Positions 1-64,000 of a stretch of DNA of 64,000 nt are shown here, in pieces. A model generated the notes under the pieces. The model saw only the letters and a program-made list of their open reading frames with translations. It ran no database searches and had not been told where the DNA came from. The translations under genes and the position numbers were made by a program. Each line of letters starts with the position of its first letter. Position 1 is the stretch's first letter. The stretch comes from Deltaproteobacteria bacterium IMCC39524. Its GTDB lineage: Bacteria > Desulfobacterota > Desulfuromonadia > Desulfuromonadales > BM103. The stretch is from the NCBI GenBank assembly GCA_029667085.1, contig JARUHJ010000003.1, positions 124,001 through 188,000 on the forward strand. The letters are read 5' to 3'.

Positions 1-24
1 GCAGATTTGGACAGGTAGCTTTTT

Positions 25-121
25 AACGCAAAGACGCAATGGAAAAAGAAAGACGCTATGAAAAGCAATGAAGAGAAAAGACTCTCTTTGCGCCATTCGT
101 TAAACTTTGCGCCTTTGCGTT
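25..121. repeat. Inverted repeat upstream of nuoE
   Basis: A 15-base arm at 25-39 (AACGCAAAGACGCAA) is matched by its inverted complement at 107-121 (TTGCGCCTTTGCGTT), 14 of 15 positions pairing. The roughly 65-base spacer is A/G rich. It ends 16 bases before the nuoE ATG, so it lies in the 5' leader or the nuoD-nuoE gap. It resembles dispersed palindromic repeats common in intergenic DNA; no function is evident. Confidence 0.6.
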
Positions 122-137
122 GCGCTGGTCGGTTTTT

Positions 138-632
138 ATGAAAGAACTTTTACCTCAAAAACAGATCGACAGCTTCAAAGCCAAGGCGGCGGCGATTGCT
201 CATCCCCATGAGTTGATCGTTGACCAGTTGCGGGCGATCCAGTTGCATCACGGCTGGGTGCCTGACGACGGTGTGCTGTTGACGGCTGAAACCCTCGGGG
301 TTCTACCGATCGAAGTGGAGGAGGTGGCCACTTTCTACGATAAGATCTTCCGGCGTGAGGTTGGCAAGCGGGTCATTCATGTTTGTGATTCAATTTGCTG
401 CTGGTCGACCGGTGCCGAGATGATCACCGAACATCTCATGAAAACTTTGGGAATCGGCCTGGGTGAAACAACAGCTGACGGCATCTTCACCCTGCTGCCA
501 ACCTGCTGTCTTGGTGCCTGTGGTGATGCCCCGGCCATGATGATCGGCTTTACCACGCACGGTTTGCTGACCACCGAGAAGATTGATGCCATTCTGCAAA
601 GGGAGCGTGCCGCAGTAGCGGCCGAGGTTTAA
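138..632 (+). CDS. nuoE: NADH-quinone oxidoreductase subunit E (24 kDa, [2Fe-2S])
   Basis: Thioredoxin-fold subunit of the peripheral NADH-oxidising arm of complex I; it carries cluster N1a. The four cluster cysteines are visible in two groups: HVCDSICC, and TCCLGACGDAP about 40 residues later, which is the family pattern. About 164 residues, normal length. I take the ATG at 138 because an in-frame TTG at 120 lies inside the upstream inverted repeat and would add only six non-conserved residues. No strong ribosome binding site is seen for either start. nuoF follows after four bases, so the two are co-transcribed. The nuoA-D genes would be upstream, outside the window. Confidence 0.93.
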   Translation: MKELLPQKQIDSFKAKAAAIAHPHELIVDQLRAIQLHHGWVPDDGVLLTAETLGVLPIEVEEVATFYDKIFRREVGKRVIHVCDSICCWSTGAEMITEHLMKTLGIGLGETTADGIFTLLPTCCLGACGDAPAMMIGFTTHGLLTTEKIDAILQRERAAVAAEV

Positions 633-636
633 GGAT

Positions 637-1908
637 ATGAACGCCTATACACAGGTTCTATTCAAAAATCGCCGGCCGAACGAGACGATCCTTTTGCCCG
701 AGTACGAGAAGAACGGTGGCTACCAGGGCCTGCGCGCGGCGATGAAGATGTCGCCGGCCGAGGTCTGCGAGCTTGTCAAGGGCTCCGGTCTGCGTGGCCG
801 TGGCGGCGCAGGCTTTCCCACAGGGATCAAATGGTCTTTTTTCCCGGCCGATCAACCGGGAGACAAATACCTGGTCTGTAACGGTGACGAGATGGAGCCG
901 GGCACTTACAAGGATCGCCAACTGCTACTGGCCGACCCTCATCAACTGGTCGAGGGGATGGCGATTGCAGCCTATGCCCTGCAGACCCAGATCGGTTACA
1001 TCTTCCTGCGTTACGCGTACGAAGATTGTTTTCAACGGCTTGAGCGGGCGATTGAAGAAGCGGTCGAAGCGGGCTACCTGGGGGGAAATATCCTTGGTTC
1101 CGGATTTGACGTCGAACTGCACGTACACGGGAGTGCCGGGCGCTACATCCTTGGCGAGGAGACCTCTCAGCTCAACGGTCTCGAGGGCCGTCGGCCCAAT
1201 CCGCGTTCCAAGCCGCCTTTCCCGGCCCAGCGTGGTCTCTTCGGGCTACCCACCAACGTCAACAACGTCGAAACCCTGGCCACCGTACCGCATATTCTGA
1301 CTCATGGCACCGCCTGGTTTCAGGATCTGGCGCTGAATCCGGAGAGTGCCGGAACCAAGCTCTTTGGCCTGTCCGGACACCTGAACCGCACGGAATGCTT
1401 TGAGCTGCCCCTCGGCATCACCTTGCGTGAAGTCGTGGAAGATTTTGGCGGTGGCGTACGGGGGGGCAAAAAATTCAAAGCCTGTTTGCCAGGTGGCGCG
1501 TCAACCCCATACCTGAACACCGATCACCTTGACGTGATGATGGATTTCAACCCTCTTGAAGAGGTCGAGAGCCGTCTCGGTACAGCGGGCGTGACAGTCT
1601 TTGATGAAGACACCTGCATGGTGGCGGTAACCCGCAACCTCAACCAGTTCTTCGCCCGCGAAAGCTGCGGCTGGTGCACACCTTGCCGAGATGGTCTGTC
1701 CACCATCTCCTGGCTGCTCGACCGAATCGAGTTCGGCCAGGCGACCAACGACGATCTGGCGATGCTCAAGGACCAGGTGAAAAATATCAAGGGACGCTCT
1801 TTTTGCGCCCTGGCCGAAGGCGCCATGGGGCCGGTAGAAGCTCTGCTGCGGCTCTATGAAGATGAAATCAAGGATCACATCCGCAAAGGATGCTGTCCTT
1901 TTAACTAG
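637..1908 (+). CDS. nuoF: NADH-quinone oxidoreductase subunit F (51 kDa, FMN/NADH binding)
   Basis: NADH-oxidising flavoprotein subunit of complex I, passing electrons from FMN to cluster N3. The glycine-rich FMN/NADH region GLRGRGGAGFPTG lies near residues 51-63, and ESCGWCTPCRDG plus a later Cys (FCALAEGA) form the [4Fe-4S] N3 site. At 423 residues it is full length. A short AAGGA lies just before the ATG and the start is four bases after the nuoE stop. With nuoE and nuoG it makes the NADH-dehydrogenase module, so this complex I should use NADH directly, unlike NuoEFG-less versions. Confidence 0.95.
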   Translation: MNAYTQVLFKNRRPNETILLPEYEKNGGYQGLRAAMKMSPAEVCELVKGSGLRGRGGAGFPTGIKWSFFPADQPGDKYLVCNGDEMEPGTYKDRQLLLADPHQLVEGMAIAAYALQTQIGYIFLRYAYEDCFQRLERAIEEAVEAGYLGGNILGSGFDVELHVHGSAGRYILGEETSQLNGLEGRRPNPRSKPPFPAQRGLFGLPTNVNNVETLATVPHILTHGTAWFQDLALNPESAGTKLFGLSGHLNRTECFELPLGITLREVVEDFGGGVRGGKKFKACLPGGASTPYLNTDHLDVMMDFNPLEEVESRLGTAGVTVFDEDTCMVAVTRNLNQFFARESCGWCTPCRDGLSTISWLLDRIEFGQATNDDLAMLKDQVKNIKGRSFCALAEGAMGPVEALLRLYEDEIKDHIRKGCCPFN

Positions 1909-1944
1909 GCGAGCCCCCAGAGGCCAGCCCCGACAACCGATTTT

Positions 1945-4347
1945 ATGCCTAAACTGACTATCGACAACCTTGAAGTGACCGTGCCGGACGGGACCAACGT
2001 CCTCGAAGCCGCACGTGAACTCGACATCGTCATCCCCCACTTCTGCTACCACGAAGCACTGGGATCCGTCGGGTCCTGTCGTCTCTGCGCCATGATGTTT
2101 GTCGATGGCCCGGTCAAGGGTTTGCAGATGGCCTGTATGGTCCAGGCTCAGGACGGCATGGTGGTTTCGTCAACCGATCCCGATGCCATGGAAATGCGCG
2201 AGCATGTCATCGAATGGGCCATGATCAATCATCCTCATGATTGTCCGGTCTGCGACGAAGGCGGCGAGTGTCAGTTGCAGGAGATGACTGTGGCCGGTGG
2301 TCATGGTGTCCGCCGCTATAGTGGCAAGAAATGCACCTTCGTCAACCAGGATCTGGGGCCATTCGTACAGCAGGAGATGAACCGTTGTATCACCTGTTAT
2401 CGTTGTGTGCGCACCTATCGCGACTATTGTGGCGGTACCGACTACGGTGTTTTTGGCTCACGCAATCGGATTCAGTACAGCCGTTTCCAGGAAGGTGCCT
2501 TGGAGAGTCCCTTCTCCGGAAATATTATCGATGCCTGCCCGACCGGGGTTCTTACCAGCAAGCCGTTCCGTTTCAAGACACGACTCTGGGATCTGCAAGA
2601 AGCGCCGTCAATCTGTCCGCACTGTAGCCTCGGTTGTGCCACCGTTCCCGGCGGTCGTTATCGTGAGATACAACGGGTCAGAGCCGGTATCAACCGGGAA
2701 ACCAACGGTTTCTTCATCTGCGATCGCGGCCGCTTTGGTTACGATCATGTCAATCATCCCGAGCGACCGCGTCAGGCGCGCCTCGATGGACAGCCTGTCG
2801 CTGTTGATACTGCCTTGCGTGCCGCCCGTGAGCGGGTTGCAGCAATCGCAAGCAAATACGGACCGGACAGCGTCGCTTTCCTCGGTTCTCCCCGCTCTAG
2901 CTTTGAAGCCAGTGTGCTTTTACACGATTGGGCTAGAGCAACCGGTTCGCAGCAGCTTGTTTACGAAGCTCATCAGGGGCGTGATCGTGCCGCCCGGACT
3001 CTGACAGCCCAACTTGGCAAGCATGTCCGCAGCCAGGAAGATCTCCGTCAAAGTGACCTGGTGGTCCTCTTTGGTGCCGATCCTCTGGCAGAAGCTCCGA
3101 TGTTGGCCTTAGCTATCCGCCAGGCGGTACGCAAGGGTGGCAAGGTCGTCGTTATTGACCCTCGTCCGGTGGAGTTGCCCTGCGCTGCAAACCACTTGCC
3201 ACTGTCTCCGGAAAGATTGTCAGAAGCCCTCGTGGCGCTCGGCAAGAACGATTTGAACGCCTTCGAAGCTGACGAGCGAGCCCTGCTTGAGAGTCTCGTT
3301 GAGCAACTCAAGGCTGCTCAGCGTCCTGTTCTGATCGGTGGGGCTGAAATCCTTGGTGGGCAGGGCGTTCAGGCCCTCTGCTCTGTTGCAGGGCAGTTCT
3401 CCTCTGATCAACGCTCTGTCGGTGTCATCACCTTGCTGGCCGGGCCCAACAGTTATGGCGGCGCTCTCCTTTCCGGTAACGGCCCTGATTTTGATAGCGT
3501 TCTTGATGCCGTTCAGGAAGGCACCGTGCGCGCGTTGGTCTGTCTGGAAAGTGATCCCTTCCGTGAAGCCAGGGATCCTGCTCGAGCTCAGGCCGCTCTC
3601 GGTCATCTGGAAGTACTGGTGAGCTTTGATTCGACAGCGAACCTCGCAGCCCAACGTGCTGATATTTTCTTGCCAACACGTGCCAACGCTGAAATGGCAG
3701 GAAGCTATGTGAACAACGAAGGCCGCCTGCAGGACTTCCTGCCGGTCATCGATCCGGGGGTGCCAATCCGTGAGGCAGGTGCTGGCAACCACCCCCCCCG
3801 CGAATTCTTCCAGACAACCCCTGGTTCCGCTCCCGAAGCAGACTGGCTGCTTTTGGCCGGACTCCTCGAACGCGATTTGAACCTCGTTGAATTGCGCGAA
3901 TCAATCGAGCAGGACCATCCCCTGTTTGCAGGACTTTCATCAATTGCCGCAGAAACGACAGGTGTCCGCCTGACCGCCCAAGGCACTTTGCCTCCGGCCG
4001 AAGAGCAGGAACTGCCTCATACCGCGGCGGCTGAGTCCTTGATTCTCATGGCCATCACCGGCCAGGTTGGCTCCCGCTGGCTGGCGCACCTCTCTGCGCC
4101 TCTGGCCGCCACGGAGCCGCAACCTTATGTCCTCCTGCATCCTGAGCTGGCAGCGGAGTTGAATCTGGCAGCGGACGAACGGGCACGTCTGACCACTCAT
4201 TTTGGCCATTGTCACGTCATGATCCGCACGGACGAAAAGATGCTGAAAGGATTGGTCATGGTACCGCAACTCTGGGATACCGCGCTTGAAGGGATGGTCC
4301 CGGGCGGCATGCTCGACTGCCGACTTGAGAAGGAGGCACAGCGATGA
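1945..4347 (+). CDS. nuoG: NADH-quinone oxidoreductase subunit G (75 kDa, multi Fe-S)
   Basis: Largest peripheral-arm subunit. In order: a [2Fe-2S] ferredoxin domain (HFCYHEALGSVGSCRLC, cluster N1b), a His/Cys [4Fe-4S] site (HPHDCPVCDEGGEC, N5), a [4Fe-4S] site with RCITCYRCVRTYRDYC (N4), then a molybdopterin-oxidoreductase-like domain from about residue 220. That last domain begins with CPHCSLGC and a later FICDRG, the C-x2-C-x3-C-xn-C pattern of the off-pathway N7 cluster. 800 residues, within the bacterial range. The stop overlaps the nuoH ATG (4344-4347), indicating translational coupling. No good ribosome binding site is visible before 1945. Confidence 0.94.
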   Translation: MPKLTIDNLEVTVPDGTNVLEAARELDIVIPHFCYHEALGSVGSCRLCAMMFVDGPVKGLQMACMVQAQDGMVVSSTDPDAMEMREHVIEWAMINHPHDCPVCDEGGECQLQEMTVAGGHGVRRYSGKKCTFVNQDLGPFVQQEMNRCITCYRCVRTYRDYCGGTDYGVFGSRNRIQYSRFQEGALESPFSGNIIDACPTGVLTSKPFRFKTRLWDLQEAPSICPHCSLGCATVPGGRYREIQRVRAGINRETNGFFICDRGRFGYDHVNHPERPRQARLDGQPVAVDTALRAARERVAAIASKYGPDSVAFLGSPRSSFEASVLLHDWARATGSQQLVYEAHQGRDRAARTLTAQLGKHVRSQEDLRQSDLVVLFGADPLAEAPMLALAIRQAVRKGGKVVVIDPRPVELPCAANHLPLSPERLSEALVALGKNDLNAFEADERALLESLVEQLKAAQRPVLIGGAEILGGQGVQALCSVAGQFSSDQRSVGVITLLAGPNSYGGALLSGNGPDFDSVLDAVQEGTVRALVCLESDPFREARDPARAQAALGHLEVLVSFDSTANLAAQRADIFLPTRANAEMAGSYVNNEGRLQDFLPVIDPGVPIREAGAGNHPPREFFQTTPGSAPEADWLLLAGLLERDLNLVELRESIEQDHPLFAGLSSIAAETTGVRLTAQGTLPPAEEQELPHTAAAESLILMAITGQVGSRWLAHLSAPLAATEPQPYVLLHPELAAELNLAADERARLTTHFGHCHVMIRTDEKMLKGLVMVPQLWDTALEGMVPGGMLDCRLEKEAQR

Positions 4348-5339
4348 ATGATCTGCTGATCAGCCTGATTCTCATCCTGGTCAAGCTCGGCCTGATCTTC
4401 GGCGTGGTGCTGACCATGGCCGCCTACCTGGTGCTGGCTGAGCGAAAAATTCTGGGCCGCATGCAGATGCGTTACGGCCCCAACCGTATCGGTCCCGGCG
4501 GTATGATCCAGCCGTTGTGCGATGTCATCAAACTGATCACCAAGGAAGACTTTGTCCCCGCCCGTGCGGACAAGTGGATTTTCCTCTTCGCTCCCGGGTT
4601 GACCGCCCTGACCGCTCTGCTCAGCTTTGCAGTCGTGCCGTTTTCACCGCCGCTAACCCTGTTCGGTCGCCAGATCCCGATGGTTGTATGTGATTTGAAC
4701 ATCGGCCTGCTCTACATCTTCGGGCTCTCCTCTCTGGCTGTTTATGGTGTCGTGCTGGGTGGCTGGGCCTCAAACTCAAAATATTCATTGCTCGGTGCCA
4801 TGCGTGGCCTTTCGCAAATGCTCTCTTACGAGCTCTCACTTGGCCTGGCTCTGGTGCCGGTCGTGATGAGTGCCAAGTCCTTCTCCCTGACCGAGATCGT
4901 CATGGCACAGTCCACCTGGCCCAATATGTTGCAGCATCCGTTGGCCTTCATCATCTTTATGATCAGCATCACCGCTGAATCGAAACGGACCCCCTTCGAT
5001 ATGCCGGAGGCGGAAAACGAGATCGTCGCGGGTTTCCATACCGAGTACTCCGGTATGCGCTTCGGGCTCTTCTTTGTCGGCGAATATATCAACCTGATCG
5101 TCATCGGCGCCATGACCACGGTATTCTTTCTCGGTGGTTGGCACGGGCCGTTCCTGCCGCCGGTGGTCTGGTTTGTCGGTAAGGTCCTCTTTGTCGCCTT
5201 CCTTTTTATCTGGGCCCGCGGCAGCATGCCACGCCCGCGCTACGATCAGTTACTGCGCTTCGGTTGGAAGGTGTTGATTCCACTGGCCCTGCTGAATGTG
5301 GTTATTACCGGAGCGATCCGGTTGGCGATGAATGGATAG
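4344..5339 (+). CDS. nuoH: NADH-quinone oxidoreductase subunit H
   Basis: Inner-membrane subunit at the junction of both arms; it forms much of the quinone chamber. The family signature LAERKILGRMQMRYGPNRIG is at about residues 31-50 and RTPFDMPEAENEIVAGFHTEYSG near residue 215-237. Eight or so hydrophobic segments span the 331 residues. The ATG overlaps the nuoG stop in ATGA. After it the first sizeable gap of the operon contains an inverted repeat. Confidence 0.95.
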   Translation: MNDLLISLILILVKLGLIFGVVLTMAAYLVLAERKILGRMQMRYGPNRIGPGGMIQPLCDVIKLITKEDFVPARADKWIFLFAPGLTALTALLSFAVVPFSPPLTLFGRQIPMVVCDLNIGLLYIFGLSSLAVYGVVLGGWASNSKYSLLGAMRGLSQMLSYELSLGLALVPVVMSAKSFSLTEIVMAQSTWPNMLQHPLAFIIFMISITAESKRTPFDMPEAENEIVAGFHTEYSGMRFGLFFVGEYINLIVIGAMTTVFFLGGWHGPFLPPVVWFVGKVLFVAFLFIWARGSMPRPRYDQLLRFGWKVLIPLALLNVVITGAIRLAMNG

Positions 5340-5350
5340 CTAAATGTGGA

Positions 5351-5421
5351 GAAGGGTTAAGGGAAAAGGGCTGAAGGTTAAGCCTTTCACCATGAACCCT
5401 GTTCCCTGAACCTGTGACCCT
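5351..5421. repeat. Imperfect inverted repeat between nuoH and nuoI
   Basis: Purine-rich AAGGGTTAAGGGAAAAGGG at about 5352-5370 is mirrored by AACCCTGTTCCCTGAACC at 5395-5412, with interrupted pairing. It fills most of the 97-base nuoH-nuoI gap. The type differs from the repeat before nuoE and from the one between nuoI and nuoJ. Function unknown. Confidence 0.5.
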
Positions 5422-5436
5422 GTACTCGAAATTATT

Positions 5437-5967
5437 ATGAATCTTTGGCGCGATATAAAAGGCACCCTGCAGCCGTTCTGGATCACCCTCGGTTATCTCT
5501 TCAAGAAGCCGGTGACCATCCAGTATCCGGAAGAGAAGCGCACGCCGCCGCCACGTTACCGGGCGCGCCTCGTGTTGACCCGCAATCCTGACGGCACGGA
5601 GCGCTGTGTCGCTTGCCAGCTGTGCAGTGCTGCCTGTCCGGTCGACTGCATTTCGATGCAGGCCGCTGAAGATGGTGACGGCCGCCGTTATGCGAGCTGG
5701 TTCCGGATCAATTTTGCCCGTTGCATCTTCTGCGGCCTCTGCGCTGAAGCCTGTCCAACCATGGCGATCCAGGCCACCCCGGATTACGAGATTTGCAATC
5801 GTGACCTGCTCAAGCTGGTGCAGGAAAAAGAAGATTTGCTGATCGATGGTTGCGGCAAGGATACGGAATACAACTATTACGAACATGCGGGAATCGGTGT
5901 GGTTAATGAACGCGGCGGCAACGAAGATGAATACGGTCCCGTGGATCCGAAAGCTTTAGTGCCTTGA
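5437..5967 (+). CDS. nuoI: NADH-quinone oxidoreductase subunit I (8Fe-8S ferredoxin-like)
   Basis: Electron-carrying subunit with clusters N6a and N6b. Two typical motifs are present: CVACQLCSAACPVDCI near residues 53-68 and CIFCGLCAEACPTMAI near 92-107. The C-terminal tail after the second motif (to residue 176) is acidic and not conserved. An amphipathic N-terminus (GYLFKKPVTIQYPEEK) fits binding at the membrane interface. It is separated from both nuoH and nuoJ by gaps holding inverted repeats, unlike the tightly overlapped rest of the operon. Confidence 0.93.
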   Translation: MNLWRDIKGTLQPFWITLGYLFKKPVTIQYPEEKRTPPPRYRARLVLTRNPDGTERCVACQLCSAACPVDCISMQAAEDGDGRRYASWFRINFARCIFCGLCAEACPTMAIQATPDYEICNRDLLKLVQEKEDLLIDGCGKDTEYNYYEHAGIGVVNERGGNEDEYGPVDPKALVP

Positions 5968-6075
5968 GTTTATCACTAATAAACTTACAGAGCTTCGATC
6001 TGAAGTTAGGGTTTTAGAGAAGAAAGTGCGTGGTTTCGAACCCCAGAAAGGGTGAGCGCTCTAAACAAAAGGTAC

Positions 6076-6157
6076 ACCACAGAGGCACAGAGGACTCAGA
6101 GAAAAACCAGAGACTGTTTTGAATCCTTTACCTCTGTGTTCTCTGTGCCTCTGTGGT
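6076..6157. repeat. Strong inverted repeat between nuoI and nuoJ
   Basis: ACCACAGAGGCACAGAG at 6076-6092 is perfectly complementary to CTCTGTGCCTCTGTGGT at 6141-6157 (17 bp), with further partial pairing inward. No T-run follows, so it does not look like an intrinsic terminator; it ends 33 bases before the nuoJ ATG. This CACAGAGGCACAGAG type of palindrome is a recurrent intergenic repeat in diverse bacteria (family recalled, not searched). Confidence 0.7.
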
Positions 6158-6190
6158 AAGTATTTAAGTTTTTGTAGCGAGCTAATATTT

Positions 6191-6697
6191 ATGGCGACAT
6201 TGTTATTCTACATACTCGGCTTCATCATGCTTGCAGCAACCCTGCTCTGCATCACGCGCCGAAATCCTGTCCACGCCGTGATCTACCTGGTGGTGAGCTT
6301 CTTCGCCCTGGCGATCATGTTCTACCTGCTCGGAGCCCCTTTGGTGGCAGCCTTTGAGGTGATTGTTTATGCCGGTGCAATCATGGTGCTCTTTCTGTTT
6401 ATTATTATGATGCTCGGTCTGGCACCGCAAGAAACTCCGCAAGGACCCGGATGGCAGAGATGGGGGCCTCTGGTGCTGCTCTCTTCGAGCCTGATGATCT
6501 GCACCCTGATGCTGATTTTCCAGGATCCGGCGGCGGGCAAGGACATTGGCTCGTTCTACCTGGCGCCGCAGGCCGTCGGCGAAGCACTCTTCGGCCGCTA
6601 CGCCCTGGCGGTGGAGGTGATCTCCTTCCAGCTGCTCTTTGCTACGATTGGGGCCTACATGCTCGGCAAGCCATTACCGAAAGGGGATGAACAATGA
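6191..6697 (+). CDS. nuoJ: NADH-quinone oxidoreductase subunit J
   Basis: Membrane subunit of the proton-pumping arm, five predicted helices in 168 residues. The signature region VIYAGAIMVLFLFIIMML contains the pi-bulge helix known from the family. I use the ATG at 6191, which begins directly with the first hydrophobic helix (MATLLFYILGFIML). An in-frame start at 6119 would translate part of the upstream palindrome and is rejected. The stop overlaps the nuoK start (6694-6697). Confidence 0.92.
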   Translation: MATLLFYILGFIMLAATLLCITRRNPVHAVIYLVVSFFALAIMFYLLGAPLVAAFEVIVYAGAIMVLFLFIIMMLGLAPQETPQGPGWQRWGPLVLLSSSLMICTLMLIFQDPAAGKDIGSFYLAPQAVGEALFGRYALAVEVISFQLLFATIGAYMLGKPLPKGDEQ

Positions 6698-6999
6698 TGA
6701 TTCCCTTCGGACATGCTCTGGCTTTTGCGGCAGCGCTTTTTGTGCTCGGTTTGACCTGTGTCTTGCTGAGACGCCAGGTCATCATGATTCTGGTTGGCGT
6801 GGAGATCATGCTCAACGCCGCTTCACTGGTGTTTGTCGCGGCCTCGGCCTACTGGCAGCAAGCCGATGGCCAGGTTTTTGTAATCATACTCATGGCGATT
6901 ACCGCTGCAGAGGTTGCAGTGGCCCTGGCCATGGTGGTTTATCTGTGGCGGCGCAAGCGTAGCTTGGTCGCCGATGTTTTCAACGGGATGCGTGGATGA
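6694..6999 (+). CDS. nuoK: NADH-quinone oxidoreductase subunit K
   Basis: Small MrpC-like membrane subunit, 101 residues with three transmembrane helices. GVEIMLNAASLVFV holds the conserved intramembrane Glu of helix 2, and AITAAEVAVALAMVV holds the second conserved Glu. Both are proton-path residues in the family. It overlaps nuoJ and nuoL by four bases each, so translation is coupled. Confidence 0.95.
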   Translation: MMIPFGHALAFAAALFVLGLTCVLLRRQVIMILVGVEIMLNAASLVFVAASAYWQQADGQVFVIILMAITAAEVAVALAMVVYLWRRKRSLVADVFNGMRG

Positions 7000-8876
7000 A
7001 CGAGAGCCTGCTCTTCCTCATACCTCTGTTGCCGCTCTGCTGTGCGGTGATCAACATGGTCTTCGGCATGCGCCTGCCGCGCCTCTTTGCCGAGGTTCTG
7101 GCAGTAACGGGAGTCGTCGGGGCCTTTGTGCTGACCCTGCTCTTCTGGGGTTACGCTGAAGGAGAAGGGACCCGCGCGGTTCTCTTTACCTGGCTTAACA
7201 GCGGCAGCGTCGATATCAGCTTCGCCCTCAACTTCGATCGCCTCGCGGCACCGATGACTTTGATGGTGACCGGCGTTGCCTCTCTGATCCATCTCTATGC
7301 AGTCGGCTATATGCATGAAGAAGAGGATTACGCCCGCTTTTTCAGCCTGCTCAATCTCTTTGTCTTTGCCATGCTGGCGATCATCCTGGCCGACAACCTG
7401 CTGGTGCTCTTTCTCGGCTGGGAAGGCGTGGGGCTATGTTCCTACGGCCTGATCGGTTTCTGGTATCGCAAGCTGGAAAACGCCAAAGCTGGCGTCAAGG
7501 CTTTCTTGGTCACCCGCGTTGGCGATGTTTTTCTTGCCATCGCCCTGCTCTGGCTCTTTGCGGTTACCGGCACTCTGTCGATCAGTGAAATCAATGCCCA
7601 GGCGGCCTCGATTTCACCAGGCGTTGTCATCGCCGTGAGCCTGCTCCTTCTGCTCGGCGCTTGCGGCAAATCAGCCCAACTCCCTCTGATGACCTGGCTG
7701 GCCGACGCTATGGCCGGCCCGACGCCGGTTTCAGCGCTGATTCATGCCGCGACCATGGTCACTGCTGGTGTTTACCTGCTTTGCCGTCTCTTCCCGTTGG
7801 TCTCCCTCTCGCCAGTCGCCATGACCGCGATTACAGCCATTGGTGCCTTGACGGCAATTTATGCCGCGACCTGTGCCATGGCCCAACGCGAGATTAAACG
7901 AGTGCTGGCCTATTCGACCATGAGCCAGGTTGGCTACATGTTCATGGCGGTTGGCGCCGGCAGCGTGGCCGGTGCCATGTTCCATCTTCTGACCCATGCA
8001 TTCTTCAAGGCCGTACTCTTTATGGCCGCCGGTTGTGTGATTCATCTCGCCGGTGAAGAAAATGACATCTTCAAAATGGGTGGTTTGACCCGTCGCGGAC
8101 CCGTCGAACTCTTCTGGGTCTTTCTGGCCGGGGCCGTCTGCCTGGCGGGTTTACCATTAACCGGCGGTTTCTTCTCCAAGGACGGCATCCTGCTGGCCCT
8201 CTTTACCCATCCGGAACCCTTCTACCGTGTCTTCTGGTTGATCGGGGTTGTCACGGCGCTGTTGACAGCCTTCTATACCTTCCGCCTGGTTTATCTGGTC
8301 TTTGCCGGAGAGTATCGCGGTGTGGGTCATCCCCATGCACTGCCGCTGCTGATGCGTTGGCCGCTCTGGCCGCTGGCTTTCATTGGACTATTCGGTGGCT
8401 TGCTCAACCTGCCTGCCTTTGTCGGTGGCAGCGAAACACTGCATCACTGGTACGACAACCTGGCAGGTCGTACCGTGACCGCCAGTCACGAGGTGGAATG
8501 GATGCTGATCCTTCTCGCCGTAGCGATCGCAGCGGTTGGCTGGTTCGCGGCCCATTGGCGTTATCGAGTCTATCGGGCCCCGCAGGAGAACGCACTGAGT
8601 CGCTTCCTCCTCAATGGCTGGTATGCCGACGCCATCGTCGATCGGCTCTTTGTCCGCCCCTTTGCAGCCATGGGCCGTTTCTGTTCTTCAGGTTGTGATC
8701 GTACCCTCTTCGACGGCACCCTTAACGGCCTGGCAAAGATGGCCATGGGCTGGAGTTCCTTGATTGTTCAGATGACCACCGGAAGATTGACAACCTACCT
8801 CTCTGCTTTTGCCTGGGGGTTTCTCGTCCTGCTCGGTTGGTTCCTGCTGAAGCTGGTTAGCGGGGGAGGCCACTGA
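6996..8876 (+). CDS. nuoL: NADH-quinone oxidoreductase subunit L (antiporter-like)
   Basis: Distal antiporter-like subunit of the membrane arm, 626 residues. Core Proton_antipo motifs are present: FLGWEGVGLCSYGLIGFWY, TPVSALIHAATMVTAGVYLL with the TM8 histidine region, and a lysine in the KRVLAYSTMSQVGYM helix. The C-terminal third should hold the long lateral helix and ends with a hydrophobic anchor. Start overlaps nuoK (ATGA), and the stop shares its last base with the nuoM ATG at 8876. Confidence 0.95.
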   Translation: MNESLLFLIPLLPLCCAVINMVFGMRLPRLFAEVLAVTGVVGAFVLTLLFWGYAEGEGTRAVLFTWLNSGSVDISFALNFDRLAAPMTLMVTGVASLIHLYAVGYMHEEEDYARFFSLLNLFVFAMLAIILADNLLVLFLGWEGVGLCSYGLIGFWYRKLENAKAGVKAFLVTRVGDVFLAIALLWLFAVTGTLSISEINAQAASISPGVVIAVSLLLLLGACGKSAQLPLMTWLADAMAGPTPVSALIHAATMVTAGVYLLCRLFPLVSLSPVAMTAITAIGALTAIYAATCAMAQREIKRVLAYSTMSQVGYMFMAVGAGSVAGAMFHLLTHAFFKAVLFMAAGCVIHLAGEENDIFKMGGLTRRGPVELFWVFLAGAVCLAGLPLTGGFFSKDGILLALFTHPEPFYRVFWLIGVVTALLTAFYTFRLVYLVFAGEYRGVGHPHALPLLMRWPLWPLAFIGLFGGLLNLPAFVGGSETLHHWYDNLAGRTVTASHEVEWMLILLAVAIAAVGWFAAHWRYRVYRAPQENALSRFLLNGWYADAIVDRLFVRPFAAMGRFCSSGCDRTLFDGTLNGLAKMAMGWSSLIVQMTTGRLTTYLSAFAWGFLVLLGWFLLKLVSGGGH

Positions 8877-10366
8877 TGACTGAGTTGACGAGCCTTCCAC
8901 AATTTCCCTGGCTGAGCCTGCTGGTTGTGTTGCCCCTGGCCGGCGCACTTCTCTGCCTGATGCACAGCAAACGTCCCGCCGATTGTCGCGCCCTGTCGCT
9001 GGCGACTTCGCTGGCGGTCTTCGGCGTAGCCCTCTACCTCTTTATCTGCCATGGGCAGGGTGAAGGTCGCTGGCTGCTGTACGAGGATGTCAGCTGGATC
9101 GAGCGTTACGGCGCCCGCTATGTTCTGGCCTTGGACGGCATCGCCCTGCTGATGGTGCTGCTGACCTCTTTCATGCAGGTTTCTGCGGTTCTGCTCGCCT
9201 GGCGTGTTGAACGTCAAGTCTCCAGTTTCTTTGCTTTGCTACTCTTGCTGGAAGCTGGTTTGATGGGCATCTTCCTTGCCTACGACCTAGTTCTTTTCTA
9301 TCTCTTCTGGGAAGTCGCGCTGATCCCGATGTTCTTCCTGATCAGTGTCTGGGGTGGAGCCAACCGCCGTCAGGCCGCGCTCAAGTTCTTCCTCTACACC
9401 CTGGTCGGCAGCTTCTTCATGTTGATCGCCATCATCGCGCTCTACCAGATCCACGGCGCACAGAGTGGCATTTACAGCTTTGTCATCGGTGATCTCTTGC
9501 AAACCCAACTGACCGCTGCTCAGGAAGGTTGGCTCTTCGCCGGCTTCATGGCGGCCTTCATCGTCAAGTCGCCACTGGTGCCATTTCATACCTGGCTGAC
9601 CGACGCTCTAACCGAATCACCTGCGGCAGGCTCTCTCGACCTGACCGGCCTGCTGCTGAAAACCGGTATCTACGGATTGATTCGCGTGGCCTTCCCGCTC
9701 TTCCCGAATGCCACAGAGAGCTTTTTGCCGATCCTTGCGGTCTTCGCTCTGGTCGGGCTCTTTCATGCCGCCTGGAGTGCTTATCATCAAGATGATATCA
9801 AGCGCCTGCTCGCCTATTCATCGATTTCCCACCTTGGTCTGGTAGTGCTTGGCCTGGCCGCCTGGCAGCTGACGGCCTGGGAGGGCAGTATTCTGCTGAT
9901 GGTCACCCACGGTATCACCACCGGAGCTCTCTTCGTGTTAGTTGCCTTGATTCAAGAACGGACCGGCACGCGCAGTTTGAAAGAATTGGGTGGGCTCTGG
10001 GGTCAGGCGCCCTGCCTCGGTTTCCTCTTCCTGCTTTTTTCCCTGGCTTCGCTTGGCTTGCCCGGCTTGGCCAACTTTGCCGGTGAGATCCTGGTATTGC
10101 TCGGCACCTTCCAGCAGCACCCGTTCTGGGCGGTGATTGCCTTGCTCGGTGTGGTCTTTGCCGCAGCTTATATGTTACGCCTGGTTCAGGGAGTCCTCTG
10201 GGGCCCGGTTTACAAAGAACGCAGCTTGCCTGATTTGACCCTGAGAGAGTGGATCATCCTCTTGCCAATGGCCATCCTCGTCGTCTGGATGGGTGTTTAT
10301 CCCGAACCGTTCCTGGCGCCGATGCATGGCGCTGTCGCTTCCCTGCTGGCGGGAGGTCTGCCATGA
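8876..10366 (+). CDS. nuoM: NADH-quinone oxidoreductase subunit M (antiporter-like)
   Basis: Central antiporter-like subunit, 496 residues, about 14 transmembrane helices. Visible signatures are FYLFWEVALIPMFFLISVWGG (conserved TM5 Glu), VKSPLVPFHTWLTDALTESP and KRLLAYSSISHLGLVVLGL (the TM12 lysine helix). Overlaps nuoL by one base and nuoN by four. Confidence 0.95.
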   Translation: MTELTSLPQFPWLSLLVVLPLAGALLCLMHSKRPADCRALSLATSLAVFGVALYLFICHGQGEGRWLLYEDVSWIERYGARYVLALDGIALLMVLLTSFMQVSAVLLAWRVERQVSSFFALLLLLEAGLMGIFLAYDLVLFYLFWEVALIPMFFLISVWGGANRRQAALKFFLYTLVGSFFMLIAIIALYQIHGAQSGIYSFVIGDLLQTQLTAAQEGWLFAGFMAAFIVKSPLVPFHTWLTDALTESPAAGSLDLTGLLLKTGIYGLIRVAFPLFPNATESFLPILAVFALVGLFHAAWSAYHQDDIKRLLAYSSISHLGLVVLGLAAWQLTAWEGSILLMVTHGITTGALFVLVALIQERTGTRSLKELGGLWGQAPCLGFLFLLFSLASLGLPGLANFAGEILVLLGTFQQHPFWAVIALLGVVFAAAYMLRLVQGVLWGPVYKERSLPDLTLREWIILLPMAILVVWMGVYPEPFLAPMHGAVASLLAGGLP

Positions 10367-11781
10367 GTCTACTTGACCTGCTCGCTTTATTACCCGTCCT
10401 GATTCTCGTTTTTGCCGCAACGACCATTCTCATGGTCGGAGCCTGGTACAGAGAACCTCGTCCGCTTATTGCCGGTGGTATTCTAACGGCTTTACTGGCG
10501 GCACTGGCCGCCGGGATGGTGGCACCACCTGTCTCTGAGATCGCCGGCCTCTTCAGTGCAGGCGGTTACGCGCGCTTTTTTACCATCCTCTGGTCACTGC
10601 TGGCTGCGGCCGGGTTGATGCTTGGCGGTCGTTTTGTCGAGGACAAGAAAATCGGGGCCGGCGAATATGTTTCCCTGCTTCTCTACGGTGCGGCAGGTAT
10701 GGCGCTGCTTTCTTCAGCCACCCACCTGCTTGGCCTGTTTCTGGCTCTCGAGACCTTCACCCTGGTGTTCTATATATTGATTGCCTGCAACCGTGACTGT
10801 GAATTTGCTGCTGAAGCCGGCTTAAAATATCTCCTCATGGGCGCCGTCGCCACCGGTTTCATGGCTTTCGGTATTGCCCTGATCTATGCCTCGACCGGTT
10901 CGCTCGCTCTTCCTGACGCAATGACACAACTCACCACCGTGAGCGGTGAACTGCACGCCTGGGGTCTGCTGGGCTGGGGGATGATCCTGATTGCGGTTGG
11001 GTTCAAGATTTCCCTGGCCCCTTTCCATCTCTGGACGCCCGATGTCTACCAGGGGGCTCCTGCTCCGGTTGCTGCTCTGCTGGCCACCGGCTCCAAAGGA
11101 GCGGTGGTCGCCGCGTTGGTTGGCATGCTGGCGGCCTCAGGACCGATCTGGCATGACCTGGTCGACTTGATCTGGCTGCTTGCGGCTTTGACGATGTTGG
11201 TCGGCGCCTTCAGCGCCCTCGCTCAAAAGAATCTCAAGCGCCTGCTCGCTTACTCCTCTGTGACACATATGGGCACGCTGCTGGTGGGCCTGCTCTGTCA
11301 AACTTCCGAGGGGTTGGCCGCTACAACCTTTTACGTGGTGGTGTACGTTGTCGCCAGCTTCGGTGCCTTTGCCGTAATCGCTTCTTTCGCAGACAAGCGC
11401 GGCGAGCCGATGTCTTTTGATGATTTGCGGGGCTTGGGCTATCGGCATCCGCTGCGCTGCGCCGTGCTGGTCCTGCTGCTGCTGTCGTTGGCCGGGTTGC
11501 CCGCTACCGCCGGCTTCATGGCCAAGTTCACGATCTTTCATGCGGCCTTGCAGTCCGGCTATATAGGTCTGGTCGTGATCGGGGTTTTTGCTTCGGTCGT
11601 CTCCTTTGCCTTTTACCTGCGTGTCGCCATGCTGCTTTTCCAATCCGACAAGCCCGCCTCAACCTGGCATGTCGGCTCGCCCCTCGAGCACGCTGTTCTC
11701 GCCGTTTGTTCCTCTGCGGTTCTCGTCTTAGGCCTCTTCCCGGGTGTGCTCTTTGATCTGATCGGTCGCCTCTTACCCTGA
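10363..11781 (+). CDS. nuoN: NADH-quinone oxidoreductase subunit N (antiporter-like)
   Basis: Third antiporter-like pump subunit, 472 residues. Signatures: FLALETFTLVFYILIAC, FKISLAPFHLWTPDVYQGAPAP and KRLLAYSSVTHMGTLLVGL. The ATG at 10363 (MSLLDLLALLPVLILVF) overlaps the nuoM stop in ATGA. A longer in-frame start at 10249 lies fully inside nuoM and is not credible. This is the last nuo gene; no strong terminator is seen directly after it. Confidence 0.94.
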   Translation: MSLLDLLALLPVLILVFAATTILMVGAWYREPRPLIAGGILTALLAALAAGMVAPPVSEIAGLFSAGGYARFFTILWSLLAAAGLMLGGRFVEDKKIGAGEYVSLLLYGAAGMALLSSATHLLGLFLALETFTLVFYILIACNRDCEFAAEAGLKYLLMGAVATGFMAFGIALIYASTGSLALPDAMTQLTTVSGELHAWGLLGWGMILIAVGFKISLAPFHLWTPDVYQGAPAPVAALLATGSKGAVVAALVGMLAASGPIWHDLVDLIWLLAALTMLVGAFSALAQKNLKRLLAYSSVTHMGTLLVGLLCQTSEGLAATTFYVVVYVVASFGAFAVIASFADKRGEPMSFDDLRGLGYRHPLRCAVLVLLLLSLAGLPATAGFMAKFTIFHAALQSGYIGLVVIGVFASVVSFAFYLRVAMLLFQSDKPASTWHVGSPLEHAVLAVCSSAVLVLGLFPGVLFDLIGRLLP

Positions 11782-11835
11782 CTCCCCTGTTTGGGTTATT
11801 ATGGGTGCAGGGCTATTCACTAGAGGAGCTTTCCC

Positions 11836-12240
11836 ATGACAATATCTGAGCGAATCGAAACCTTTTTAGCTGCTGACGCGTTTGGCGTTGTCGGCGCTTC
11901 ATCCAAACCCCACAAATATGGCAACAAGGTCTTGCGCTGCTACCAACAGAACCAACATGCAGTGATTCCCGTCAATCCCGTCGAAAAGGTCATTGAAGGT
12001 CTCGACTGCGTCGCCTCAGTTAATGAGCTGCCGGGACATGTCGACAGTATCTCTATCATTACCCCGCCACAGGTCACGGAAAAAGTGGTCATTTCCGCGA
12101 TTGCCAGGGGCATTAAAAATGTCTGGATGCAACCCGGCGCAGAAAGTCCTCAAGCTGTGGCGACATGTGAAGCGGCTGGAGTCAATGTGATTGCCGATGG
12201 TAGTTGTGTTCTGGTGGTGATGGGGTACCGGGAACATTAG
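11836..12240 (+). CDS. CoA-binding domain protein (YccU family)
   Basis: 134-residue single-domain Rossmann-fold protein of the CoA_binding_2 family. The N-terminal FGVVGASSKPHKYGNKVL matches the family's glycine-rich loop and the fold continues through SISIITPPQVTEKVV and VWMQPGAES to a C-terminal cysteine region (ADGSCVLVVMG). GAGGAGC lies 8 bases before the ATG. It lies 54 bases after nuoN in the same direction and ends at a terminator, so read-through from nuo is possible. The family is structurally known to bind CoA; its cellular job is unclear. Confidence 0.85.
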   Translation: MTISERIETFLAADAFGVVGASSKPHKYGNKVLRCYQQNQHAVIPVNPVEKVIEGLDCVASVNELPGHVDSISIITPPQVTEKVVISAIARGIKNVWMQPGAESPQAVATCEAAGVNVIADGSCVLVVMGYREH

Positions 12241-12313
12241 GCGGAAAGGAATTGATCTCAGCCCTGGGCAAGAGCTGCTGCCCTTGGGGAGGAATTCAGG
12301 GCGAGAGAGGAGT

Positions 12314-12355
12314 AAAAAAAAGAGGACAAGGCCTGCTGGCCACGTCCTCTTTTTT
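12314..12355 (+). terminator. Intrinsic terminator after the CoA-binding gene
   Basis: AAAAAAAGAGGAC is complementary to GTCCTCTTTTTT around a loop that itself contains GGCC/GGCC pairing. The A-run on one side and T-run on the other make it usable from either strand; the convergent zinc-ribbon gene ends downstream at 12464. Confidence 0.85.
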
Positions 12356-12463
12356 AGTTGATATTTGCTACTGGCACTACACCATGGAGATCACGTCAAT
12401 AATCACAAAGTAGAGATGTCAGAAGGTGTTCCGTGGTTTTAATGATCAATGCTCGGTGCTTGC

Positions 12464-12676
12464 TTATGCTGCGTAGCAGTAATCATCACCTTCAACAGTT
12501 TCGGTCAAAGCTTCGAGAAAGGATGCCTGCTGCGTATCTTTGATGACTTCTGTCAGCCCGTGATTGACTGACCAGCTGCTTTCACAGGTGGGGCATTCAA
12601 ACAGGTCCTCGTAGAAGCCTTCGGCATGCAGGTCTATCTCTTGGGTCTCTAAGCTCTTGCAAATTGGGCACTTCAT
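12464..12676 (-). CDS. Small zinc-ribbon protein of unknown function
   Basis: 70-residue acidic protein with two CxxC pairs, MKCPICKS at the start and FECPTCESSW at residues 27-36, a classic zinc ribbon. The rest (TEVIKDTQQASFLEALTET) is helical with no recognised partner domain. The start is well supported: GGAGGCAA precedes the ATG at 12676. It has no same-strand neighbour nearby, so it is likely monocistronic. Function unknown. Confidence 0.75.
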   Translation of the reverse strand: MKCPICKSLETQEIDLHAEGFYEDLFECPTCESSWSVNHGLTEVIKDTQQASFLEALTETVEGDDYCYAA

Positions 12677-13238
12677 AAGTTGCCTCCTATATGTGGTTAA
12701 ATTTAATCGATATTGTCAATACAAGTTAAACATAGAAGAGAAACGCCCCTTTGGCAAGCAAGTTTTTTGTAAAAATTCTTATAAAACAGTATGTTATAGT
12801 CGTTTTCTGTTTTGCTGGGTAGACCGCTGGTTTAAGATGGCTTTTGTACACGGCGCTTAAATTCGCAAGCTCATCGGTTCGTGTTCCCTGAATATCGAAG
12901 AACAGGCTTGGTCAGAGGTTTTAACAGTGCAACCACTATTTTGTTTCGCAGATGTCCATGGTTCAGTTCAATCAAGTATAAAAAATCGTAGCAGGACAAC
13001 TTTTTTACTTCACGAACCATTGCCAAACTCTGTTTACACGGCTGTCGGCAGTTTTTAAGCCTTTAGGTAAGAGCAAGCCCCGGTTTTTTGGGTGCCTTCG
13101 TCTGCTTTTTGACCTCGCCAGGCAAAATAAGGTAATGTGCCAAGCGCTACAAAGCTGTTCATGTTAAAAAGCAATCACCGACTTACAGCTTCAGCAAAAG
13201 CATTAAGTGATGACAGGTACTTTTTACAGGCCTCCACG
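12677..13238. other. Intergenic region between divergent genes
   Basis: About 560 bases between the zinc-ribbon gene and the diguanylate cyclase. It must hold both promoters. A TATGTTATAGT stretch near 12790-12800 could be a rightward -10 element. I see no RNA gene or repeat, and no convincing reading frame. Confidence 0.4.
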
Positions 13239-14885
13239 ATGGACACCAAAGAACTGAAAATTGATTGGCTGTATCGCCTGAAGAAGAAAATGCTCTTCTC
13301 TCTTCTCGGCGTACTTACGGTGGCCATCTTGGTGACCATGGTCATTATTGCCGTTAATCTTCGTGACACTTTAGTTAATGACAGTAAGCTCAAAACCCGG
13401 GAGCTTGCGGTAACCATCAATTCAAATCTTCATTACCTGATGATTCTGCGTGCTCCCGAAGCCATTCAGGACACCCTGGAACATATTGTGGAGGAGAATG
13501 AATCGGTTCTTCAGGCGACCATATTGAACAGTCAGGGCAGCGTGACCTATTCCTCCGATCCGTCTCTGATCGGCATTACTTATGACCGTTATGAAGAGGC
13601 CTCATGCAGTGTCTGTCATAACCGTTCTGGAACAGAAACTGAATTTGATGCTTTGGTCTTGACGACAGGTCAAGAAAGCCATCGCAATATCTCCCTGATT
13701 GACAACGAGAAAGACTGTTACAATTGCCATGACCCCGCCAAGGAGACCATCGGCAAGCTGATTATCGACCGATCTCTTGAAACCACACATTCATTGATTC
13801 AAGAGATTCAGCTGATCCTGATTGGCGCCAGTGTCGTCTGTCTGATTATCCTTGTGCCGCTTTTTTCCAGACTCCTCTCAAGGGGCATCGACAAGTATAT
13901 CCTTGAAATCTTTACCCGGAATGAAGAGTTGCGGCTGCTCTATGTCATGGTTGAGCGGTTGAGCAAGACGCTGGATATGGTTCTGCTCAAAGAAATCGTC
14001 ATTGAAATCTTTAAAGACATACTGAATGCTGACGAAGTGACTTTAATTCTTGCGCGAGGAGAAAATGATTTCAACGGCTCTGAATGGACCAGGGAGAGCG
14101 GCAAGGTCGAGCGTAAAAACATCGCAGAGGATGAAGTTCTTAACCAGACCATGCAGGAGTGGTTATCGGGAGAGCTTGTGAAAATGAGAGTTTCTGCTGA
14201 TACCAAGCAGCTCTTCATGCCGATAGAGAAGGGCGTGCAAAGGCTTGCCCTGGTTATTGCCAGGAAAAAGGGCCGCTATTTTGACACGGAGCGCCTCAAG
14301 CTCTGCTCGGTTATCAGCAGTCACATCGCCTTTGCTTTCGATAATGCAAGACTCTACTATATTGCCATAACCGATGATCTGACTAAAACCTTTACCAGGC
14401 GACATTTCCGCCAGTGTATCGACCAGACTTTTATTGAACACCAACAAGACGGCCATAAGTTTGCCCTGTTGATGATGGACCTTGATAAGTTCAAACAGGT
14501 TAACGACACCCACGGTCACGTTGTCGGCGATGCCGTTCTTAAGCAGATTGGGGGCATTATTCATAGCTCGATACGGGAGAATGATCTTGTCTTCCGCTAC
14601 GGTGGTGAAGAGTTTGCCGTGATCCTGCCGAACACCAGTGAAAAAGGCGCACGCTATGTGGCCGAACGGATCAGGGCGACCACGGAAGCAGCGGTTTTCG
14701 AACCTGGGACAATCGATCTGAAACTGACCATAAGCATCGGCATAGAAACCTGTCCGGAATCTGCTTCGATTCATGACCTGATTGTCTCCGCGGACCAAGC
14801 GCTCTATGCGGCGAAAAAGCAGGGTCGCAATCGGGTCGTTCTTGCAGAGGTGGCACACGGGTTAGAGTCGGAGAAAGAATTATAG
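13239..14885 (+). CDS. Membrane diguanylate cyclase with periplasmic diheme c-type sensor
   Basis: Predicted redox or ligand-sensing c-di-GMP synthase. Counting from the ATG at 13239 (548 aa): TM1 at about 20-40; a periplasmic domain with two c-heme motifs, CSVCH (123-127) and CYNCH (160-164); TM2 at about 191-212; a GAF-like region; and a C-terminal GGDEF domain with GGEEF at 455-459. The inhibitory I-site RxxD is present as REND, five residues before GGEEF. The selectivity position in GHVVGD is Asp, as in c-di-GMP synthases, not Ser as in Hypr GGDEF enzymes. Starts at 13137 (GTG) and 13161 would add a polar extension before TM1 and are less likely. Downstream gene follows after 13 bases. 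Confidence 0.88.
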   Translation: MDTKELKIDWLYRLKKKMLFSLLGVLTVAILVTMVIIAVNLRDTLVNDSKLKTRELAVTINSNLHYLMILRAPEAIQDTLEHIVEENESVLQATILNSQGSVTYSSDPSLIGITYDRYEEASCSVCHNRSGTETEFDALVLTTGQESHRNISLIDNEKDCYNCHDPAKETIGKLIIDRSLETTHSLIQEIQLILIGASVVCLIILVPLFSRLLSRGIDKYILEIFTRNEELRLLYVMVERLSKTLDMVLLKEIVIEIFKDILNADEVTLILARGENDFNGSEWTRESGKVERKNIAEDEVLNQTMQEWLSGELVKMRVSADTKQLFMPIEKGVQRLALVIARKKGRYFDTERLKLCSVISSHIAFAFDNARLYYIAITDDLTKTFTRRHFRQCIDQTFIEHQQDGHKFALLMMDLDKFKQVNDTHGHVVGDAVLKQIGGIIHSSIRENDLVFRYGGEEFAVILPNTSEKGARYVAERIRATTEAAVFEPGTIDLKLTISIGIETCPESASIHDLIVSADQALYAAKKQGRNRVVLAEVAHGLESEKEL

Positions 14886-14898
14886 CTGAGGGGGTTTC

Positions 14899-15132
14899 AT
14901 GAAAAGAATAGTTGTTTTCTGTGTTGGCATACTGGCAATGATCTACATTCTCAACCCGACCGCCGGTTTGTTCGAAATCATACCGGACAACCTGCCTCTG
15001 GTCGGCAACCTTGATGAAGCGGCGGCGGTCGCGCTGCTACTGATGTGCCTGAGCTATTTCGGTATCGATTTACCGAACATTTTTAAGCGTGACAAGGATG
15101 ATGAAAAAACCATCAATCTCGATAAGGAATGA
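14899..15132 (+). CDS. Small DUF1232 (YkvA-like) membrane protein
   Basis: 77-residue protein with an N-terminal hydrophobic helix, then IIPDNLPLVGNLDEAAAVALLL, which fits the DUF1232 consensus (proline/aspartate around a short turn before a hydrophobic helix). The C-terminus is charged and cytosolic. A GAGGGGG sequence precedes the ATG, and it directly follows the diguanylate cyclase gene, so the two are probably co-transcribed. Function unknown. Confidence 0.7.
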   Translation: MKRIVVFCVGILAMIYILNPTAGLFEIIPDNLPLVGNLDEAAAVALLLMCLSYFGIDLPNIFKRDKDDEKTINLDKE

Positions 15133-15154
15133 AAAGAGATCCCTTTTAAGAATA

Positions 15155-15196
15155 GAAAAAGGCAGCCACATGCAAAAGATGTCGCTGCCTTTTTCT
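15155..15196. terminator. Bidirectional intrinsic terminator
   Basis: AAAAAGGCAGC pairs with GCTGCCTTTTTC around a 17-base loop. It lies between the rightward DUF1232 gene and the leftward P460 gene, with T-runs on both sides. Confidence 0.85.
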
Positions 15197-15213
15197 TTGA
15201 TTATTGAGCCCTG

Positions 15214-15690
15214 CTATTTCACCGGACCGATAAAGAGCCAGTCATTGCTTTTTACTGCAGCATGGCAGCCGATACAACCGCCCACCTTCCCCTCTTTCTG
15301 AATGGTGCCATCAGGGGCATACTTCAGCCAGAACCAGTCGCCACCTTCGGCATTGTATCCCGCCTGCTTGTACATCACCGTGACTGCCGCCAGTTTTTTC
15401 TCTGCTGTGTAGTTTTCCTTAACGACAAAATCCCCAGAAGGAATGCTCCCGGCTTTGCCCTCAATCGCCTGATAGGCCCCCTTACTAACATAGGTGGTTA
15501 ACAGGGAACCGTGAGGATGCCGACCTTCGTAGAATTTTGTTTTGCCGGGCCAGAGTTGCCAACCCTGATAATTCACCTCGTTAAGATAGTTGATCACGTC
15601 CTGACCGGTTGCGGCTGGCAACGCGGCGGCGAAAAGATTTCCGGAACAGAAAAAAGACACTAACATCGCGAAAAACAGAGACTTCTTCAT
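15214..15690 (-). CDS. Exported cytochrome P460-family protein
   Basis: 158-residue exported protein. A signal peptide (MKKSLFFAMLVSFFCSGNLFAA) is followed by a cytochrome P460-like domain beginning near NYQGWQLWPGKTKF and ending with a c-heme motif CIGCH near the C-terminus (GGCIGCHAAVKSNDWLF). The family has one covalently bound heme; related proteins act on hydroxylamine or in nitrosative stress, but many members in metal-reducing bacteria have no known substrate. GGGAGGAGCC precedes the ATG. Single gene. Confidence 0.82.
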   Translation of the reverse strand: MKKSLFFAMLVSFFCSGNLFAAALPAATGQDVINYLNEVNYQGWQLWPGKTKFYEGRHPHGSLLTTYVSKGAYQAIEGKAGSIPSGDFVVKENYTAEKKLAAVTVMYKQAGYNAEGGDWFWLKYAPDGTIQKEGKVGGCIGCHAAVKSNDWLFIGPVK

Positions 15691-15802
15691 CGGCTCCTCC
15701 CTTCAGCATGAGCATTGTAAAGATGTGTTCAAGTCAAACAGGCGATTTAATCTTGTCAACAGGGAGTGAGGAGAAAACTAACCAGAAATGTGGCGAAGAG
15801 TT

Positions 15803-15832
15803 GACAGGGACACTGGGGAAAGTGTCCCTGTT
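15803..15832. terminator. Hairpin downstream of the cyclophilin gene
   Basis: GACAGGGACACT and AGTGTCCCTGTT form a 11-12 bp stem with a 6-base GGGGAA loop, 12 bases after the end of the leftward cyclophilin gene. The T-run on the minus strand is weak, so it may be a factor-assisted terminator or a repeat. Confidence 0.5.
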
Positions 15833-15843
15833 TGCAGATATCG

Positions 15844-16353
15844 CTAATCGAGAACCATCACCGATTTAATGACGACCGGTTCCACCGGCACATCGTCGTA
15901 GCCCTCGGTGCTGGTGGTTGCCTGCTGTTCAATAGTGTAAACCACATCCATGCCATCGACGACCTGTCCGAAGACTGCATAGCCATACATCTCAGCTTTA
16001 AGCCCACCATGATCGAGGTCCTTGTTGTCCTCGGTATTTATGAAGAACTGGGTTGTCGCGCTGTTAATTTCAGCGGTGCGCCCCATGGCGACTGTTCCGG
16101 TCTTGTTCTTCAGCTTATTGGTTGCTTCATTGATAATCGGTTCACCGGTGGGCTTCTCCTGCATCTCCGGGGTAAGGCCACCCCCCTGAATCATGAACCC
16201 CTTGATGACACGATGGAAGATAGTGCCATCGTAGTGGCCGGCATTGGCGTAGTTGATAAAGTTTTCGACACTGATCGGCGCTTTAACACGGTCTAGCTCG
16301 AGAATAATTTCACCGTGAGAGGTTTCAATCTGGACTATCGGTTTATCACTCAT
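15844..16353 (-). CDS. ppi: Peptidyl-prolyl cis-trans isomerase (cyclophilin)
   Basis: 169-residue cytosolic cyclophilin with no signal peptide. Catalytic and binding residues are recognisable in FHRVIKGFMIQGGG (Arg and Phe/Gln of the active site), TVAMGR and ATTQFFINT. It begins like bacterial PpiB (VQIETSHGEIILELD). Single gene, reading leftward toward the hairpin at 15803-15832. Confidence 0.93.
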   Translation of the reverse strand: MSDKPIVQIETSHGEIILELDRVKAPISVENFINYANAGHYDGTIFHRVIKGFMIQGGGLTPEMQEKPTGEPIINEATNKLKNKTGTVAMGRTAEINSATTQFFINTEDNKDLDHGGLKAEMYGYAVFGQVVDGMDVVYTIEQQATTSTEGYDDVPVEPVVIKSVMVLD

Positions 16354-16447
16354 AGCAGAATCCTTTTCTTTTTAGCGAGGGCGTGGATGGGTTGATTATA
16401 GGCAAGGATGATACTGATGGCAACTCGTCGCCGTTCTGCCGTTTTGA

Positions 16448-17209
16448 TTAAAATCTTAACGACAGGCAGGTCAAGCCACCATCAAGCTTGGCATATTCAG
16501 AGATATCAACTTCGATAAGCTCTGCCCCTTGATCGACGAGTTGCCTGCTCACCTCGGGGAAACCGGCTGAGAGCAGAAGCTTGCCGTTGATACGAATGCA
16601 GTTGGCTCCGCTGTTTGCTTCTTCCGGAACAGCAAGGATCCTGAAGTCTGAAAAATTCGGACTGGCAATAAATTCACCGGCGGCCAGCAACGTATTTTCA
16701 GCAACTTGAGTGACGCCGGTTTTCAGATGGAGAACCTCTGTAACCGGCACAGTCGATCCGGTCATGCCGTAACGCTGCAAAATTTCGATCAACTGATCAG
16801 CCCCGGCACGGTTGGTACGCGTGGAGAGGCCGATATAGAAGTGTTGGTCAACTTGCATCACGTCGCCACCGTCAAGAGTCCCCGGAGGCTGGATCTTCTC
16901 AATATAGGAATAAAAGTCTTCGAGGATCGGAAGCATAGCTGCTGTTTCCCCTCTGCGCGAGGCTGCTGCAGGGCGGGTAATGATGGCGCACTTGGGTGTG
17001 ACTATGGCGACATCTTCAACAAAGGTCGAATCAGGAAAGGCTTCGTCAGCCTCAAGAACCAGGACGTCCAGACCACAGCACTCGAGGGCTGCAACATACT
17101 GCCGGTGCTGCTCCAGAGCTTTCTGGTAGTCGGGGGATCCCAGGTTGGCAGCTGTCAACCCTGAGGTCAGGCTACGCCCTGGCGTTCGGACAATCGCTTT
17201 AGTAAACAT
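16448..17209 (-). CDS. Dimethylarginine dimethylaminohydrolase-like (DDAH) protein
   Basis: 253-residue amidinotransferase-fold hydrolase. The catalytic set aligns with Pseudomonas DDAH: Cys248 in GGLTCLS, His161 in VLHLKTGV and Asp113/Asp116 in TLDGGD. FVEDVAIV at 64-71 supplies the substrate-binding Asp/Glu. DDAH releases citrulline and dimethylamine from methylated arginine; related enzymes act on arginine itself, so the substrate is not certain. It precedes the rhlE-type gene's end by 11 bases on the opposite face of no obvious operon; both are read leftward with the helicase gene upstream, and co-transcription is possible. Confidence 0.82.
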   Translation of the reverse strand: MFTKAIVRTPGRSLTSGLTAANLGSPDYQKALEQHRQYVAALECCGLDVLVLEADEAFPDSTFVEDVAIVTPKCAIITRPAAASRRGETAAMLPILEDFYSYIEKIQPPGTLDGGDVMQVDQHFYIGLSTRTNRAGADQLIEILQRYGMTGSTVPVTEVLHLKTGVTQVAENTLLAAGEFIASPNFSDFRILAVPEEANSGANCIRINGKLLLSAGFPEVSRQLVDQGAELIEVDISEYAKLDGGLTCLSLRF

Positions 17210-17220
17210 TGAGTTTCTCT

Positions 17221-18648
17221 CTATTTCTTTCCGCGCGGATTTCTTGTTGTGCTTTTCTGTGTCATGCCGTGCTTCGCTTTGCTGTTGGTTCGTTGCTTCG
17301 GAGAGCCGGCTTCGTTATCATTCCTGCGCCTGCTTTTCCCTGCCGCAGTTTTTTTTGCTTTGTTTATGTCCTGCACTTTACTGCTCTTACGGGATTTGTT
17401 TCCAGAACTGTCTTTGTCCTTATCTGGCTTGTGATCTTTTCCCCTCTCCTGTTGCCTCTTCGGCTTTTTGGGTTTCTTTGGCCGAACCTTGGCTTGGTGA
17501 GTCAGAGGAACTCTATGCTTTGGAATAAAACCGTTTTCAACCTCTCTTGTTAGGGTTTGACGGATCAGGGTTTCGATTGCCGCAAGGAGGTTGATTTCGT
17601 CGGCGCTGACCAGGGAAACGGCCTCCCCTTCGGAGCCGGCGCGACCGGTGCGGCCAATGCGGTGAACATAGTCCTCGCAAACTTTGGGTAGATCGAAATT
17701 GACGACATGAGGTAGTTCGTTAATATCGAGCCCGCGTGCAGCGACGTCGGTTGCGACCAGCACACGGACCTTGTACTCTTTGAAGCGTTTCAGCGCTCGG
17801 CTTCGTTGGTTCTGTTTCTTGTCGCCGTGGATCACTACAGTTGAAATGCCGGCACGCTCCAGTTCCTGGGCCAGGTGGTCAGCGCCATTTTTGGTTCGGG
17901 TGAAAACCAGTACAAGCTGCCAGTTCTTGTTGAGTATCAAGTGGCTGAGAAGGGCCGATTTCCTGCTTTTATCCACTTCGTAGACGGTTTGCTTCACCCT
18001 TTCCGCCGTTGAGTTGCGCGGGCTGACCTCTATCTGTACCGGATGATTGAGCAGACGTTCAGAGAGTTTGCGAATGTCGTTGGAAAAGGTTGCCGAGAAG
18101 AGTAAGTTCTGGCGTTTTTTCGGTAGTAAGGCAATGATTTCAAGGATATCGTCGATGAAACCCATGTCGAGCATTCGGTCCGCTTCATCGAGAACCAGGG
18201 TTTCTACCTGGGCAAAATGAATGGCGTTCTGGCGGAAAAGATCCATTAGACGTCCCGGCGTCGCCACCAGGACATCGACCCCACTGCGCAGCCTCATCAT
18301 CTGTGGATTGATCTTTACGCCACCATAAACAACGCCCGACTTAAGCGGTAGATGCTTGCCGTAAGTGGCAACACTTTCGGCAACCTGCACCGCAAGCTCA
18401 CGGGTCGGCGTCAACACCAGGGTGCGGATGTGGTTTGCTTTGACCCTGGGGCCTGCAGCCAGGCGTTGCAGCAAGGGGAGTGTAAAACCGGCCGTTTTGC
18501 CGGTGCCGGTCTGTGCTGCGGCCAGGACATCCTTGCCAGAGAGAACCACAGGAATCGTCTCGACCTGGATCGGCGTGGGTTCCGTATAACCACTTTCATC
18601 AACGGCGCGCAAAATGAGTTCAGAGAGACCAAGGGAAGAGAATGACAT
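17221..18648 (-). CDS. rhlE: DEAD-box ATP-dependent RNA helicase (RhlE type)
   Basis: Cytosolic RNA helicase. Motifs in order: Q motif ([11 protein letters not shown]...PTPIQ), Walker [35 protein letters not shown] as [17 protein letters not shown], then the second RecA domain ending [10 protein letters not shown]. The last about 100 residues are Lys/Arg-rich, low-complexity and likely RNA-binding. I choose the ATG at 18648 (MSFSSLGL), the usual RhlE start; in-frame ATGs at 18663 and 18675 are possible. Its 3' end is 11 bases before the DDAH-like gene starts, so the two may share a transcript. Confidence 0.93.
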
Positions 18649-18712
18649 CGGGCCTTTTTGCATGCTAACCTGCACGCTCTAGTTAAGGGGTTGATCGGAT
18701 GGGCGACAAGGG

Positions 18713-18985
18713 ATGGAACATAACATGAACTGGCAGGTTTATATCATTCTCTGCAAAGACAAGTCTCTCTACACCGGGATTACCACGGCTGTCCAGCGGC
18801 GGTTTGCCCAGCACCTCGCCGGCACAGGGGCCAAGTATTTTCGTGGCCATTCACCGCTCAAGTTGGTTTACCTTGAGGAGGGGCATGACCGTAGCAGCGC
18901 CAGTCGTCGTGAGGCTGAGATCAAAAAATTACGCCCCGAGGACAAGCGGCGGCTGATCGAATCGCCCGAAAATAACCTTAAATAA
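18713..18985 (+). CDS. GIY-YIG nuclease-superfamily protein (YhbQ type)
   Basis: About 90 residues, a stand-alone GIY-YIG domain. The signature is VYIILC...LYTGIT, with the conserved Arg in AVQRRFAQH and Glu in SRREAEIKKL. Small members of this family occur across bacteria; DNA-cleaving activity has been shown for few of them. The start is either 18713 or the ATG at 18725 (MNWQVYI). Diverges from the helicase gene and converges on the AsmA-like gene. Confidence 0.85.
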   Translation: MEHNMNWQVYIILCKDKSLYTGITTAVQRRFAQHLAGTGAKYFRGHSPLKLVYLEEGHDRSSASRREAEIKKLRPEDKRRLIESPENNLK

Positions 18986-18995
18986 ATAGATGTCC

Positions 18996-19763
18996 TTAGT
19001 AATCCAGGACCCCTTTCAGCTGCCCCCCGAGTTTTTCGCCAAGCTTCTCCTTCTCAGTATCCAGGCGTTGGTTGACTTCACCCTCGAGTTTCTCTTTGTA
19101 CTGATCGAGGCCCTTTCTCTTGACCTCGGCCAAAGCCTTGGCTGTCAGTTCCTTAAGGACTTGATCTGCAATTTCCCCAGGTGTAGCACCATTTTCCCCA
19201 CCAAGATTCATCATCTCAATCTTCGGAAGTTTCAGGTCGTAATCCTTGTTCAAAGGAACAACCTTGGCGTGGATGATGCCGCCTTCAAAGAGCAGTTTGC
19301 GGATGATCAACTTCGGTTCAGCACCACTGCTTTTAGAGGCAGAAGATCCAGACTTTGCCGATTCGCCGGATGAAATGTTCTTATTAAGCGACTCCAGGTT
19401 GTTCTTGCCGGTCTCATTCAGTTCGAAAAAGACCTCCGGAGCCCGTATGATGATGTGTTCAATAACGGTGACATCCTCAGAGAGTGATTTGAGATCAATC
19501 TGGGTTGCAATCTCGCCGAGGGAAAAGGCCTGCGCAGCAGCAAAACCTTGCGGGTTGCCAACGGTTAGCCCGCTGATAGCCCCGGAACCATCTGTCAGTT
19601 CAAGTTGCACTTTTTCTACCCGTACGGACGTCTGCGTTGCCTCCGAACCGTAACTTTCGATCGCCGCTTTGACGATGCTGTCGAGGTTGGAGAGTAAATA
19701 GTAAACTCCGAATCCAATACTGAGCAAAAGGACCAGAAAGGCCCCCAGAGCAAGCTTTTTCAT
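18996..19763 (-). CDS. AsmA-like exported/membrane-anchored protein
   Basis: 255-residue protein with an N-terminal membrane anchor (MKKLALGAFLVLLLSIGFGVYYLL) and a periplasmic body resembling one AsmA/DUF748 repeat: SVRVEKVQLELTDGSGAISGLTVGNP is typical of the family's amino-terminal beta structure. A Ser-rich linker near residue 135-147 and a Lys/Glu-rich coiled tail (residues 205-250) follow. GGGAGAAA precedes the ATG at 19763, so the longer in-frame start at 19850 is not used. AsmA-like proteins are linked to lipid transport and outer-membrane homeostasis; the role here is inferred only from the fold. Confidence 0.65.
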   Translation of the reverse strand: MKKLALGAFLVLLLSIGFGVYYLLSNLDSIVKAAIESYGSEATQTSVRVEKVQLELTDGSGAISGLTVGNPQGFAAAQAFSLGEIATQIDLKSLSEDVTVIEHIIIRAPEVFFELNETGKNNLESLNKNISSGESAKSGSSASKSSGAEPKLIIRKLLFEGGIIHAKVVPLNKDYDLKLPKIEMMNLGGENGATPGEIADQVLKELTAKALAEVKRKGLDQYKEKLEGEVNQRLDTEKEKLGEKLGGQLKGVLDY

Positions 19764-19914
19764 CGCATTTCTCCCTCTTTCTCTCGCAGGTGCGTGACCA
19801 TCGTTCACTGTGATCTGTTGTTCGTCAGCACAAGGCAAAAAAGCTGTCAATAAATAGCGCAGGTCAAGATCAAGACAAGCCCTAAAAATATGGGCTGGCG
19901 CACTGGTTCAAATA

Positions 19915-20280
19915 TTACTTCGGTTGCTTGAGTTGGTCATCAAGAGCAGCGAAGGGGGAGTGCGCGAGGGAGGGGCGGTCTTGTCGGTCGGACGGACCCT
20001 CTTTGCTACGTGCTTCCTGGACTCCGCGGGTATGTTCATGATCATGACAGTAGAGACACAACAACTCCCAGTTGCTACCGTCTGGTGGATTGTTGTGGTG
20101 GTCGTGATCCTTGTGGTGCACGGTTAATTCCCGCAGTTTTTTGCCTTCGAAATCACGGGTACAGCGGCCGCATACATGGGGAAAGAGCTTCAATGCCTTC
20201 TCGCGGTATCCGGCCTGTCGTATCTGTTCTCCCCTACGCAACTTTGCAACGATGAGGTCTCTTTGTTCGGAAACAGTCAT
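19915..20280 (-). CDS. yajD: HNH nuclease-family protein (YajD)
   Basis: 121 residues. The zinc-binding HNH core is clear: CGRC near residue 37-40, LTVHHKDHDHHNNPPDGSNW and LLCLYCHDHEH. The pattern matches E. coli YajD closely. The C-terminal 25 residues are polar and variable. Nuclease activity is inferred from the fold. Monocistronic, read leftward. Confidence 0.88.
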   Translation of the reverse strand: MTVSEQRDLIVAKLRRGEQIRQAGYREKALKLFPHVCGRCTRDFEGKKLRELTVHHKDHDHHNNPPDGSNWELLCLYCHDHEHTRGVQEARSKEGPSDRQDRPSLAHSPFAALDDQLKQPK

Positions 20281-20399
20281 AAAGCCTCCTGACCTTTAAT
20301 ACTACAACATAATCAGTTTTAGTGTGTCATGAAGAACTTTTTGCGCAGAAAGGGAAAAGGAGCTCCTGTTTTGTGTGCCATCCGTTTTTGGCCATCAAT

Positions 20400-20640
20400 T
20401 TGTCAGTTAGGGCCTTGGGTTGCTCCCCAGTAAGGACGAAGAAGGGCACAGGGAAGGTTCTCTTGTATTTAATGGTCTATATGTCCTGAGGCCTTATGAG
20501 AAGGACTTGCAAGAGATTAATAACAAGCGCTTACAGAGAATCTACGATGTTACTATTAATCGTGACAAAAAAAGAACGACCACCCAGAATTGATCCAAAT
20601 GGTTTTGACCCCCTGTGTTATATGTTTCGCGATTTAATTT
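20400..20640. other. Intergenic stretch with probable remnant sequence
   Basis: The gap between yajD and the cytochrome gene holds no intact gene. A start-less open frame on the + strand at about 20418-20591 encodes residues such as YEKDLQEINNKRLQRIYDV and may be the tail of a lost gene. At 20575-20612 there is an imperfect repeat (GACCACCCAGAATTGATCCA) that matches the core of the fuller copy at 21083-21170. Confidence 0.35.
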
Positions 20641-20719
20641 GCACTACAATCATTAAATGATACGCTCACATTATACGATTCTATACAGTCAACCCACAAC
20701 ACCATTAAAGGAGTCACCC

Positions 20720-21031
20720 ATGAAATTCAAAACCCTTATGTTCTGCTTTGTCTTGCTGATTTTTTCGGTTGCCTCTGTAAGTGCCAGCGATGACATTGGC
20801 CAGTCGGTTTACACCAAGAGTTGTGCAGCCTGTCACGCTTCTGGTGTTATGGGAGCACCTAAAGTGGGCGACAAGGATGCATGGTCCGCTCTGATAACGG
20901 AAGGGGTTGACACCTTGACCCATAACTCCATTAAGGGCAAAGGAAAGATGCCGGCTAAGGGAGGCAACATGAAACTAACCGACGAAGAGGTGAAAGCTGC
21001 GGTAACATACATGATGGAGATGAGTAAGTAG
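20720..21031 (+). CDS. Exported monoheme c-type cytochrome (cytochrome c5-like)
   Basis: 103 residues from the ATG at 20720, which AAAGGAG precedes. Signal peptide MKFKTLMFCFVLLIFSVASVSA, then a class I cytochrome c fold with CAACH as heme motif (KSCAACHASGVMGAPKVGD) and a distal methionine in KGKMPAKGGN. Order and spacing resemble small periplasmic c5/c555-type electron carriers. Alone in its transcript; the cognate partner is not in the window. Confidence 0.9.
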   Translation: MKFKTLMFCFVLLIFSVASVSASDDIGQSVYTKSCAACHASGVMGAPKVGDKDAWSALITEGVDTLTHNSIKGKGKMPAKGGNMKLTDEEVKAAVTYMMEMSK

Positions 21032-21082
21032 AGTTTTCGCATCCTAATGGATAAAAAGGGGGGACATTCTACGATGCCCCCT

Positions 21083-21170
21083 ATTAGAAAATGGCCACTC
21101 GGAATTGATCCAGGTGGCCATTGCTTTGTGGCTTAAAGAGCTTCCTAAAGACCTCGATCAAAAAGAAGCG
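21083..21170. repeat. Interspersed repeat copy (right-hand part)
   Basis: GGCCACTCGGAATTGATCCA followed by GGTGGCCATTGCTTTGTGGCTTAAA. Its inverted-repeat core GGCCAC/GTGGCC and the following AGCTTCCT..GATCAAA match the copy at 26420-26600. Read on the minus strand, both encode a related peptide (RKLF..QS.GH), suggesting a decayed coding element. Confidence 0.5.
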
Positions 21171-21200
21171 GGTTTTAGTCTTGGACGTCGGGACTTATGA

Positions 21201-21240
21201 AAAAAGCCCCCGATCCTAAGATTGAGGGCTTTCGTGTTTT
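21201..21240. terminator. Intrinsic terminator between convergent cytochrome and OMP genes
   Basis: AAAAAGCCCCCGATC and GATTGAGGGCTTT form a stem with a 4-base loop and one mismatch. It lies between the rightward cytochrome gene and the leftward outer-membrane gene. Confidence 0.7.
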
Positions 21241-21270
21241 ATCAATATAGTTTTTTCAGTGGTCAATCTA

Positions 21271-22035
21271 CTAGAAGCGGGCAAGCACTCCAGCGTAAGG
21301 GCCATCGAGCGTGGCATCGATAAAGAGACCCGATTCATCAATTTCGAGATCCAGGTAACGGTAGCCAGCAAAAACCCCGATTAGTGGAATCGGTGAAAAC
21401 TCGATCTGACCATCAACATCAAGGAAGCTGTTGCCATCATACTCCATATAGCCGACACGACCTACCAAGGCCACCCAGTCTGAGAGGCCAATCCTAGCCC
21501 GAGCGCCGAGAGTTGGTACGGGAGCGGTCAGTGAGTCGCTTTCGCTTAGGCCGGTGGTGTGATCGACCATCGACACATTGGCATCGACCACTTTGACAGA
21601 AAGTTCCGGACCTAATTGCACTCTTACCGGCAGATCATCAATATTGAGGATATTCCAAGTCAGGCCTAAATCATAGATATCCATATCGACCGAACTAGAG
21701 ACCTCGCTGTTAACTAAAAAGGTTTTGCCGTTGAAGATGAGGGTCTGATTCAAATTGCCCTTACCGGAAAAGTCGATCGGCAGGTATCCAGCGGCCAGTC
21801 GAAAGTTTCCGAGGTTAAGTGCGATCTCGGCAAAAAGTTCCTCACTGTCGTCAAAATTCAGGTCATCATCAAAATCGACTTTAGTACCGGGAATGCCTCC
21901 ACTGTTGACGGCAAATATGCCGTCAGGGTTGAGAGAGATATATCCGGCCTTAAAAGAGACTATTTCGTCGGCCCAGGTCGAACCAGCAATTAGCAGAAGA
22001 GCAAGAATAAGGCATACGATGTGTTTTACTTTCAT
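21271..22035 (-). CDS. Outer-membrane beta-barrel protein, function unknown
   Basis: 254 residues with a signal peptide (cleavage expected after STWA) followed by alternating aromatic/polar strands typical of a small porin-like barrel, for example FRLAAGYLPIDFSG, DLGLTWNIL, GVFAGYRYLDLEI, ending with a C-terminal phenylalanine (AGVLARF), the usual outer-membrane insertion signal. The N-terminal residues 45-65 are unusually Asp-rich (DFDDDLNFDDSEE), perhaps a metal-binding loop. AGGAGG precedes the ATG. Monocistronic, upstream of the terminator at 21201-21240. Confidence 0.75.
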   Translation of the reverse strand: MKVKHIVCLILALLLIAGSTWADEIVSFKAGYISLNPDGIFAVNSGGIPGTKVDFDDDLNFDDSEELFAEIALNLGNFRLAAGYLPIDFSGKGNLNQTLIFNGKTFLVNSEVSSSVDMDIYDLGLTWNILNIDDLPVRVQLGPELSVKVVDANVSMVDHTTGLSESDSLTAPVPTLGARARIGLSDWVALVGRVGYMEYDGNSFLDVDGQIEFSPIPLIGVFAGYRYLDLEIDESGLFIDATLDGPYAGVLARF

Positions 22036-22252
22036 GGTGAACCTCCTTAGAAATCTTACTCAAAAGATTGCAAACTGCACACCAAGAAGCTTACTACTTG
22101 AAATCGTTAGTTTTACCCTGAAATAATGGAATAAAAAGCATGTTACGATGTAATTCGGTGACGATTTGTGTCGAATGAGACCGGAATATGCCGGCTTCCA
22201 AAGTTGGCTTAGTTCTCTGCGGCAAGGATGTTGAGGCCAAAGATTGGTTTCA

Positions 22253-22354
22253 TATTTATCCTCTGCCATTGACTTGCGTGAGAGAAATTGGCAGACATGC
22301 CTAATGACTGCAAACCCTGACAAATAACAAAAGGCCACCCGTTTCCAGGTGGCC
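22253..22354. repeat. Interspersed repeat copy with terminator-like hairpin
   Basis: Starts TATTTATCCTCTG, continues through TTGGCAGA...ACCCTG and ends in GGCCACC(8-base loop)GGTGGCC. On the minus strand the hairpin is followed by TTTTGTTATTT, so here it can terminate the leftward 57-residue gene at 22459. Same order of elements as the copies near 23.7, 25.2 and 26.4 kb. Confidence 0.6.
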
Positions 22355-22458
22355 AATTAATTTTACAGCCCCATCTAAAAAGGGGTGGTTTTTTTTGAAG
22401 TTAAGAAGACTATACCTTATTGCTTAGACGCTTAGTCTAATAGCTTAGCAATTTTGCC

Positions 22459-22632
22459 TCAGCCTATTCGGACTCCCCGCGGAGGCTGATCCTGGTAGAC
22501 CTGTTGCAGTTTAGCCTCGGCATCCGAGACAACTTTGCCGACGGCCTGCAAAATCTCTTTGGCTTGTTGCCTAGCTGCCGGGTCGTCCTGCTCCTGGATT
22601 GTTACGGTGAAGGTAAGTTTGTACTCGTTCAT
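22459..22632 (-). CDS. 57-residue protein of unknown function
   Basis: A short reading frame with strong coding signs. AGGGGAAAAGC precedes the ATG at 22632, and the product starts MNEYKLTFTVTIQEQDDPAA and continues with an amphipathic helix (QQAKEILQAVGKVVSDAEAK), ending PPRGVRIG. The beta-strand start plus charged helix suggests a small folded cytosolic protein. A hairpin with T-run at 22320-22356 lies downstream. I do not recognise the family. Confidence 0.6.
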   Translation of the reverse strand: MNEYKLTFTVTIQEQDDPAARQQAKEILQAVGKVVSDAEAKLQQVYQDQPPRGVRIG

Positions 22633-22785
22633 GCTTTTCCCCTCTGTCAGATATGAGACTAAGATGGGCGCTGGGTGGAATGTGATGAGATTTAACGTTT
22701 TGGATTTCCTGTAGGCCTCTGTTTCTACAATTTGTCGCTAGTTTATCGGGGAAACAAGTCGGTGCGATTCATCAGGAGCTGGGCA

Positions 22786-23403
22786 TTATATTAAGTTTGA
22801 AATCAGAGACTTAAAAGTTGCTGCTCCCCTTGGAGTTAGCAATAAAAAGAAGAAAATGCAGTTCGTCATAACCGTAAACCAGAAAACTAGACGAAAAGAC
22901 ATCTTCTTTGTCTTATGTCGAAGTTTTTGCTGGGCTACGAGTGCCGCAGGCCAGCCACCCATTAAAGAAAAAAGATGCAAGGTGTTTTCTGGCGTTCTCC
23001 ACGTATCGTTTTTGGCTGCAGCCTTGTCCTTTATATAAAGGAGATAAGAAGCTAAACTTGAGACTACATATAGGGAAAAAACAATAAGAGGTATTTTGCC
23101 TAACAAAGTACAAATAGCGACGATAAAGAGAAAGCACCCTGCCAAAAGGAATGATAAGCCATTAAAATTAGTCTTATCTTTTTCATAACACTGTGCGGCA
23201 GCCATCGCGGCTGTCGCGGCACAAGGTCTACCTTGTTTGTCTGTTGACAATGTGTAGGTTACCAATCGATTGATCTCAGGCCGCCTGCTTTGCTTCTTGA
23301 ATGCTTTGATGTGAACGAAGACTTGCTTTCCGCCTGGAATTGGCGTGATAAAACCGAAACCTTTGTCATCATTCCACGATGTGATTTTTCCTTTTTGAGT
23401 CAT
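22786..23403 (-). CDS. Cold-shock domain fused to DUF1294 membrane domain
   Basis: 205 residues. Residues 1-65 are a cold-shock nucleic-acid-binding domain with RNP1-like KGFGFITP and RNP2-like VFVHIKAF. Residues 82-205 hold three or four membrane helices of DUF1294, with the signature DKAAAKNDTWRTPENTLHLFSLMGGWPAAL. This fusion is a known architecture but its function is not established. It may link nucleic-acid binding to the membrane. Ribosome binding site is weak (AGAAAAT). Confidence 0.85.
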   Translation of the reverse strand: MTQKGKITSWNDDKGFGFITPIPGGKQVFVHIKAFKKQSRRPEINRLVTYTLSTDKQGRPCAATAAMAAAQCYEKDKTNFNGLSFLLAGCFLFIVAICTLLGKIPLIVFSLYVVSSLASYLLYIKDKAAAKNDTWRTPENTLHLFSLMGGWPAALVAQQKLRHKTKKMSFRLVFWFTVMTNCIFFFLLLTPRGAATFKSLISNLI

Positions 23404-23452
23404 AAGATTTTCTTTTCGGCTACATTGAGATCTTTAGAGTGAGTATTTCATA

Positions 23453-23480
23453 TGACCCCCATTTCAGTAACACGGGGGTC
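23453..23480. repeat. Inverted repeat upstream of the cold-shock gene
   Basis: GACCCCC and GGGGGTC around a 13-base spacer, 50 bases before the cold-shock/DUF1294 start. It could be an operator or leader hairpin, or a terminator for unseen leftward transcription. Confidence 0.4.
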
Positions 23481-23658
23481 TCAAAATACTCAAAACACAA
23501 AAAATCCGCTGGCCAGCACAAAGCCAACAACAGCGGTTAAAATATTTATCTACAATTTTCTGCCTGCTTTTTTTCATTTCCATCCCCCAAGGAACACATC
23601 AAATAAGACGAGGCCAATCTACGCCATGAATCTGGTTAGGTCAAAGATATTAGCTTCT

Positions 23659-23732
23659 TATTTATCCTCTCGCATTGTTTTGAAGACTCCAGGTTCGCCA
23701 ATACACCAAATCATTACTGACCCTGCATTCTA
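23659..23732. repeat. Interspersed repeat copy lacking the hairpin
   Basis: TATTTATCCTCTCGCATTG ... TCGCCAATACACCAAATCATTACTGACCCTGC matches the left part of the copies at 22253 and 26420, then diverges before the GGCCACC hairpin. Confidence 0.5.
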
Positions 23733-23774
23733 GTAACGGAAAACATTCTGACAATAGTGGAATTAAGAATGAAC

Positions 23775-24932
23775 TCAGGGCTTGTCGGTGCGACTTCCAA
23801 CTGGTTGGATAATCAGACGATCACCGGGATGAATCGGGCTATTGATGTCAATACGATTCCATATCAGGATTGCAGCTAAGGGTACCTGGAAACTTTCAGC
23901 AATGGACGAGAGATTATCGCCGGGCTGAACAATATAGATTTGCTCCTGCCTCTTCTGACTCCATTCCTGATGCAATTTATCAAAACGCTTTTGAAGCCCA
24001 GGTGGCGTTTTTTCTGGGACTGCCAGTGTATAAGTTCCAGCCGCAAGGTAGTGGCCACGCAACTCAGGGTTCAAATCCTTAATTATTTTGAAATAGGTCT
24101 GTGCTGCTTGTGCTACCACCGTCAGACTGGTTTCCTCGTAGCAGGTCAATTCGGCGGTAGTAAATCTGATGGGAGGATAATAATCCTTTTCTTTCAAGTG
24201 AAAGCCGTAACGCTCCGGATTTTCAAGAATCAATTTGGCCGAAAGAACTCGGAACAGGTACCTCTGGGTTTCTAACGGTAAGTAGAGACGGTAGAAGTTG
24301 CTGACACCTTGGGCTAGGATTTCTGCCTGCAAACCTTGCTCTCCCATATTATATGCTGCTGCGGCCAGGCTCCAAGACCCAAACTCTTCGTATAACTTGG
24401 AGAAATAACCTGCTGCGGCTTTGGTGGATGCTGACAGACTTCTTCGCTGATCGACTTGGCCGTTGATGGTCAATCCATAAAGGCGACCTGTCTCTGGTAA
24501 AAACTGCCAAAAACCGATAGCCCCTTTTGGTGACCCGACGTGCGGTCGCAAGGCGCTTTCAGCAAGCGCGATGTATTTCAGATCATCGGGTAACCCAGCC
24601 TGGGAAAGCATAGCTTCGATAGCAGGAAGATAGCGAGTAGATCGCTTCAGCCATAAAATAGCTTGATCTCGATCCCAGAGAGAAATCAGAAGTTCCTTTT
24701 CCATCCGCTCCCGCACTTCAGGATCTTCCATGGGAACAGTCTCACCGCAAAAAGATAATGTTTGTTCCAGCCGGAGGCTTTTAAACAAAGTTGGGATCGT
24801 CTCTTCCTGACCTGAGGCAAGTGTCGGCCTATTGAAGACCAAACCAGTCACTAGATATCCCACAACTAATAAGCGAAAGAACATTATTTTCGCTAAATCA
24901 AGCGATTTAGAATAGGTCTTATAATAATGCAT
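23775..24932 (-). CDS. Membrane-bound lytic transglycosylase with LysM domain (MltD-like)
   Basis: 385 residues, envelope peptidoglycan lyase. An N-terminal hydrophobic segment (FFRLLVVGYLVTGLVF) is a signal or anchor. The SLT catalytic domain spans about 100-240, with the catalytic Glu in YIALAESALRPH, followed by GAIGFWQFLPETGRLYGL and AAAAYNMGEQGL. A C-terminal LysM domain begins IYIVQPGDNLSSIAESF. The true start may be the internal methionine at residue 17 of this frame. Single gene; no clear terminator follows. Confidence 0.88.
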   Translation of the reverse strand: MHYYKTYSKSLDLAKIMFFRLLVVGYLVTGLVFNRPTLASGQEETIPTLFKSLRLEQTLSFCGETVPMEDPEVRERMEKELLISLWDRDQAILWLKRSTRYLPAIEAMLSQAGLPDDLKYIALAESALRPHVGSPKGAIGFWQFLPETGRLYGLTINGQVDQRRSLSASTKAAAGYFSKLYEEFGSWSLAAAAYNMGEQGLQAEILAQGVSNFYRLYLPLETQRYLFRVLSAKLILENPERYGFHLKEKDYYPPIRFTTAELTCYEETSLTVVAQAAQTYFKIIKDLNPELRGHYLAAGTYTLAVPEKTPPGLQKRFDKLHQEWSQKRQEQIYIVQPGDNLSSIAESFQVPLAAILIWNRIDINSPIHPGDRLIIQPVGSRTDKP

Positions 24933-25413
24933 TGTGAATTGGTAAATCCTAAAGGCAAATTCTTGAATAGCGGGAAAAACTGTTAGAGCTAATTATACCC
25001 AGGTGCAAGTGTAGGTCAAAGGCGTGGGGTTCTTATTTGTCCTACGTGTATTGTGTGTGTTGTGTGTGTGATGGTTACATTGGGTCTTTAGAATAGATAA
25101 AACCTTAGACAATGCGATTTTTAATAACCAAACTCAAGAATCGGGATCATAGAACTCTGCCTCTCACAACTTTCTTACAATTCCTCTCGTATTGATCCAC
25201 GGGTAGATTGTAGGTACAAAGAAACAAATATTACTGACCCTCACAAATAATAAATAGTCACCCGTTAACAGGTGACTCCTCCTAGAGAAATCATTTAAAG
25301 AAAGAAATTGCCCCGCGATTAATTATGATTGAATTAGTTTTCAATTGCGATATGGTTTTTAAATTGATGTCACATCCAACAAATTCTTAACCCTATTTCA
25401 ACAAGGGAGAAAG
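24933..25413. other. Intergenic region with repeat copy
   Basis: Between the divergent transglycosylase and methyltransferase genes. It contains a short GT-rich run near 25045-25070 (TGTATTGTGTGTGTTGTGTG), then the repeat copy at 25175-25277, then an AT-rich stretch that should hold the rightward promoter. No gene is seen. Confidence 0.5.
25175..25277. repeat. Interspersed repeat copy with AGTCACC hairpin
   Basis: ATTCCTCTCGTATTG ... TTACTGACCCTCACAAATAAT followed by AGTCACC(8)GGTGACT. The hairpin has the same position and stem geometry as GGCCACC/GGTGGCC of the copy at 22253, but compensatory changes on both arms (GGC/GCC to AGT/ACT) keep it paired. Confidence 0.55.
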
Positions 25414-26358
25414 ATGATGTCGTTATTCCCAGAACAGAAAAGTGATGTCTTCTACATAACTGAAGGTGGGACAGAGACTGAGATCATGTATAAGTTTGGC
25501 CATGAGCTACCTCATTTTGCTATGTATCCATTACTTGACAATCCAAAGGCTGTACAGGACCTGGAGCTAATGTTCCATAAATACCTTGATTCGGTAGCCA
25601 AAAGTGGATTTTCTGCTCTTATGAGCGGGCTTGATTACAGAGCAAGTCCTGATTGGGCTAAACTGCTAGGGTATTCACACAATGGACTAGCAGAGATGCA
25701 GCATCGATCAATTGAATTTCTTAGAAATGTAGCGAAGCCATACCAAAATCAAATTTCTGAAATTCTTTACGTTGGCATCGTTGGCCCCAGAGGGGATGCC
25801 TATTCGCTAAACAAGACAGTTACCGCAGAAGAAGCAGAAGATTACCACAGCGTGCAACTTGCGACGCTCAAAGACGCAAATGTTGATTTTGTTTGGGCTG
25901 CAACATTTAATAATGTTCCTGAAGCTGTAGGAGTTTCTCGTGCGGCTGCTCAAAAAGGGTTACCAATTTGCATTTCTTTTACTCTTGATAGCTCACATCG
26001 CCTTCAGTCTGGTCCAACGCTGAAAAAAGCAATTCAAACTGTTGATGCGGAGGCAGGTGAATATAGACCTACTTGTTATGGAATAAACTGTTCTCATCCC
26101 CTAGAGTTTGAACCTGCTCTCGAACCAGGAGATTGGATTAAAAGAGTACGAAGCATCAGGCCAAACGCCACAATGATGGAAAAGATATCGCTGTGCAAAC
26201 TCGGACATTTAGAAGACGGGAATCCTGTGGAACTGGGCCAACAAATGGGCTCCCTTGCAAAGCGATACCCACACATCGATATGTGGGGAGGATGTTGCGG
26301 AACATGGGAGACACATCTTGCAGAGATCGCAAAGAATGTTGCAGTTACATGTGACTAG
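25414..26358 (+). CDS. Homocysteine S-methyltransferase family protein
   Basis: 314-residue TIM-barrel methyltransferase. The three zinc-binding cysteines are visible, one in YGINCSHP and two in GGCCGTWETH. ITEGGTETEIMYKFG at the N-terminus matches the family start. Members transfer a methyl group from betaine, S-methylmethionine or similar donors to homocysteine; this short, folate-independent type has no cobalamin domain. The donor cannot be told from sequence. AAGGGAGAAAG precedes the ATG. Codon use is AT-richer than the flanking backbone, which fits acquisition. An intrinsic terminator follows at 26394. Confidence 0.85.
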   Translation: MMSLFPEQKSDVFYITEGGTETEIMYKFGHELPHFAMYPLLDNPKAVQDLELMFHKYLDSVAKSGFSALMSGLDYRASPDWAKLLGYSHNGLAEMQHRSIEFLRNVAKPYQNQISEILYVGIVGPRGDAYSLNKTVTAEEAEDYHSVQLATLKDANVDFVWAATFNNVPEAVGVSRAAAQKGLPICISFTLDSSHRLQSGPTLKKAIQTVDAEAGEYRPTCYGINCSHPLEFEPALEPGDWIKRVRSIRPNATMMEKISLCKLGHLEDGNPVELGQQMGSLAKRYPHIDMWGGCCGTWETHLAEIAKNVAVTCD

Positions 26359-26393
26359 CTAGTAATCCGACATCTAAACTGATCTTTAGTTGA

Positions 26394-26417
26394 CCCAACC
26401 AACTCGGTTGGGGCTTT
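26394..26417 (+). terminator. Terminator after the homocysteine methyltransferase gene
   Basis: CCAACC-AACT-CGGTTGG stem followed by GGCTTTACT, 36 bases after the stop. Confidence 0.65.
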
Positions 26418-26419
26418 AC

Positions 26420-26600
26420 TATTTATCCTCTCACAATGACTGGACGGGCTCAGATTGGCAGAAACGCAAAATTCTTACTAACCCTGCAATATAAGAAAAG
26501 GCCACCAAGGAGCGAGCCCTGGTGTCCATAGCTTTGTGAAATAAACAGCTTCCTTAATGTTTCTATCAAATGTCTCGAATACCGCCGGCGCTCACTGCAA
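26420..26600. repeat. Longest interspersed repeat copy
   Basis: Contains both halves: TATTTATCCTCTCACAATG ... GATTGGCAGAAACGC ... TTACTAACCCTGC, then GGCCACC...GGTG, then ATAGCTTTGTG ... AACAGCTTCCTTAATG ... ATCAAA. The right half aligns with the copy at 21083. A 69-codon minus-strand frame across it is discussed under rejected items. Confidence 0.55.
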
Positions 26601-26787
26601 TCCTGCTGGCCTTTATCGGCAAACTTGGCGGTCTGCGCGGCAGAAATCACATTCATCAAGGGGGCTGCTCAGCCGACCCCCTTACTGGTTCTGAGTTTAA
26701 TACAGGGCACCAGAAGTCCTGCCATGCCCTGCTTTAACACAAAAATGCACTCTTGAAGTAGAATCTATCCCGCATCTATACAGTAGT
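26600..26787. other. Gene-free stretch
   Basis: Between the long repeat copy and the terminator. It shows an imperfect palindrome (CAGGGCACCAGAAG ... GCCATGCCCTG, about 26704-26732) and nothing else I can interpret. Confidence 0.35.
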
Positions 26788-26823
26788 GAAAAGCCCCCGA
26801 CGGACATTCCGTCGGAGGCTTTT
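26788..26823. terminator. Terminator after the beta-helix gene
   Basis: AAAAGCCCCCGACGG-ACATT-CCGTCGGAGGCTTTTC. The strong stem has A/T flanks on both sides and lies 37 bases beyond the leftward beta-helix gene stop. Confidence 0.85.
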
Positions 26824-26859
26824 CTAGTTATCTTAGCTTAAAAAAATATCCAGCATTGA

Positions 26860-28173
26860 TCACAACCCTCCGGAAAGAACTGCAATTTCTTCCTCTATGC
26901 CTTCGACGAGCTGCAATACTACTGGATAAAATGCATCTTGTTCTTCGGGTTCTGTGATCCAGTCGTTATTCGGATTGCCTCCGAATGATCCGTCGGCTTT
27001 AGCGAGAATGTCTTTTCTCAACTTGTTTGCACAATCGTTAAGAATGATAAGCTGATCACTGGTTTCGGTATCTACTGTAACCGTGTCGAGCTGTTCTAGA
27101 ACCGCTGTAAGTTTATTTGTAAGTGCATGGCGGCGCTGCTCAGCAGCGTTTTTAAATGCAACCAGAGGAACGTCTTGAGTCGATTCGATCAGAACCTGAG
27201 TTAAATCAACCAGCGAGAGCTCATCAAACTCAAAAGCGCCCACATCCGGTGCGGAACCTGAGTAGGCCAGTCCAATGTCGATACCAGCATCAATCAGCGG
27301 TGAGCCGCTCTGGAGATGATAATCACCAACCGCGCCATCGACGAACAATGGATCGTTCGAGGTGGTCGTCGTCAATGCGTTGATAACCGTGTAATAAGAT
27401 GGCGAGAAATATTCCCGAACGGTTGTGTCGCAATTCCAGAAGTTATTGTTTGAACCTACAACTTTGGGAGCCCAATAAAAACTTTTGTGGGTCGGTAGGT
27501 TAACGGCTACCGTACAGTTGCTGATCGATGTGTTGTTCAGAGTGACATTGGGTGACGACCTGATGTAGTCGATGTCGATCGCCATATAAACGTTATCGAT
27601 AGTGACATTGTTGCAAATTACCCGACCACTGTTATATCCGCCGATGGCGTACCGCATGTTTTTGAAGACTGTCTTGGTCACTGTGGTCTGAGATCCATAA
27701 AATGCATTAATGCCAAAGGTTCCGCCGTCAAGAATGCAGTTGTCGACGATGCAGTCGCTGATAAATCTGAAATAAGCTCTGTTTCTGGAATAAATCAAGT
27801 TTCCCGCATTTCTGATAGTGAAACCTGCGATGTCGATTCTTGAACCACCCACGCCGCCATTATAAGGAGAAATGATTGCTGCATAACTACCCATGCCGTC
27901 GATAATTGTCACTTCCGGGCCTTGTTCTCCAACCACCTTGACACGATGATTCATTTCAAGGGGGCCGTAATATATACCAGGGGCGACCGAAACCGTATCC
28001 CCGCCGACTGCAGAATAGATGGCTGGTTGGAGTTCTTTAAACGGATATGCTTGGCTACCATCCTCAATGCCAGTGTCATTTTTTGCATCGACATAAACTG
28101 TTGCAGCAAAAACAACGCTAACAAAGAAGAGTTGGAGAACTAAGCATGATGCCAAAACAATTAACTTTTTCAC
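26860..28173 (-). CDS. Secreted right-handed beta-helix (DUF1565-like) protein under riboswitch control
   Basis: 437 residues from a GTG at 28173, which an excellent AGGGAGG five bases upstream supports; a longer frame to 28305 would translate the terminator hairpin. Signal peptide VKKLIVLASCLVLQLFFVSVVFAA, then YVDAKNDTGIEDGSQAYPFKEL, the usual DUF1565 opening, and parallel beta-helix rungs rich in NNVTIDNV / LNNTSISNCTV patterns to about residue 330 with APDVGAFEFDE. The C-terminal 100 residues form a helical tail (QVLIESTQDVPL ... LVEGIEEEIAVL). Beta-helix proteins of this kind bind or cleave polysaccharides or act as surface structures; no catalytic residues are evident. The leader carries a GEMM-type riboswitch and terminator. 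Confidence 0.78.
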   Translation of the reverse strand: MKKLIVLASCLVLQLFFVSVVFAATVYVDAKNDTGIEDGSQAYPFKELQPAIYSAVGGDTVSVAPGIYYGPLEMNHRVKVVGEQGPEVTIIDGMGSYAAIISPYNGGVGGSRIDIAGFTIRNAGNLIYSRNRAYFRFISDCIVDNCILDGGTFGINAFYGSQTTVTKTVFKNMRYAIGGYNSGRVICNNVTIDNVYMAIDIDYIRSSPNVTLNNTSISNCTVAVNLPTHKSFYWAPKVVGSNNNFWNCDTTVREYFSPSYYTVINALTTTTSNDPLFVDGAVGDYHLQSGSPLIDAGIDIGLAYSGSAPDVGAFEFDELSLVDLTQVLIESTQDVPLVAFKNAAEQRRHALTNKLTAVLEQLDTVTVDTETSDQLIILNDCANKLRKDILAKADGSFGGNPNNDWITEPEEQDAFYPVVLQLVEGIEEEIAVLSGGL

Positions 28174-28178
28174 TATAA

Positions 28179-28185
28179 CCTCCCT
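28179..28185 (-). promoter_or_regulatory. Ribosome binding site that fixes the GTG start of the beta-helix gene
   Basis: AGGGAGG on the minus strand with five bases to the GTG at 28173. No comparable site exists for the longer ATG frame at 28305. Confidence 0.75.
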
Positions 28186-28231
28186 ATGATTAATAAACAG
28201 CTCAAGTCCCATTACCCGAGCACATGCTATA

Positions 28232-28268
28232 AAAGCAAAAACCCACCTTCGTTGACAAAGGTGGGTAG
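28232..28268 (-). terminator. Riboswitch-associated terminator in the beta-helix leader
   Basis: On the minus strand, ACCCACCTTTGTCAACGAAGGTGGGT is followed by TTTTGCTTTT. The stem CCCACCTT/AAGGTGGG is GC-rich. It sits between the GEMM aptamer and the ribosome binding site, as expected for an expression platform acting by transcription termination. Confidence 0.85.
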
Positions 28269-28299
28269 AACTCTTGTTCCCCTCCAAAAAAAGCCAAAG

Positions 28300-28393
28300 C
28301 TGCAACGCTCTTCGGTAGCCCAGCCATCCAAAATTATGGACCTGAAACTTTGCGCCCCTGCATTACTACAGATTTGCTCTTCTCGGAGTGATT
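28300..28393 (-). promoter_or_regulatory. GEMM-I cyclic-dinucleotide riboswitch, likely cAMP-GMP (GEMM-Ib) type
   Basis: The minus strand shows the conserved GEMM segments in order: AGAGCAAATCT, a 10-base loop region, AGGGGCGCAAAG, TTTCAGGTCC, loop, GGATGGCTGGGCTACCGAAG. Compared with the V. cholerae Vc2 aptamer (AGGGCAAACC ... GGACGCAAAG ... GGTAGC-GGGGTTACCGA), the nucleotide equivalent to G20 is A (complement at 28378). The G20A change marks the GEMM-Ib class selective for 3',3'-cGAMP. The assignment rests on eye alignment, with no covariance-model score. Confidence 0.75.
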
Positions 28394-28587
28394 AAATTAA
28401 TTTTAAAGACAACTTTAGCACAAGTTCATAAAATAATTCAAACAATTTTAATCCACGTGCCACAGGTTAAACAAAGGGCTTAAAATCTTGATGCCCTGGC
28501 AGGATAACTGTAGGGAGTTTCTAACACTGAAAATGGGGAAGAGAAACAAAGCTTGGCACCTATCTTGGCACCCACAAGAATAAAAAA

Positions 28588-28628
28588 GAAAACGGGAACT
28601 TAAGTCAGTGACCTAAGTTCCCGTTTTT
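28588..28628. terminator. Terminator after tRNA-Asn
   Basis: AAAACGGGAACTTA pairs with TAAGTTCCCGTTTTT across an 11-base loop, directly beyond the 3' end of the leftward tRNA. Confidence 0.9.
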
Positions 28629-28631
28629 GCT

Positions 28632-28707
28632 TGGCTCCGCCTGCTGGGCTCGAACCAGCGACAAGCGGATTAACAGTCCGCTGCTCTACCAACTGAGCTA
28701 AGGCGGA
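28632..28707 (-). tRNA. tRNA-Asn (anticodon GTT)
   Basis: On the minus strand the acceptor arm is TCCGCCT/AGGCGGA, the D-arm is GCTCAGTTGGTAGAGC, the anticodon stem-loop is GCGGACTGTTAATCCGC with anticodon GTT, and the T-arm is CTGGTTCGAGCCCAG. An encoded CCA ends the gene at 28632. Cloverleaf pairing is complete. A terminator follows immediately. No integrase gene lies next to it. Confidence 0.97.
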
Positions 28708-28865
28708 ATAAACAGAGCCAAACTAAATTTTTAATTATACATACGCCATAAAACTGGGCATGAAGGACGTTTTTATACACCTTGAAAAAATTTGTGTCAA
28801 TACATTTGTGACCCTATTCCGTAGAGACATGGATAAGGTGGAAATACGACTGCTGATATTAAGAA

Positions 28866-28890
28866 ATCCCCGCATTCAAAATGCGGGGTT
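28866..28890 (-). terminator. Terminator after the potassium channel operon
   Basis: CCCCGCATT-CAAA-ATGCGGGG (overlapping loop) about 86 bases past the channel gene stop; the minus strand then reads ATTTCTT. Confidence 0.65.
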
Positions 28891-28975
28891 ATCATTGGTT
28901 TGAGCTGATGGCAATGCCGTCGATTTTTTTGTTTCCGCTCGCTATTGTCTTAAACTCCGCTCGAAGCGCTTGCCA

Positions 28976-29698
28976 TCATTCTCTCTGTTCTGCCTCTTCA
29001 CCACTATTCGTATTGTCGACCTGCTGGTGGACCAGGTACATGCCAACCAGGCGGGCCACCAGGATAGTCAGGTATACCTGTCCGATGATGGCTTCGAAAG
29101 TGGCAAAAGTCTGCGCCTCCGTGGTCACAGGGGACATATCGCCGTAACCGACCGTGGTAATTGTCACCAGGCTGAAATAGAAAAAGGGGAAGAACTCCCT
29201 GGAAAGCCAGAGATGCATGCGCGCTTGTCCCTGAGTGAAAGAAAAGGACCCCGGGACCATGACTTCAATCAGCAAAAAGATGTACCCCCAGATCACAGCA
29301 AGCATCAGGTAGACACAAACCGACCCGGCCAAGGTGTCACCACTTACCTCGCGACCGCGAAACAGGTCGATCAGAATAGTCAAGGCAACCAGAACCATGA
29401 AGATGACGCGGCAAGCGATACCAATGAAGAATAAGACTTCATTGCCTGTAACAGCACCCATTACATTGAGAACAAGGCTGACCAGGAGCAGGAGCACTTC
29501 AAAACCGAGCAGGCTCTTTTTGATTTCGATTGCGCGTAGCCCGGTAAAGAGAACTATGACGAACATCATCTCGAGAAGATATTTGCCAAGTTGCGTATCA
29601 ACCGCCGGCTGCATCACCATCAGCAGGATCAATGCAATCAGCAGGCTGCCATAACGGCCTAAAATAAAGGTCTTGAAGCCGAAAGTGTAATATTTCAT
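28976..29698 (-). CDS. Potassium channel-like membrane protein (Ion_trans_2)
   Basis: 240 residues with about five or six membrane segments. The pore loop holds the K+ selectivity filter TITTVGYGDMSP (TVGYGD at about 182-187) preceded by FFYFSLVTI and followed by the pore-lining helix IIGQVYLTILVARLVGMYL. The N-terminal segments do not show the charged S4 pattern of voltage sensors. The start overlaps the antiporter gene stop by four bases (ATGA at 29695-29698), so the channel is translated by coupling to it. Confidence 0.88.
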   Translation of the reverse strand: MKYYTFGFKTFILGRYGSLLIALILLMVMQPAVDTQLGKYLLEMMFVIVLFTGLRAIEIKKSLLGFEVLLLLVSLVLNVMGAVTGNEVLFFIGIACRVIFMVLVALTILIDLFRGREVSGDTLAGSVCVYLMLAVIWGYIFLLIEVMVPGSFSFTQGQARMHLWLSREFFPFFYFSLVTITTVGYGDMSPVTTEAQTFATFEAIIGQVYLTILVARLVGMYLVHQQVDNTNSGEEAEQRE

Positions 29699-31296
29699 GA
29701 AATCCCTACATCTTCCCTTTTCTCAAGGGCCGACCAGGCATGCTCAGCAAAACCAAGCCCGGCTTCATTGTAAAAATTAAAAGCCGCGTGAACACCGGCC
29801 TCACGTAACTCCTCAACCTGATCGTCAAAGAGTGCTGTAGCCGCAAGCATGCCCGAGTAGCCCTTCTCAATCATTTGTTTGGCGACATTCAGATTGGAGA
29901 CATGCTTAGGCATGGCCAGCATGATCATTCGCGCCTTACGGCCGGGTTGAAGACTGATACGAGACCAAAAATCAGGATCGGTGGGGTCACCATAAACAAC
30001 CCAGCGTCCTGCTTCCTGGTGCATGCGAACCGTGTCGGCACTGAAATCAAAGCCGATAACAGTGTCACCATACTTGTCATGCAGAAAATCATAGGCCATG
30101 GTTCCGAGGCGCCCCATACCAAAGATACCGATAGTCGCATTGCCCGGGTCGATCGGTTGATCATCGGGGTGACGGGTGGGTGTTTCGAACCGTTGCAGCA
30201 TGTTTCGGTACCGTCCATAGAGCGCGTCCGCGGCCGTGTTCAACGGTGAAGCGATCACAAAGGATATCGCCAGGGCCACGGCAATAATAACCAACCACTC
30301 CGGGCTCAGCCAACCATTACTGGAGCCAACGGCCGCGACAATCAAGCCGAACTCGCTGTAGTTGGCAAGGCTCAGTGATGCGAGGAGGGAGGAACGGGCG
30401 CGCAGCTTAAAACGGGTCAGCAGGGTGAAGAAGAGTGCCACCTTGAGTGGCACGACCATGACCAGAAGTGCTGCCACGCCAATGGCGGCAAGACTGGGTA
30501 CTCCGGAAAACCCGATGGACAAGAAGAAGCCGACCAGGAATAGGTCTTTCAGCCCCAACAGAGTCTTGGCCATCTCTGAACTCTTTTCATGTCCGGCCAT
30601 CAGAACACCCAGGACAAGTGCGCCAAGGTCTGCCTTTAGCCCAACCAACTCAAAACCTGCGGCCCCCACAACCAGAGCTACACACAAGCTGAACAGGAGG
30701 AGCAGTTCGCCATGACCGCAGCGATCGGCGAGGCGGTATAGCAGTGGCCTCAGCCCCCACAAGGCCAGTGGGACCAAAAGGGCCCAGGCCGAGGGAATTT
30801 TACCGAGGGACACGGTCAAAAAGATTACAGCAAAGATATCCTGCACGATCAAGATGCCGATAGAGACCTTGCCGTGCATGGCTGACTTCTCGCCTTTTTC
30901 TTCGAGAATTTTGACTGCGAAGACTGTACTGGAAAAGCTTAAAGCGAAGGCAAGCAGGATAGCCAGAGGGAGATCAAGGGCAGCAAAAAAAGGCAGGCCT
31001 GTCCGGCCGAGCAGAAAGATTCCAGTGCCGAAGACGACAACTGTTGTCAGCATGTGCAGGGAGGCTCCGGCCCAGACCTCAGGCTTAGCCAGGTTCTTGA
31101 GCTGCAGTTTCAAACCGATGCTGAAGAGCAGCAGAGTGACGCCCAGGTCGGCGATGACCTGCAGGCCCTCGCCGCCCTCAAAGCCAAGGGCATTGAGAGC
31201 GAAGCCGGCGGCAAGGAAGCCGATCAGTGGCGGCAGTCCGACCTGGCGAACCAGGAAACCAAGAACAAAAGCTATGGTGATGAAGACAGGAGTCAT
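29695..31296 (-). CDS. Kef-type K+/H+ antiporter (CPA2) with NAD-binding RCK domain
   Basis: 533 residues. The N-terminal 370 residues form a CPA2 antiporter with about 11-12 helices; GFLAAGFALNALGF, FALSFSSTVFAVKIL and LGVLMAGHE are family-typical. A cytosolic TrkA-N domain starts near residue 385 with the Rossmann motif GIFGMGRLGT. Such proteins exchange K+ (or Na+) for H+ and are gated by nucleotides. Translationally coupled to a K+ channel gene, giving a two-protein K+ flux operon. Confidence 0.9.
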   Translation of the reverse strand: MTPVFITIAFVLGFLVRQVGLPPLIGFLAAGFALNALGFEGGEGLQVIADLGVTLLLFSIGLKLQLKNLAKPEVWAGASLHMLTTVVVFGTGIFLLGRTGLPFFAALDLPLAILLAFALSFSSTVFAVKILEEKGEKSAMHGKVSIGILIVQDIFAVIFLTVSLGKIPSAWALLVPLALWGLRPLLYRLADRCGHGELLLLFSLCVALVVGAAGFELVGLKADLGALVLGVLMAGHEKSSEMAKTLLGLKDLFLVGFFLSIGFSGVPSLAAIGVAALLVMVVPLKVALFFTLLTRFKLRARSSLLASLSLANYSEFGLIVAAVGSSNGWLSPEWLVIIAVALAISFVIASPLNTAADALYGRYRNMLQRFETPTRHPDDQPIDPGNATIGIFGMGRLGTMAYDFLHDKYGDTVIGFDFSADTVRMHQEAGRWVVYGDPTDPDFWSRISLQPGRKARMIMLAMPKHVSNLNVAKQMIEKGYSGMLAATALFDDQVEELREAGVHAAFNFYNEAGLGFAEHAWSALEKREDVGIS

Positions 31297-31437
31297 AACA
31301 CAATGTTTCGTGGTGTAAGGAGCGAAAGGTGAAAAAGCCAGAAAGCCTTCTTCACCTTTGCGTGGTTATTAAATAATCAAAGCCTCAAACGAAAAAACAC
31401 TTCCGGCCACGTGTCACGCCCTTTTCATGTTTATTTG

Positions 31438-32853
31438 TCAGAGTGCATACTCCGTGTAGTAATGAGCCACACGGCCAATCGCCAGAATGTAGGCGGCTGT
31501 GCGCAGATCAGGGACATCATCGCGAGAATGCCAAATTTCCCGAATCTCCTGGTAGGCCTCGCACATGGTGTCTTCCAGACCCGAACGAACCAGGTTCAGC
31601 TCGTCGGCCTCTTTCTGAAAGCTCTGACGCATCTTTTCCGGAAACTTGTTCCCCATGGCCTGCTCCAGGGCATCGATGGCCGACTCTGCTCTGAACTGCA
31701 TGAAACGACGGCCCATCTTGCCAAAGCGCATATGTGCCAGGTTCTTGGTCCACTCAAAGTAGGAAACTGTCACTCCACCGGCATTGGCATACATATCCGG
31801 AATAATGATCTTACCGCGTTGACGAAGTATTTCGTCTGCCTCGGCGGTAACCGGACCGTTCGCAGCCTCAACGATCAGGTTGGCCTTGATCTTTTCGGCA
31901 TTGCCTTCATGAATTTGGCTTTCGAGAGCCGCTGGCACCAAAATGTCACAATCTGCTTCGAGGAGTGAACTCCCCTCAGCAAAATATTCGGCTTCCGGGT
32001 AGCCTTTGACGCCACCATTCTCACGCAAATAGGCAAAGACACTCTCGACATTCAAGCCATTAGCATTCCAAAGACCGCCGTCCCTTTCGATGATGCCGAG
32101 AATCAGGCAGTCATCTTCCTCTTCGAGGAACTTGGCAGCATGGTAGCCGACGTTACCAAGGCCCTGGACAACCACACGCTTTCCAGCCAGACCGGGCGTC
32201 AGGTCTGCCGCCTTGACATCTTCTGCGTGGCGGAAGAACTCCTGCATGGCGTACTGCACTCCACGTCCGGTTGCTTCGGTTCGGCCCTTAATGCCGCCCA
32301 TCTCTGGAGGTTTCCCGGTGATACAGGCAGCCGCATCGATATCTTCGGGATGCAGTGTCCGGTAGATATCAGCCATCAGAGCCATCTCTCTTTGCCCTGT
32401 TCCCATGTCAGGGGCCGGCACGTTCAAAGCTGGGCTGAGATAACCTTTTTTCTCGAGCTCTAATGCAAACCGGCGAGTAACGGCATCAAGGTCTTCACGA
32501 CTGTAGGCGCGAGGGTCGATGCAAAGACCTCCCTTGGAACCGCCAAAAGGAACATTGACCACAGCGCATTTAAAGGTCATCAAGGCGGCCAGAGCTTCGA
32601 CCTCGTCCTGGTTGACTGCGGTGGCAAAACGGATGCCGCCCTTGGCAGGCAGGCGGTGTTCGCTATGGGTCGCGCGCCAGCCTTTAAAAACTTTGTATTC
32701 ACCATTTATTTTCGCCTGAAAACGCACCTGGTAAACGGAACGACATTCCCCAAGCAGCTCAGCAATTCCCGGGGGCAGATCCATCCTTGCTACAGCGAAG
32801 TCATACATTCGTTTAACACTGTGCATGAAACTATGCGGCTGAATGGCAGACAT
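31438..32853 (-). CDS. gdhA: Glutamate dehydrogenase (Glu/Leu/Phe/Val dehydrogenase family)
   Basis: 471 residues. GWRATHSEHRLPAKGGIRF holds the substrate-binding lysine region, KCAVVNVPFGGSKGG the catalytic lysine neighbourhood, and VVVQGLGNVGYHAAKFL the NAD(P)-binding loop. It converts glutamate to 2-oxoglutarate and ammonia or the reverse. The ATG at 32853 is preceded by GGAGGAAGTT, better placed than the in-frame ATG at 32865. Cofactor preference cannot be told. Single gene. Confidence 0.9.
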   Translation of the reverse strand: MSAIQPHSFMHSVKRMYDFAVARMDLPPGIAELLGECRSVYQVRFQAKINGEYKVFKGWRATHSEHRLPAKGGIRFATAVNQDEVEALAALMTFKCAVVNVPFGGSKGGLCIDPRAYSREDLDAVTRRFALELEKKGYLSPALNVPAPDMGTGQREMALMADIYRTLHPEDIDAAACITGKPPEMGGIKGRTEATGRGVQYAMQEFFRHAEDVKAADLTPGLAGKRVVVQGLGNVGYHAAKFLEEEDDCLILGIIERDGGLWNANGLNVESVFAYLRENGGVKGYPEAEYFAEGSSLLEADCDILVPAALESQIHEGNAEKIKANLIVEAANGPVTAEADEILRQRGKIIIPDMYANAGGVTVSYFEWTKNLAHMRFGKMGRRFMQFRAESAIDALEQAMGNKFPEKMRQSFQKEADELNLVRSGLEDTMCEAYQEIREIWHSRDDVPDLRTAAYILAIGRVAHYYTEYAL

Positions 32854-32880
32854 AACTTCCTCCATTGAGAGTCGCGGCTA

Positions 32881-32921
32881 AAAAACAGAAAAGGAGAAGC
32901 AAATCTCCTCCTTTTCTGTCG
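32881..32921 (-). terminator. Terminator of the RND efflux operon
   Basis: On the minus strand ACAGAAAAGGAG ... CTCCTTTTCTGT is followed by TTTTTTAGCC. It lies 48 bases beyond the RND pump stop and just before the gdh start region. Confidence 0.85.
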
Positions 32922-32968
32922 TGTGATCAGGACATAACTCCTTAACGGGAAAACCGTATTTTTTACTC

Positions 32969-35900
32969 TTATGCTTTCGGCGACGGCACCTTGAAGAACA
33001 TACAGTAAAGTACTGGCACCACAAGCATGGTCAGTACCGTACCAAAGGCCAGACCGGCCATAATGGTGATCGCCATACCAACCCAGAACACGTCCTGCAG
33101 CAGCGGGATGACACCTAGCACCGTGGTCGCGGCGGCCAACACAACTGGGCGCAGGCGAGCCAGCGCGGCAATGACCACGGCATCGTATTGCGCCATGCCG
33201 TTGCCAAGGTTGATATTGACCTCGTCGAGCAGCACTATGGCATTCTTGATCATCATCCCCATCAGGCTCATGGCGCCGAGCAGGGCCATAAAGCCGAAGG
33301 GAGCCTGGAAGGCGAGCAAGCCGCTGGTAATACCAATCATGGCGAAAGGTACCGTCAGCATGATCACGATCGGTGGCTTGAAGGCATTGAACAAAGCGAC
33401 CAGGATAAACAGGATCACTGCAAAGGTTGGCACCAGGCCGGGGACCAACGCCTTCTGGGATTTTGCCGAATCCTCAGTCGTCCCCCCCCACTGGGCCTTG
33501 TAGCCGGGAGGCATTTCGATCGCTTCAACCTTGGCCTGGACCTGTTTCATCAAGGTTGGCAGAGTCTGCCCGAGCACCGGGTTGGCCTGGACGGTGATGG
33601 TGCGCCGTCGATCCCGTCGCCAGATCCGGGTCTCCTCCCACTCCATCTTGACCCCATCTGTGACCTGGGCGATCGGCAGGGTCGACGTTGTCAAGCCGGG
33701 TTGGACCTGCAGTACGTCGAAAGAAGCCAGACTGGCACGGTCATCTTCGACATGACGCAGAACGATTGGCAGCAATTCGTCCTGTTCACGATAAAGTCCG
33801 ATCGTGCGACCGTCGTAAGCCCGCTTGGTCGCATTGGCGACATCCTCGCGGGCGACCCCGGCGTAGCGGGCCCGCTCCTGGTTGTAGACCGGCACCATCT
33901 TCGGCACTTTCTGACGCCAGTCGACCTGCATGGCGCCAGCCAGTGGTTCATCCCTCAGGAGATCCAGTACCTCTTCGCTGAGACTGCGCAACAGTTCAGT
34001 GTCAGCAATCGCCGGGCCGCTGATCCGGTACTGGAATTGCCAGGTCTGGCCCGGGCCGACATCGAACTTGCGCATCGGCACCATGGAATCAGGGAAGGTC
34101 TCCGCAGCCCAGGGAGTGAGCTCTTTAATCAGCTCATCGATCTTGCGGAAATCGTGCAGGTTGACAATCAGTTGCCCGTAAGCGGGGTTAGCCGATTCAG
34201 GCTCTACCGGCAGGTAGAAGCGCGGCGGTCCGGAACCGATAAACGCCGCAACATTATCGACCCGTTCGTCGGCGAGCAGTTTTTCCTCAAGAGCCTTGAG
34301 ATCGTTGGAGACCACTTCGATACGTGTACCCTGAGGCGCATAGTAGTCAATCATGAACTTGCTCATCGACGAACTCGGGAAAAACAGCTGTTCGACAAAG
34401 CCGAAACCCATGAACGAGGTCACCAGCAGGCCGACCATGATAGCGATGAACAAAACGCGCAGACGGATCGCCTTTTCCAGCAAACCACGGAAGATTTTAT
34501 AGAATTTACTGCCAAACGGGTCGTGCCCTGCTTCCTGTGGTTTCGGATCGGGCAGCATGTCGAGGCATTTGATCGGCGTCAGGGTCATCGAGACGATCCA
34601 GCTGACCATCAACGAGATGCCGACGACGATGAACAGCGAGAGGCAGTACTCACCTGTACTTTCTTTGGACCCGCCGATCGGGTAGAAAGCCATGACCGCT
34701 ATCACGGTTGCACCGAGCAATGGCATCGACGGCGAGCCTGCGGCTTCAATGGCCGCCTTGATCTTGTCCATCCCCTGTTCACGGCGAACGACAAACCCTT
34801 CAGCAACGACGATCGAGTTGTCGACCATCATCCCCAGGGCAATAATCAGGGCGCCCAATGACATGCGCTGCAGGTCGATCCCCATGATTGCCATGACAAT
34901 GAGTGTGCCGAGGATGGTGAGTATCAGGTCAATGCCGATCAGAGTACCCATACGCCAACCCATGGACAGGGCCAGAACAACAAGTACGATTCCTACGGCT
35001 TCCGCAAGGTTAATGAAGAAGCCGTTAACCGAGTCGGAGACCACATCAGACATCCAGTGGACATGGTGAGCCTCCAGGCCAACCGGCAAATCTTTCTCAA
35101 GCTCGGCCATCCGTGCGTCGACATTGCGGCCGACATCGACGATGTTGGCTCCGGCAACGTTGGTGATCGAGATTGCCAGGGCCGGCTTGCCATCGAGGCG
35201 CATCATGGTCGGCGGCGGATCCTTGTAGCCACGCCTGACCGTACCTATATCACGGATGCGGATCAGCTCATCGCTGCTTTGCAACGGCTGTCCCTTGCCG
35301 AGACTTTGCAGGCTGTCTATCAAAGACGGGTGAATGGCCAGCTCAGAGATATCCTCCGGCGATCTGAACTCACCGGTCGGCGCAATCCGAACCCGCTTCT
35401 GCTGAACATCGACGCTTCCGGCATCGACCACCATGTTCTGCTGCTGCATAGTGGAGACAATGCTCTTATCAGAAATCCCCAACTGGCTCAACTGGGTCTC
35501 TGAGGCTTCCAGGTAAATAATTTTCGGCTGCACACCCCAGAGTTCGACACGTGCAACGCCTTCAACCAGGCTCAGTTCCTTCTTCAGGCCCTTGGCGGCG
35601 TCCTCCATTTCGGCGTAGGAGTAGCCGTCACCGGTAATCGCCATCAAAAGTCCGTAGACATCACCGAAATCATCGTTGACAATCGGCCGGCTACAGCCGG
35701 GAGGCAGCGAGCCCTCGACTTCGCGAACTTTGCGGCGCATATCATCCCAGATCTGCGGCAGTTTGTCCGACCAGTACTGGGTTTTGATGTTGACCCAGAT
35801 CTGGGAATAGCCTGGAGCAGAAAAAGACCTGAGATAGTCGATGGTCTTGAGTTGCTGCAGGGCTATCTCGATCCGGTCGGTTACCTCGAGTTCGACTTCA

Positions 35901-36070
35901 GCGGCACTGGCTCCAGGATACTGGGTAATGATGACCGCGGTCTTGACGCTGTAGTCCGGGTCTTCGAGTTGTCCCAGGGAAAAGAAACTGGCAAGCCCTC
36001 CGACCACTAGCAGGAAGGTGATAAAATAGCTGACCGCCTTTTTTTCAATGGCTATCTTGGCAAGATTCAC
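32969..36070 (-). CDS. RND-family efflux pump inner-membrane subunit
   Basis: 1033 residues, HAE-1/AcrB-type architecture: TM1 at the N-terminus (YFITFLLVVGGLASFFSLGQL), periplasmic porter regions, 12 membrane helices. The TM4 motif LGALIIALGMMVDNSIVVAEG contains the proton-relay Asp. MGMMIKNAIVLLDEV in the second half is the matching TM10 region. Substrate unknown. N-terminal LEDPDYSVKTAVI is typical of a subgroup lacking close E. coli homologues. Last gene of the three-gene leftward operon with its MFP and OMF. Confidence 0.93.
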   Translation of the reverse strand: MNLAKIAIEKKAVSYFITFLLVVGGLASFFSLGQLEDPDYSVKTAVIITQYPGASAAEVELEVTDRIEIALQQLKTIDYLRSFSAPGYSQIWVNIKTQYWSDKLPQIWDDMRRKVREVEGSLPPGCSRPIVNDDFGDVYGLLMAITGDGYSYAEMEDAAKGLKKELSLVEGVARVELWGVQPKIIYLEASETQLSQLGISDKSIVSTMQQQNMVVDAGSVDVQQKRVRIAPTGEFRSPEDISELAIHPSLIDSLQSLGKGQPLQSSDELIRIRDIGTVRRGYKDPPPTMMRLDGKPALAISITNVAGANIVDVGRNVDARMAELEKDLPVGLEAHHVHWMSDVVSDSVNGFFINLAEAVGIVLVVLALSMGWRMGTLIGIDLILTILGTLIVMAIMGIDLQRMSLGALIIALGMMVDNSIVVAEGFVVRREQGMDKIKAAIEAAGSPSMPLLGATVIAVMAFYPIGGSKESTGEYCLSLFIVVGISLMVSWIVSMTLTPIKCLDMLPDPKPQEAGHDPFGSKFYKIFRGLLEKAIRLRVLFIAIMVGLLVTSFMGFGFVEQLFFPSSSMSKFMIDYYAPQGTRIEVVSNDLKALEEKLLADERVDNVAAFIGSGPPRFYLPVEPESANPAYGQLIVNLHDFRKIDELIKELTPWAAETFPDSMVPMRKFDVGPGQTWQFQYRISGPAIADTELLRSLSEEVLDLLRDEPLAGAMQVDWRQKVPKMVPVYNQERARYAGVAREDVANATKRAYDGRTIGLYREQDELLPIVLRHVEDDRASLASFDVLQVQPGLTTSTLPIAQVTDGVKMEWEETRIWRRDRRRTITVQANPVLGQTLPTLMKQVQAKVEAIEMPPGYKAQWGGTTEDSAKSQKALVPGLVPTFAVILFILVALFNAFKPPIVIMLTVPFAMIGITSGLLAFQAPFGFMALLGAMSLMGMMIKNAIVLLDEVNINLGNGMAQYDAVVIAALARLRPVVLAAATTVLGVIPLLQDVFWVGMAITIMAGLAFGTVLTMLVVPVLYCMFFKVPSPKA

Positions 36071-36095
36071 GGACGAATCTCCTCAATGCAAAAGA

Positions 36096-37211
36096 TTATT
36101 CAACAATGCGAACCTGCTGGTCTTGAACCAGCATATTGGCTCCGGCAGTAGCGATGATTTCCCCAGGCTCGAGGCCTGTGATCATGGCCCCGTTTTCGGT
36201 CAGGTTGATGATCGTAACGGGTCTTTTGTTGACTTGCATACTGTTCTCATCCACAACCCAGACAAAGGTCTTTTTGGCTTCATCGGAGAATGTCGCGGTA
36301 ATCGGAATCTCGACTCCAACCAGGCCTTCCTCTGCAGCAATCTGGGTGACGGCTCTCTTGTCGCCTTTTGCCTTACCAGCCATTCCGGGCAGGATCTTGA
36401 AGCCTTCAGGTTGATCCATGATCAGCGTTACCGGGTAAGTCCGTGTTGTCTTCGAGGCTTCCTTGCCAATCTCTTTGACCCTGGCAGGCACCTCGGCATC
36501 GGGATAGGTATCAAAGAGCACAACGGCTCCCAACTCACGGACGACGTCGACATGCTCCATCAGGGTTTCCGGGATCTGCACGGTAAACTCGATACTGCTG
36601 TTGTCGAGTACACGGATAATCTGTTGCTTCGCCTGCACATCTTCGAACTGCTCGACGAATTTCTCAACCACGATTCCATCGTAAGGCGACTTCATGTAGG
36701 TATAGCTCAGGTTGTCCGTGGCACTTTCAACCGCAGCTTTCGCGGAGACAATCTGTGCCCTGGCGGTATCGAGTTCCGCCTTGCGGACATCGACCATCGA
36801 CTTGCTGACCGCGCCGGGGTCCTTCTCAAACACCCTGGCGACCCTGGCATATTCAGATTCTGCCAGGTCAAGGCCTGCTGTCGCCTTGCGAAACTGGGCC
36901 TGGGCATCGTTCAATGCGACCTGATAATCCTGTGGGTCGAGGCGAGCCAGCAGGCCACCCTGCTTGACTTCCGCACCGATATCGACAGGAATTCTCTGTA
37001 CGGTTCCGGAGACCCTGAAAGAGAGATTGGCTTCCTGAGTCGCAGTGGCTTTGCCTGGGAACCAGCGCCCGCCGAAAGGCTCCTCATCACCGACCTTCAT
37101 TGCCTTAATTGGCCGGACGGTGTCTTTTTCTACGACCTCTTTCTCGCCGCAGGCTACCAGGGTCAAGATTATCGTGATAAAGAGTCCTGCAAACAACAAT
37201 CGATTTTTCAT
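36096..37211 (-). CDS. RND efflux membrane-fusion (adaptor) lipoprotein
   Basis: 371 residues. Signal peptide with lipobox LVAC (Cys21), then an HlyD/AcrA-like body: barrel-sandwich half-motif VQRIPVDIGAEVKQGGLLARLD, an alpha-hairpin (about 95-160) and the second half YMKSPYDGIVVEKFVEQFE. Bridges pump and outer-membrane channel in the periplasm. It starts 106 bases after the OMF gene and ends 25 bases before the pump gene. Confidence 0.92.
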   Translation of the reverse strand: MKNRLLFAGLFITIILTLVACGEKEVVEKDTVRPIKAMKVGDEEPFGGRWFPGKATATQEANLSFRVSGTVQRIPVDIGAEVKQGGLLARLDPQDYQVALNDAQAQFRKATAGLDLAESEYARVARVFEKDPGAVSKSMVDVRKAELDTARAQIVSAKAAVESATDNLSYTYMKSPYDGIVVEKFVEQFEDVQAKQQIIRVLDNSSIEFTVQIPETLMEHVDVVRELGAVVLFDTYPDAEVPARVKEIGKEASKTTRTYPVTLIMDQPEGFKILPGMAGKAKGDKRAVTQIAAEEGLVGVEIPITATFSDEAKKTFVWVVDENSMQVNKRPVTIINLTENGAMITGLEPGEIIATAGANMLVQDQQVRIVE

Positions 37212-37317
37212 AGCACACCCGATGTTCGTAAAAGGTGAAAGGTTATTGGGGAAAAGTTTCTTTTATGAGTAATGCGTTTTTTCACGCCACATGCTGCACG
37301 CATCGGACTTCATCACT

Positions 37318-38901
37318 CTACCAATCCGGCCAGCGCCAATTTGACGTGTCGTCAACAGCTTCCGGCTGCTGTTCTGCTTTGTCTAGCAGGCCACCCCAAT
37401 CGGTACGCTCCGACATCTGTTGCTGCACATCAACAGGGACGATCTCGGCGTTTAAGCGCTGTTGCCAACCGCCCCCAAGGGCCTTGTACATATTCACAAG
37501 GTTAATGGCAAAAGAGCCTTGCACTCTAGCCAGAGCGTCTTGATCACGGGTCAAGCTACGCTGGGCATCGAGGACCCGCTGATAATCGGTGAGACCTTCG
37601 CTGTACTGTAGTGACGAAATATCGACCGAGCGCCTTGAAGCAGCGACGGCTTCAGCAAGATAACCGGCCTGGACCTTATCCTCGAGGAAGCCGGTCATGG
37701 CATCCTCGACCTCGCGCGCAGCGTTGAGGACTGTATTCTGGTAACTGGCGATCAACTGCTGCAATCTGGCATCTTGAACACGCACCTGGTTCTTGATACG
37801 ACCATAGTTAAGCAGATTCCAGGTCAGAGATGGCCCGGTGAAGTAGGTGAAGCTGTTGCTGCTGAACAGGTCGCTTAAGCTGCTGCCCCCTTCGCGGGTC
37901 AAGGGACTGTTGCTGGACTGCAGACCGATGCTACCGATCAGGGTGAAGTGGGGGTAGAGATCGGCCTTGGTGACGCCGACCAGGGCGCTCTGGGCAGCGG
38001 CCTGTTGTTCTGCACGGCGGATATCAGGGCGCCGTCGCAACAGGTCCGCCGGCACGCCTACAGCGACTTCAGCAGGGGGCTGGGGGATACTGGTGTGCCC
38101 GGAAATGTTAAGCTGAGAAGTCAGATCTTTGGGAGGAGTGCCGAGCAGAATACTCAAGGCATTCTGGGCTTTCCGGTAGTCGGTGCGGAAGCGTGGAATG
38201 GCCGACCGGGTATTGGCCAGAAGCGTGCGAGCTTGCTGGACATCGAGCTCGGTGACCAGGCCACCATCAAAACGGTTCTCAGCGATCTCCAGTGAGCGTT
38301 CCTGAATTGCGGCACTCTCTTCGGAGAGGCGGATTTGCTCGGACAGGGTACGGATGAGAATGTAGGAGCGGGCGACCTCGGCAGTCAAGGTCACCATAAC
38401 TTCGTCATAATTGGCAATTGCTGCAAGGAATTGCGCATCGGCAGCTTCGACACCGCGCCTGAATTTGCCCCAGAAATCAAGTTCCCAACCGGCACTGAAG
38501 CTGGTGTTGAGATCCTTGTAGTCGAGATCACCGGCGATTGTATTGGCCGCGTTCCTGCTCGCTCCGAGGGCCGCTGCCGAGGCCCCTAACTGCTGCTGTT
38601 GCGGGTACAGGTTGCCCGTGGCAATGCCGAGTTGGGCGCGGGCTTCAAGAATACGCAGACCGGCAACCTGCAAGCCGAGGTTTTGACTATGGGCTTCTTT
38701 AACAAGACTATTCAGAACAGGGTCATCGAAGACCAGCCACCATTCTTCATACTGGTCTGGCGTGGCGATTAATTGCTGATCGGCTTGCTCTATCCAGCTA
38801 TCGGCGACAGGAGCAGGAAGGGAAGTAAAATCAGGTCCAACCTTGATGCAACCGGACATCAGCAAGGTTAAGCCAAACATAGAAATCACAACAAAACGCA
38901 T
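37318..38901 (-). CDS. Outer-membrane efflux channel lipoprotein (NodT/OprM family)
   Basis: 527 residues. Lipoprotein signal (LTLLMSGCIKVGPDF) and two OEP repeats: VAGLRILEARAQLGIATGNLYPQ and VGVTKADLYPHFTLIGSIGLQSS. DLLRRRPDIRRAEQQ is the family signature. First gene of the efflux operon, so the three-component pump is fully encoded here. Confidence 0.92.
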   Translation of the reverse strand: MRFVVISMFGLTLLMSGCIKVGPDFTSLPAPVADSWIEQADQQLIATPDQYEEWWLVFDDPVLNSLVKEAHSQNLGLQVAGLRILEARAQLGIATGNLYPQQQQLGASAAALGASRNAANTIAGDLDYKDLNTSFSAGWELDFWGKFRRGVEAADAQFLAAIANYDEVMVTLTAEVARSYILIRTLSEQIRLSEESAAIQERSLEIAENRFDGGLVTELDVQQARTLLANTRSAIPRFRTDYRKAQNALSILLGTPPKDLTSQLNISGHTSIPQPPAEVAVGVPADLLRRRPDIRRAEQQAAAQSALVGVTKADLYPHFTLIGSIGLQSSNSPLTREGGSSLSDLFSSNSFTYFTGPSLTWNLLNYGRIKNQVRVQDARLQQLIASYQNTVLNAAREVEDAMTGFLEDKVQAGYLAEAVAASRRSVDISSLQYSEGLTDYQRVLDAQRSLTRDQDALARVQGSFAINLVNMYKALGGGWQQRLNAEIVPVDVQQQMSERTDWGGLLDKAEQQPEAVDDTSNWRWPDW

Positions 38902-39315
38902 CTGTTTCTCCTGAAAAGGCAGACAACTAAAGAGGGTAATGCCAAGATCAAACTTTCACAAAAGCGTTGCTGCCCTCTGAAATAGCACCAAGGCATTCAT
39001 TCTTACGCCAATTAATAATACTTCAAAAACTCTAATCTTCAAGCCTTGAAGCAAACTTAATCATCTGCGAAATGCTGTAATCTTAAACATTTGAGAACTT
39101 TCAGATGGCTCATTGTTGGCAGCTAAAAGCTAGCACATAAAGTTAAAAAGCCTTCCCCACCCTGCTCGGGAGCAGACGAAATCAGGCCATAGAGGTTTTT
39201 TTAAGTTTCTCCAAGAATTCGTTTTTAAATGCCCGCCGCATCTTCGCAGCCTGGTCTCGCTGCTTCTCATCCTCTGTTTCAGGAACATGGGGTGGTATAT
39301 TTTCGAGCCACCTTC
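38902..39315. other. Gene-poor region upstream of the efflux operon
   Basis: Holds the promoter side of the efflux operon. On the minus strand at about 39183-39310 there is a start-less frame ending HVPETEDEKQRDQAAKMRR ... LKKTSMA, a plausible remnant of a small protein's C-terminus. I cannot assign it. Confidence 0.3.
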
Positions 39316-39345
39316 ATAAAAAAGCCTCCATTTACGGAGGCTCCA
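39316..39345 (-). terminator. Terminator of the DUF2092 / Gly-Arg-rich gene pair
   Basis: Minus strand: GGAGCCTCC-GTAAAT-GGAGGCT followed by TTTTTTAT. Confidence 0.85.
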
Positions 39346-39406
39346 TTCCTTAGACGTTGATTTATCGACCTGCTTAACGGTCTTTCAATCTTTAAACCTG
39401 TTGAAC

Positions 39407-40009
39407 TCAATAACCAGCAGGAGCCTTGACAACAATATATGTCACATTCCCGCCAGAATAGGCCCGTGAATACCAATCATTATCACAGCGATAGTAGGTG
39501 ACACCGTTAACATGAACAGTGGTTGACGTGCATGAAAGCGAGCGAAAGGTTGCATAAGTTATACTTGAGCCAACTCTGTAACGATAACGATCGTTATACC
39601 AGTCACGCCGATCATCTCGCACATCATCTCCGTAGTCCTGCCAGTCTTCACGTCTCTCCTTGCGAGCGTCCTGTATGTCATCTTGCCGGTCGCCACGATT
39701 GTCTTGCATGTTGCTACGCCGCTCACTGCGATTGTCCTGCATGTCGCCACGCTTATCACCACGATTGTCTTGCCTGCTGCCGCGATTATCAGAAAGGCTG
39801 CTGCGATTGCCTCCCCGCTGACCACTCGGAGCCTGGTGACTGCGAATCGAACCGCCAGAGGCGGGCCCACTTCGAGAGAAGCTTCTGCCGCCTCCGCCTC
39901 GACCGCCGCCACCTCCACCACGACGCGCCTCAACTTCGGCCACAACAAACAGCAGAGCTACCAAAAAAGAACAGCCAGCGATGACCAATTGCCACTTCCT
40001 GTTCATCAT
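39407..40009 (-). CDS. Exported Gly/Arg-rich protein with 11-residue Arg/Asp repeats (DUF6515-like end)
   Basis: 200 residues. Signal peptide to about VEA/RRG, then a Gly/Ser/Arg-rich stretch (RRGGGGGGRGGGGRSFSRSG). Residues about 78-135 form tandem 11-residue units of the pattern DNRGDRQDDIQ: DNRGDKRGDMQ, DNRSERRSNMQ, DNRGDRQDDIQ, DARKERREDWQ. The C-terminus (VTYYRCDNDWYSRAYSGG...VVKAPAGY) resembles DUF6515. Its ATG overlaps the stop of the DUF2092 gene by four bases (40006-40009). A surface or periplasmic structural role is likely but unproven. Confidence 0.7.
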   Translation of the reverse strand: MMNRKWQLVIAGCSFLVALLFVVAEVEARRGGGGGGRGGGGRSFSRSGPASGGSIRSHQAPSGQRGGNRSSLSDNRGSRQDNRGDKRGDMQDNRSERRSNMQDNRGDRQDDIQDARKERREDWQDYGDDVRDDRRDWYNDRYRYRVGSSITYATFRSLSCTSTTVHVNGVTYYRCDNDWYSRAYSGGNVTYIVVKAPAGY

Positions 40010-40812
40010 GGCTGACCTCCTTCCGATTGCATCTCAACATCTACCACCGCAAAGGGAATGCGCTCCACCTTCTTCGAAGGTGTGAAAGTAAAGGTCTCGT
40101 CACTTAGCTTTGGAGATGTTTCCCACTTCAAGAATTGCCCCCAGAATTGAGGCTGACCTTCCTCATTTTTAAACGTGATGATAATTCTACGCGGCAAAGG
40201 TTCATCGCCCTGAGGGATCCAGATCTGGAAATCAACATTGTCATTACGCATGGCGAGGTGATCACATAGTACGCCTGCCAACATCGACTCATCAACATAG
40301 ATCCCGGACTCTATCTTGGCAGTCAGCACAGAGCCTGGATCACTCACGAAAAAATCTCTTAAGGGAATTGGTCTTTGAAGCTCCTCTGCGAGGAAGTCGA
40401 GTGCGTCATCGATTTCGCCTTTGAACGGGGCCTTGGCATAAACCGCTTCCTCGGGGTGAGATAGCACAACCTCCTTGCCGTCATAGACAACGCTGCCATG
40501 AACCCCATCCCTGCGGACAAAATCGACCCGAAAATGATTCGGGCGTTGAATCGTGACGTCCTGATGGGAGCCGAACTCTATCTTCTGACCCGTCTCTTGC
40601 AACACATCGAAACCGAATTCGGCAGTCACCTGAAACTGTTTAAGTTTGGCGAGATAGTCCATAGAACGGTTGAAAATCTCCAGAACCTCTTCGTCTATAA
40701 CATTAGTCTTCTGATCCGTTGATGACGGTTCTGCTGCATTGGCCTTCGGCAGGCCTGTGAGCCCTAAAAACATAACGAGCAACAGGAAACAACTTCGGGA
40801 TACTACAGACAT
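40006..40812 (-). CDS. DUF2092 exported protein (LolA/LppX-like fold)
   Basis: 268 residues from the ATG at 40812, preceded by GAGAGGAGAAT. Signal peptide VSRSCFLLLVMFLGLTGLPKANA, then a DUF2092 body: LEIFNRSMDYLAKLKQFQVTAEFGFD, IQRPNHFRVDFV, YAKAPFKGEIDDALDFLAE. The fold is thought related to lipoprotein-carrier LolA and LppX, so a hydrophobic cargo is plausible. It is translationally coupled to the Gly/Arg-rich gene. The longer in-frame start at 40911 lacks a ribosome binding site and is not used. Confidence 0.75.
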   Translation of the reverse strand: MSVVSRSCFLLLVMFLGLTGLPKANAAEPSSTDQKTNVIDEEVLEIFNRSMDYLAKLKQFQVTAEFGFDVLQETGQKIEFGSHQDVTIQRPNHFRVDFVRRDGVHGSVVYDGKEVVLSHPEEAVYAKAPFKGEIDDALDFLAEELQRPIPLRDFFVSDPGSVLTAKIESGIYVDESMLAGVLCDHLAMRNDNVDFQIWIPQGDEPLPRRIIITFKNEEGQPQFWGQFLKWETSPKLSDETFTFTPSKKVERIPFAVVDVEMQSEGGQP

Positions 40813-40912
40813 CTTGATTCTCCTCTCCCTTTGCCTAAGATTGGCAGCCAGGTTGTGACTACCTTGGCATTGTTGGTAAGTAACGCCATCCTCATAAATC
40901 TGCGGGGACAAG

Positions 40913-41224
40913 TCTTACATTTGAACTTGTTGTTGATTTCTGTTTTACTTGCTTGATACAGACGTCTTCTTGTAACAGAGACACAAATAAGTGAATATAT
41001 ATTCGTAACAATGGATTAATGTACAAAGCTACCAGTTATTTCCGCTATTTCAATTAGCGGGCAAGCTTTTCAAAGGTAGGCAGGCTGTTGGCGTGTATAG
41101 AGATTCGGGGTCAGAATTTTTGTCATAGCATGAGACGACAATAACCATCCTGAAAAATTTGATGTTTCGTCGAACCAATTATGTACACCGACCAAAAGCT
41201 GACAAAAGAGCTTATGGAGTTATC
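40913..41224. other. Intergenic region between divergent operons
   Basis: AT-rich, with a short hairpin CCGCTATTTCAATTAGCGG at about 41041-41059. It must contain the promoters for the DUF2092 pair (leftward) and the CBS-HEPN pair (rightward). Nothing else seen. Confidence 0.4.
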
Positions 41225-42040
41225 ATGCCCTGGAAAGACACACAAAGTTCCCGATTACGCAGGCTTTTCCTCAAGGGGTTTTCGGCGATGGATATTGCCG
41301 AGCCGCTGGTTTCCTTTGATGAAAACGCTCAAGTGGCAGACGTTCATCAGTTCATGCAAAAGAAACGATTCGATCTCGTTGGCGTACGCAGAAACGGATT
41401 GGTTGAAGGGTATGTGCGACACGAGGATCTGACATCTGGAGTCTGTGGCGACCATTTCCGTTCTTTTACCCCAGATGATGACCTTGTTCCTGACACCGCC
41501 AACTTGATCGATGTGGTCAAGTCTCTGTCGATCAACCAGCAGTGCTTTGTGACCATCCTTGATCATGTCGGCGCAATCATCACCCTGACCGACCTGGAAA
41601 AACCACCAATGCGCATGTTCCTTTTCGGCATGATTACTATCATCGAAATGACCATGACAGAGGTATTGCGTCAACGCTATCCCGGTGACTCCTGGCAGGA
41701 GTTCCTTTCCGAAAAACGTGTTGATGTCGCCAGGAAACTTCAGGAGGAGAGAAACCGCAGGGGGCAGCAGGTTGAGCTGGTCGACTGCCTGCAGTTTGGC
41801 GACAAGGGCTGGATCATCACTTATGATGATGAGCTAAGAGAGTCACTGGGACACAAGTCTCGAAGAGAAACCCGCACTGCGGTCAAGGAGTTTGAAACCT
41901 TGCGCAACAACCTGGCACACACCCAGGAGATTATTCCGAGCGGTTGGCAACGCATTGTCATCGCCTGCAGTCGTTGGGAGAGTAACCTGGACAAAACGGT
42001 TGAGGATTATCACTTCGGACAAAAGGCGAACAAGAAATGA
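41225..42040 (+). CDS. CBS-pair protein with C-terminal HEPN-like (Rx4H) domain
   Basis: 271 residues from the ATG at 41225 (TGGAG eight bases upstream). Residues about 20-125 form two CBS motifs (VSFDENAQVADVHQFMQKKRFD; INQQCFVTILDHVGAIITLTDLEK), usual adenosine-nucleotide sensors. Residues about 130-265 are helical and end with FETLRNNLAHTQEI: Arg227-x4-His232 is the HEPN active-site pattern, with the Leu-Arg-Asn context of Swt1-type HEPN RNases. Its stop overlaps the start of an HD-domain gene (42037-42040). CBS would sense a nucleotide and HEPN would cut RNA; both are inferences from fold. Confidence 0.7.
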   Translation: MPWKDTQSSRLRRLFLKGFSAMDIAEPLVSFDENAQVADVHQFMQKKRFDLVGVRRNGLVEGYVRHEDLTSGVCGDHFRSFTPDDDLVPDTANLIDVVKSLSINQQCFVTILDHVGAIITLTDLEKPPMRMFLFGMITIIEMTMTEVLRQRYPGDSWQEFLSEKRVDVARKLQEERNRRGQQVELVDCLQFGDKGWIITYDDELRESLGHKSRRETRTAVKEFETLRNNLAHTQEIIPSGWQRIVIACSRWESNLDKTVEDYHFGQKANKK

Positions 42041-42606
42041 GCTTGTTGAATGAGCTTGAAAAAGAACTGCGGCTGCGCGAAACAGGCTGGTGGGGTCGTC
42101 TCAGTGAAACAATCCCGGAGCTGGCCCTTTTGTCTGGCACCCTGCAGCCACCGGAATATCATGCCGAAGGTGATGTTGCCGTTCACACCCGGCTGGCGAT
42201 TGAACTTTGCCCTGCTGATTGTGATCCCGACCTGCTTTGGATCGCCCTGCTTCATGATATTGGCAAGCCAGCAACAACAGAGAAGAACGCACAAGGACGC
42301 ATTACCGCCCATGGTCACGCCAACCTCGGGGCTGATATGGCTGGCGGGATTCTCGCCAGACTTGAAATGCCAACCGAGCGCATTGCACGGATTTACTGGG
42401 TTATCCGCCATCATATTTTCCATCATTCCTGGCAACTACAAAAAGCCGAGGATCTCAGCAAAAGGCAACGAGCATATCTGGTTGACCCCAACTTTCCTTT
42501 ACTGCTGGAATTCCTACGCATTGATTCCCTGGCATCTCAAGACAACCCTGCCGGCATGCAGGCCTACGAATTTTACAAAAAACTTTACCATGCGGAAACC
42601 ACTTAG
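42037..42606 (+). CDS. HD-domain phosphohydrolase (CCA-enzyme-type HD)
   Basis: 189 residues. The metal-binding set is complete: His50 in DVAVHTRLAIEL, His73-Asp74 in ALLHDIGKPAT, and His92/His94 in RITAHGHANLGA. The layout matches the HD module attached to some tRNA nucleotidyltransferases, but no nucleotidyltransferase domain is present. RHHIFHH later adds more histidines. Translationally coupled to the CBS-HEPN gene by ATGA, so the two act together or are balanced. Substrate unknown; 2',3'-cyclic phosphate ends or nucleotides are known for relatives. Confidence 0.78.
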   Translation: MSLLNELEKELRLRETGWWGRLSETIPELALLSGTLQPPEYHAEGDVAVHTRLAIELCPADCDPDLLWIALLHDIGKPATTEKNAQGRITAHGHANLGADMAGGILARLEMPTERIARIYWVIRHHIFHHSWQLQKAEDLSKRQRAYLVDPNFPLLLEFLRIDSLASQDNPAGMQAYEFYKKLYHAETT

Positions 42607-42663
42607 GACCCTTGAGATTTATTCTGGAGAGGTCTCTCTCCCCCGTGTTGACGACGCCCTCAC

Positions 42664-42698
42664 AAAAAAAGCTCCCCGGTTTCCCGGAGAGCTTTTTT
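42664..42698. terminator. Bidirectional terminator between HD gene and groEL
   Basis: AAAAAAAGCTC...GAGCTTTTTT with an inner CCGG pairing; A- and T-runs flank both sides of convergent genes. Confidence 0.9.
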
Positions 42699-42724
42699 CT
42701 GTTCATAATCTGGTTGATCAGGCG

Positions 42725-44419
<1,695 letters not shown>

Positions 44420-44707
44420 TTATTCAACGACGCCGAGGACATCGTCCTCGCGCATCATCAGATATTCTTTGCCTTCGATCTTGATTTCGGTGCCCGAGTA
44501 CTTGCCGAACAGCACCTTGTCGCCAACTTTGACGTCAAGAGGCAAAACCTTGCCGTCTTCGGTCACTTTACCTTTTCCAACAGCAATGACGTCGCCCTGC
44601 ATAGGCTTTTCTTTGGCGGAATCGGGGATGATGATACCGGAAGCCGTCGTGGTCTCCTCCTCGAGGCGTTCTACGATAATCCGGTCATGCAAAGGTCTGA
44701 TGTTCAT
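44420..44707 (-). CDS. groES: Co-chaperonin GroES (Hsp10)
   Basis: 95 residues from [10 protein letters not shown], the standard GroES start, with AAAGGAGAA upstream. [13 protein letters not shown]-type mobile loop is present as [14 protein letters not shown]. The in-frame ATG at 44734 is not used. First gene of groESL. Confidence 0.97.
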
Positions 44708-44788
44708 AACTTGTGTTCTCCTTTCTTGAGACAATCCGGGATATTAATCCACTTGATAAATAATAAGATCCGTACCGAGACAACTATG

Positions 44789-44815
44789 TTGGCACTCGCA
44801 GCCAAAGAGTGCCAA
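44789..44815. promoter_or_regulatory. CIRCE operator (HrcA site) of groESL
   Basis: TTGGCACTC-N9-GAGTGCCAA, a perfect 9-bp inverted repeat with the CIRCE spacer length; canonical CIRCE is TTAGCACTC-N9-GAGTGCTAA. One compensated base differs in each arm (A to G / T to C). It lies 82 bases before groES and just after the promoter, so HrcA repression is expected. Confidence 0.9.
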
Positions 44816-44826
44816 AAGCAGGCCTA

Positions 44827-44854
44827 AATATAATCAGCCTCCCGAGATTGTCAA
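44827..44854 (-). promoter_or_regulatory. Sigma-70-type promoter of groESL
   Basis: Minus strand: TTGACA (44849-44854), 16-base spacer, TATATT (44827-44832). The -10 sits 11 bases before CIRCE. Confidence 0.75.
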
Positions 44855-44944
44855 GGTCTTTTCAGAAAAAAATAAAGAATAAAAGGGAATCGTCTGTCGA
44901 GTGACTGACGGCAGTGTGTCAAACAGGCCAAGTTAGCGAAATAA

Positions 44945-47692
44945 TTAATTGCCAAGAACCGTGAGAAGTTCAGTTGAGAGGTTCGCAGCGATCTCTTCAG
45001 CGACCTTAGCCCGTTCAACAGCAATCGTTGATCGGTCATGTTCAAAAAAGATTCTGACCGGGTACTCATACCTAAAAGCCGGCAATTCTTGTTTGGGTCT
45101 GTGATAAATCAAACGAGCCTTGGTGCGCAGATCCGTCGAGCAGCAGCCTGAGTCTTCAACGTATCCGTAAATTTCCCCGGTTACATATTGACGAACTGCC
45201 AGCCAACCGGGGTCAACACGCTGCAAATCTTCCTTAAGGATGACAAACTGTAGTCCGAGGTCTTCTCCCCCCTGGTTAAGCAGATCAACAAACTGGTCAA
45301 AGAACATGGAATTGAAATCATTGGGCACCATAACCGCGGCAAAGGGAATCACATAGATGACTCCTGGCTCCGGCACCAAATCAGGCAAAAGTTGCGGCAG
45401 CGGCGCAGGAAAGGTCCTCCTGGCAGGTTCGGGTATCGAGGCCACGAGAAGTTCATCCGTGGGCTCAGGGGGCAATGACGCAGGGGAGGGTCGCACAGCA
45501 GGAATTCCTGGGGGACGAAGCGACTGGGGTATGTCGGGCTGGGAAATCATTGAAGCAACGGTATTCTCACCTAAAAAAGCGAGGATTTCCGTATCAAGCA
45601 AAGGTTTTTCGACGTCGTCATCAAGAACGGAGTCGGCCTCTGTCAAATAACCCTCGGGAGAGAAGTCTTTCGTCCTCCCGGTTTCTTCAACAATGTCCTG
45701 ATCTTGCTCAGCGATCACGATGGGAACGACCGAGGCGATTGGTGCTGGCTCGGGTTCAAGAACAATGGTTTCCACAAAAGGGGTCTTATCTTCAAACGGC
45801 TCCGGTATCACCGGAACAACAGGTTCCTCTCCTGTTTTACCAACCAGGCTAGGAGGCGCTGTAGAAGGCTCAGTTAGTTCAACAGGCTCAAGCGCAGTTT
45901 CTTCCTGCGGCAGAGCTGCCAATTCCGGTTCTTCGGGAACCTGCTCCGAGATAAATTCATCGAGCTCAGGGACGGGCCGTTCAGTGACTTCCGGAGCAAC
46001 GGGAGCAGCAAGGGCTTGAGTGAGCTCTTCCTGCGGCATCGCTTGAGCCTCTTTAACAACCGGAGTCTCTACAGCAACCGGAGCCTCTACAGCAACCGGA
46101 GTCTCTACAACAACCGGGGCTTCTACAACAACCGGGGCTTCTACAACAACCGGGGCCTCTATAACAACCGGGGCCTCTGCAAAAACAGGAGCTTCTACAG
46201 CAACAGGTGTTTGCGGTACAGCAGGAGGTTCAACAACGGCCAGGCTTTCCGGCTGCGCAGCCTCGGCGGCAACGGGTGGCAACAAGGGTACGGACGGCTC
46301 AAACGGTTCTGCCGGCGGGGAGGCTATCTCAGGGACCTCAATGGGGTTTGCGACAGTGGGACCTGGTGGTTCAGAAGGATTTGTTCTCTCCGCGGGGAGT
46401 TCAGGAGCAGTAACGGCGATGACATCTGTAGACGGAACCACGGGCGGTTGACCCGGTTGCGGGACGGCCGGTAAAGGCTTGACGACAACCGCCGGCGGGG
46501 TTAGAGGTTCAAGAGGATCGGCAAGTTCAGGTGTTGGCGGCGTAGGTTCTTCAACGGCAGGTTCAACCACCTCTTCGGGCATCGCGACCGGAACTGGAGA
46601 AGCCTCCTGGACCAGTTCTGGTATCGCCTCGACAACGGTCGGCAAGACAACAGCGTCATCCAGGGCCAGCACCTCGCTGACGCTCAAGGCTTTCATAAGA
46701 TCCTGGCCACCAGAGACTTGTGTCATAACCAGGAGCGTTTGCTGTAATGGTCCCAGGAGTTCCTGATTCTGGCCGCGCCGCATAATAACCAACTCTGCCG
46801 ATTCTTCACCCGGTTTATCCGAGCGCAAGAGCTTCACCAGAGGTTGATAATCTCTTCCCAGGCTCATCTCAGCGTATGTGCGTGGCAAAATCGCCAGATC
46901 GACCATTCGATAACGCATGAACCATTCCGCGAAGGTTTCTATGCTTGCGAATTCTCGGATCGTTACGGAAACAGGTAGCGCTTGTTCGAGGTAAGTCGCT
47001 AATTGCTGAGCTTGCTCTGTCGTGCGCAACAAACCCCTGGGGTCTGGAATGACACCGAGAACCAGCGTTTTAAGCGGCGGTTCGTCACTGGCCAAGAGAT
47101 CACGGTAAAGCCCCTCGTCTTGTGGAGTCCACGCACGGCCCGTGCTTAAAGGAGGAACATGCTCCAGTTCATTTTGAACCTCGATGACTTCGTCGACGGG
47201 CAGAGGCTCCTGCTCGGCAGCAGAGGGGCTTTTTTCAACCACTGACGGAGGCTGCGAGACAATCTGCTGAGTTGTTTCAGCGGTAGAGACGCCCGGCTCA
47301 CGCAGAACTTCGGCGACACGTTGCAACCATGCGCCACTGATTCCCTGCCGTGAAACCAGGCGCAGGTCACTCTCTGGATGAAGTTTCCCAACCGACAGGA
47401 AACGCCCGGGGTTGGCTTCAACATCCTTTGAGGAGAGCAAAGCCAGATCGAGCATGGCAAACCGATCGATCCAGTTGATCAAGGTCGAAGAGTCCGCGAG
47501 TTCCTTAACGACAACCTCTTCCTGAAGGTTCTCAGTGAGGAGCTCCGCTAACGCATTCGCTTGTTCCAGGGAAACCTCTCCAGAAGAGTCATGCGTTCCA
47601 GGCACAATACCGAGCGTCAGCCGTGCTTCAGCCGGGCCGCTGACCAGCAGGCATAGCAGCAGGAGGAGTATGGCAAAAAAGTGTTTGTTCAT
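44945..47692 (-). CDS. Large periplasmic Pro/Val/Glu-rich protein with PhnD-like modules
   Basis: About 915 residues from the ATG at 47692 (an in-frame ATG at 47707 is also possible). Signal peptide MNKHFFAILLLLLCLLVSGPAEA, then two related modules of about 110-130 residues that resemble phosphonate/PhnD-type solute-binding halves: LTLGIVPGTHDSSGEV...FAMLDLALLS and LVLGVIPDPRGLLRT...YRMVDLAILP. A linker of about 350 residues is rich in Pro, Val, Glu and Ala and includes nine hexapeptides of the form PVVVEA. A compact C-terminal domain of about 140 residues follows (VIYVIPFAAVMVPNDFNSMFF ... IFFEHDRSTIAVERAKVAEEI). I do not recognise the whole protein. The linker could span the periplasm. Confidence 0.7.
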   Translation of the reverse strand: MNKHFFAILLLLLCLLVSGPAEARLTLGIVPGTHDSSGEVSLEQANALAELLTENLQEEVVVKELADSSTLINWIDRFAMLDLALLSSKDVEANPGRFLSVGKLHPESDLRLVSRQGISGAWLQRVAEVLREPGVSTAETTQQIVSQPPSVVEKSPSAAEQEPLPVDEVIEVQNELEHVPPLSTGRAWTPQDEGLYRDLLASDEPPLKTLVLGVIPDPRGLLRTTEQAQQLATYLEQALPVSVTIREFASIETFAEWFMRYRMVDLAILPRTYAEMSLGRDYQPLVKLLRSDKPGEESAELVIMRRGQNQELLGPLQQTLLVMTQVSGGQDLMKALSVSEVLALDDAVVLPTVVEAIPELVQEASPVPVAMPEEVVEPAVEEPTPPTPELADPLEPLTPPAVVVKPLPAVPQPGQPPVVPSTDVIAVTAPELPAERTNPSEPPGPTVANPIEVPEIASPPAEPFEPSVPLLPPVAAEAAQPESLAVVEPPAVPQTPVAVEAPVFAEAPVVIEAPVVVEAPVVVEAPVVVETPVAVEAPVAVETPVVKEAQAMPQEELTQALAAPVAPEVTERPVPELDEFISEQVPEEPELAALPQEETALEPVELTEPSTAPPSLVGKTGEEPVVPVIPEPFEDKTPFVETIVLEPEPAPIASVVPIVIAEQDQDIVEETGRTKDFSPEGYLTEADSVLDDDVEKPLLDTEILAFLGENTVASMISQPDIPQSLRPPGIPAVRPSPASLPPEPTDELLVASIPEPARRTFPAPLPQLLPDLVPEPGVIYVIPFAAVMVPNDFNSMFFDQFVDLLNQGGEDLGLQFVILKEDLQRVDPGWLAVRQYVTGEIYGYVEDSGCCSTDLRTKARLIYHRPKQELPAFRYEYPVRIFFEHDRSTIAVERAKVAEEIAANLSTELLTVLGN
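46046..46207. repeat. 18-base tandem repeat encoding PVVVEA
   Basis: Nine consecutive 18-base units, consensus near CTACAACAACCGGGGCTT on the + strand, in frame within the large periplasmic protein. Units differ by silent and conservative changes; adjacent central units are nearly identical, pointing to recent expansion by slippage. Confidence 0.85.
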
Positions 47693-47765
47693 GGTAGGTT
47701 TCAGCATCCTAATCACTCTTAACCTGACTGTCAATCTTGTTGCATAACCATGTACTCTCGAGAGA

Positions 47766-47809
47766 GACAAGAAAGGCCTTCCAGAGTTTCCGGAAGACCT
47801 TTCTTGTTA
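47766..47809 (-). terminator. Terminator after arsS
   Basis: Minus strand: AACAAGAAAGGTCTTCC pairs with GGAAGGCCTTTCTTGT across an 8-base loop; long stem, weak T-run. Confidence 0.6.
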
Positions 47810-47828
47810 CATTGGCACGTTCTACAGC

Positions 47829-48785
47829 TTATGCGACCAGGGCACCGCCACAGGAGGAACCACCGCCGGCGGTGCAACCGAAACAATGCTCTCCGGTTAC
47901 GATGGTGCGGCCCTGCAACTGTTCGGGGTCAAGGTCGTCGATGTGCTTCGGCAAACCCTCGTCGAGAGAAAGCCCCAGGGCGCTGTTGAAGTCACAATCG
48001 GAAAGGAAGCCATTCCATGCGACACAGATCTGATGACGGCACATCAACCCCTCCAGGGTTGCCTGGTTAAAGTTGTCCTCAAGCAGCGACCTGTAACTTT
48101 CTGCTTCACCATCACGCTGCAGATCGTTCAGGAAGCGTCCCATCGGCATATTGGTAATGGTCAGAAGGCTGCTGAACGCCACCTCGAAACGATCCTTGAG
48201 CTCTTTGCGGTAAGTCTCTTCCAAAGTGGCCTGATCCGGTGGAAGGAAAGCGCCACCGGGGTTATAAACAAGGTTCAACGGCAACTCCGGTTGACGCCCA
48301 TAACCGAGAGAATTCAGACGGCGTAGAGCTGCGACACTCCGTTTATAGACACCGCCCCCTCTCTGCTTGTCGACATTATCGTCTAGATAGCAGGGCAGAG
48401 AAGCCACCAGGTGAACACCCTGGTTGGCCAGAAATTCTGGTGTATCAGCCTGTCCGGCTTCAAAGAAAACAGTCAGGTTGGTGCGTACCAGCACCTGGTG
48501 GCCACTGTCTCTGAGAGCGGAGACAAAATCTTTAAAGAAGGGATTAAGCTCAGGGGCTCCCCCGGTGAGATCAATCCGCGCTTTCGGCAGTGCTTTCGCC
48601 AGATGTAACACGCTTTGCATCGTCTCCCAGGTCATAACCTCGGGACGTTTTGGGTTCGCTTCGACATGACAATGACGGCAACTCAAATTACAGAGCAAGC
48701 CAAGATTGACCTGAATCGTCTGCACGTCTTCACTCTTCAGGTCCTCGCCAATGGTCTGGCAAACGGCCTGACTAAAGTTATTCAT
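47829..48785 (-). CDS. arsS: Arsenosugar biosynthesis radical SAM protein ArsS
   Basis: 318 residues. The radical-SAM cluster motif is NLSCRHCHVEANPK with CNLSCRHC (C-x3-C-x2-C). The DUF3641-type C-terminal region ends HCFGCTAGGGSSCGGALVA. In many bacteria the equivalent C-terminal motif carries selenocysteine; here all positions are Cys or Ser with no in-frame TGA. In the known pathway ArsS adds a 5-deoxyadenosyl group to dimethylarsinate after ArsM; no arsM or other ars gene is in the window. Single gene, leftward. Confidence 0.85.
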   Translation of the reverse strand: MNNFSQAVCQTIGEDLKSEDVQTIQVNLGLLCNLSCRHCHVEANPKRPEVMTWETMQSVLHLAKALPKARIDLTGGAPELNPFFKDFVSALRDSGHQVLVRTNLTVFFEAGQADTPEFLANQGVHLVASLPCYLDDNVDKQRGGGVYKRSVAALRRLNSLGYGRQPELPLNLVYNPGGAFLPPDQATLEETYRKELKDRFEVAFSSLLTITNMPMGRFLNDLQRDGEAESYRSLLEDNFNQATLEGLMCRHQICVAWNGFLSDCDFNSALGLSLDEGLPKHIDDLDPEQLQGRTIVTGEHCFGCTAGGGSSCGGALVA

Positions 48786-48850
48786 AAGGTCTCCAACAGT
48801 TAAAAGTTTACCCGTTAATTATATACACGATTGGCATGTCATGGGAAGAG

Positions 48851-48884
48851 AGTGCCCGACCACACTGGGAAGTATGGCCGGGCA
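48851..48884 (-). terminator. Hairpin after the HD-GYP-like gene
   Basis: GTGCCCGACC ... GGCCGGGCAC, with the minus strand then reading TCTCTTCCC. Downstream end of the type I secretion operon. Confidence 0.6.
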
Positions 48885-48919
48885 CCACGAGCTAAAGAGC
48901 GAAGGGGGAGGACCTTCTC

Positions 48920-51019
48920 TCAATCCTGAGAGCGCTTATCCAGTAGTTTTTCACCGACGGCCGATTGCACAACTTCCTTAAGAGCAGCAACAACGCGCTG
49001 GTCGTAAGTATCTTCTCCAGCCTTGATAATCTCGAGCGTTTCATCGGCTGAACGAGCCGCGCGGTAAGCGCGGGGCCCAACCATGGCACAAAAGCTATTC
49101 ACAACTGCAAGAATCCGCGCAGGTAAGCCTATTTCATCGCCCTTCAAGCCGTTCGGATACCCCTTGCCATTGAGGGTTTCATTCATCTGGTAAACGGCAT
49201 CGAAGACAGGTAAGCCGAAATCGATATCCTGTAAAACTTTGGCGGCATGCTCAGTGTGCTGCTCCAGCTCAAATTTTTCTTCAGCGCTAAGGGCCTCTGC
49301 CTTGAAGAGCAGGTCACGGTCCACAAACAGCTTGCCGACCTGGGAGAGGTTGGCTGCCGTATCAACCGTAGCAATATCAACATCGCTGGCATTCATGGCC
49401 TTGGCGACCTCAATGCTGAGACGTCTCATCAAACGGGAATGGCCGGCCAGGTAGGGGTCGGTCAATTCTATGGCCCGCACCAGAGCTTCTACGGTTTTCG
49501 CTGTCGCTTGCTCCTGCCGCCTCTGCACCTCGACAATTTCCGTGACATCACGAATAACCGAGACGACTCCGGAAGGTCTGCCGTCAGCATCCTTGAGTGC
49601 GGAATTTGAGATCTGCAGGTGGTGGAGCTTCGATTGCAGGTAAACCTGTTCGTTCAATGTGACCGTTTCAGAACTGGCAAGAACCTTTTGGTCGGAATTT
49701 TCCAGTCGTCGGGCCGTGTCATAACCGAAGACGGCTTCACTATCCAGGCCGATCATATCTTTTGGGTTGCGGCCGACTGCGTCGGCAAAAGCAGGGTTAA
49801 CGTAGAGATAATGTCCCTGCAGATCCTTGAGGACAATATACTCAGAGATTGTGTTATTGATCCGATCCAGAAGCTGGCGCTGTTTTTCAATCTCCCCGGC
49901 CAGACTTTCGAAATGCCTGGCGGCTTTGCGCTCCTGATTACTGATCAACAGAGCCCACACAGCACCAAAAGTAACGGCAAAGGAGATGATCAAGAGCGCG
50001 GCGACACTCAACAGGGCCTTCTGTTGCCCGCGTAAGGCTTCGCGCGCCACATCATAATCAGCTTCGACCAAAATCCACATATCCGCGCCCGCAATCGGCA
50101 GGCCCAGCGAGTAAGCTCGAGTCCCACCGACCAGAGAAGAACGGACAGCAAAGGGCAGCGTCTCTGCCTGGTCAAGGGCCAAAGGCGTGGCGATACTCTG
50201 CAATTTACCGGGAAGCCAGGGCACAATCTCTTCGTAACCGTCAGCAACCGCCTGCAGCAGGCGGGCCCTCTCACCCTTCTCCAGCAAGCTGCTGGTCTGC
50301 ATCTCGTTGATCCGCTCGCCGACGATCTTGGTCAGCATCAGAACCGCAACAGGACTCGGATCAAGACCACTCGCATCAGGAGGGAAAATGGGCAGGAAAG
50401 CCTCCAGGACCAACCCGACAGGTGTATTTCGAATTGGCGCAAACTTGACTTTCTGGCTCTTTAAAACTTCATTGACGAAACCCATCTGATCAAATCGCAG
50501 GGGCGTGGTGGTGGCATCGGTCGCTATATAGACGGTGCCTCCCCGGTTCACGACCCGTCCTCCCGTATAACCTGTAATACGGGTAAATTCGATCAGCAGG
50601 CTCTGCATCATCGGTAACTGGGCAGAGAGTTGTGCCAGGCCTTCATCGCTGGCATCTTGACCCGGCAGTGGCCCTGACACCAGCCTCGAGACATCATCTT
50701 CAACCAGATGGACCTCGGCGGCATACAACTTAAAAAGCTCCGAGTTGATCACCCGGTTGGCCTGCGCCACGGCATTCTCCAGCAAAGCCTCTGTCAACTG
50801 CACTTGCGAAGACGCCATCAATTGCAGCCGCTTTTGCAGATTCACCTCGAACTCCCGCTCTCGCAGCTGAATCCCCCATGCCACCCAGACAATGGCGGCA
50901 ATCATGACCAGGATAATGATGCCAAGACCGAACCAGAACACCTTTTTCCTTGACGCTGCCGGGTACTCCCGGATCGTTGTCGAAGAGGAAATCGTCAGTT
51001 TCGTATCCTTTGCGTGCAT
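48920..51019 (-). CDS. Membrane sensor with dCache-like, PAS and degenerate HD-GYP domains (putative LapD analogue)
   Basis: 699 residues. TM1 at about 27-49, a periplasmic sensor of about 285 residues (dCache-like, e.g. ITGYTGGRVVNRGGTVYIATD), TM2 at about 337-360, PAS at about 385-505 (IVLKDLQGHYLYVNPAFADAVGR), then an HD-GYP-like domain from 523. His527, His588 and GYP (620-622) remain, but the HD pair is Ser559-Gln560 (NLSQVGKL), HHE is MNE (612-614) and the later metal-ligand Asp is Asn641. Most metal ligands are lost, so hydrolysis is unlikely while c-di-GMP binding remains possible. It lies 36 bases after a lapG-like gene in a type I secretion operon, the position LapD holds elsewhere. 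Confidence 0.82.
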   Translation of the reverse strand: MHAKDTKLTISSSTTIREYPAASRKKVFWFGLGIIILVMIAAIVWVAWGIQLREREFEVNLQKRLQLMASSQVQLTEALLENAVAQANRVINSELFKLYAAEVHLVEDDVSRLVSGPLPGQDASDEGLAQLSAQLPMMQSLLIEFTRITGYTGGRVVNRGGTVYIATDATTTPLRFDQMGFVNEVLKSQKVKFAPIRNTPVGLVLEAFLPIFPPDASGLDPSPVAVLMLTKIVGERINEMQTSSLLEKGERARLLQAVADGYEEIVPWLPGKLQSIATPLALDQAETLPFAVRSSLVGGTRAYSLGLPIAGADMWILVEADYDVAREALRGQQKALLSVAALLIISFAVTFGAVWALLISNQERKAARHFESLAGEIEKQRQLLDRINNTISEYIVLKDLQGHYLYVNPAFADAVGRNPKDMIGLDSEAVFGYDTARRLENSDQKVLASSETVTLNEQVYLQSKLHHLQISNSALKDADGRPSGVVSVIRDVTEIVEVQRRQEQATAKTVEALVRAIELTDPYLAGHSRLMRRLSIEVAKAMNASDVDIATVDTAANLSQVGKLFVDRDLLFKAEALSAEEKFELEQHTEHAAKVLQDIDFGLPVFDAVYQMNETLNGKGYPNGLKGDEIGLPARILAVVNSFCAMVGPRAYRAARSADETLEIIKAGEDTYDQRVVAALKEVVQSAVGEKLLDKRSQD

Positions 51020-51055
51020 TGCTTGCTTCTCCTTAGCTTAGGTCAGGCAACAAGC

Positions 51056-51757
51056 CTAACGTAACGCGCCTGGCGATACATGGGCCCAGCGGTAAAACTC
51101 GTTAACAGAATATTGCGGGACATAGTGCTCGTACTTGAGGTGCGAGAGCACCAGATCGGACACATTGTCCAGAATGTATGAGTCCTCATCTATCTTCACT
51201 GCCAATACCGCATGGGAGATGTTACGAATCGTGTCTTTCAAAAGAACGATGCGCATGTCATCAACGGAGAACCCGAGCTTACGCAGGGCATAATACTTGG
51301 TAATACTGTAATCCTCACAGTCCCCGGAGAGTTTGAGAAACTCACCTGGTGTCGCCCAGTAATCACTGACTCCGTAAATATCGATATCAAGCCCGTATGG
51401 CCAACGGTTGAAATACGTGTTGACCGACTTGAGTTGTGCCATGGGGGCAAGACCCTGTCCCTGCTTGATAATCTTCTGCCAACTTAATGCCGCTGAAGAA
51501 CAGACCTCTGCGCTTGCATTGCAAGCATAAAAGGTGTCGGTCTGTTTTTCTGCCGAGGCCATGACCCGCGTCCAGTTAGGCAGGGCTTTCAAGGTGCTGC
51601 GAAACTCATGGCTGCGGAACAGGCCTTTGCCGGGCTTGATCGCCGGGGCAACGCCATCTGTAGGCTTTGCCGAAGCCTTGGACCCGCAGCCCCAAAGTCC
51701 TACCAGGAGGCTTATGGCCAGAATGAAAAGAAAGCAGCGAAGTTTCGGCATATTCAA
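51056..51757 (-). CDS. lapG: LapG-type periplasmic transglutaminase-like cysteine protease (BTLCP)
   Basis: 233 residues. N-terminal signal with a possible lipobox (LLVGLWGC), then the BTLCP domain. The triad is visible: Cys147 in LSGDCEDYSITKYYAL, His182 in NISHAVLAV and Asp197 in YILDNVSD. GDCEDY matches the LapG consensus around the catalytic Cys and its Ca2+-binding acidic residues. In pseudomonads LapG clips the N-terminus of a giant adhesin, releasing it from the cell, unless LapD sequesters it at high c-di-GMP. Gene lies eight bases after the lapC-like gene. Confidence 0.9.
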   Translation of the reverse strand: MNMPKLRCFLFILAISLLVGLWGCGSKASAKPTDGVAPAIKPGKGLFRSHEFRSTLKALPNWTRVMASAEKQTDTFYACNASAEVCSSAALSWQKIIKQGQGLAPMAQLKSVNTYFNRWPYGLDIDIYGVSDYWATPGEFLKLSGDCEDYSITKYYALRKLGFSVDDMRIVLLKDTIRNISHAVLAVKIDEDSYILDNVSDLVLSHLKYEHYVPQYSVNEFYRWAHVSPGALR

Positions 51758-51765
51758 AGTTCCGG

Positions 51766-53151
51766 CTAACGTTCCCGCAGAGCGTTCTGCTTGGCGCGCA
51801 AAATTGGTTTCAGAAGGTAAGCCAGAACAGACTTTTTGCCGGTGAGGATATCAATACTGGCTGTCATTCCCGGCATAATGGGCAATTCTTCACCCCGATA
51901 AGCAATGGCATTTTTCTGGGTCCTTAATTTTACCTTGTAAAAGCTCTCGCCATCATCATCCTCGATGGTGTCGGCGCTGATCGCCTCCAGGACGCCATCC
52001 AGACCACCGAAGATGGAAAAATCATAAGCGGTAATCTTGATCATGGCCTTCTGCCCAGGATGCAGGAACGCGATATCAGCTGGACGAATACGGGCCTCGA
52101 TCAGCAAGGTGTCATCAAGAGGCACGATCTCCAGGATCGATTCGCCGGGGCGAACCACGCCGCCGATCGTGTTCAGATTGATCTGCTTGATCGTGCCGCG
52201 GACAGGAGAGCGGATGTCGGTACGTGTGACACGGTCTTCTCCCGCCGACATGATCTGTTGCAGAGATTTCAATTCGCCACGACGACTGTTCATTTCATCA
52301 AGGGCGATAGCTTTGAACTCGGCACGCCTCTGTTCGATACGGCGGCTCGCCTCGTTGGCCGCTTGCTGGATGCGCGGAATCGCCAGGCGCAAGGCGTCAA
52401 TGTCCCCTTGTAGCGACGAGATCTCACGCTCCAGGGCCAGATAATCTACGCGCGGATAGACACCCTGGTCAACCAGCGGCTTGGCAATATTACGCTGCTG
52501 TTTTGCCAGGCCAAGGCCTTGTTCTAGCTGTGCTTTACGGCTCTGCATTTCCTTTATTTCCTGCTGCTTCTGGCTGTGCTGAGAACGCAGAACGTTAAGC
52601 TCCGCCTGCAACTGATCTTGCCGTGCCTGGAAAATCGCCTTCTGGTCATTCAGAACTTGCGGGTCCGCTTCATTAAAGCTTTCGGGGAAGACGAGTTTTG
52701 ATTTCCCTTCTATCTCCGTGTTCAAACGCAGAATGGCCGCTTCATGCTCGGCCGCCTTGGTAAAGGCGTCCCGATACTGGCTTGCCGCCAGTTCGTTATC
52801 GATACGAATCAGGATATCGCCTTTATTGACGATCTGATTTTCCTGAACTGAGATTTCCTGGAGAATCCCGCCCTCCAGATTCTGTATCATCTGCACCTTC
52901 TGAGAAGGGATCACCGAGCCCATGCCGCGGGTCACCTCGTCCAAAACCGTAAAATGTGCCCACACGACAAAAGTAACCATCAACAGGCCGATCACCAGGG
53001 TAAGAACAAAGGCAATCGAGCTACCCTTACGATGAATGGCCGCATCGACTTCGCTCATGAAATGCAGGTCCTCTTCCTCGCTGAACGCGCTCAACAAACC
53101 CTGCCGTTCCCGACGATCAAATGCGTCTTTTATTTCTCTAGGTTTCGACAT
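51766..53151 (-). CDS. lapC: Type I secretion membrane-fusion protein (HlyD/LapC family)
   Basis: 461 residues. A single TM near 47-70 (IAFVLTLVIGLLMVTFVVWAHF), a lipoyl-like half-motif (NKGDILIRIDNELA), a long coiled-coil hairpin (about 130-290), the second half-motif DIRSPVRGTIKQINLNTIGGV and the beta-barrel region. Bridges the ABC transporter and TolC across the periplasm. Twelve bases after the ABC gene. Confidence 0.93.
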   Translation of the reverse strand: MSKPREIKDAFDRRERQGLLSAFSEEEDLHFMSEVDAAIHRKGSSIAFVLTLVIGLLMVTFVVWAHFTVLDEVTRGMGSVIPSQKVQMIQNLEGGILQEISVQENQIVNKGDILIRIDNELAASQYRDAFTKAAEHEAAILRLNTEIEGKSKLVFPESFNEADPQVLNDQKAIFQARQDQLQAELNVLRSQHSQKQQEIKEMQSRKAQLEQGLGLAKQQRNIAKPLVDQGVYPRVDYLALEREISSLQGDIDALRLAIPRIQQAANEASRRIEQRRAEFKAIALDEMNSRRGELKSLQQIMSAGEDRVTRTDIRSPVRGTIKQINLNTIGGVVRPGESILEIVPLDDTLLIEARIRPADIAFLHPGQKAMIKITAYDFSIFGGLDGVLEAISADTIEDDDGESFYKVKLRTQKNAIAYRGEELPIMPGMTASIDILTGKKSVLAYLLKPILRAKQNALRER

Positions 53152-53163
53152 AATGGCAGACTC

Positions 53164-55410
53164 TTATCGTTTCTTGGCGCCGATTGCGCCGCTTTTGAGA
53201 GCTTTCAGGACATCCGCTTTAGGACCGTCGGCGACAACCTTGCCAGCTTCCATAATAACCACGCGTTCAACCAGTTCCAGCAAGCTGGTGCGGTGCGTGA
53301 ATAACAATAGAGTTTTGTCTGCCAGGCTTTCTTTCATCCTCTGTCGCAACAGAAGCTCGGCGTTGTTGTCCATGGCGCTGGTCGGTTCATCAAAAATCAG
53401 GATATCAGGATCAAGAAGCAGAGCCCTGGCAATAGTCACCGCCTGACGCTGACCTCCGGAGAGGTTCATGCCGCGCTCACCGACCTGCCAGTCAAAACCG
53501 GCAGGATGGCCTTTAACAAAATCAGTCACCCCCGCCAGGTTGGCAGCGCTCAGAATCGCCGGGCCGTCAACATAAGGAGCACCGAAGGCGATATTGTCAC
53601 GGATACTGCCGTAGAAGAGATAGTTGTCCTGGCTTACGTAGCCGATATGACTGCGTAAATCAGCGACGTGCAGTTGTCGAAGGTCAATGCCGTCGAGTTT
53701 TACGGCACCTTTCTGCGGTTCATAGAGGCCCATGCATAGTCTTCCCAAGGTACTCTTCCCCGAGCCGGTTCGGCCAAGGACCGCGACCTTCTCACCCGGT
53801 TTGATATGCAGCGAGACACCATCAAGTGCCGGCGTTTGGCTGTTCGGGTACTGGAAATGCACATTTTCAAAACTCATAGAAGGCTGCAGGTTTTTCGCCT
53901 GGATAAACTCGTTATCAAGAGGCCTCTCGTTCGGCTGTTTCATCAGGAGATCGAGTGATTTCAGCGCCATACGTGATTGCTGTAATCGTGTCAGCATGGC
54001 AGCCACGGCACCGAGCGGAGCCATCGCTCGACCCACCAGGATGTTACAGGCAATCAGGCCACCCAGAGTCAACTCCCCTTCGGAGATCAGGTAAACACCA
54101 CCAATGATAATCGCTACGCTCACCAGTTGTGCAGACCATTGCGAAAAGGAGATTGAAAAGTTGGAGAGCGCACGAGCCCTGCTGGTTGATTTTGCGTTCA
54201 GGCCGATCACTTCTTCCCAGCGCTTTTGGATCTGGCCTTCGGCCATGCTCGTCTTGATCGTCTCCAGGCCGGTGATCGCTTCGACCAGCAAGGCATTTTT
54301 CTGGGCACCCTCGCGGAAGCTTTTTTCGATAATGCGCTGAAACGGCAGTTGCAGAAAATACCCGACCAGAACCACCACCGGGACAGCTACAAGTGGTGCA
54401 TAGGCGAGTGGTCCGGCGATATAAGAGATCAGGCCGACAAAGAGGAAGATGAAAGGCATATCGACCAGGGCCATCAGGGTCGTTGAGCTGAAAAACTCCC
54501 GCAGAGACTCGAACTCACGCAGGTTGTTCGCCAAAGTCCCGGCTGATTCAGGCTTATGATCAAAGCGCATCGCCGTCATCTGCTGCATCAGCTTGCTGGC
54601 AATAATAACGTCGGCGTTCTTACCGGCAACATCAGCGAAATAACCCCGCAGGTTGCGAAGCAGGAAATCAAACAGGTAGGCGATAAAAACCCCGATGGCC
54701 AGTGCCCAGAGCGTGTCGAAGGCGCTGTTTGGCACAACCCGATCATAGACGTTCATGATGAATAAGGGGCTGGCCAGGGCCAGGATATTCACCATCACTG
54801 TCGCCAGCAGCACATGCTTGTAGATCGGGAAAAACTTGAAGATGGTCCCCCAGAACCATTCCCGGGTGTCAACCAGCCTGAGGTCGCTGGCCCTTTGATC
54901 AAGCTTGCCTTCCGGACTCGCAAGCAGGACATAGCCTGAATACTGTGGCTGAAGTTGCTCCAGAGAGAGCCGTTTGCTGGTACCCCCACCCTGAGGGAAG
55001 ATCACCTCGGCATGGGCCTCTTCCAGGGCGCTGAGGATACACGCTTGATCATTCTGCAGCACCAGGATGCAGGGCATGATCAGGGAGGAAATATCCTGGA
55101 TCCGTGGCTTGTGGAAGGTGCGGACGATCAGGCCGGCCTGTTCTGCCGCCCTGATACAAACAGCAAGTGGTGGCCGCTCCCGGCCCTGCGGCATACCCGC
55201 TTTAAGGGCAACGGTGGAAACCGGCCTGCCGAGGAGTCCGGCAACCAGGGAGAGACAACGCAAAACCGGAGGTTCATAGTCAACCAATCCCGGTGACACA
55301 AAGTCGCTGGAACGGCGCCTTGGCTGCGGTTTCCGGGGAGTTTCCTTTGGGGTGTTTTGTTTCTCAACAGTTTCTTGCGCTATTTCCGGCTGTTTTTTTT
55401 CTTCTGGCAT
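53164..55410 (-). CDS. lapB: Type I secretion ABC transporter with C39-like domain (LapB/HlyB type)
   Basis: 748 residues. An acidic/proline N-terminal leader, then a C39-like domain at about 45-165 in which the catalytic Cys of true C39 peptidases is missing (EPPVLRCLSLVAGLLG), as in HlyB/LapB. The transmembrane domain is at about 190-470 and an ATPase follows with Walker A GRTGSGKST, signature LSGGQRQ, Walker B ILIFDEPTSAMD and His in LLFTHRT. Exports RTX-like or giant adhesins without leader cleavage. No adhesin gene is in the window. First gene of the leftward secretion operon. Confidence 0.92.
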   Translation of the reverse strand: MPEEKKQPEIAQETVEKQNTPKETPRKPQPRRRSSDFVSPGLVDYEPPVLRCLSLVAGLLGRPVSTVALKAGMPQGRERPPLAVCIRAAEQAGLIVRTFHKPRIQDISSLIMPCILVLQNDQACILSALEEAHAEVIFPQGGGTSKRLSLEQLQPQYSGYVLLASPEGKLDQRASDLRLVDTREWFWGTIFKFFPIYKHVLLATVMVNILALASPLFIMNVYDRVVPNSAFDTLWALAIGVFIAYLFDFLLRNLRGYFADVAGKNADVIIASKLMQQMTAMRFDHKPESAGTLANNLREFESLREFFSSTTLMALVDMPFIFLFVGLISYIAGPLAYAPLVAVPVVVLVGYFLQLPFQRIIEKSFREGAQKNALLVEAITGLETIKTSMAEGQIQKRWEEVIGLNAKSTSRARALSNFSISFSQWSAQLVSVAIIIGGVYLISEGELTLGGLIACNILVGRAMAPLGAVAAMLTRLQQSRMALKSLDLLMKQPNERPLDNEFIQAKNLQPSMSFENVHFQYPNSQTPALDGVSLHIKPGEKVAVLGRTGSGKSTLGRLCMGLYEPQKGAVKLDGIDLRQLHVADLRSHIGYVSQDNYLFYGSIRDNIAFGAPYVDGPAILSAANLAGVTDFVKGHPAGFDWQVGERGMNLSGGQRQAVTIARALLLDPDILIFDEPTSAMDNNAELLLRQRMKESLADKTLLLFTHRTSLLELVERVVIMEAGKVVADGPKADVLKALKSGAIGAKKR

Positions 55411-55748
55411 GGTCCCTCGTCAGGGTCAAACAAATGATTTCACGGGCTTGGGCTCCCCCATCTTACAAAACAACTGGAGCGATCGTTTAAAAGCAATAAT
55501 TCAAGCAATTTACATGCTCGATTATAGCATTTATTCGGACGAATGCGATATACTAACCTAAACCTTTAAGCATTAACCCTTTTTCAACCAGACTAAAGGA
55601 TCAGAAATATACCGGCTGACGCTTGGCAAGTCATGAATCTTTGGTATACCTATAGACACCCTAAAAGGTTTCGCAATACTCGTAATATTAAGCATTTCTG
55701 GATACGAACAGATAAGCAACACGGACATGAAGTGAGGAGGCGTAGATA
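55411..55748. other. Divergent promoter region of the secretion locus
   Basis: About 340 bases between the leftward lapB-like and rightward tolC-like genes; AT-rich with TATA-like patches (ATTATAGCATTTATT near 55521). I looked for a GEMM riboswitch here and see none. Confidence 0.45.
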
Positions 55749-57101
55749 ATGATGAAAAAGATATTCGTGACGGGGCTGTTTTCAAGCATGGTCCTTTCTC
55801 TTGTTGTCCTTACAGGCACCACCGCTTTGGCACAAGACACGACTGTAAAGTTGGCAGACACAGTGACAACGGCTCTTGAGTACAGCCCGCGACTGCAAGT
55901 CCTGGAAGCCAACCAGGAAGCCATCGGCTATGAGCGTGATCGAGCTCAGGGCGGCTACTATCCACAGGTTGACGTCGCCTTCGGTTACGGTATTGAAGCA
56001 CACAGCGACACTCTCACCCGAGCTCAGGGCAATGAGCATAATTTCTACGATCGTCTTGAAGGATCAATTCGTCTTTCACAACTGCTCTACGACGGTAAGG
56101 AAACCAGGAGCCTTGTTGAAATAGAAGAGGCCAAGCTGGTCTCTGCCGGTTATCGGACTTTTGACAATGCCGAGGCGATTGCACTCGATGCGATTATCGC
56201 TCACATGGAAGTCTTCCGTCAGCGTGAGCTGGTCGGGTTGGCAGAAAAGAATGTTAATGACCATCTCGAAATTCTCGACAAGCTTGAAGAACGCCAGGAA
56301 GCCGGTGCCGGAAGCATCGCTGACGTAGACCAGACCAAGGCTCGCCTCGCCCGGGCTTATGCCTCTCTGGCCGAGACCCAGGCGGGTCTCAAGTCAGCCG
56401 AGGCGAATTACCAGCGCTTTGTTGGCAAGCTGGCCGGTGAGATTGAATTTTTCGTTGTTCCACCCGGAATCGTTCCCGGGTCATTGGATGAAGCCGTGCA
56501 ACAGACCGCAGAGCGCAATCCAAAAACCTTGGCACTCGATGCCAATATTGACGAAGCAGACCGCCGGATCGAATTGAGCAAATCAAACTTTTTGCCAAAA
56601 GTTCATGCGGAATTAAGTTCAAGTTACGAAGACCAGGTTGAAAGCTCTGATACCTATGAGCACAACAATCAGGCGATGATGCGCCTGCGCTGGAACATTT
56701 TTAGCGGTCACTCGGATGTTGCCGACCGTAAAGCCGCTATGGCGCGCAAGCTGCAGGCAGCAGCCCAACGTGACGACCAACGTGACATGGTCATTGAGGA
56801 GACCCGCACGACTTGGGCGGAGCTGGAATCAGCACGCAAGCAGGTTGTTTCGTTCGGCGACGCGCTGAACTACAATCAGAAGACTCTCGATTCTTATTTG
56901 AAGCAGTTTAACGTTGGTCAACGCACACTGCTTGACGTGCTTGATGCCCACAATGAAAAGTTCCAGTCTGCCGGCTTGATGATAACGGCAAAAACCAACG
57001 AAGTGATTGCGGCCGAGAGGCTCCTTGCCCTGACAGGCAAGTTGAATGAAAGCCTGCAGATCGACCCGCAGCTTTACGCCGCAGCCAACAAAACCGACTG
57101 A
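55749..57101 (+). CDS. TolC-family outer-membrane channel of type I secretion (LapE-like)
   Basis: 450 residues. Signal peptide MMKKIFVTGLFSSMVLSLVVLTGTTALA, then two OEP repeats (ALEYSPRLQVLEANQEAIGYERDRAQGGYYPQVDVAFGYG ... with AERNPKTLALDANIDEADRRIELSKSNFLPKVHAELSSS). GAGGAG precedes the ATG. It is divergent from the ABC/MFP operon, a usual arrangement for lapE, and a separate channel from the lipoprotein type in the RND operon. Confidence 0.9.
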   Translation: MMKKIFVTGLFSSMVLSLVVLTGTTALAQDTTVKLADTVTTALEYSPRLQVLEANQEAIGYERDRAQGGYYPQVDVAFGYGIEAHSDTLTRAQGNEHNFYDRLEGSIRLSQLLYDGKETRSLVEIEEAKLVSAGYRTFDNAEAIALDAIIAHMEVFRQRELVGLAEKNVNDHLEILDKLEERQEAGAGSIADVDQTKARLARAYASLAETQAGLKSAEANYQRFVGKLAGEIEFFVVPPGIVPGSLDEAVQQTAERNPKTLALDANIDEADRRIELSKSNFLPKVHAELSSSYEDQVESSDTYEHNNQAMMRLRWNIFSGHSDVADRKAAMARKLQAAAQRDDQRDMVIEETRTTWAELESARKQVVSFGDALNYNQKTLDSYLKQFNVGQRTLLDVLDAHNEKFQSAGLMITAKTNEVIAAERLLALTGKLNESLQIDPQLYAAANKTD

Positions 57102-57128
57102 ATCTTCTTAAAACAGTCTCGTTAGCAT

Positions 57129-57166
57129 AAAAAAAGCCCGTATGCATGATGCATACGGGCTTTTTT
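57129..57166. terminator. Bidirectional terminator between tolC-like gene and mglA
   Basis: AAAAAAGCCCGTATGCAT-GATGCATACGGGCTTTTTTG, a near-perfect long stem with A- and T-runs, between convergent genes. Confidence 0.95.
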
Positions 57167-57182
57167 GTTGATTGAAAATCTC

Positions 57183-57779
57183 TTAACCGCCGCCGCCACC
57201 TTTTTTGAGCTCCAGCAGGATCAGCTTGGCAACTTCTTTGAGGGTTTCGAAGACCCCTTCACCGGTTTGTGCACACGCGGGGAACTCGGGGACGTCATCG
57301 GGATTGAGCAGTTCGCGCAGTTCCTCGAGAGGAGTACAGTTTGGCAGGTCCTGCTTGTTGTACTGGATGACGAAAGGCAGCTTCTCCAGTTCGTATCCCT
57401 GCTCTTCAAGGTTGACCCTGAGGTTGTCCATGCTTTCGATGTTAGCATCGAAACGTTCTTCCTGGGAGTCAGCAACAAAGACAACGCCGTCAACACCTTT
57501 GAGAATCAACTTTCGCGAGGCATCATAAAAGACCTGGCCGGGAACCGTATAGAGGTGAAAGCGGGTTTTAAAGCCGCGAATTTCTCCAAGAGCCAGGGGT
57601 AAAAAATCGAAGAAAAGAGTCCGCTCGGTTTCTGTCGCCAAGGAGATCATCTTGCCTTTGGCGTCGGGGGCCGTCTTCTGGTAAACAAACTGCAAGTTGG
57701 TCGTTTTGCCGCATAGGCCCGGGCCATAATAAACAATTTTGCAATTAATCTCGCGGGAGGCGTAGTTGATGAAAGACAT
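57183..57779 (-). CDS. mglA: MglA small Ras-like GTPase
   Basis: 198 residues. P-loop [12 protein letters not shown], switch region with [16 protein letters not shown]3 [15 protein letters not shown]4 NKQDLP. Short Gly tail. In Myxococcus and relatives MglA sets cell polarity and drives gliding or twitching, with MglB as GTPase-activating partner. It follows mglB by 12 bases in a leftward pair. Confidence 0.95.
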
Positions 57780-57791
57780 GTTCCGGTATCC

Positions 57792-58292
57792 TTAGCTGAA
57801 CAGGTTATCTATGTCGTCGTCAGTGATTTCGGCGAACGGACTGTCAGCATTGCCGGCCTTCTCAACTTCTGCAGCCTTGACAGCAAGGTCTTCAAAAATA
57901 CCGGCCAATTCGTCACTTGCTTTTTTGACGCGCAGTCTGACAAGTCCAAGAGAGCTGCGATGGTCGAAAATAACCACCAGGATAACCCGCTGAGCAATGA
58001 TAGAAATGTGAATGTTGTCTTTTTCCCCTTCGTGGAAGAGGATGGAGAACTCTTTCTCGCCGATCAGCTTGGCGAGTCCGCCTGTTGCGGCAATGTTGCC
58101 GGCGGTCAGAGAGGCAAGGCTTGTCGTGTCAAGGTGCTCCGTTTCGCCACAGCCAGCAATCAGTTGCCCGTTTTTGTCGACCAGGAAGATGACTTTAGCG
58201 TTGGATTCGCGCAATAGTTTTTCTATGACTGCGCTGATCCTCTGGAATTCCTCGTCGTACATGACAAAGGAGTTGTTCTGTGGCTCGAGCAT
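57792..58292 (-). CDS. mglB: MglB roadblock/LC7 GTPase-activating protein
   Basis: 166 residues. Roadblock/LC7 domain (ISAVIEKLLRESNAKVIFLVDKNGQLIAGCG ... FSILFHEGEKDNIHISII) with an acidic C-terminal tail (DSPFAEITDDDIDNLFS). Activates MglA and helps place it at one pole. Upstream of mglA; together they form a complete polarity switch. Confidence 0.92.
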   Translation of the reverse strand: MLEPQNNSFVMYDEEFQRISAVIEKLLRESNAKVIFLVDKNGQLIAGCGETEHLDTTSLASLTAGNIAATGGLAKLIGEKEFSILFHEGEKDNIHISIIAQRVILVVIFDHRSSLGLVRLRVKKASDELAGIFEDLAVKAAEVEKAGNADSPFAEITDDDIDNLFS

Positions 58293-58467
58293 ACTTGGTT
58301 CTCCTGTTGGGGGGTATTCACCAATAGCCCTTATAGCATTTCATCCTGCATCTTATCAAGGCTTTTTGCCTGATTGCTCAGGCTTCGTAACGGCTTGTTG
58401 TAGACGTTGTCCCTAAAGGATGGTTAGCTCGTGACGTGAATTTTTGAACCTTTTACAAACTGCAGAC

Positions 58468-58502
58468 AAAAAGCTCCCGACGTTTACGCCGGGAGCTTTT
58501 TG
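58468..58502. terminator. Terminator after nifJ
   Basis: AAAAAGCTCCCGACG...CGCCGGGAGCTTTTTG with a TTTA loop and one mismatch; long A and T flanks. It also lies just before the mglB promoter side. Confidence 0.9.
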
Positions 58503-58525
58503 TTTTTAGCTGATGTTTTGCTAGT

Positions 58526-61500
58526 TTACTTGCCGCAGTCTGCTGAAAGATCTGCCAGTTTCTGGTAAAGATCGAAACGGGCGGCGAAGTCTTTCGCCGA
58601 AGCTTCCATCAGTTCCTCAGCTTGCTCGGGATTGGCCTTCTTGAGCATCCGGAAGCGGTTCTGCTTGCTGGTAAAATCTTCGAAGCTGGTCGTCGGCGCT
58701 TTGCTGTCGAGCTGCAACGGGTTTTTGCCTTCAGCCGCTAGGCGAGGATCGAAGCGGAACAGCGGCCAATAGCCTGAAGTGACAGCCTCTTTACAACCGT
58801 CCACGGCGGTGGTCATGTTGATGCCGTGAGCGATGCAGTGAGAGTAAGCAATGATGAGCGACGGACCGTCGTAAGCATCAGCTTCAAGCATTGCCTTGAC
58901 CACTTGACCCGGGTTCGCCATCGAGACCTTGGCGACGTAGATGTTGCCGTAGGTCATGCTGATCATGGCGAGGTCTTTCTTCGGCATTTGCTTGCCACCC
59001 GCTGCGAATTGGGCTACCGCGCCCATCGGCGTTGCCTTGGAAGCCTGACCGCCGGTGTTGGAGTAGACTTCGGTATCCATGACGAGCACGTTGACGTTGG
59101 CACCAGAGGCGAGAACATGGTCCAGACCGCCATAGCCGATGTCATAGGCCCAGCCGTCTCCACCGTGGATCCAGACCGATTTGTTGACCAGGTAGTCTGC
59201 GTCAGCGAGCAATTGCGGCGCTGTCTCGTGAGTACAGTTTGCCAGGATCGCCTTGAGCTTTGCGACCTGAGCACGTTGTGCTTCGATCAGTTCCTGAGAG
59301 GACTGGTCAGCGTCGAGAATCGCTTGCTTGAGTTTCTCGGTCCCTTTGCAGGCCGCGCAACCGCAGGCCATGTTCTTGACCAGTAGCTCACGCGAGTACT
59401 CAGCGGTCTTGTCGATGGCAAGGCGGAAACCGAAACCGAATTCAGCGTTGTCTTCAAAGAGCGAGTTGCTCCATGCCGGGCCGAGACCGTCCTTACGTGT
59501 GGTCCAGGGTGTGGTCGGCAGGTTGCCACCATAAATCGAGGAACAACCTGTGGCGTTGGCAACGACCATGCGATCACCGAACAGCTGAGAGCAGAGCTTG
59601 ACGAACGGGGTCTCGCCACAACCTGCACAAGCGCCGGAGAATTCGAACATCGGCGGCAGCAACTGGCTTCCTTTGAGTGTTGCGCTGTTAAAGAGCGCCG
59701 GATCGGTGTCGGGCAGGTTGAGGAAGAAGTCGAAATTCTTCCGCTCAGTATCGCGCAATGGAGGCTGGGGCTGCATGTTGATGGCTTTGTGGTTTTCGTT
59801 GGTTTTGCTTTTTGCCGGACAGTTGTGGACGCAGGCACCACAGCCGGTGCAGTCTTCGACAGCAACCTGCAGGGTGAACTTTCTATCACCCATGTCCTTG
59901 CCGCGTGCCGCGCAAGATTTGAAAGTCTCCGGTGCGCCGGAGAGGTCCTTGTCGTCATAGATTTTCATGCGGATCGAAGCGTGTGGGCAGACGAAAGAAC
60001 AGATGCCGCACTGGATGCAGAGGTCTTCGTCCCAGACCGGAGTTTCTATGGCGATGTTGCGTTTTTCATACATTGCGGTACCGGTCGGGAAGGTCCCGTC
60101 AACAGGCATTGCTGAAACCGGCAGGCTGTCACCGAGGCCGTCGATGATCGGGCCGAGGGAGTTCTTGACGGTGTCCGGAGTGCCGTTCCACTGGCCGATC
60201 GTCATTTCAATTGCGCTGTCGGCGCTGGCCGGAACAGTGACTTCCTGAATGTTCTCCAGGGCGACATCGACGGCCTGGTTGTTCATATTGAGGACTTTTT
60301 CGCCAGCCTTGCTGTAGGACTTGACGATGGCATCCTTGATCTCCCGTACGGCCTGCTCGATCGTGATGATTTTGGAGATCTTGAAGAACGCGGTCTGCAT
60401 GATGACATTGATGCGGGGACCGAGACCGATTTGGTTGCCGAGCTTGACGCCATCGATAACGAAGAACTTAAGCTCTTTGTCGATGATCGCCTGCTGAACC
60501 CGCTTTGGCAGGTGAGACCAGACTTCGTCTTTGTTGAAGGGGCTGTTGAGCAGGAAGGTTGCGCCCTGCTTGGCGTTTTTGAGCATGTCGTACTTCTCGA
60601 GGAAGGAGAAGTTATGACAGGCGACAAAGTCGGAAGAAGTGATCAGGTAAGGTGCCCGGATCTTGTTCTTGCCGAAACGCAGATGACTGGTGGTCATACT
60701 GCCGGCCTTCTTGGAGTCGTAGACGAAATAAGCCTGAACTTCGTTGTCGGTGCTGTCACCGATGATTTTGATTGAGTTCTTGTTGGCGCCAACGGTGCCG
60801 TCGGAACCGAGACCGTAGAATATGGCCGAATAGCCATCGAAAGGCACCTTGTAGTCCGCATCGAAGTCGAGGCTGCGACCGGTGACGTCATCCTTGATGC
60901 CGACCACACAGTGGTTCATTGGCCTGTCTTTAGACAAATTGTCGAGGACGGCTTTGGCCATGCCGGGGCTGAACTCGTAGGAACCGAGACCGTAACGGGC
61001 GCCAACGATCTGCGGGTAGCCTTTGAAAGAGATCAGGCCATCTGCCATCGCTTCGCCGAAGGCGGTGCGCACGTTGTGGTAGAGCGGCTCACCGATGGAG
61101 CCCGGCTCTTTGGTGCGGTCGAGAACCGCAATTTTCTTGGCTGTTGCAGGCAATGTTTTGGCAAAGGCTTCAACATTGAAGGGCAGGAAGAGGCGGACCT
61201 TGATCAGGCCGACCTTCTCGCCCTGGGCGACCAGGTGCTCGACCAGTTCGTGCATGGTGTCGCAACCCGACCCCATCATGACCACAACACGCTCGGCGTC
61301 GGGGGCACCGACGTAGTCGAAGAGGTTGTACTGACGGCCGGTTTGCTTGGCAAATTTGTCAAATTGGGCTTGTACGATTGCCGGAAGCTTGTCGTAAAAG
61401 CTGTTGACAGTCTCGCGACCCTGAAAGTAGACGTCGGGATTCTGGGCGGTGCCGCGCAGGACCGGGTGGTCCGGCGACAGGCTGCGGGCCCGGTGCGCGC

Positions 61501-62101
61501 GAACCAGATCATTGCTGATCATGTGGCGCATGTCGTTTTCGGAGAGCTCGTGGACCTTCTGGACTTCACTCGAGGTCCGGAAACCGTCGAAATAGTGCAG
61601 GAAGGGGACGCGCGATTCAAGGGTTGCTGCCTGAGCGACCAACGCGAAGTCCATGACTTCCTGAGTGTTGTTGGAGCTAAGGAAGGCCCATCCGGTCGAG
61701 GTGCAGGACATAACGTCGGAGTGGTCACCGAAAATCGACAGCGCTTGTGCTGCAATGGCGCGCGCTGAAACATGGAAGACCGTGGGCGTCAGTTCGCCAG
61801 CGATCTTGAACATGTTCGGGATCATCAGCAGCAGTCCCTGGGAGGCGGTAAATGTGGTGCACAAAGCTCCTGCCTGCAGGGCACCGTGGACGGCACCAGC
61901 GGCACCACCTTCTGACTGCATTTCAACGACCTTGGGAATGGTATCCCAGATGTTCTTTTGACCGGCAGCGCTCTTGGCATCGGAGACCTCGCCCATAACT
62001 GACGAGGGCGTGATGGGATAGATGGCGATTACCTCATTGGTCGCATGAGCTACATGCGCCGCGGCGGTATTGCCGTCAATACAGACCATTTTCTTGGACA
62101 T
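58526..62101 (-). CDS. nifJ: Pyruvate:ferredoxin (flavodoxin) oxidoreductase, single-chain
   Basis: 1191 residues. The fused four-domain form: transketolase-like N-terminal domain (YPITPSSVMGEV), central domain, a ferredoxin domain with CIQCGICSFVCPHA and CTGCGACVHNCPAKS, and a thiamine-diphosphate domain with GDGWAYDIGYGGLDHV and VLVMDTEVYSNTGGQASKATP. Extra cysteines GACAGCGET and ACGCAACKG bind the third [4Fe-4S]. Interconverts pyruvate and acetyl-CoA with ferredoxin, in the cytosol. GGAGGAAG precedes the ATG. Confidence 0.95.
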   Translation of the reverse strand: MSKKMVCIDGNTAAAHVAHATNEVIAIYPITPSSVMGEVSDAKSAAGQKNIWDTIPKVVEMQSEGGAAGAVHGALQAGALCTTFTASQGLLLMIPNMFKIAGELTPTVFHVSARAIAAQALSIFGDHSDVMSCTSTGWAFLSSNNTQEVMDFALVAQAATLESRVPFLHYFDGFRTSSEVQKVHELSENDMRHMISNDLVRAHRARSLSPDHPVLRGTAQNPDVYFQGRETVNSFYDKLPAIVQAQFDKFAKQTGRQYNLFDYVGAPDAERVVVMMGSGCDTMHELVEHLVAQGEKVGLIKVRLFLPFNVEAFAKTLPATAKKIAVLDRTKEPGSIGEPLYHNVRTAFGEAMADGLISFKGYPQIVGARYGLGSYEFSPGMAKAVLDNLSKDRPMNHCVVGIKDDVTGRSLDFDADYKVPFDGYSAIFYGLGSDGTVGANKNSIKIIGDSTDNEVQAYFVYDSKKAGSMTTSHLRFGKNKIRAPYLITSSDFVACHNFSFLEKYDMLKNAKQGATFLLNSPFNKDEVWSHLPKRVQQAIIDKELKFFVIDGVKLGNQIGLGPRINVIMQTAFFKISKIITIEQAVREIKDAIVKSYSKAGEKVLNMNNQAVDVALENIQEVTVPASADSAIEMTIGQWNGTPDTVKNSLGPIIDGLGDSLPVSAMPVDGTFPTGTAMYEKRNIAIETPVWDEDLCIQCGICSFVCPHASIRMKIYDDKDLSGAPETFKSCAARGKDMGDRKFTLQVAVEDCTGCGACVHNCPAKSKTNENHKAINMQPQPPLRDTERKNFDFFLNLPDTDPALFNSATLKGSQLLPPMFEFSGACAGCGETPFVKLCSQLFGDRMVVANATGCSSIYGGNLPTTPWTTRKDGLGPAWSNSLFEDNAEFGFGFRLAIDKTAEYSRELLVKNMACGCAACKGTEKLKQAILDADQSSQELIEAQRAQVAKLKAILANCTHETAPQLLADADYLVNKSVWIHGGDGWAYDIGYGGLDHVLASGANVNVLVMDTEVYSNTGGQASKATPMGAVAQFAAGGKQMPKKDLAMISMTYGNIYVAKVSMANPGQVVKAMLEADAYDGPSLIIAYSHCIAHGINMTTAVDGCKEAVTSGYWPLFRFDPRLAAEGKNPLQLDSKAPTTSFEDFTSKQNRFRMLKKANPEQAEELMEASAKDFAARFDLYQKLADLSADCGK

Positions 62102-62182
62102 CAGACTTCCTCCTTGTACTTGAATGTTGTATCGATGAATCGGGTTTACGATATGTCTTGCGGAAACTATTATCTCTGTGAA

Positions 62183-62782
62183 TCAGATGTCGCGCCGTCC
62201 TTCGACAGCGCGGTTCACAGTGGCTTCATCTACATATTCGAGTTCGCTGCCCATCGGAATGCCATATGCCAGGCGTGTGACTCTTATTCCGAGAGGCTGG
62301 ACAAGCTTTGCCAAGTAAAGGGCTGTAGCATCACCTTCAACCGTAAAGTTGGTGGCAATGAGGAGCTCCTGTACCCCGCCTTGCTCAAGGCGTTTGATCA
62401 GTGGGTTGATCTTGAGGTCTTCCGGTCCGACGCCATCCAGCGGAGAGAGGGCACCGTGCAGCACATGATAGCGGCCTTTGAAAGAACGGCTGCGTTCGAT
62501 GGCCATGAGTGCCTGCGGTTCTTCCACAACACAGACCAGGCCCTCATCCCGCCTTGTGTCGCAACAGAGGGGGCAGGGGTCTTGTTCTGTGATGTGGAAA
62601 CAGACAGAGCAGAACCTAGTGTTGCGTTGCAGGTCTAAAATTGCTTCTGCCAGCGCCTCGGCCTGAGCTTTAGGTTGGCGGAGCAAGAAAAAGGCCAGCC
62701 GGGTTGCCGTCTTGTTGCCGACACCTGGAAATTTTGCCAATTCTGCGACCAATCTTGCGAAGGACGGGATGGAGTCTAACAT
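62183..62782 (-). CDS. recR: Recombination mediator RecR
   Basis: 199 residues. Helix-hairpin-helix start (LAKFPGVGNKTATRLAF), zinc finger CSVCFHITEQDPCPLCCDTRR, then the Toprim domain (VCVVEEPQALMAIERS, GALSPLDGVGPEDL). Acts with RecO/RecF to load RecA on gaps. Part of the conserved dnaX-ebfC-recR cluster. Confidence 0.96.
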   Translation of the reverse strand: MLDSIPSFARLVAELAKFPGVGNKTATRLAFFLLRQPKAQAEALAEAILDLQRNTRFCSVCFHITEQDPCPLCCDTRRDEGLVCVVEEPQALMAIERSRSFKGRYHVLHGALSPLDGVGPEDLKINPLIKRLEQGGVQELLIATNFTVEGDATALYLAKLVQPLGIRVTRLAYGIPMGSELEYVDEATVNRAVEGRRDI

Positions 62783-63030
62783 GATTTTTCGCAGAAATTC
62801 AACAGTTTATGAGATTTCGAAGATATTTTAAGGGGGTCAAATTTTTTTCGTATCACTGAAAAAATTCCCGTTATTTTTTTTAGTGAAGGTAAAGAAATTC
62901 ACTTTAGCTTAAAAAAATTGGCATATGCAAGGATTAAGTTTACCGGCTCCGGTTCACAAGGGTCGAGGCCTCTCTGTTGCGCTGTGTCCTTTTTGCTCAC
63001 TTTATGGCGAATCTTCGCCGACGACTCAGA
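62783..63030. other. AT-rich recR-ebfC intergenic gap
   Basis: Unusually long for this cluster (248 bases). Runs of T and A around 62840-62925 and a short palindrome GGCGAATCTTCGCC at about 63006-63019. No gene or clear terminator. Confidence 0.4.
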
Positions 63031-63348
63031 TTAGAAGAGGCCCGGAATGTTCATGCCGCCGGTCAATTTGCCCATCTCTTCCTGAGCCATCTGCTGGCTT
63101 TGCTTGATCGCTTCGTTGACCGCTGCAGTCACCAGGTCCTGAAGCATCTCTACATCCTCCGGATCGACTGCTGTCGGGTCTATCTTCAGGTCAAGGAGCT
63201 GTTGCTTTCCACTGACGACGGCAGTCACCATGCCACCGCCGGAAGAGGCTTCAACCTGCTTGCTCTCGAGCTCTTCCTGAAGTTCTGCCATGCGGCGCTG
63301 CATCTGCTGAGCCTGCTTCATGATGTTGCCGATACCACCTTTTGCCAT
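63031..63348 (-). CDS. ebfC: Nucleoid-associated protein EbfC (YbaB)
   Basis: 105 residues. Starts MAKGGIGNIMKQAQQMQRRM, typical of YbaB/EbfC, with the central beta sheet (VTAVVSGKQQLLDLKIDPTAV) and C-terminal GGMNIPGLF. Dimeric DNA-binding tweezers protein. GGAGGAAGC precedes the ATG. Lies between dnaX and recR as in most bacteria. Confidence 0.95.
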   Translation of the reverse strand: MAKGGIGNIMKQAQQMQRRMAELQEELESKQVEASSGGGMVTAVVSGKQQLLDLKIDPTAVDPEDVEMLQDLVTAAVNEAIKQSQQMAQEEMGKLTGGMNIPGLF

Positions 63349-63477
63349 TGCGCTTCCTCCGTTCTTGTCAGCCTGACTTGGGGCTGCTCTGTTAATTTAT
63401 GACCAAATATATTGCTATGAGGGGTTTCGCCTACAGATGTTACTGCGCGCTCCTCAATCTTGCAGTCTACCTTATTT

Positions 63478-64000
63478 CTAAACAAATCCCTTGTCGATGG
63501 GGATAACTTTTTTAATTTCGCCTTTGAAAATGTCCTGCACCGACTTCAGCGCCGGGTGCTCCATGGCATCTTCGCGCAAACGTCGCATGCGATCTGTCTC
63601 TTTGGCTTCGCGTTCTTCCACCAGAGAAGGAGGCGCAGTACTCTGCTGTTCAATATCAACAGCAAGGATGCGTAGCTTTACCGGCTGCCCGAAGTACTCT
63701 GTTATCAAAACATCGAGATCCTGACTGATGTCCGGCTCCTGAAGCTGGCTGATCATGAACGACCCCTTTGCATAGCCTATCTCGATAACCGGAATTTCCA
63801 GCTTGAGAAGACGACCGTGTTCAAGGACAGAGCCAAGCATCGGTCGGCTTTGTTTGACTTGCTCAACCAGCCCCTGCCAACCCTTGCTCTCGGTCGATGT
63901 GGCGACGGGGGCTTCAGGCTTTTTTGGCGGCGGGTCCGGACTTGGGATTGGAGTGGTCGGTGCCGGCACCGGAGCTGGACTGGCACTCTGAGTCGAGCTT
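63478..64000 (-). CDS. dnaX: DNA polymerase III subunit gamma/tau, 3' part (truncated by window edge)
   Basis: Only the C-terminal about 174 residues are in the window; the 5' end lies beyond base 64000. A Pro/Ala-rich linker (PTTPIPSPDPPPKKPEAP) is followed by a tau C-terminal-like domain: WQGLVEQVKQSRPMLGSVLEHGRLL, IGYAKGSFMISQL, ITEYFGQPVKLRI. The last part (DAMEHPALKSVQDIFKGEIKKVIPIDKG) is the conserved DnaX end. Synteny with ebfC and recR supports the call. Confidence 0.88.
   Translation of the reverse strand, partial: SSTQSASPAPVPAPTTPIPSPDPPPKKPEAPVATSTESKGWQGLVEQVKQSRPMLGSVLEHGRLLKLEIPVIEIGYAKGSFMISQLQEPDISQDLDVLITEYFGQPVKLRILAVDIEQQSTAPPSLVEEREAKETDRMRRLREDAMEHPALKSVQDIFKGEIKKVIPIDKGFV

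Follow-up and report, generated by a model that had tools for sequence, protein, structure and literature searches.

A GEMM-I riboswitch with adenine at position 20 and an anti-aptamer segment preceding a secreted beta-helix protein gene of a Desulfuromonadales bacterium

The window considered here is a stretch of 64,000 nucleotides from the genome of a Desulfuromonadales bacterium (Deltaproteobacteria bacterium IMCC39524, contig JARUHJ010000003.1). On its minus strand, a leader containing an aptamer and a terminator precedes the coding sequence of a secreted beta-helix protein. The features, in window coordinates, are as follows:

26860-28173, minus strand: secreted beta-helix protein of 437 aa, with a GTG start at 28173-28171 (translation, domain matches)
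28179-28185, minus strand: ribosome-binding site AGGGAGG, 5 nt before the GTG (sequence)
28241-28266, minus strand: intrinsic terminator ACCCACCTTTG-TCAA-CGAAGGTGGGT of 11 bp with a 4-nt loop and a T tract downstream (terminator scan; -17.3 kcal/mol)
28260-28285, minus strand: possible antiterminator hairpin GGAGGGGAAC-AAGA-GUUCUACCCACC, overlapping the terminator 5' arm (-7.6 kcal/mol; putative role)
28282-28299, minus strand: anti-aptamer segment CUUUGG-CUUUUUUU-GGAG (pairing kept in the homologous elements L062 and L063)
28311-28388, minus strand: GEMM-I (c-di-GMP-I) aptamer, A20/G21-C46/A47/C92 (RF01051 covariance model; pocket by eye)
28376-28388, minus strand: 5' P1 strand CUCCGAGAAGAGC, capturable by the anti-aptamer segment (13-bp duplex with 28294-28282)
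28412-28441, minus strand: possible promoter TTGAAT-N18-TAAAGT (seen by eye alone; the consensus scan yielded no promoter on the minus strand)

By inspection, the N-terminus of the 437-aa product is a signal peptide of the Sec type. Its beta-helix matches are weak, with PF07602 (DUF1565) just over the cut-off and PF13229 (Beta_helix) just under it, and include partial matches to NosD and pectate-lyase types and a tail-spike match (E=0.001). An AlphaFold model built without an alignment was of low confidence (pLDDT 42), too poor for a fold search. No clear ortholog was found in 57 related genomes, which yielded weak local matches only. An earlier note on this DNA had described a secreted beta-helix product behind a strong terminator, a good ribosome-binding site and a GTG start; all three leader elements are found (28266-28241, 28185-28179 and 28173-28171, respectively), and the description of the product agrees with the N-terminus and, weakly, with the domain matches. 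The neighboring region (28555-28707) contains a tRNA-Asn gene (28707-28635), then a strong terminator (28627-28589) and then a direct repeat, GGTGCCAAG. Since the beta-helix gene is without a clear ortholog in relatives, the tRNA-Asn/repeat site could be an integration scar.

The aptamer matches RF01051 at 28388-28311 on the minus strand over the full model, scoring 54.6 bits where the gathering cut-off is 35 (E=6.7e-8 in the window search). It reads CUCCGAGAAGAGCAAAUCUGUAGUAAUGCAGGGGCGCAAAG...GGGCUACCGAA in the 5' to 3' direction and shares with the c-di-GMP-I/GEMM-I family the conserved pocket and the P2/P3 layout. The difference is at position 20, where the family has G and the window element has A: this residue, at 28378, occupies model column 11, the equivalent of Vc2 G20. 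In the alignment, read by eye, A47 (28351) and C92 (28315) are both in place and the core pair at 28377/28352 is G21-C46. P3 contains several G-U pairs. The leader fold is better than that of 200/200 dinucleotide shuffles (z=-5.0). The earlier note had claimed a GEMM aptamer on this strand with A at the Vc2 G20 equivalent and had named an Rfam covariance scan as a check; both claims are borne out, the match being well over the gathering score. The c-di-GMP-I-GGC variant (RF03167) was rejected, with 52.4 bits versus a gathering score of 59 and a consensus G at position 47, where the window element has A. The GEMM-I riboswitch in the beta-helix gene leader is real and probably functional.

The terminator begins 45 nt past the aptamer end and does not overlap it. 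Between the two sits CUUUGG-CUUUUUUU-GGAGGGG, with the potential to pair with each of the P1 strands: CUUUGG (28299-28294) complements CCGAAG of the P1 3' strand (28315-28310) over 6 bp, and GCUUUUUUUGGAG (28294-28282) complements the 5' P1 strand over 13 bp (-17.9 kcal/mol; z=-4.8 versus shuffled platforms). Once the segment has been transcribed, the anti-aptamer fold has the lowest energy, and the candidate antiterminator hairpin belongs to the free-platform fold until the terminator is nearly complete. In equilibrium folding, the terminator forms with a probability of ~1.0 whether or not the aptamer is present, and any coupling must run through the anti-aptamer segment, which the earlier note does not mention. 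The proposal of that note that the terminator makes ligand binding an on/off switch oversimplifies matters: the terminator is real, its control by the ligand is putative, and its independence of the aptamer at equilibrium sets it apart from the pilM/Geobacter architecture.

When 136 genomes of the order were searched for the pattern, the anti-aptamer layout was confirmed in three, namely, the host, G005 (element L062) and G011 (L063); G031 contributed a fourth, candidate match. By this search the platform is uncommon. Several bases of the target strand are changed in L062 and L063, yet the pairing is kept (10 and 12 bp, respectively), as is the terminator stem, and the P3 tip pairing survives base changes. 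The gene after L062 is unrelated and encodes a small protein whose N-terminus resembles a signal peptide. In both homologs, a G-rich run between the anti-aptamer segment and the terminator is followed by an ATG with a very short reading frame that covers the terminator 5' arm. A leader peptide over the terminator was rejected, as the ATG after the G-rich run has no counterpart in the window element. Also rejected was a weak first terminator (CCGAAG...CUUUGG plus a T7 run, 28315-28286), which would act as a pilM-like ON switch; its stem has only -4.9 kcal/mol and its U run is not kept in L062.

The reading that we favor, tentatively and at slightly less than an even chance, is a transcriptional ON switch working through a weak antiterminator, with cGAMP and/or c-di-GMP as the ligand. 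Without ligand, the anti-aptamer segment would invade P1, GGAG would be consumed and the terminator would form, leaving the gene OFF. With ligand bound, P1 would be locked and GGAGGGG freed to pair with CCCACC of the terminator 5' arm (the hairpin GGAGGGGAAC/GUUCUACCCACC), resulting in read-through. The intact pocket, the 13-bp anti-aptamer pairing, its conservation in L062 and L063, the order of folding and the Hypr GGDEF enzymes of the host are consistent with this model, and the known cGAMP switches of G. sulfurreducens are activating (PMC6456294). Against it stands the energy of the antiterminator, -7.6 versus -17.3 kcal/mol for the terminator; because the terminator forms in both states at equilibrium, ON switching would have to be kinetic. 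Furthermore, the platform is common to three sequences only, and other G21-C46 elements look to be of the Cd1 kind, pointing to OFF. The direction of the switch is not decided by equilibrium folding: ON is our best guess and OFF is less probable.

The opposite sign would follow if the element were a ligand-OFF switch of the Cd1 type, in which aptamer and terminator coexist and the ligand favors termination, such that a high level of second messenger would repress the gene. Cd1 of Clostridioides difficile is a c-di-GMP-I OFF switch with a separate downstream terminator, whereas in the pilM ON architecture the terminator stem is made from the aptamer 3' strand (PMC9262584). A survey of the genus covered 152 GEMM-I elements in 11 genomes; 86 elements have the G21-C46 core and 60 the flipped C21-G46 core. 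The terminator is built from the aptamer 3' strand in 53 of the 58 C21-G46 elements with a detected terminator and is separate and downstream in 68/80 of the G21-C46 elements (Fisher p=2e-20 for core type versus geometry). With its terminator wholly downstream and no pilM-type overlap, the window element belongs to the G21-C46 group and resembles Cd1, in which aptamer and terminator can likewise coexist. In folding of 67 G21-C46 elements, letting the aptamer unfold lowered the predicted terminator in 13 and raised it in one, which also speaks for the OFF reading. However, the P1 complements of the window element are detached from the terminator hairpin, whereas similar complements lie inside it in L018 and in L134 of G010; the ligand-free fold thus leaves the terminator unblocked and the Cd1 logic does not follow. 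By equilibrium folding, the predicted terminator probability is ~1.0 with or without the aptamer, which speaks, though not decisively, against a Cd1-type OFF switch; we regard such a switch as rather unlikely.

The host genome contains 13 GGDEF domains, two of them with Ser for Asp at the selectivity position and an intact GGDEF motif, the combination described for Hypr enzymes (PMC6456294). One of these proteins (L039; 457 aa) consists of a receiver and a GGDEF domain and is followed, in our own reading, by a hisS-like ORF. Its best PDB match is 6d9m, which we take to be a Geobacter metallireducens GacA construct, with 167.6 bits (next, 125.7) and Ser aligned to Ser. Named relatives of the host Hypr protein come from Desulfuromonadales MAGs and isolate IMCC39146. 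Orthologs of the first Hypr protein occur in 9/10 congeners, with Ser and, in the cross-dimer position, His instead of Arg. Nine congeners, among them G002, which lacks the first protein, have a confirmed second Hypr-type paralog. Given these Ser-type enzymes, cGAMP is probably made by the host. The earlier note had called for a Hypr GGDEF in this genome; two Ser-type proteins are found, one of them GacA-like, and an objection from absence is not applicable. The window itself encodes a GGDEF protein of the c-di-GMP type (13137-14885, plus strand), in which the selectivity site is the canonical Asp and the motif reads GGEEF; it lies 13 kb away from the riboswitch.

Of the first 16 aptamer columns, position 20 is the most labile between orthologs of the G21-C46 type. 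A20 is present on 48/86 G21-C46 cores versus 6/60 C21-G46 cores (Fisher p=1e-8, indicative only, since the elements are mutually related). Among 57 reciprocal-best ortholog pairs of the G21-C46 type, which are not independent, position 20 differs in 14, the maximum among the first 16 columns, and columns 21-24 are identical throughout. For instance, L012 and L111 of G005 share 97% identity across 275 nt, a stretch that extends into the same downstream gene, and have G and A, respectively, at position 20. Either ligand flips are frequent in G21-C46 orthologs, or A and G are nearly neutral with both ligands bound. Both close homologs of the full element, L062 and L063, have G20, which favors a c-di-GMP ancestry. 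In A20 aptamers from elsewhere, cGAMP binding is gained and c-di-GMP binding may be retained; one from Desulfobacca acetoxidans bound cGAMP markedly better and c-di-GMP perhaps slightly less well (PMC9481103). In the solved Geobacter cGAMP riboswitch, the ligand contacts A14 and C15, and P2 has the pair C15-G40 (PMC6274999). Our alignment places these residues as A20 on a C21-G46 core, unlike the G21-C46 core of the window element. The Vc2 G20A mutant aptamer is alike in having A20 on a GEMM-I aptamer with G21-C46; the window element differs from it in being natural, in its P2/P3 and in having its own platform. PDB entry 4YB1 is reportedly the cGAMP-bound structure of this mutant. The predicted ligand of the window riboswitch is cGAMP, c-di-GMP or both; given A20 together with the G21-C46 core, mixed specificity is no less likely than strict selectivity for cGAMP. 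Given the Vc2-like core and the A/G toggling between orthologs, A20 alone is not a safe marker of a cGAMP switch.

These data bear directly on the interpretation of the earlier note, a cGAMP-selective GEMM-Ib switch of a surface regulon tied to extracellular electron transfer. A strict cGAMP ON switch of this Geobacter-like kind is supported by A20, the GacA-like Hypr enzymes and the secreted product, and the element resembles the Geobacter GEMM-Ib riboswitches (pgcA/GSU1761, pilM) in A20, A47, C92, the terminator-based leader and the presence of a Hypr enzyme. Nevertheless, the core is G21-C46 and not C21-G46 as in the solved riboswitch (PMC6274999), position 20 toggles between orthologs, the homologs have G20, the terminator does not overlap the aptamer and the target is neither a cytochrome nor a pilus gene. 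None of the 11 A20/G21-C46 elements in the host genome precedes a gene for a CXXCH protein, i.e., no c-type cytochrome is found among their targets, and the proposed electron-transfer link is not supported. CXXCH occurs in the first gene of 4/38 host GEMM-I elements (L006, L010, L014 and L024), with gene starts chosen by a simple score. Thus, A20 and the Hypr enzymes of the earlier reading hold, the core and the homologs speak against its selectivity, and strict cGAMP control of such a regulon appears distinctly unlikely.

Genome-wide, the host has 38 GEMM-I matches, 36 of them over the cut-off. Four lie within 3 kb at G000:C1:20949-23925 (L004, L005, L050 and L026), and the match at 22079 in this cluster is below the cut-off, with a degenerate core having AA at positions 21-22. 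L001 and L047 are without a terminator within 150 nt and may act on translation. The window element, with 54.6 bits, is below most host elements (range 30-80 bits), and its several P3 G-U pairs, the independence of the terminator from the aptamer at equilibrium and the absence of a clear ortholog of the gene in 57 related genomes would also fit a decaying or weak element that persists without terminator control, with expression by leakage or from another promoter, but the pocket is intact, the P3 tip still pairs although bases there differ from those of L062 and L063, and the anti-aptamer complementarity is far above chance, making decay the least probable explanation.

With this riboswitch, a secreted beta-helix protein joins the cyclic-dinucleotide regulon of a Desulfuromonadales bacterium. 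The locus also calls for caution, as A20 by itself is not readable as cGAMP specificity; the near-identical natural A20/G20 pair in front of one gene (L012 and L111 of G005) allows a test of whether the ligand switches or the position is neutral. Of greater interest is a side result, the pattern across the population, in which core type goes with terminator geometry and, of the columns compared, none is as labile as position 20. The genus might conceivably harbor two GEMM-I lineages, one C21-G46 and pilM-like ON, the other G21-C46, Cd1-like, A20-rich and toggling, with the window element, by virtue of its detached anti-aptamer segment, a further sign-inverted variant, although we consider this scheme unlikely as a whole. 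If A20 confers cGAMP binding on G21-C46 cores, these elements would constitute a large, fast-evolving cGAMP-responsive set, with a sign opposite to that of the known Geobacter switches.
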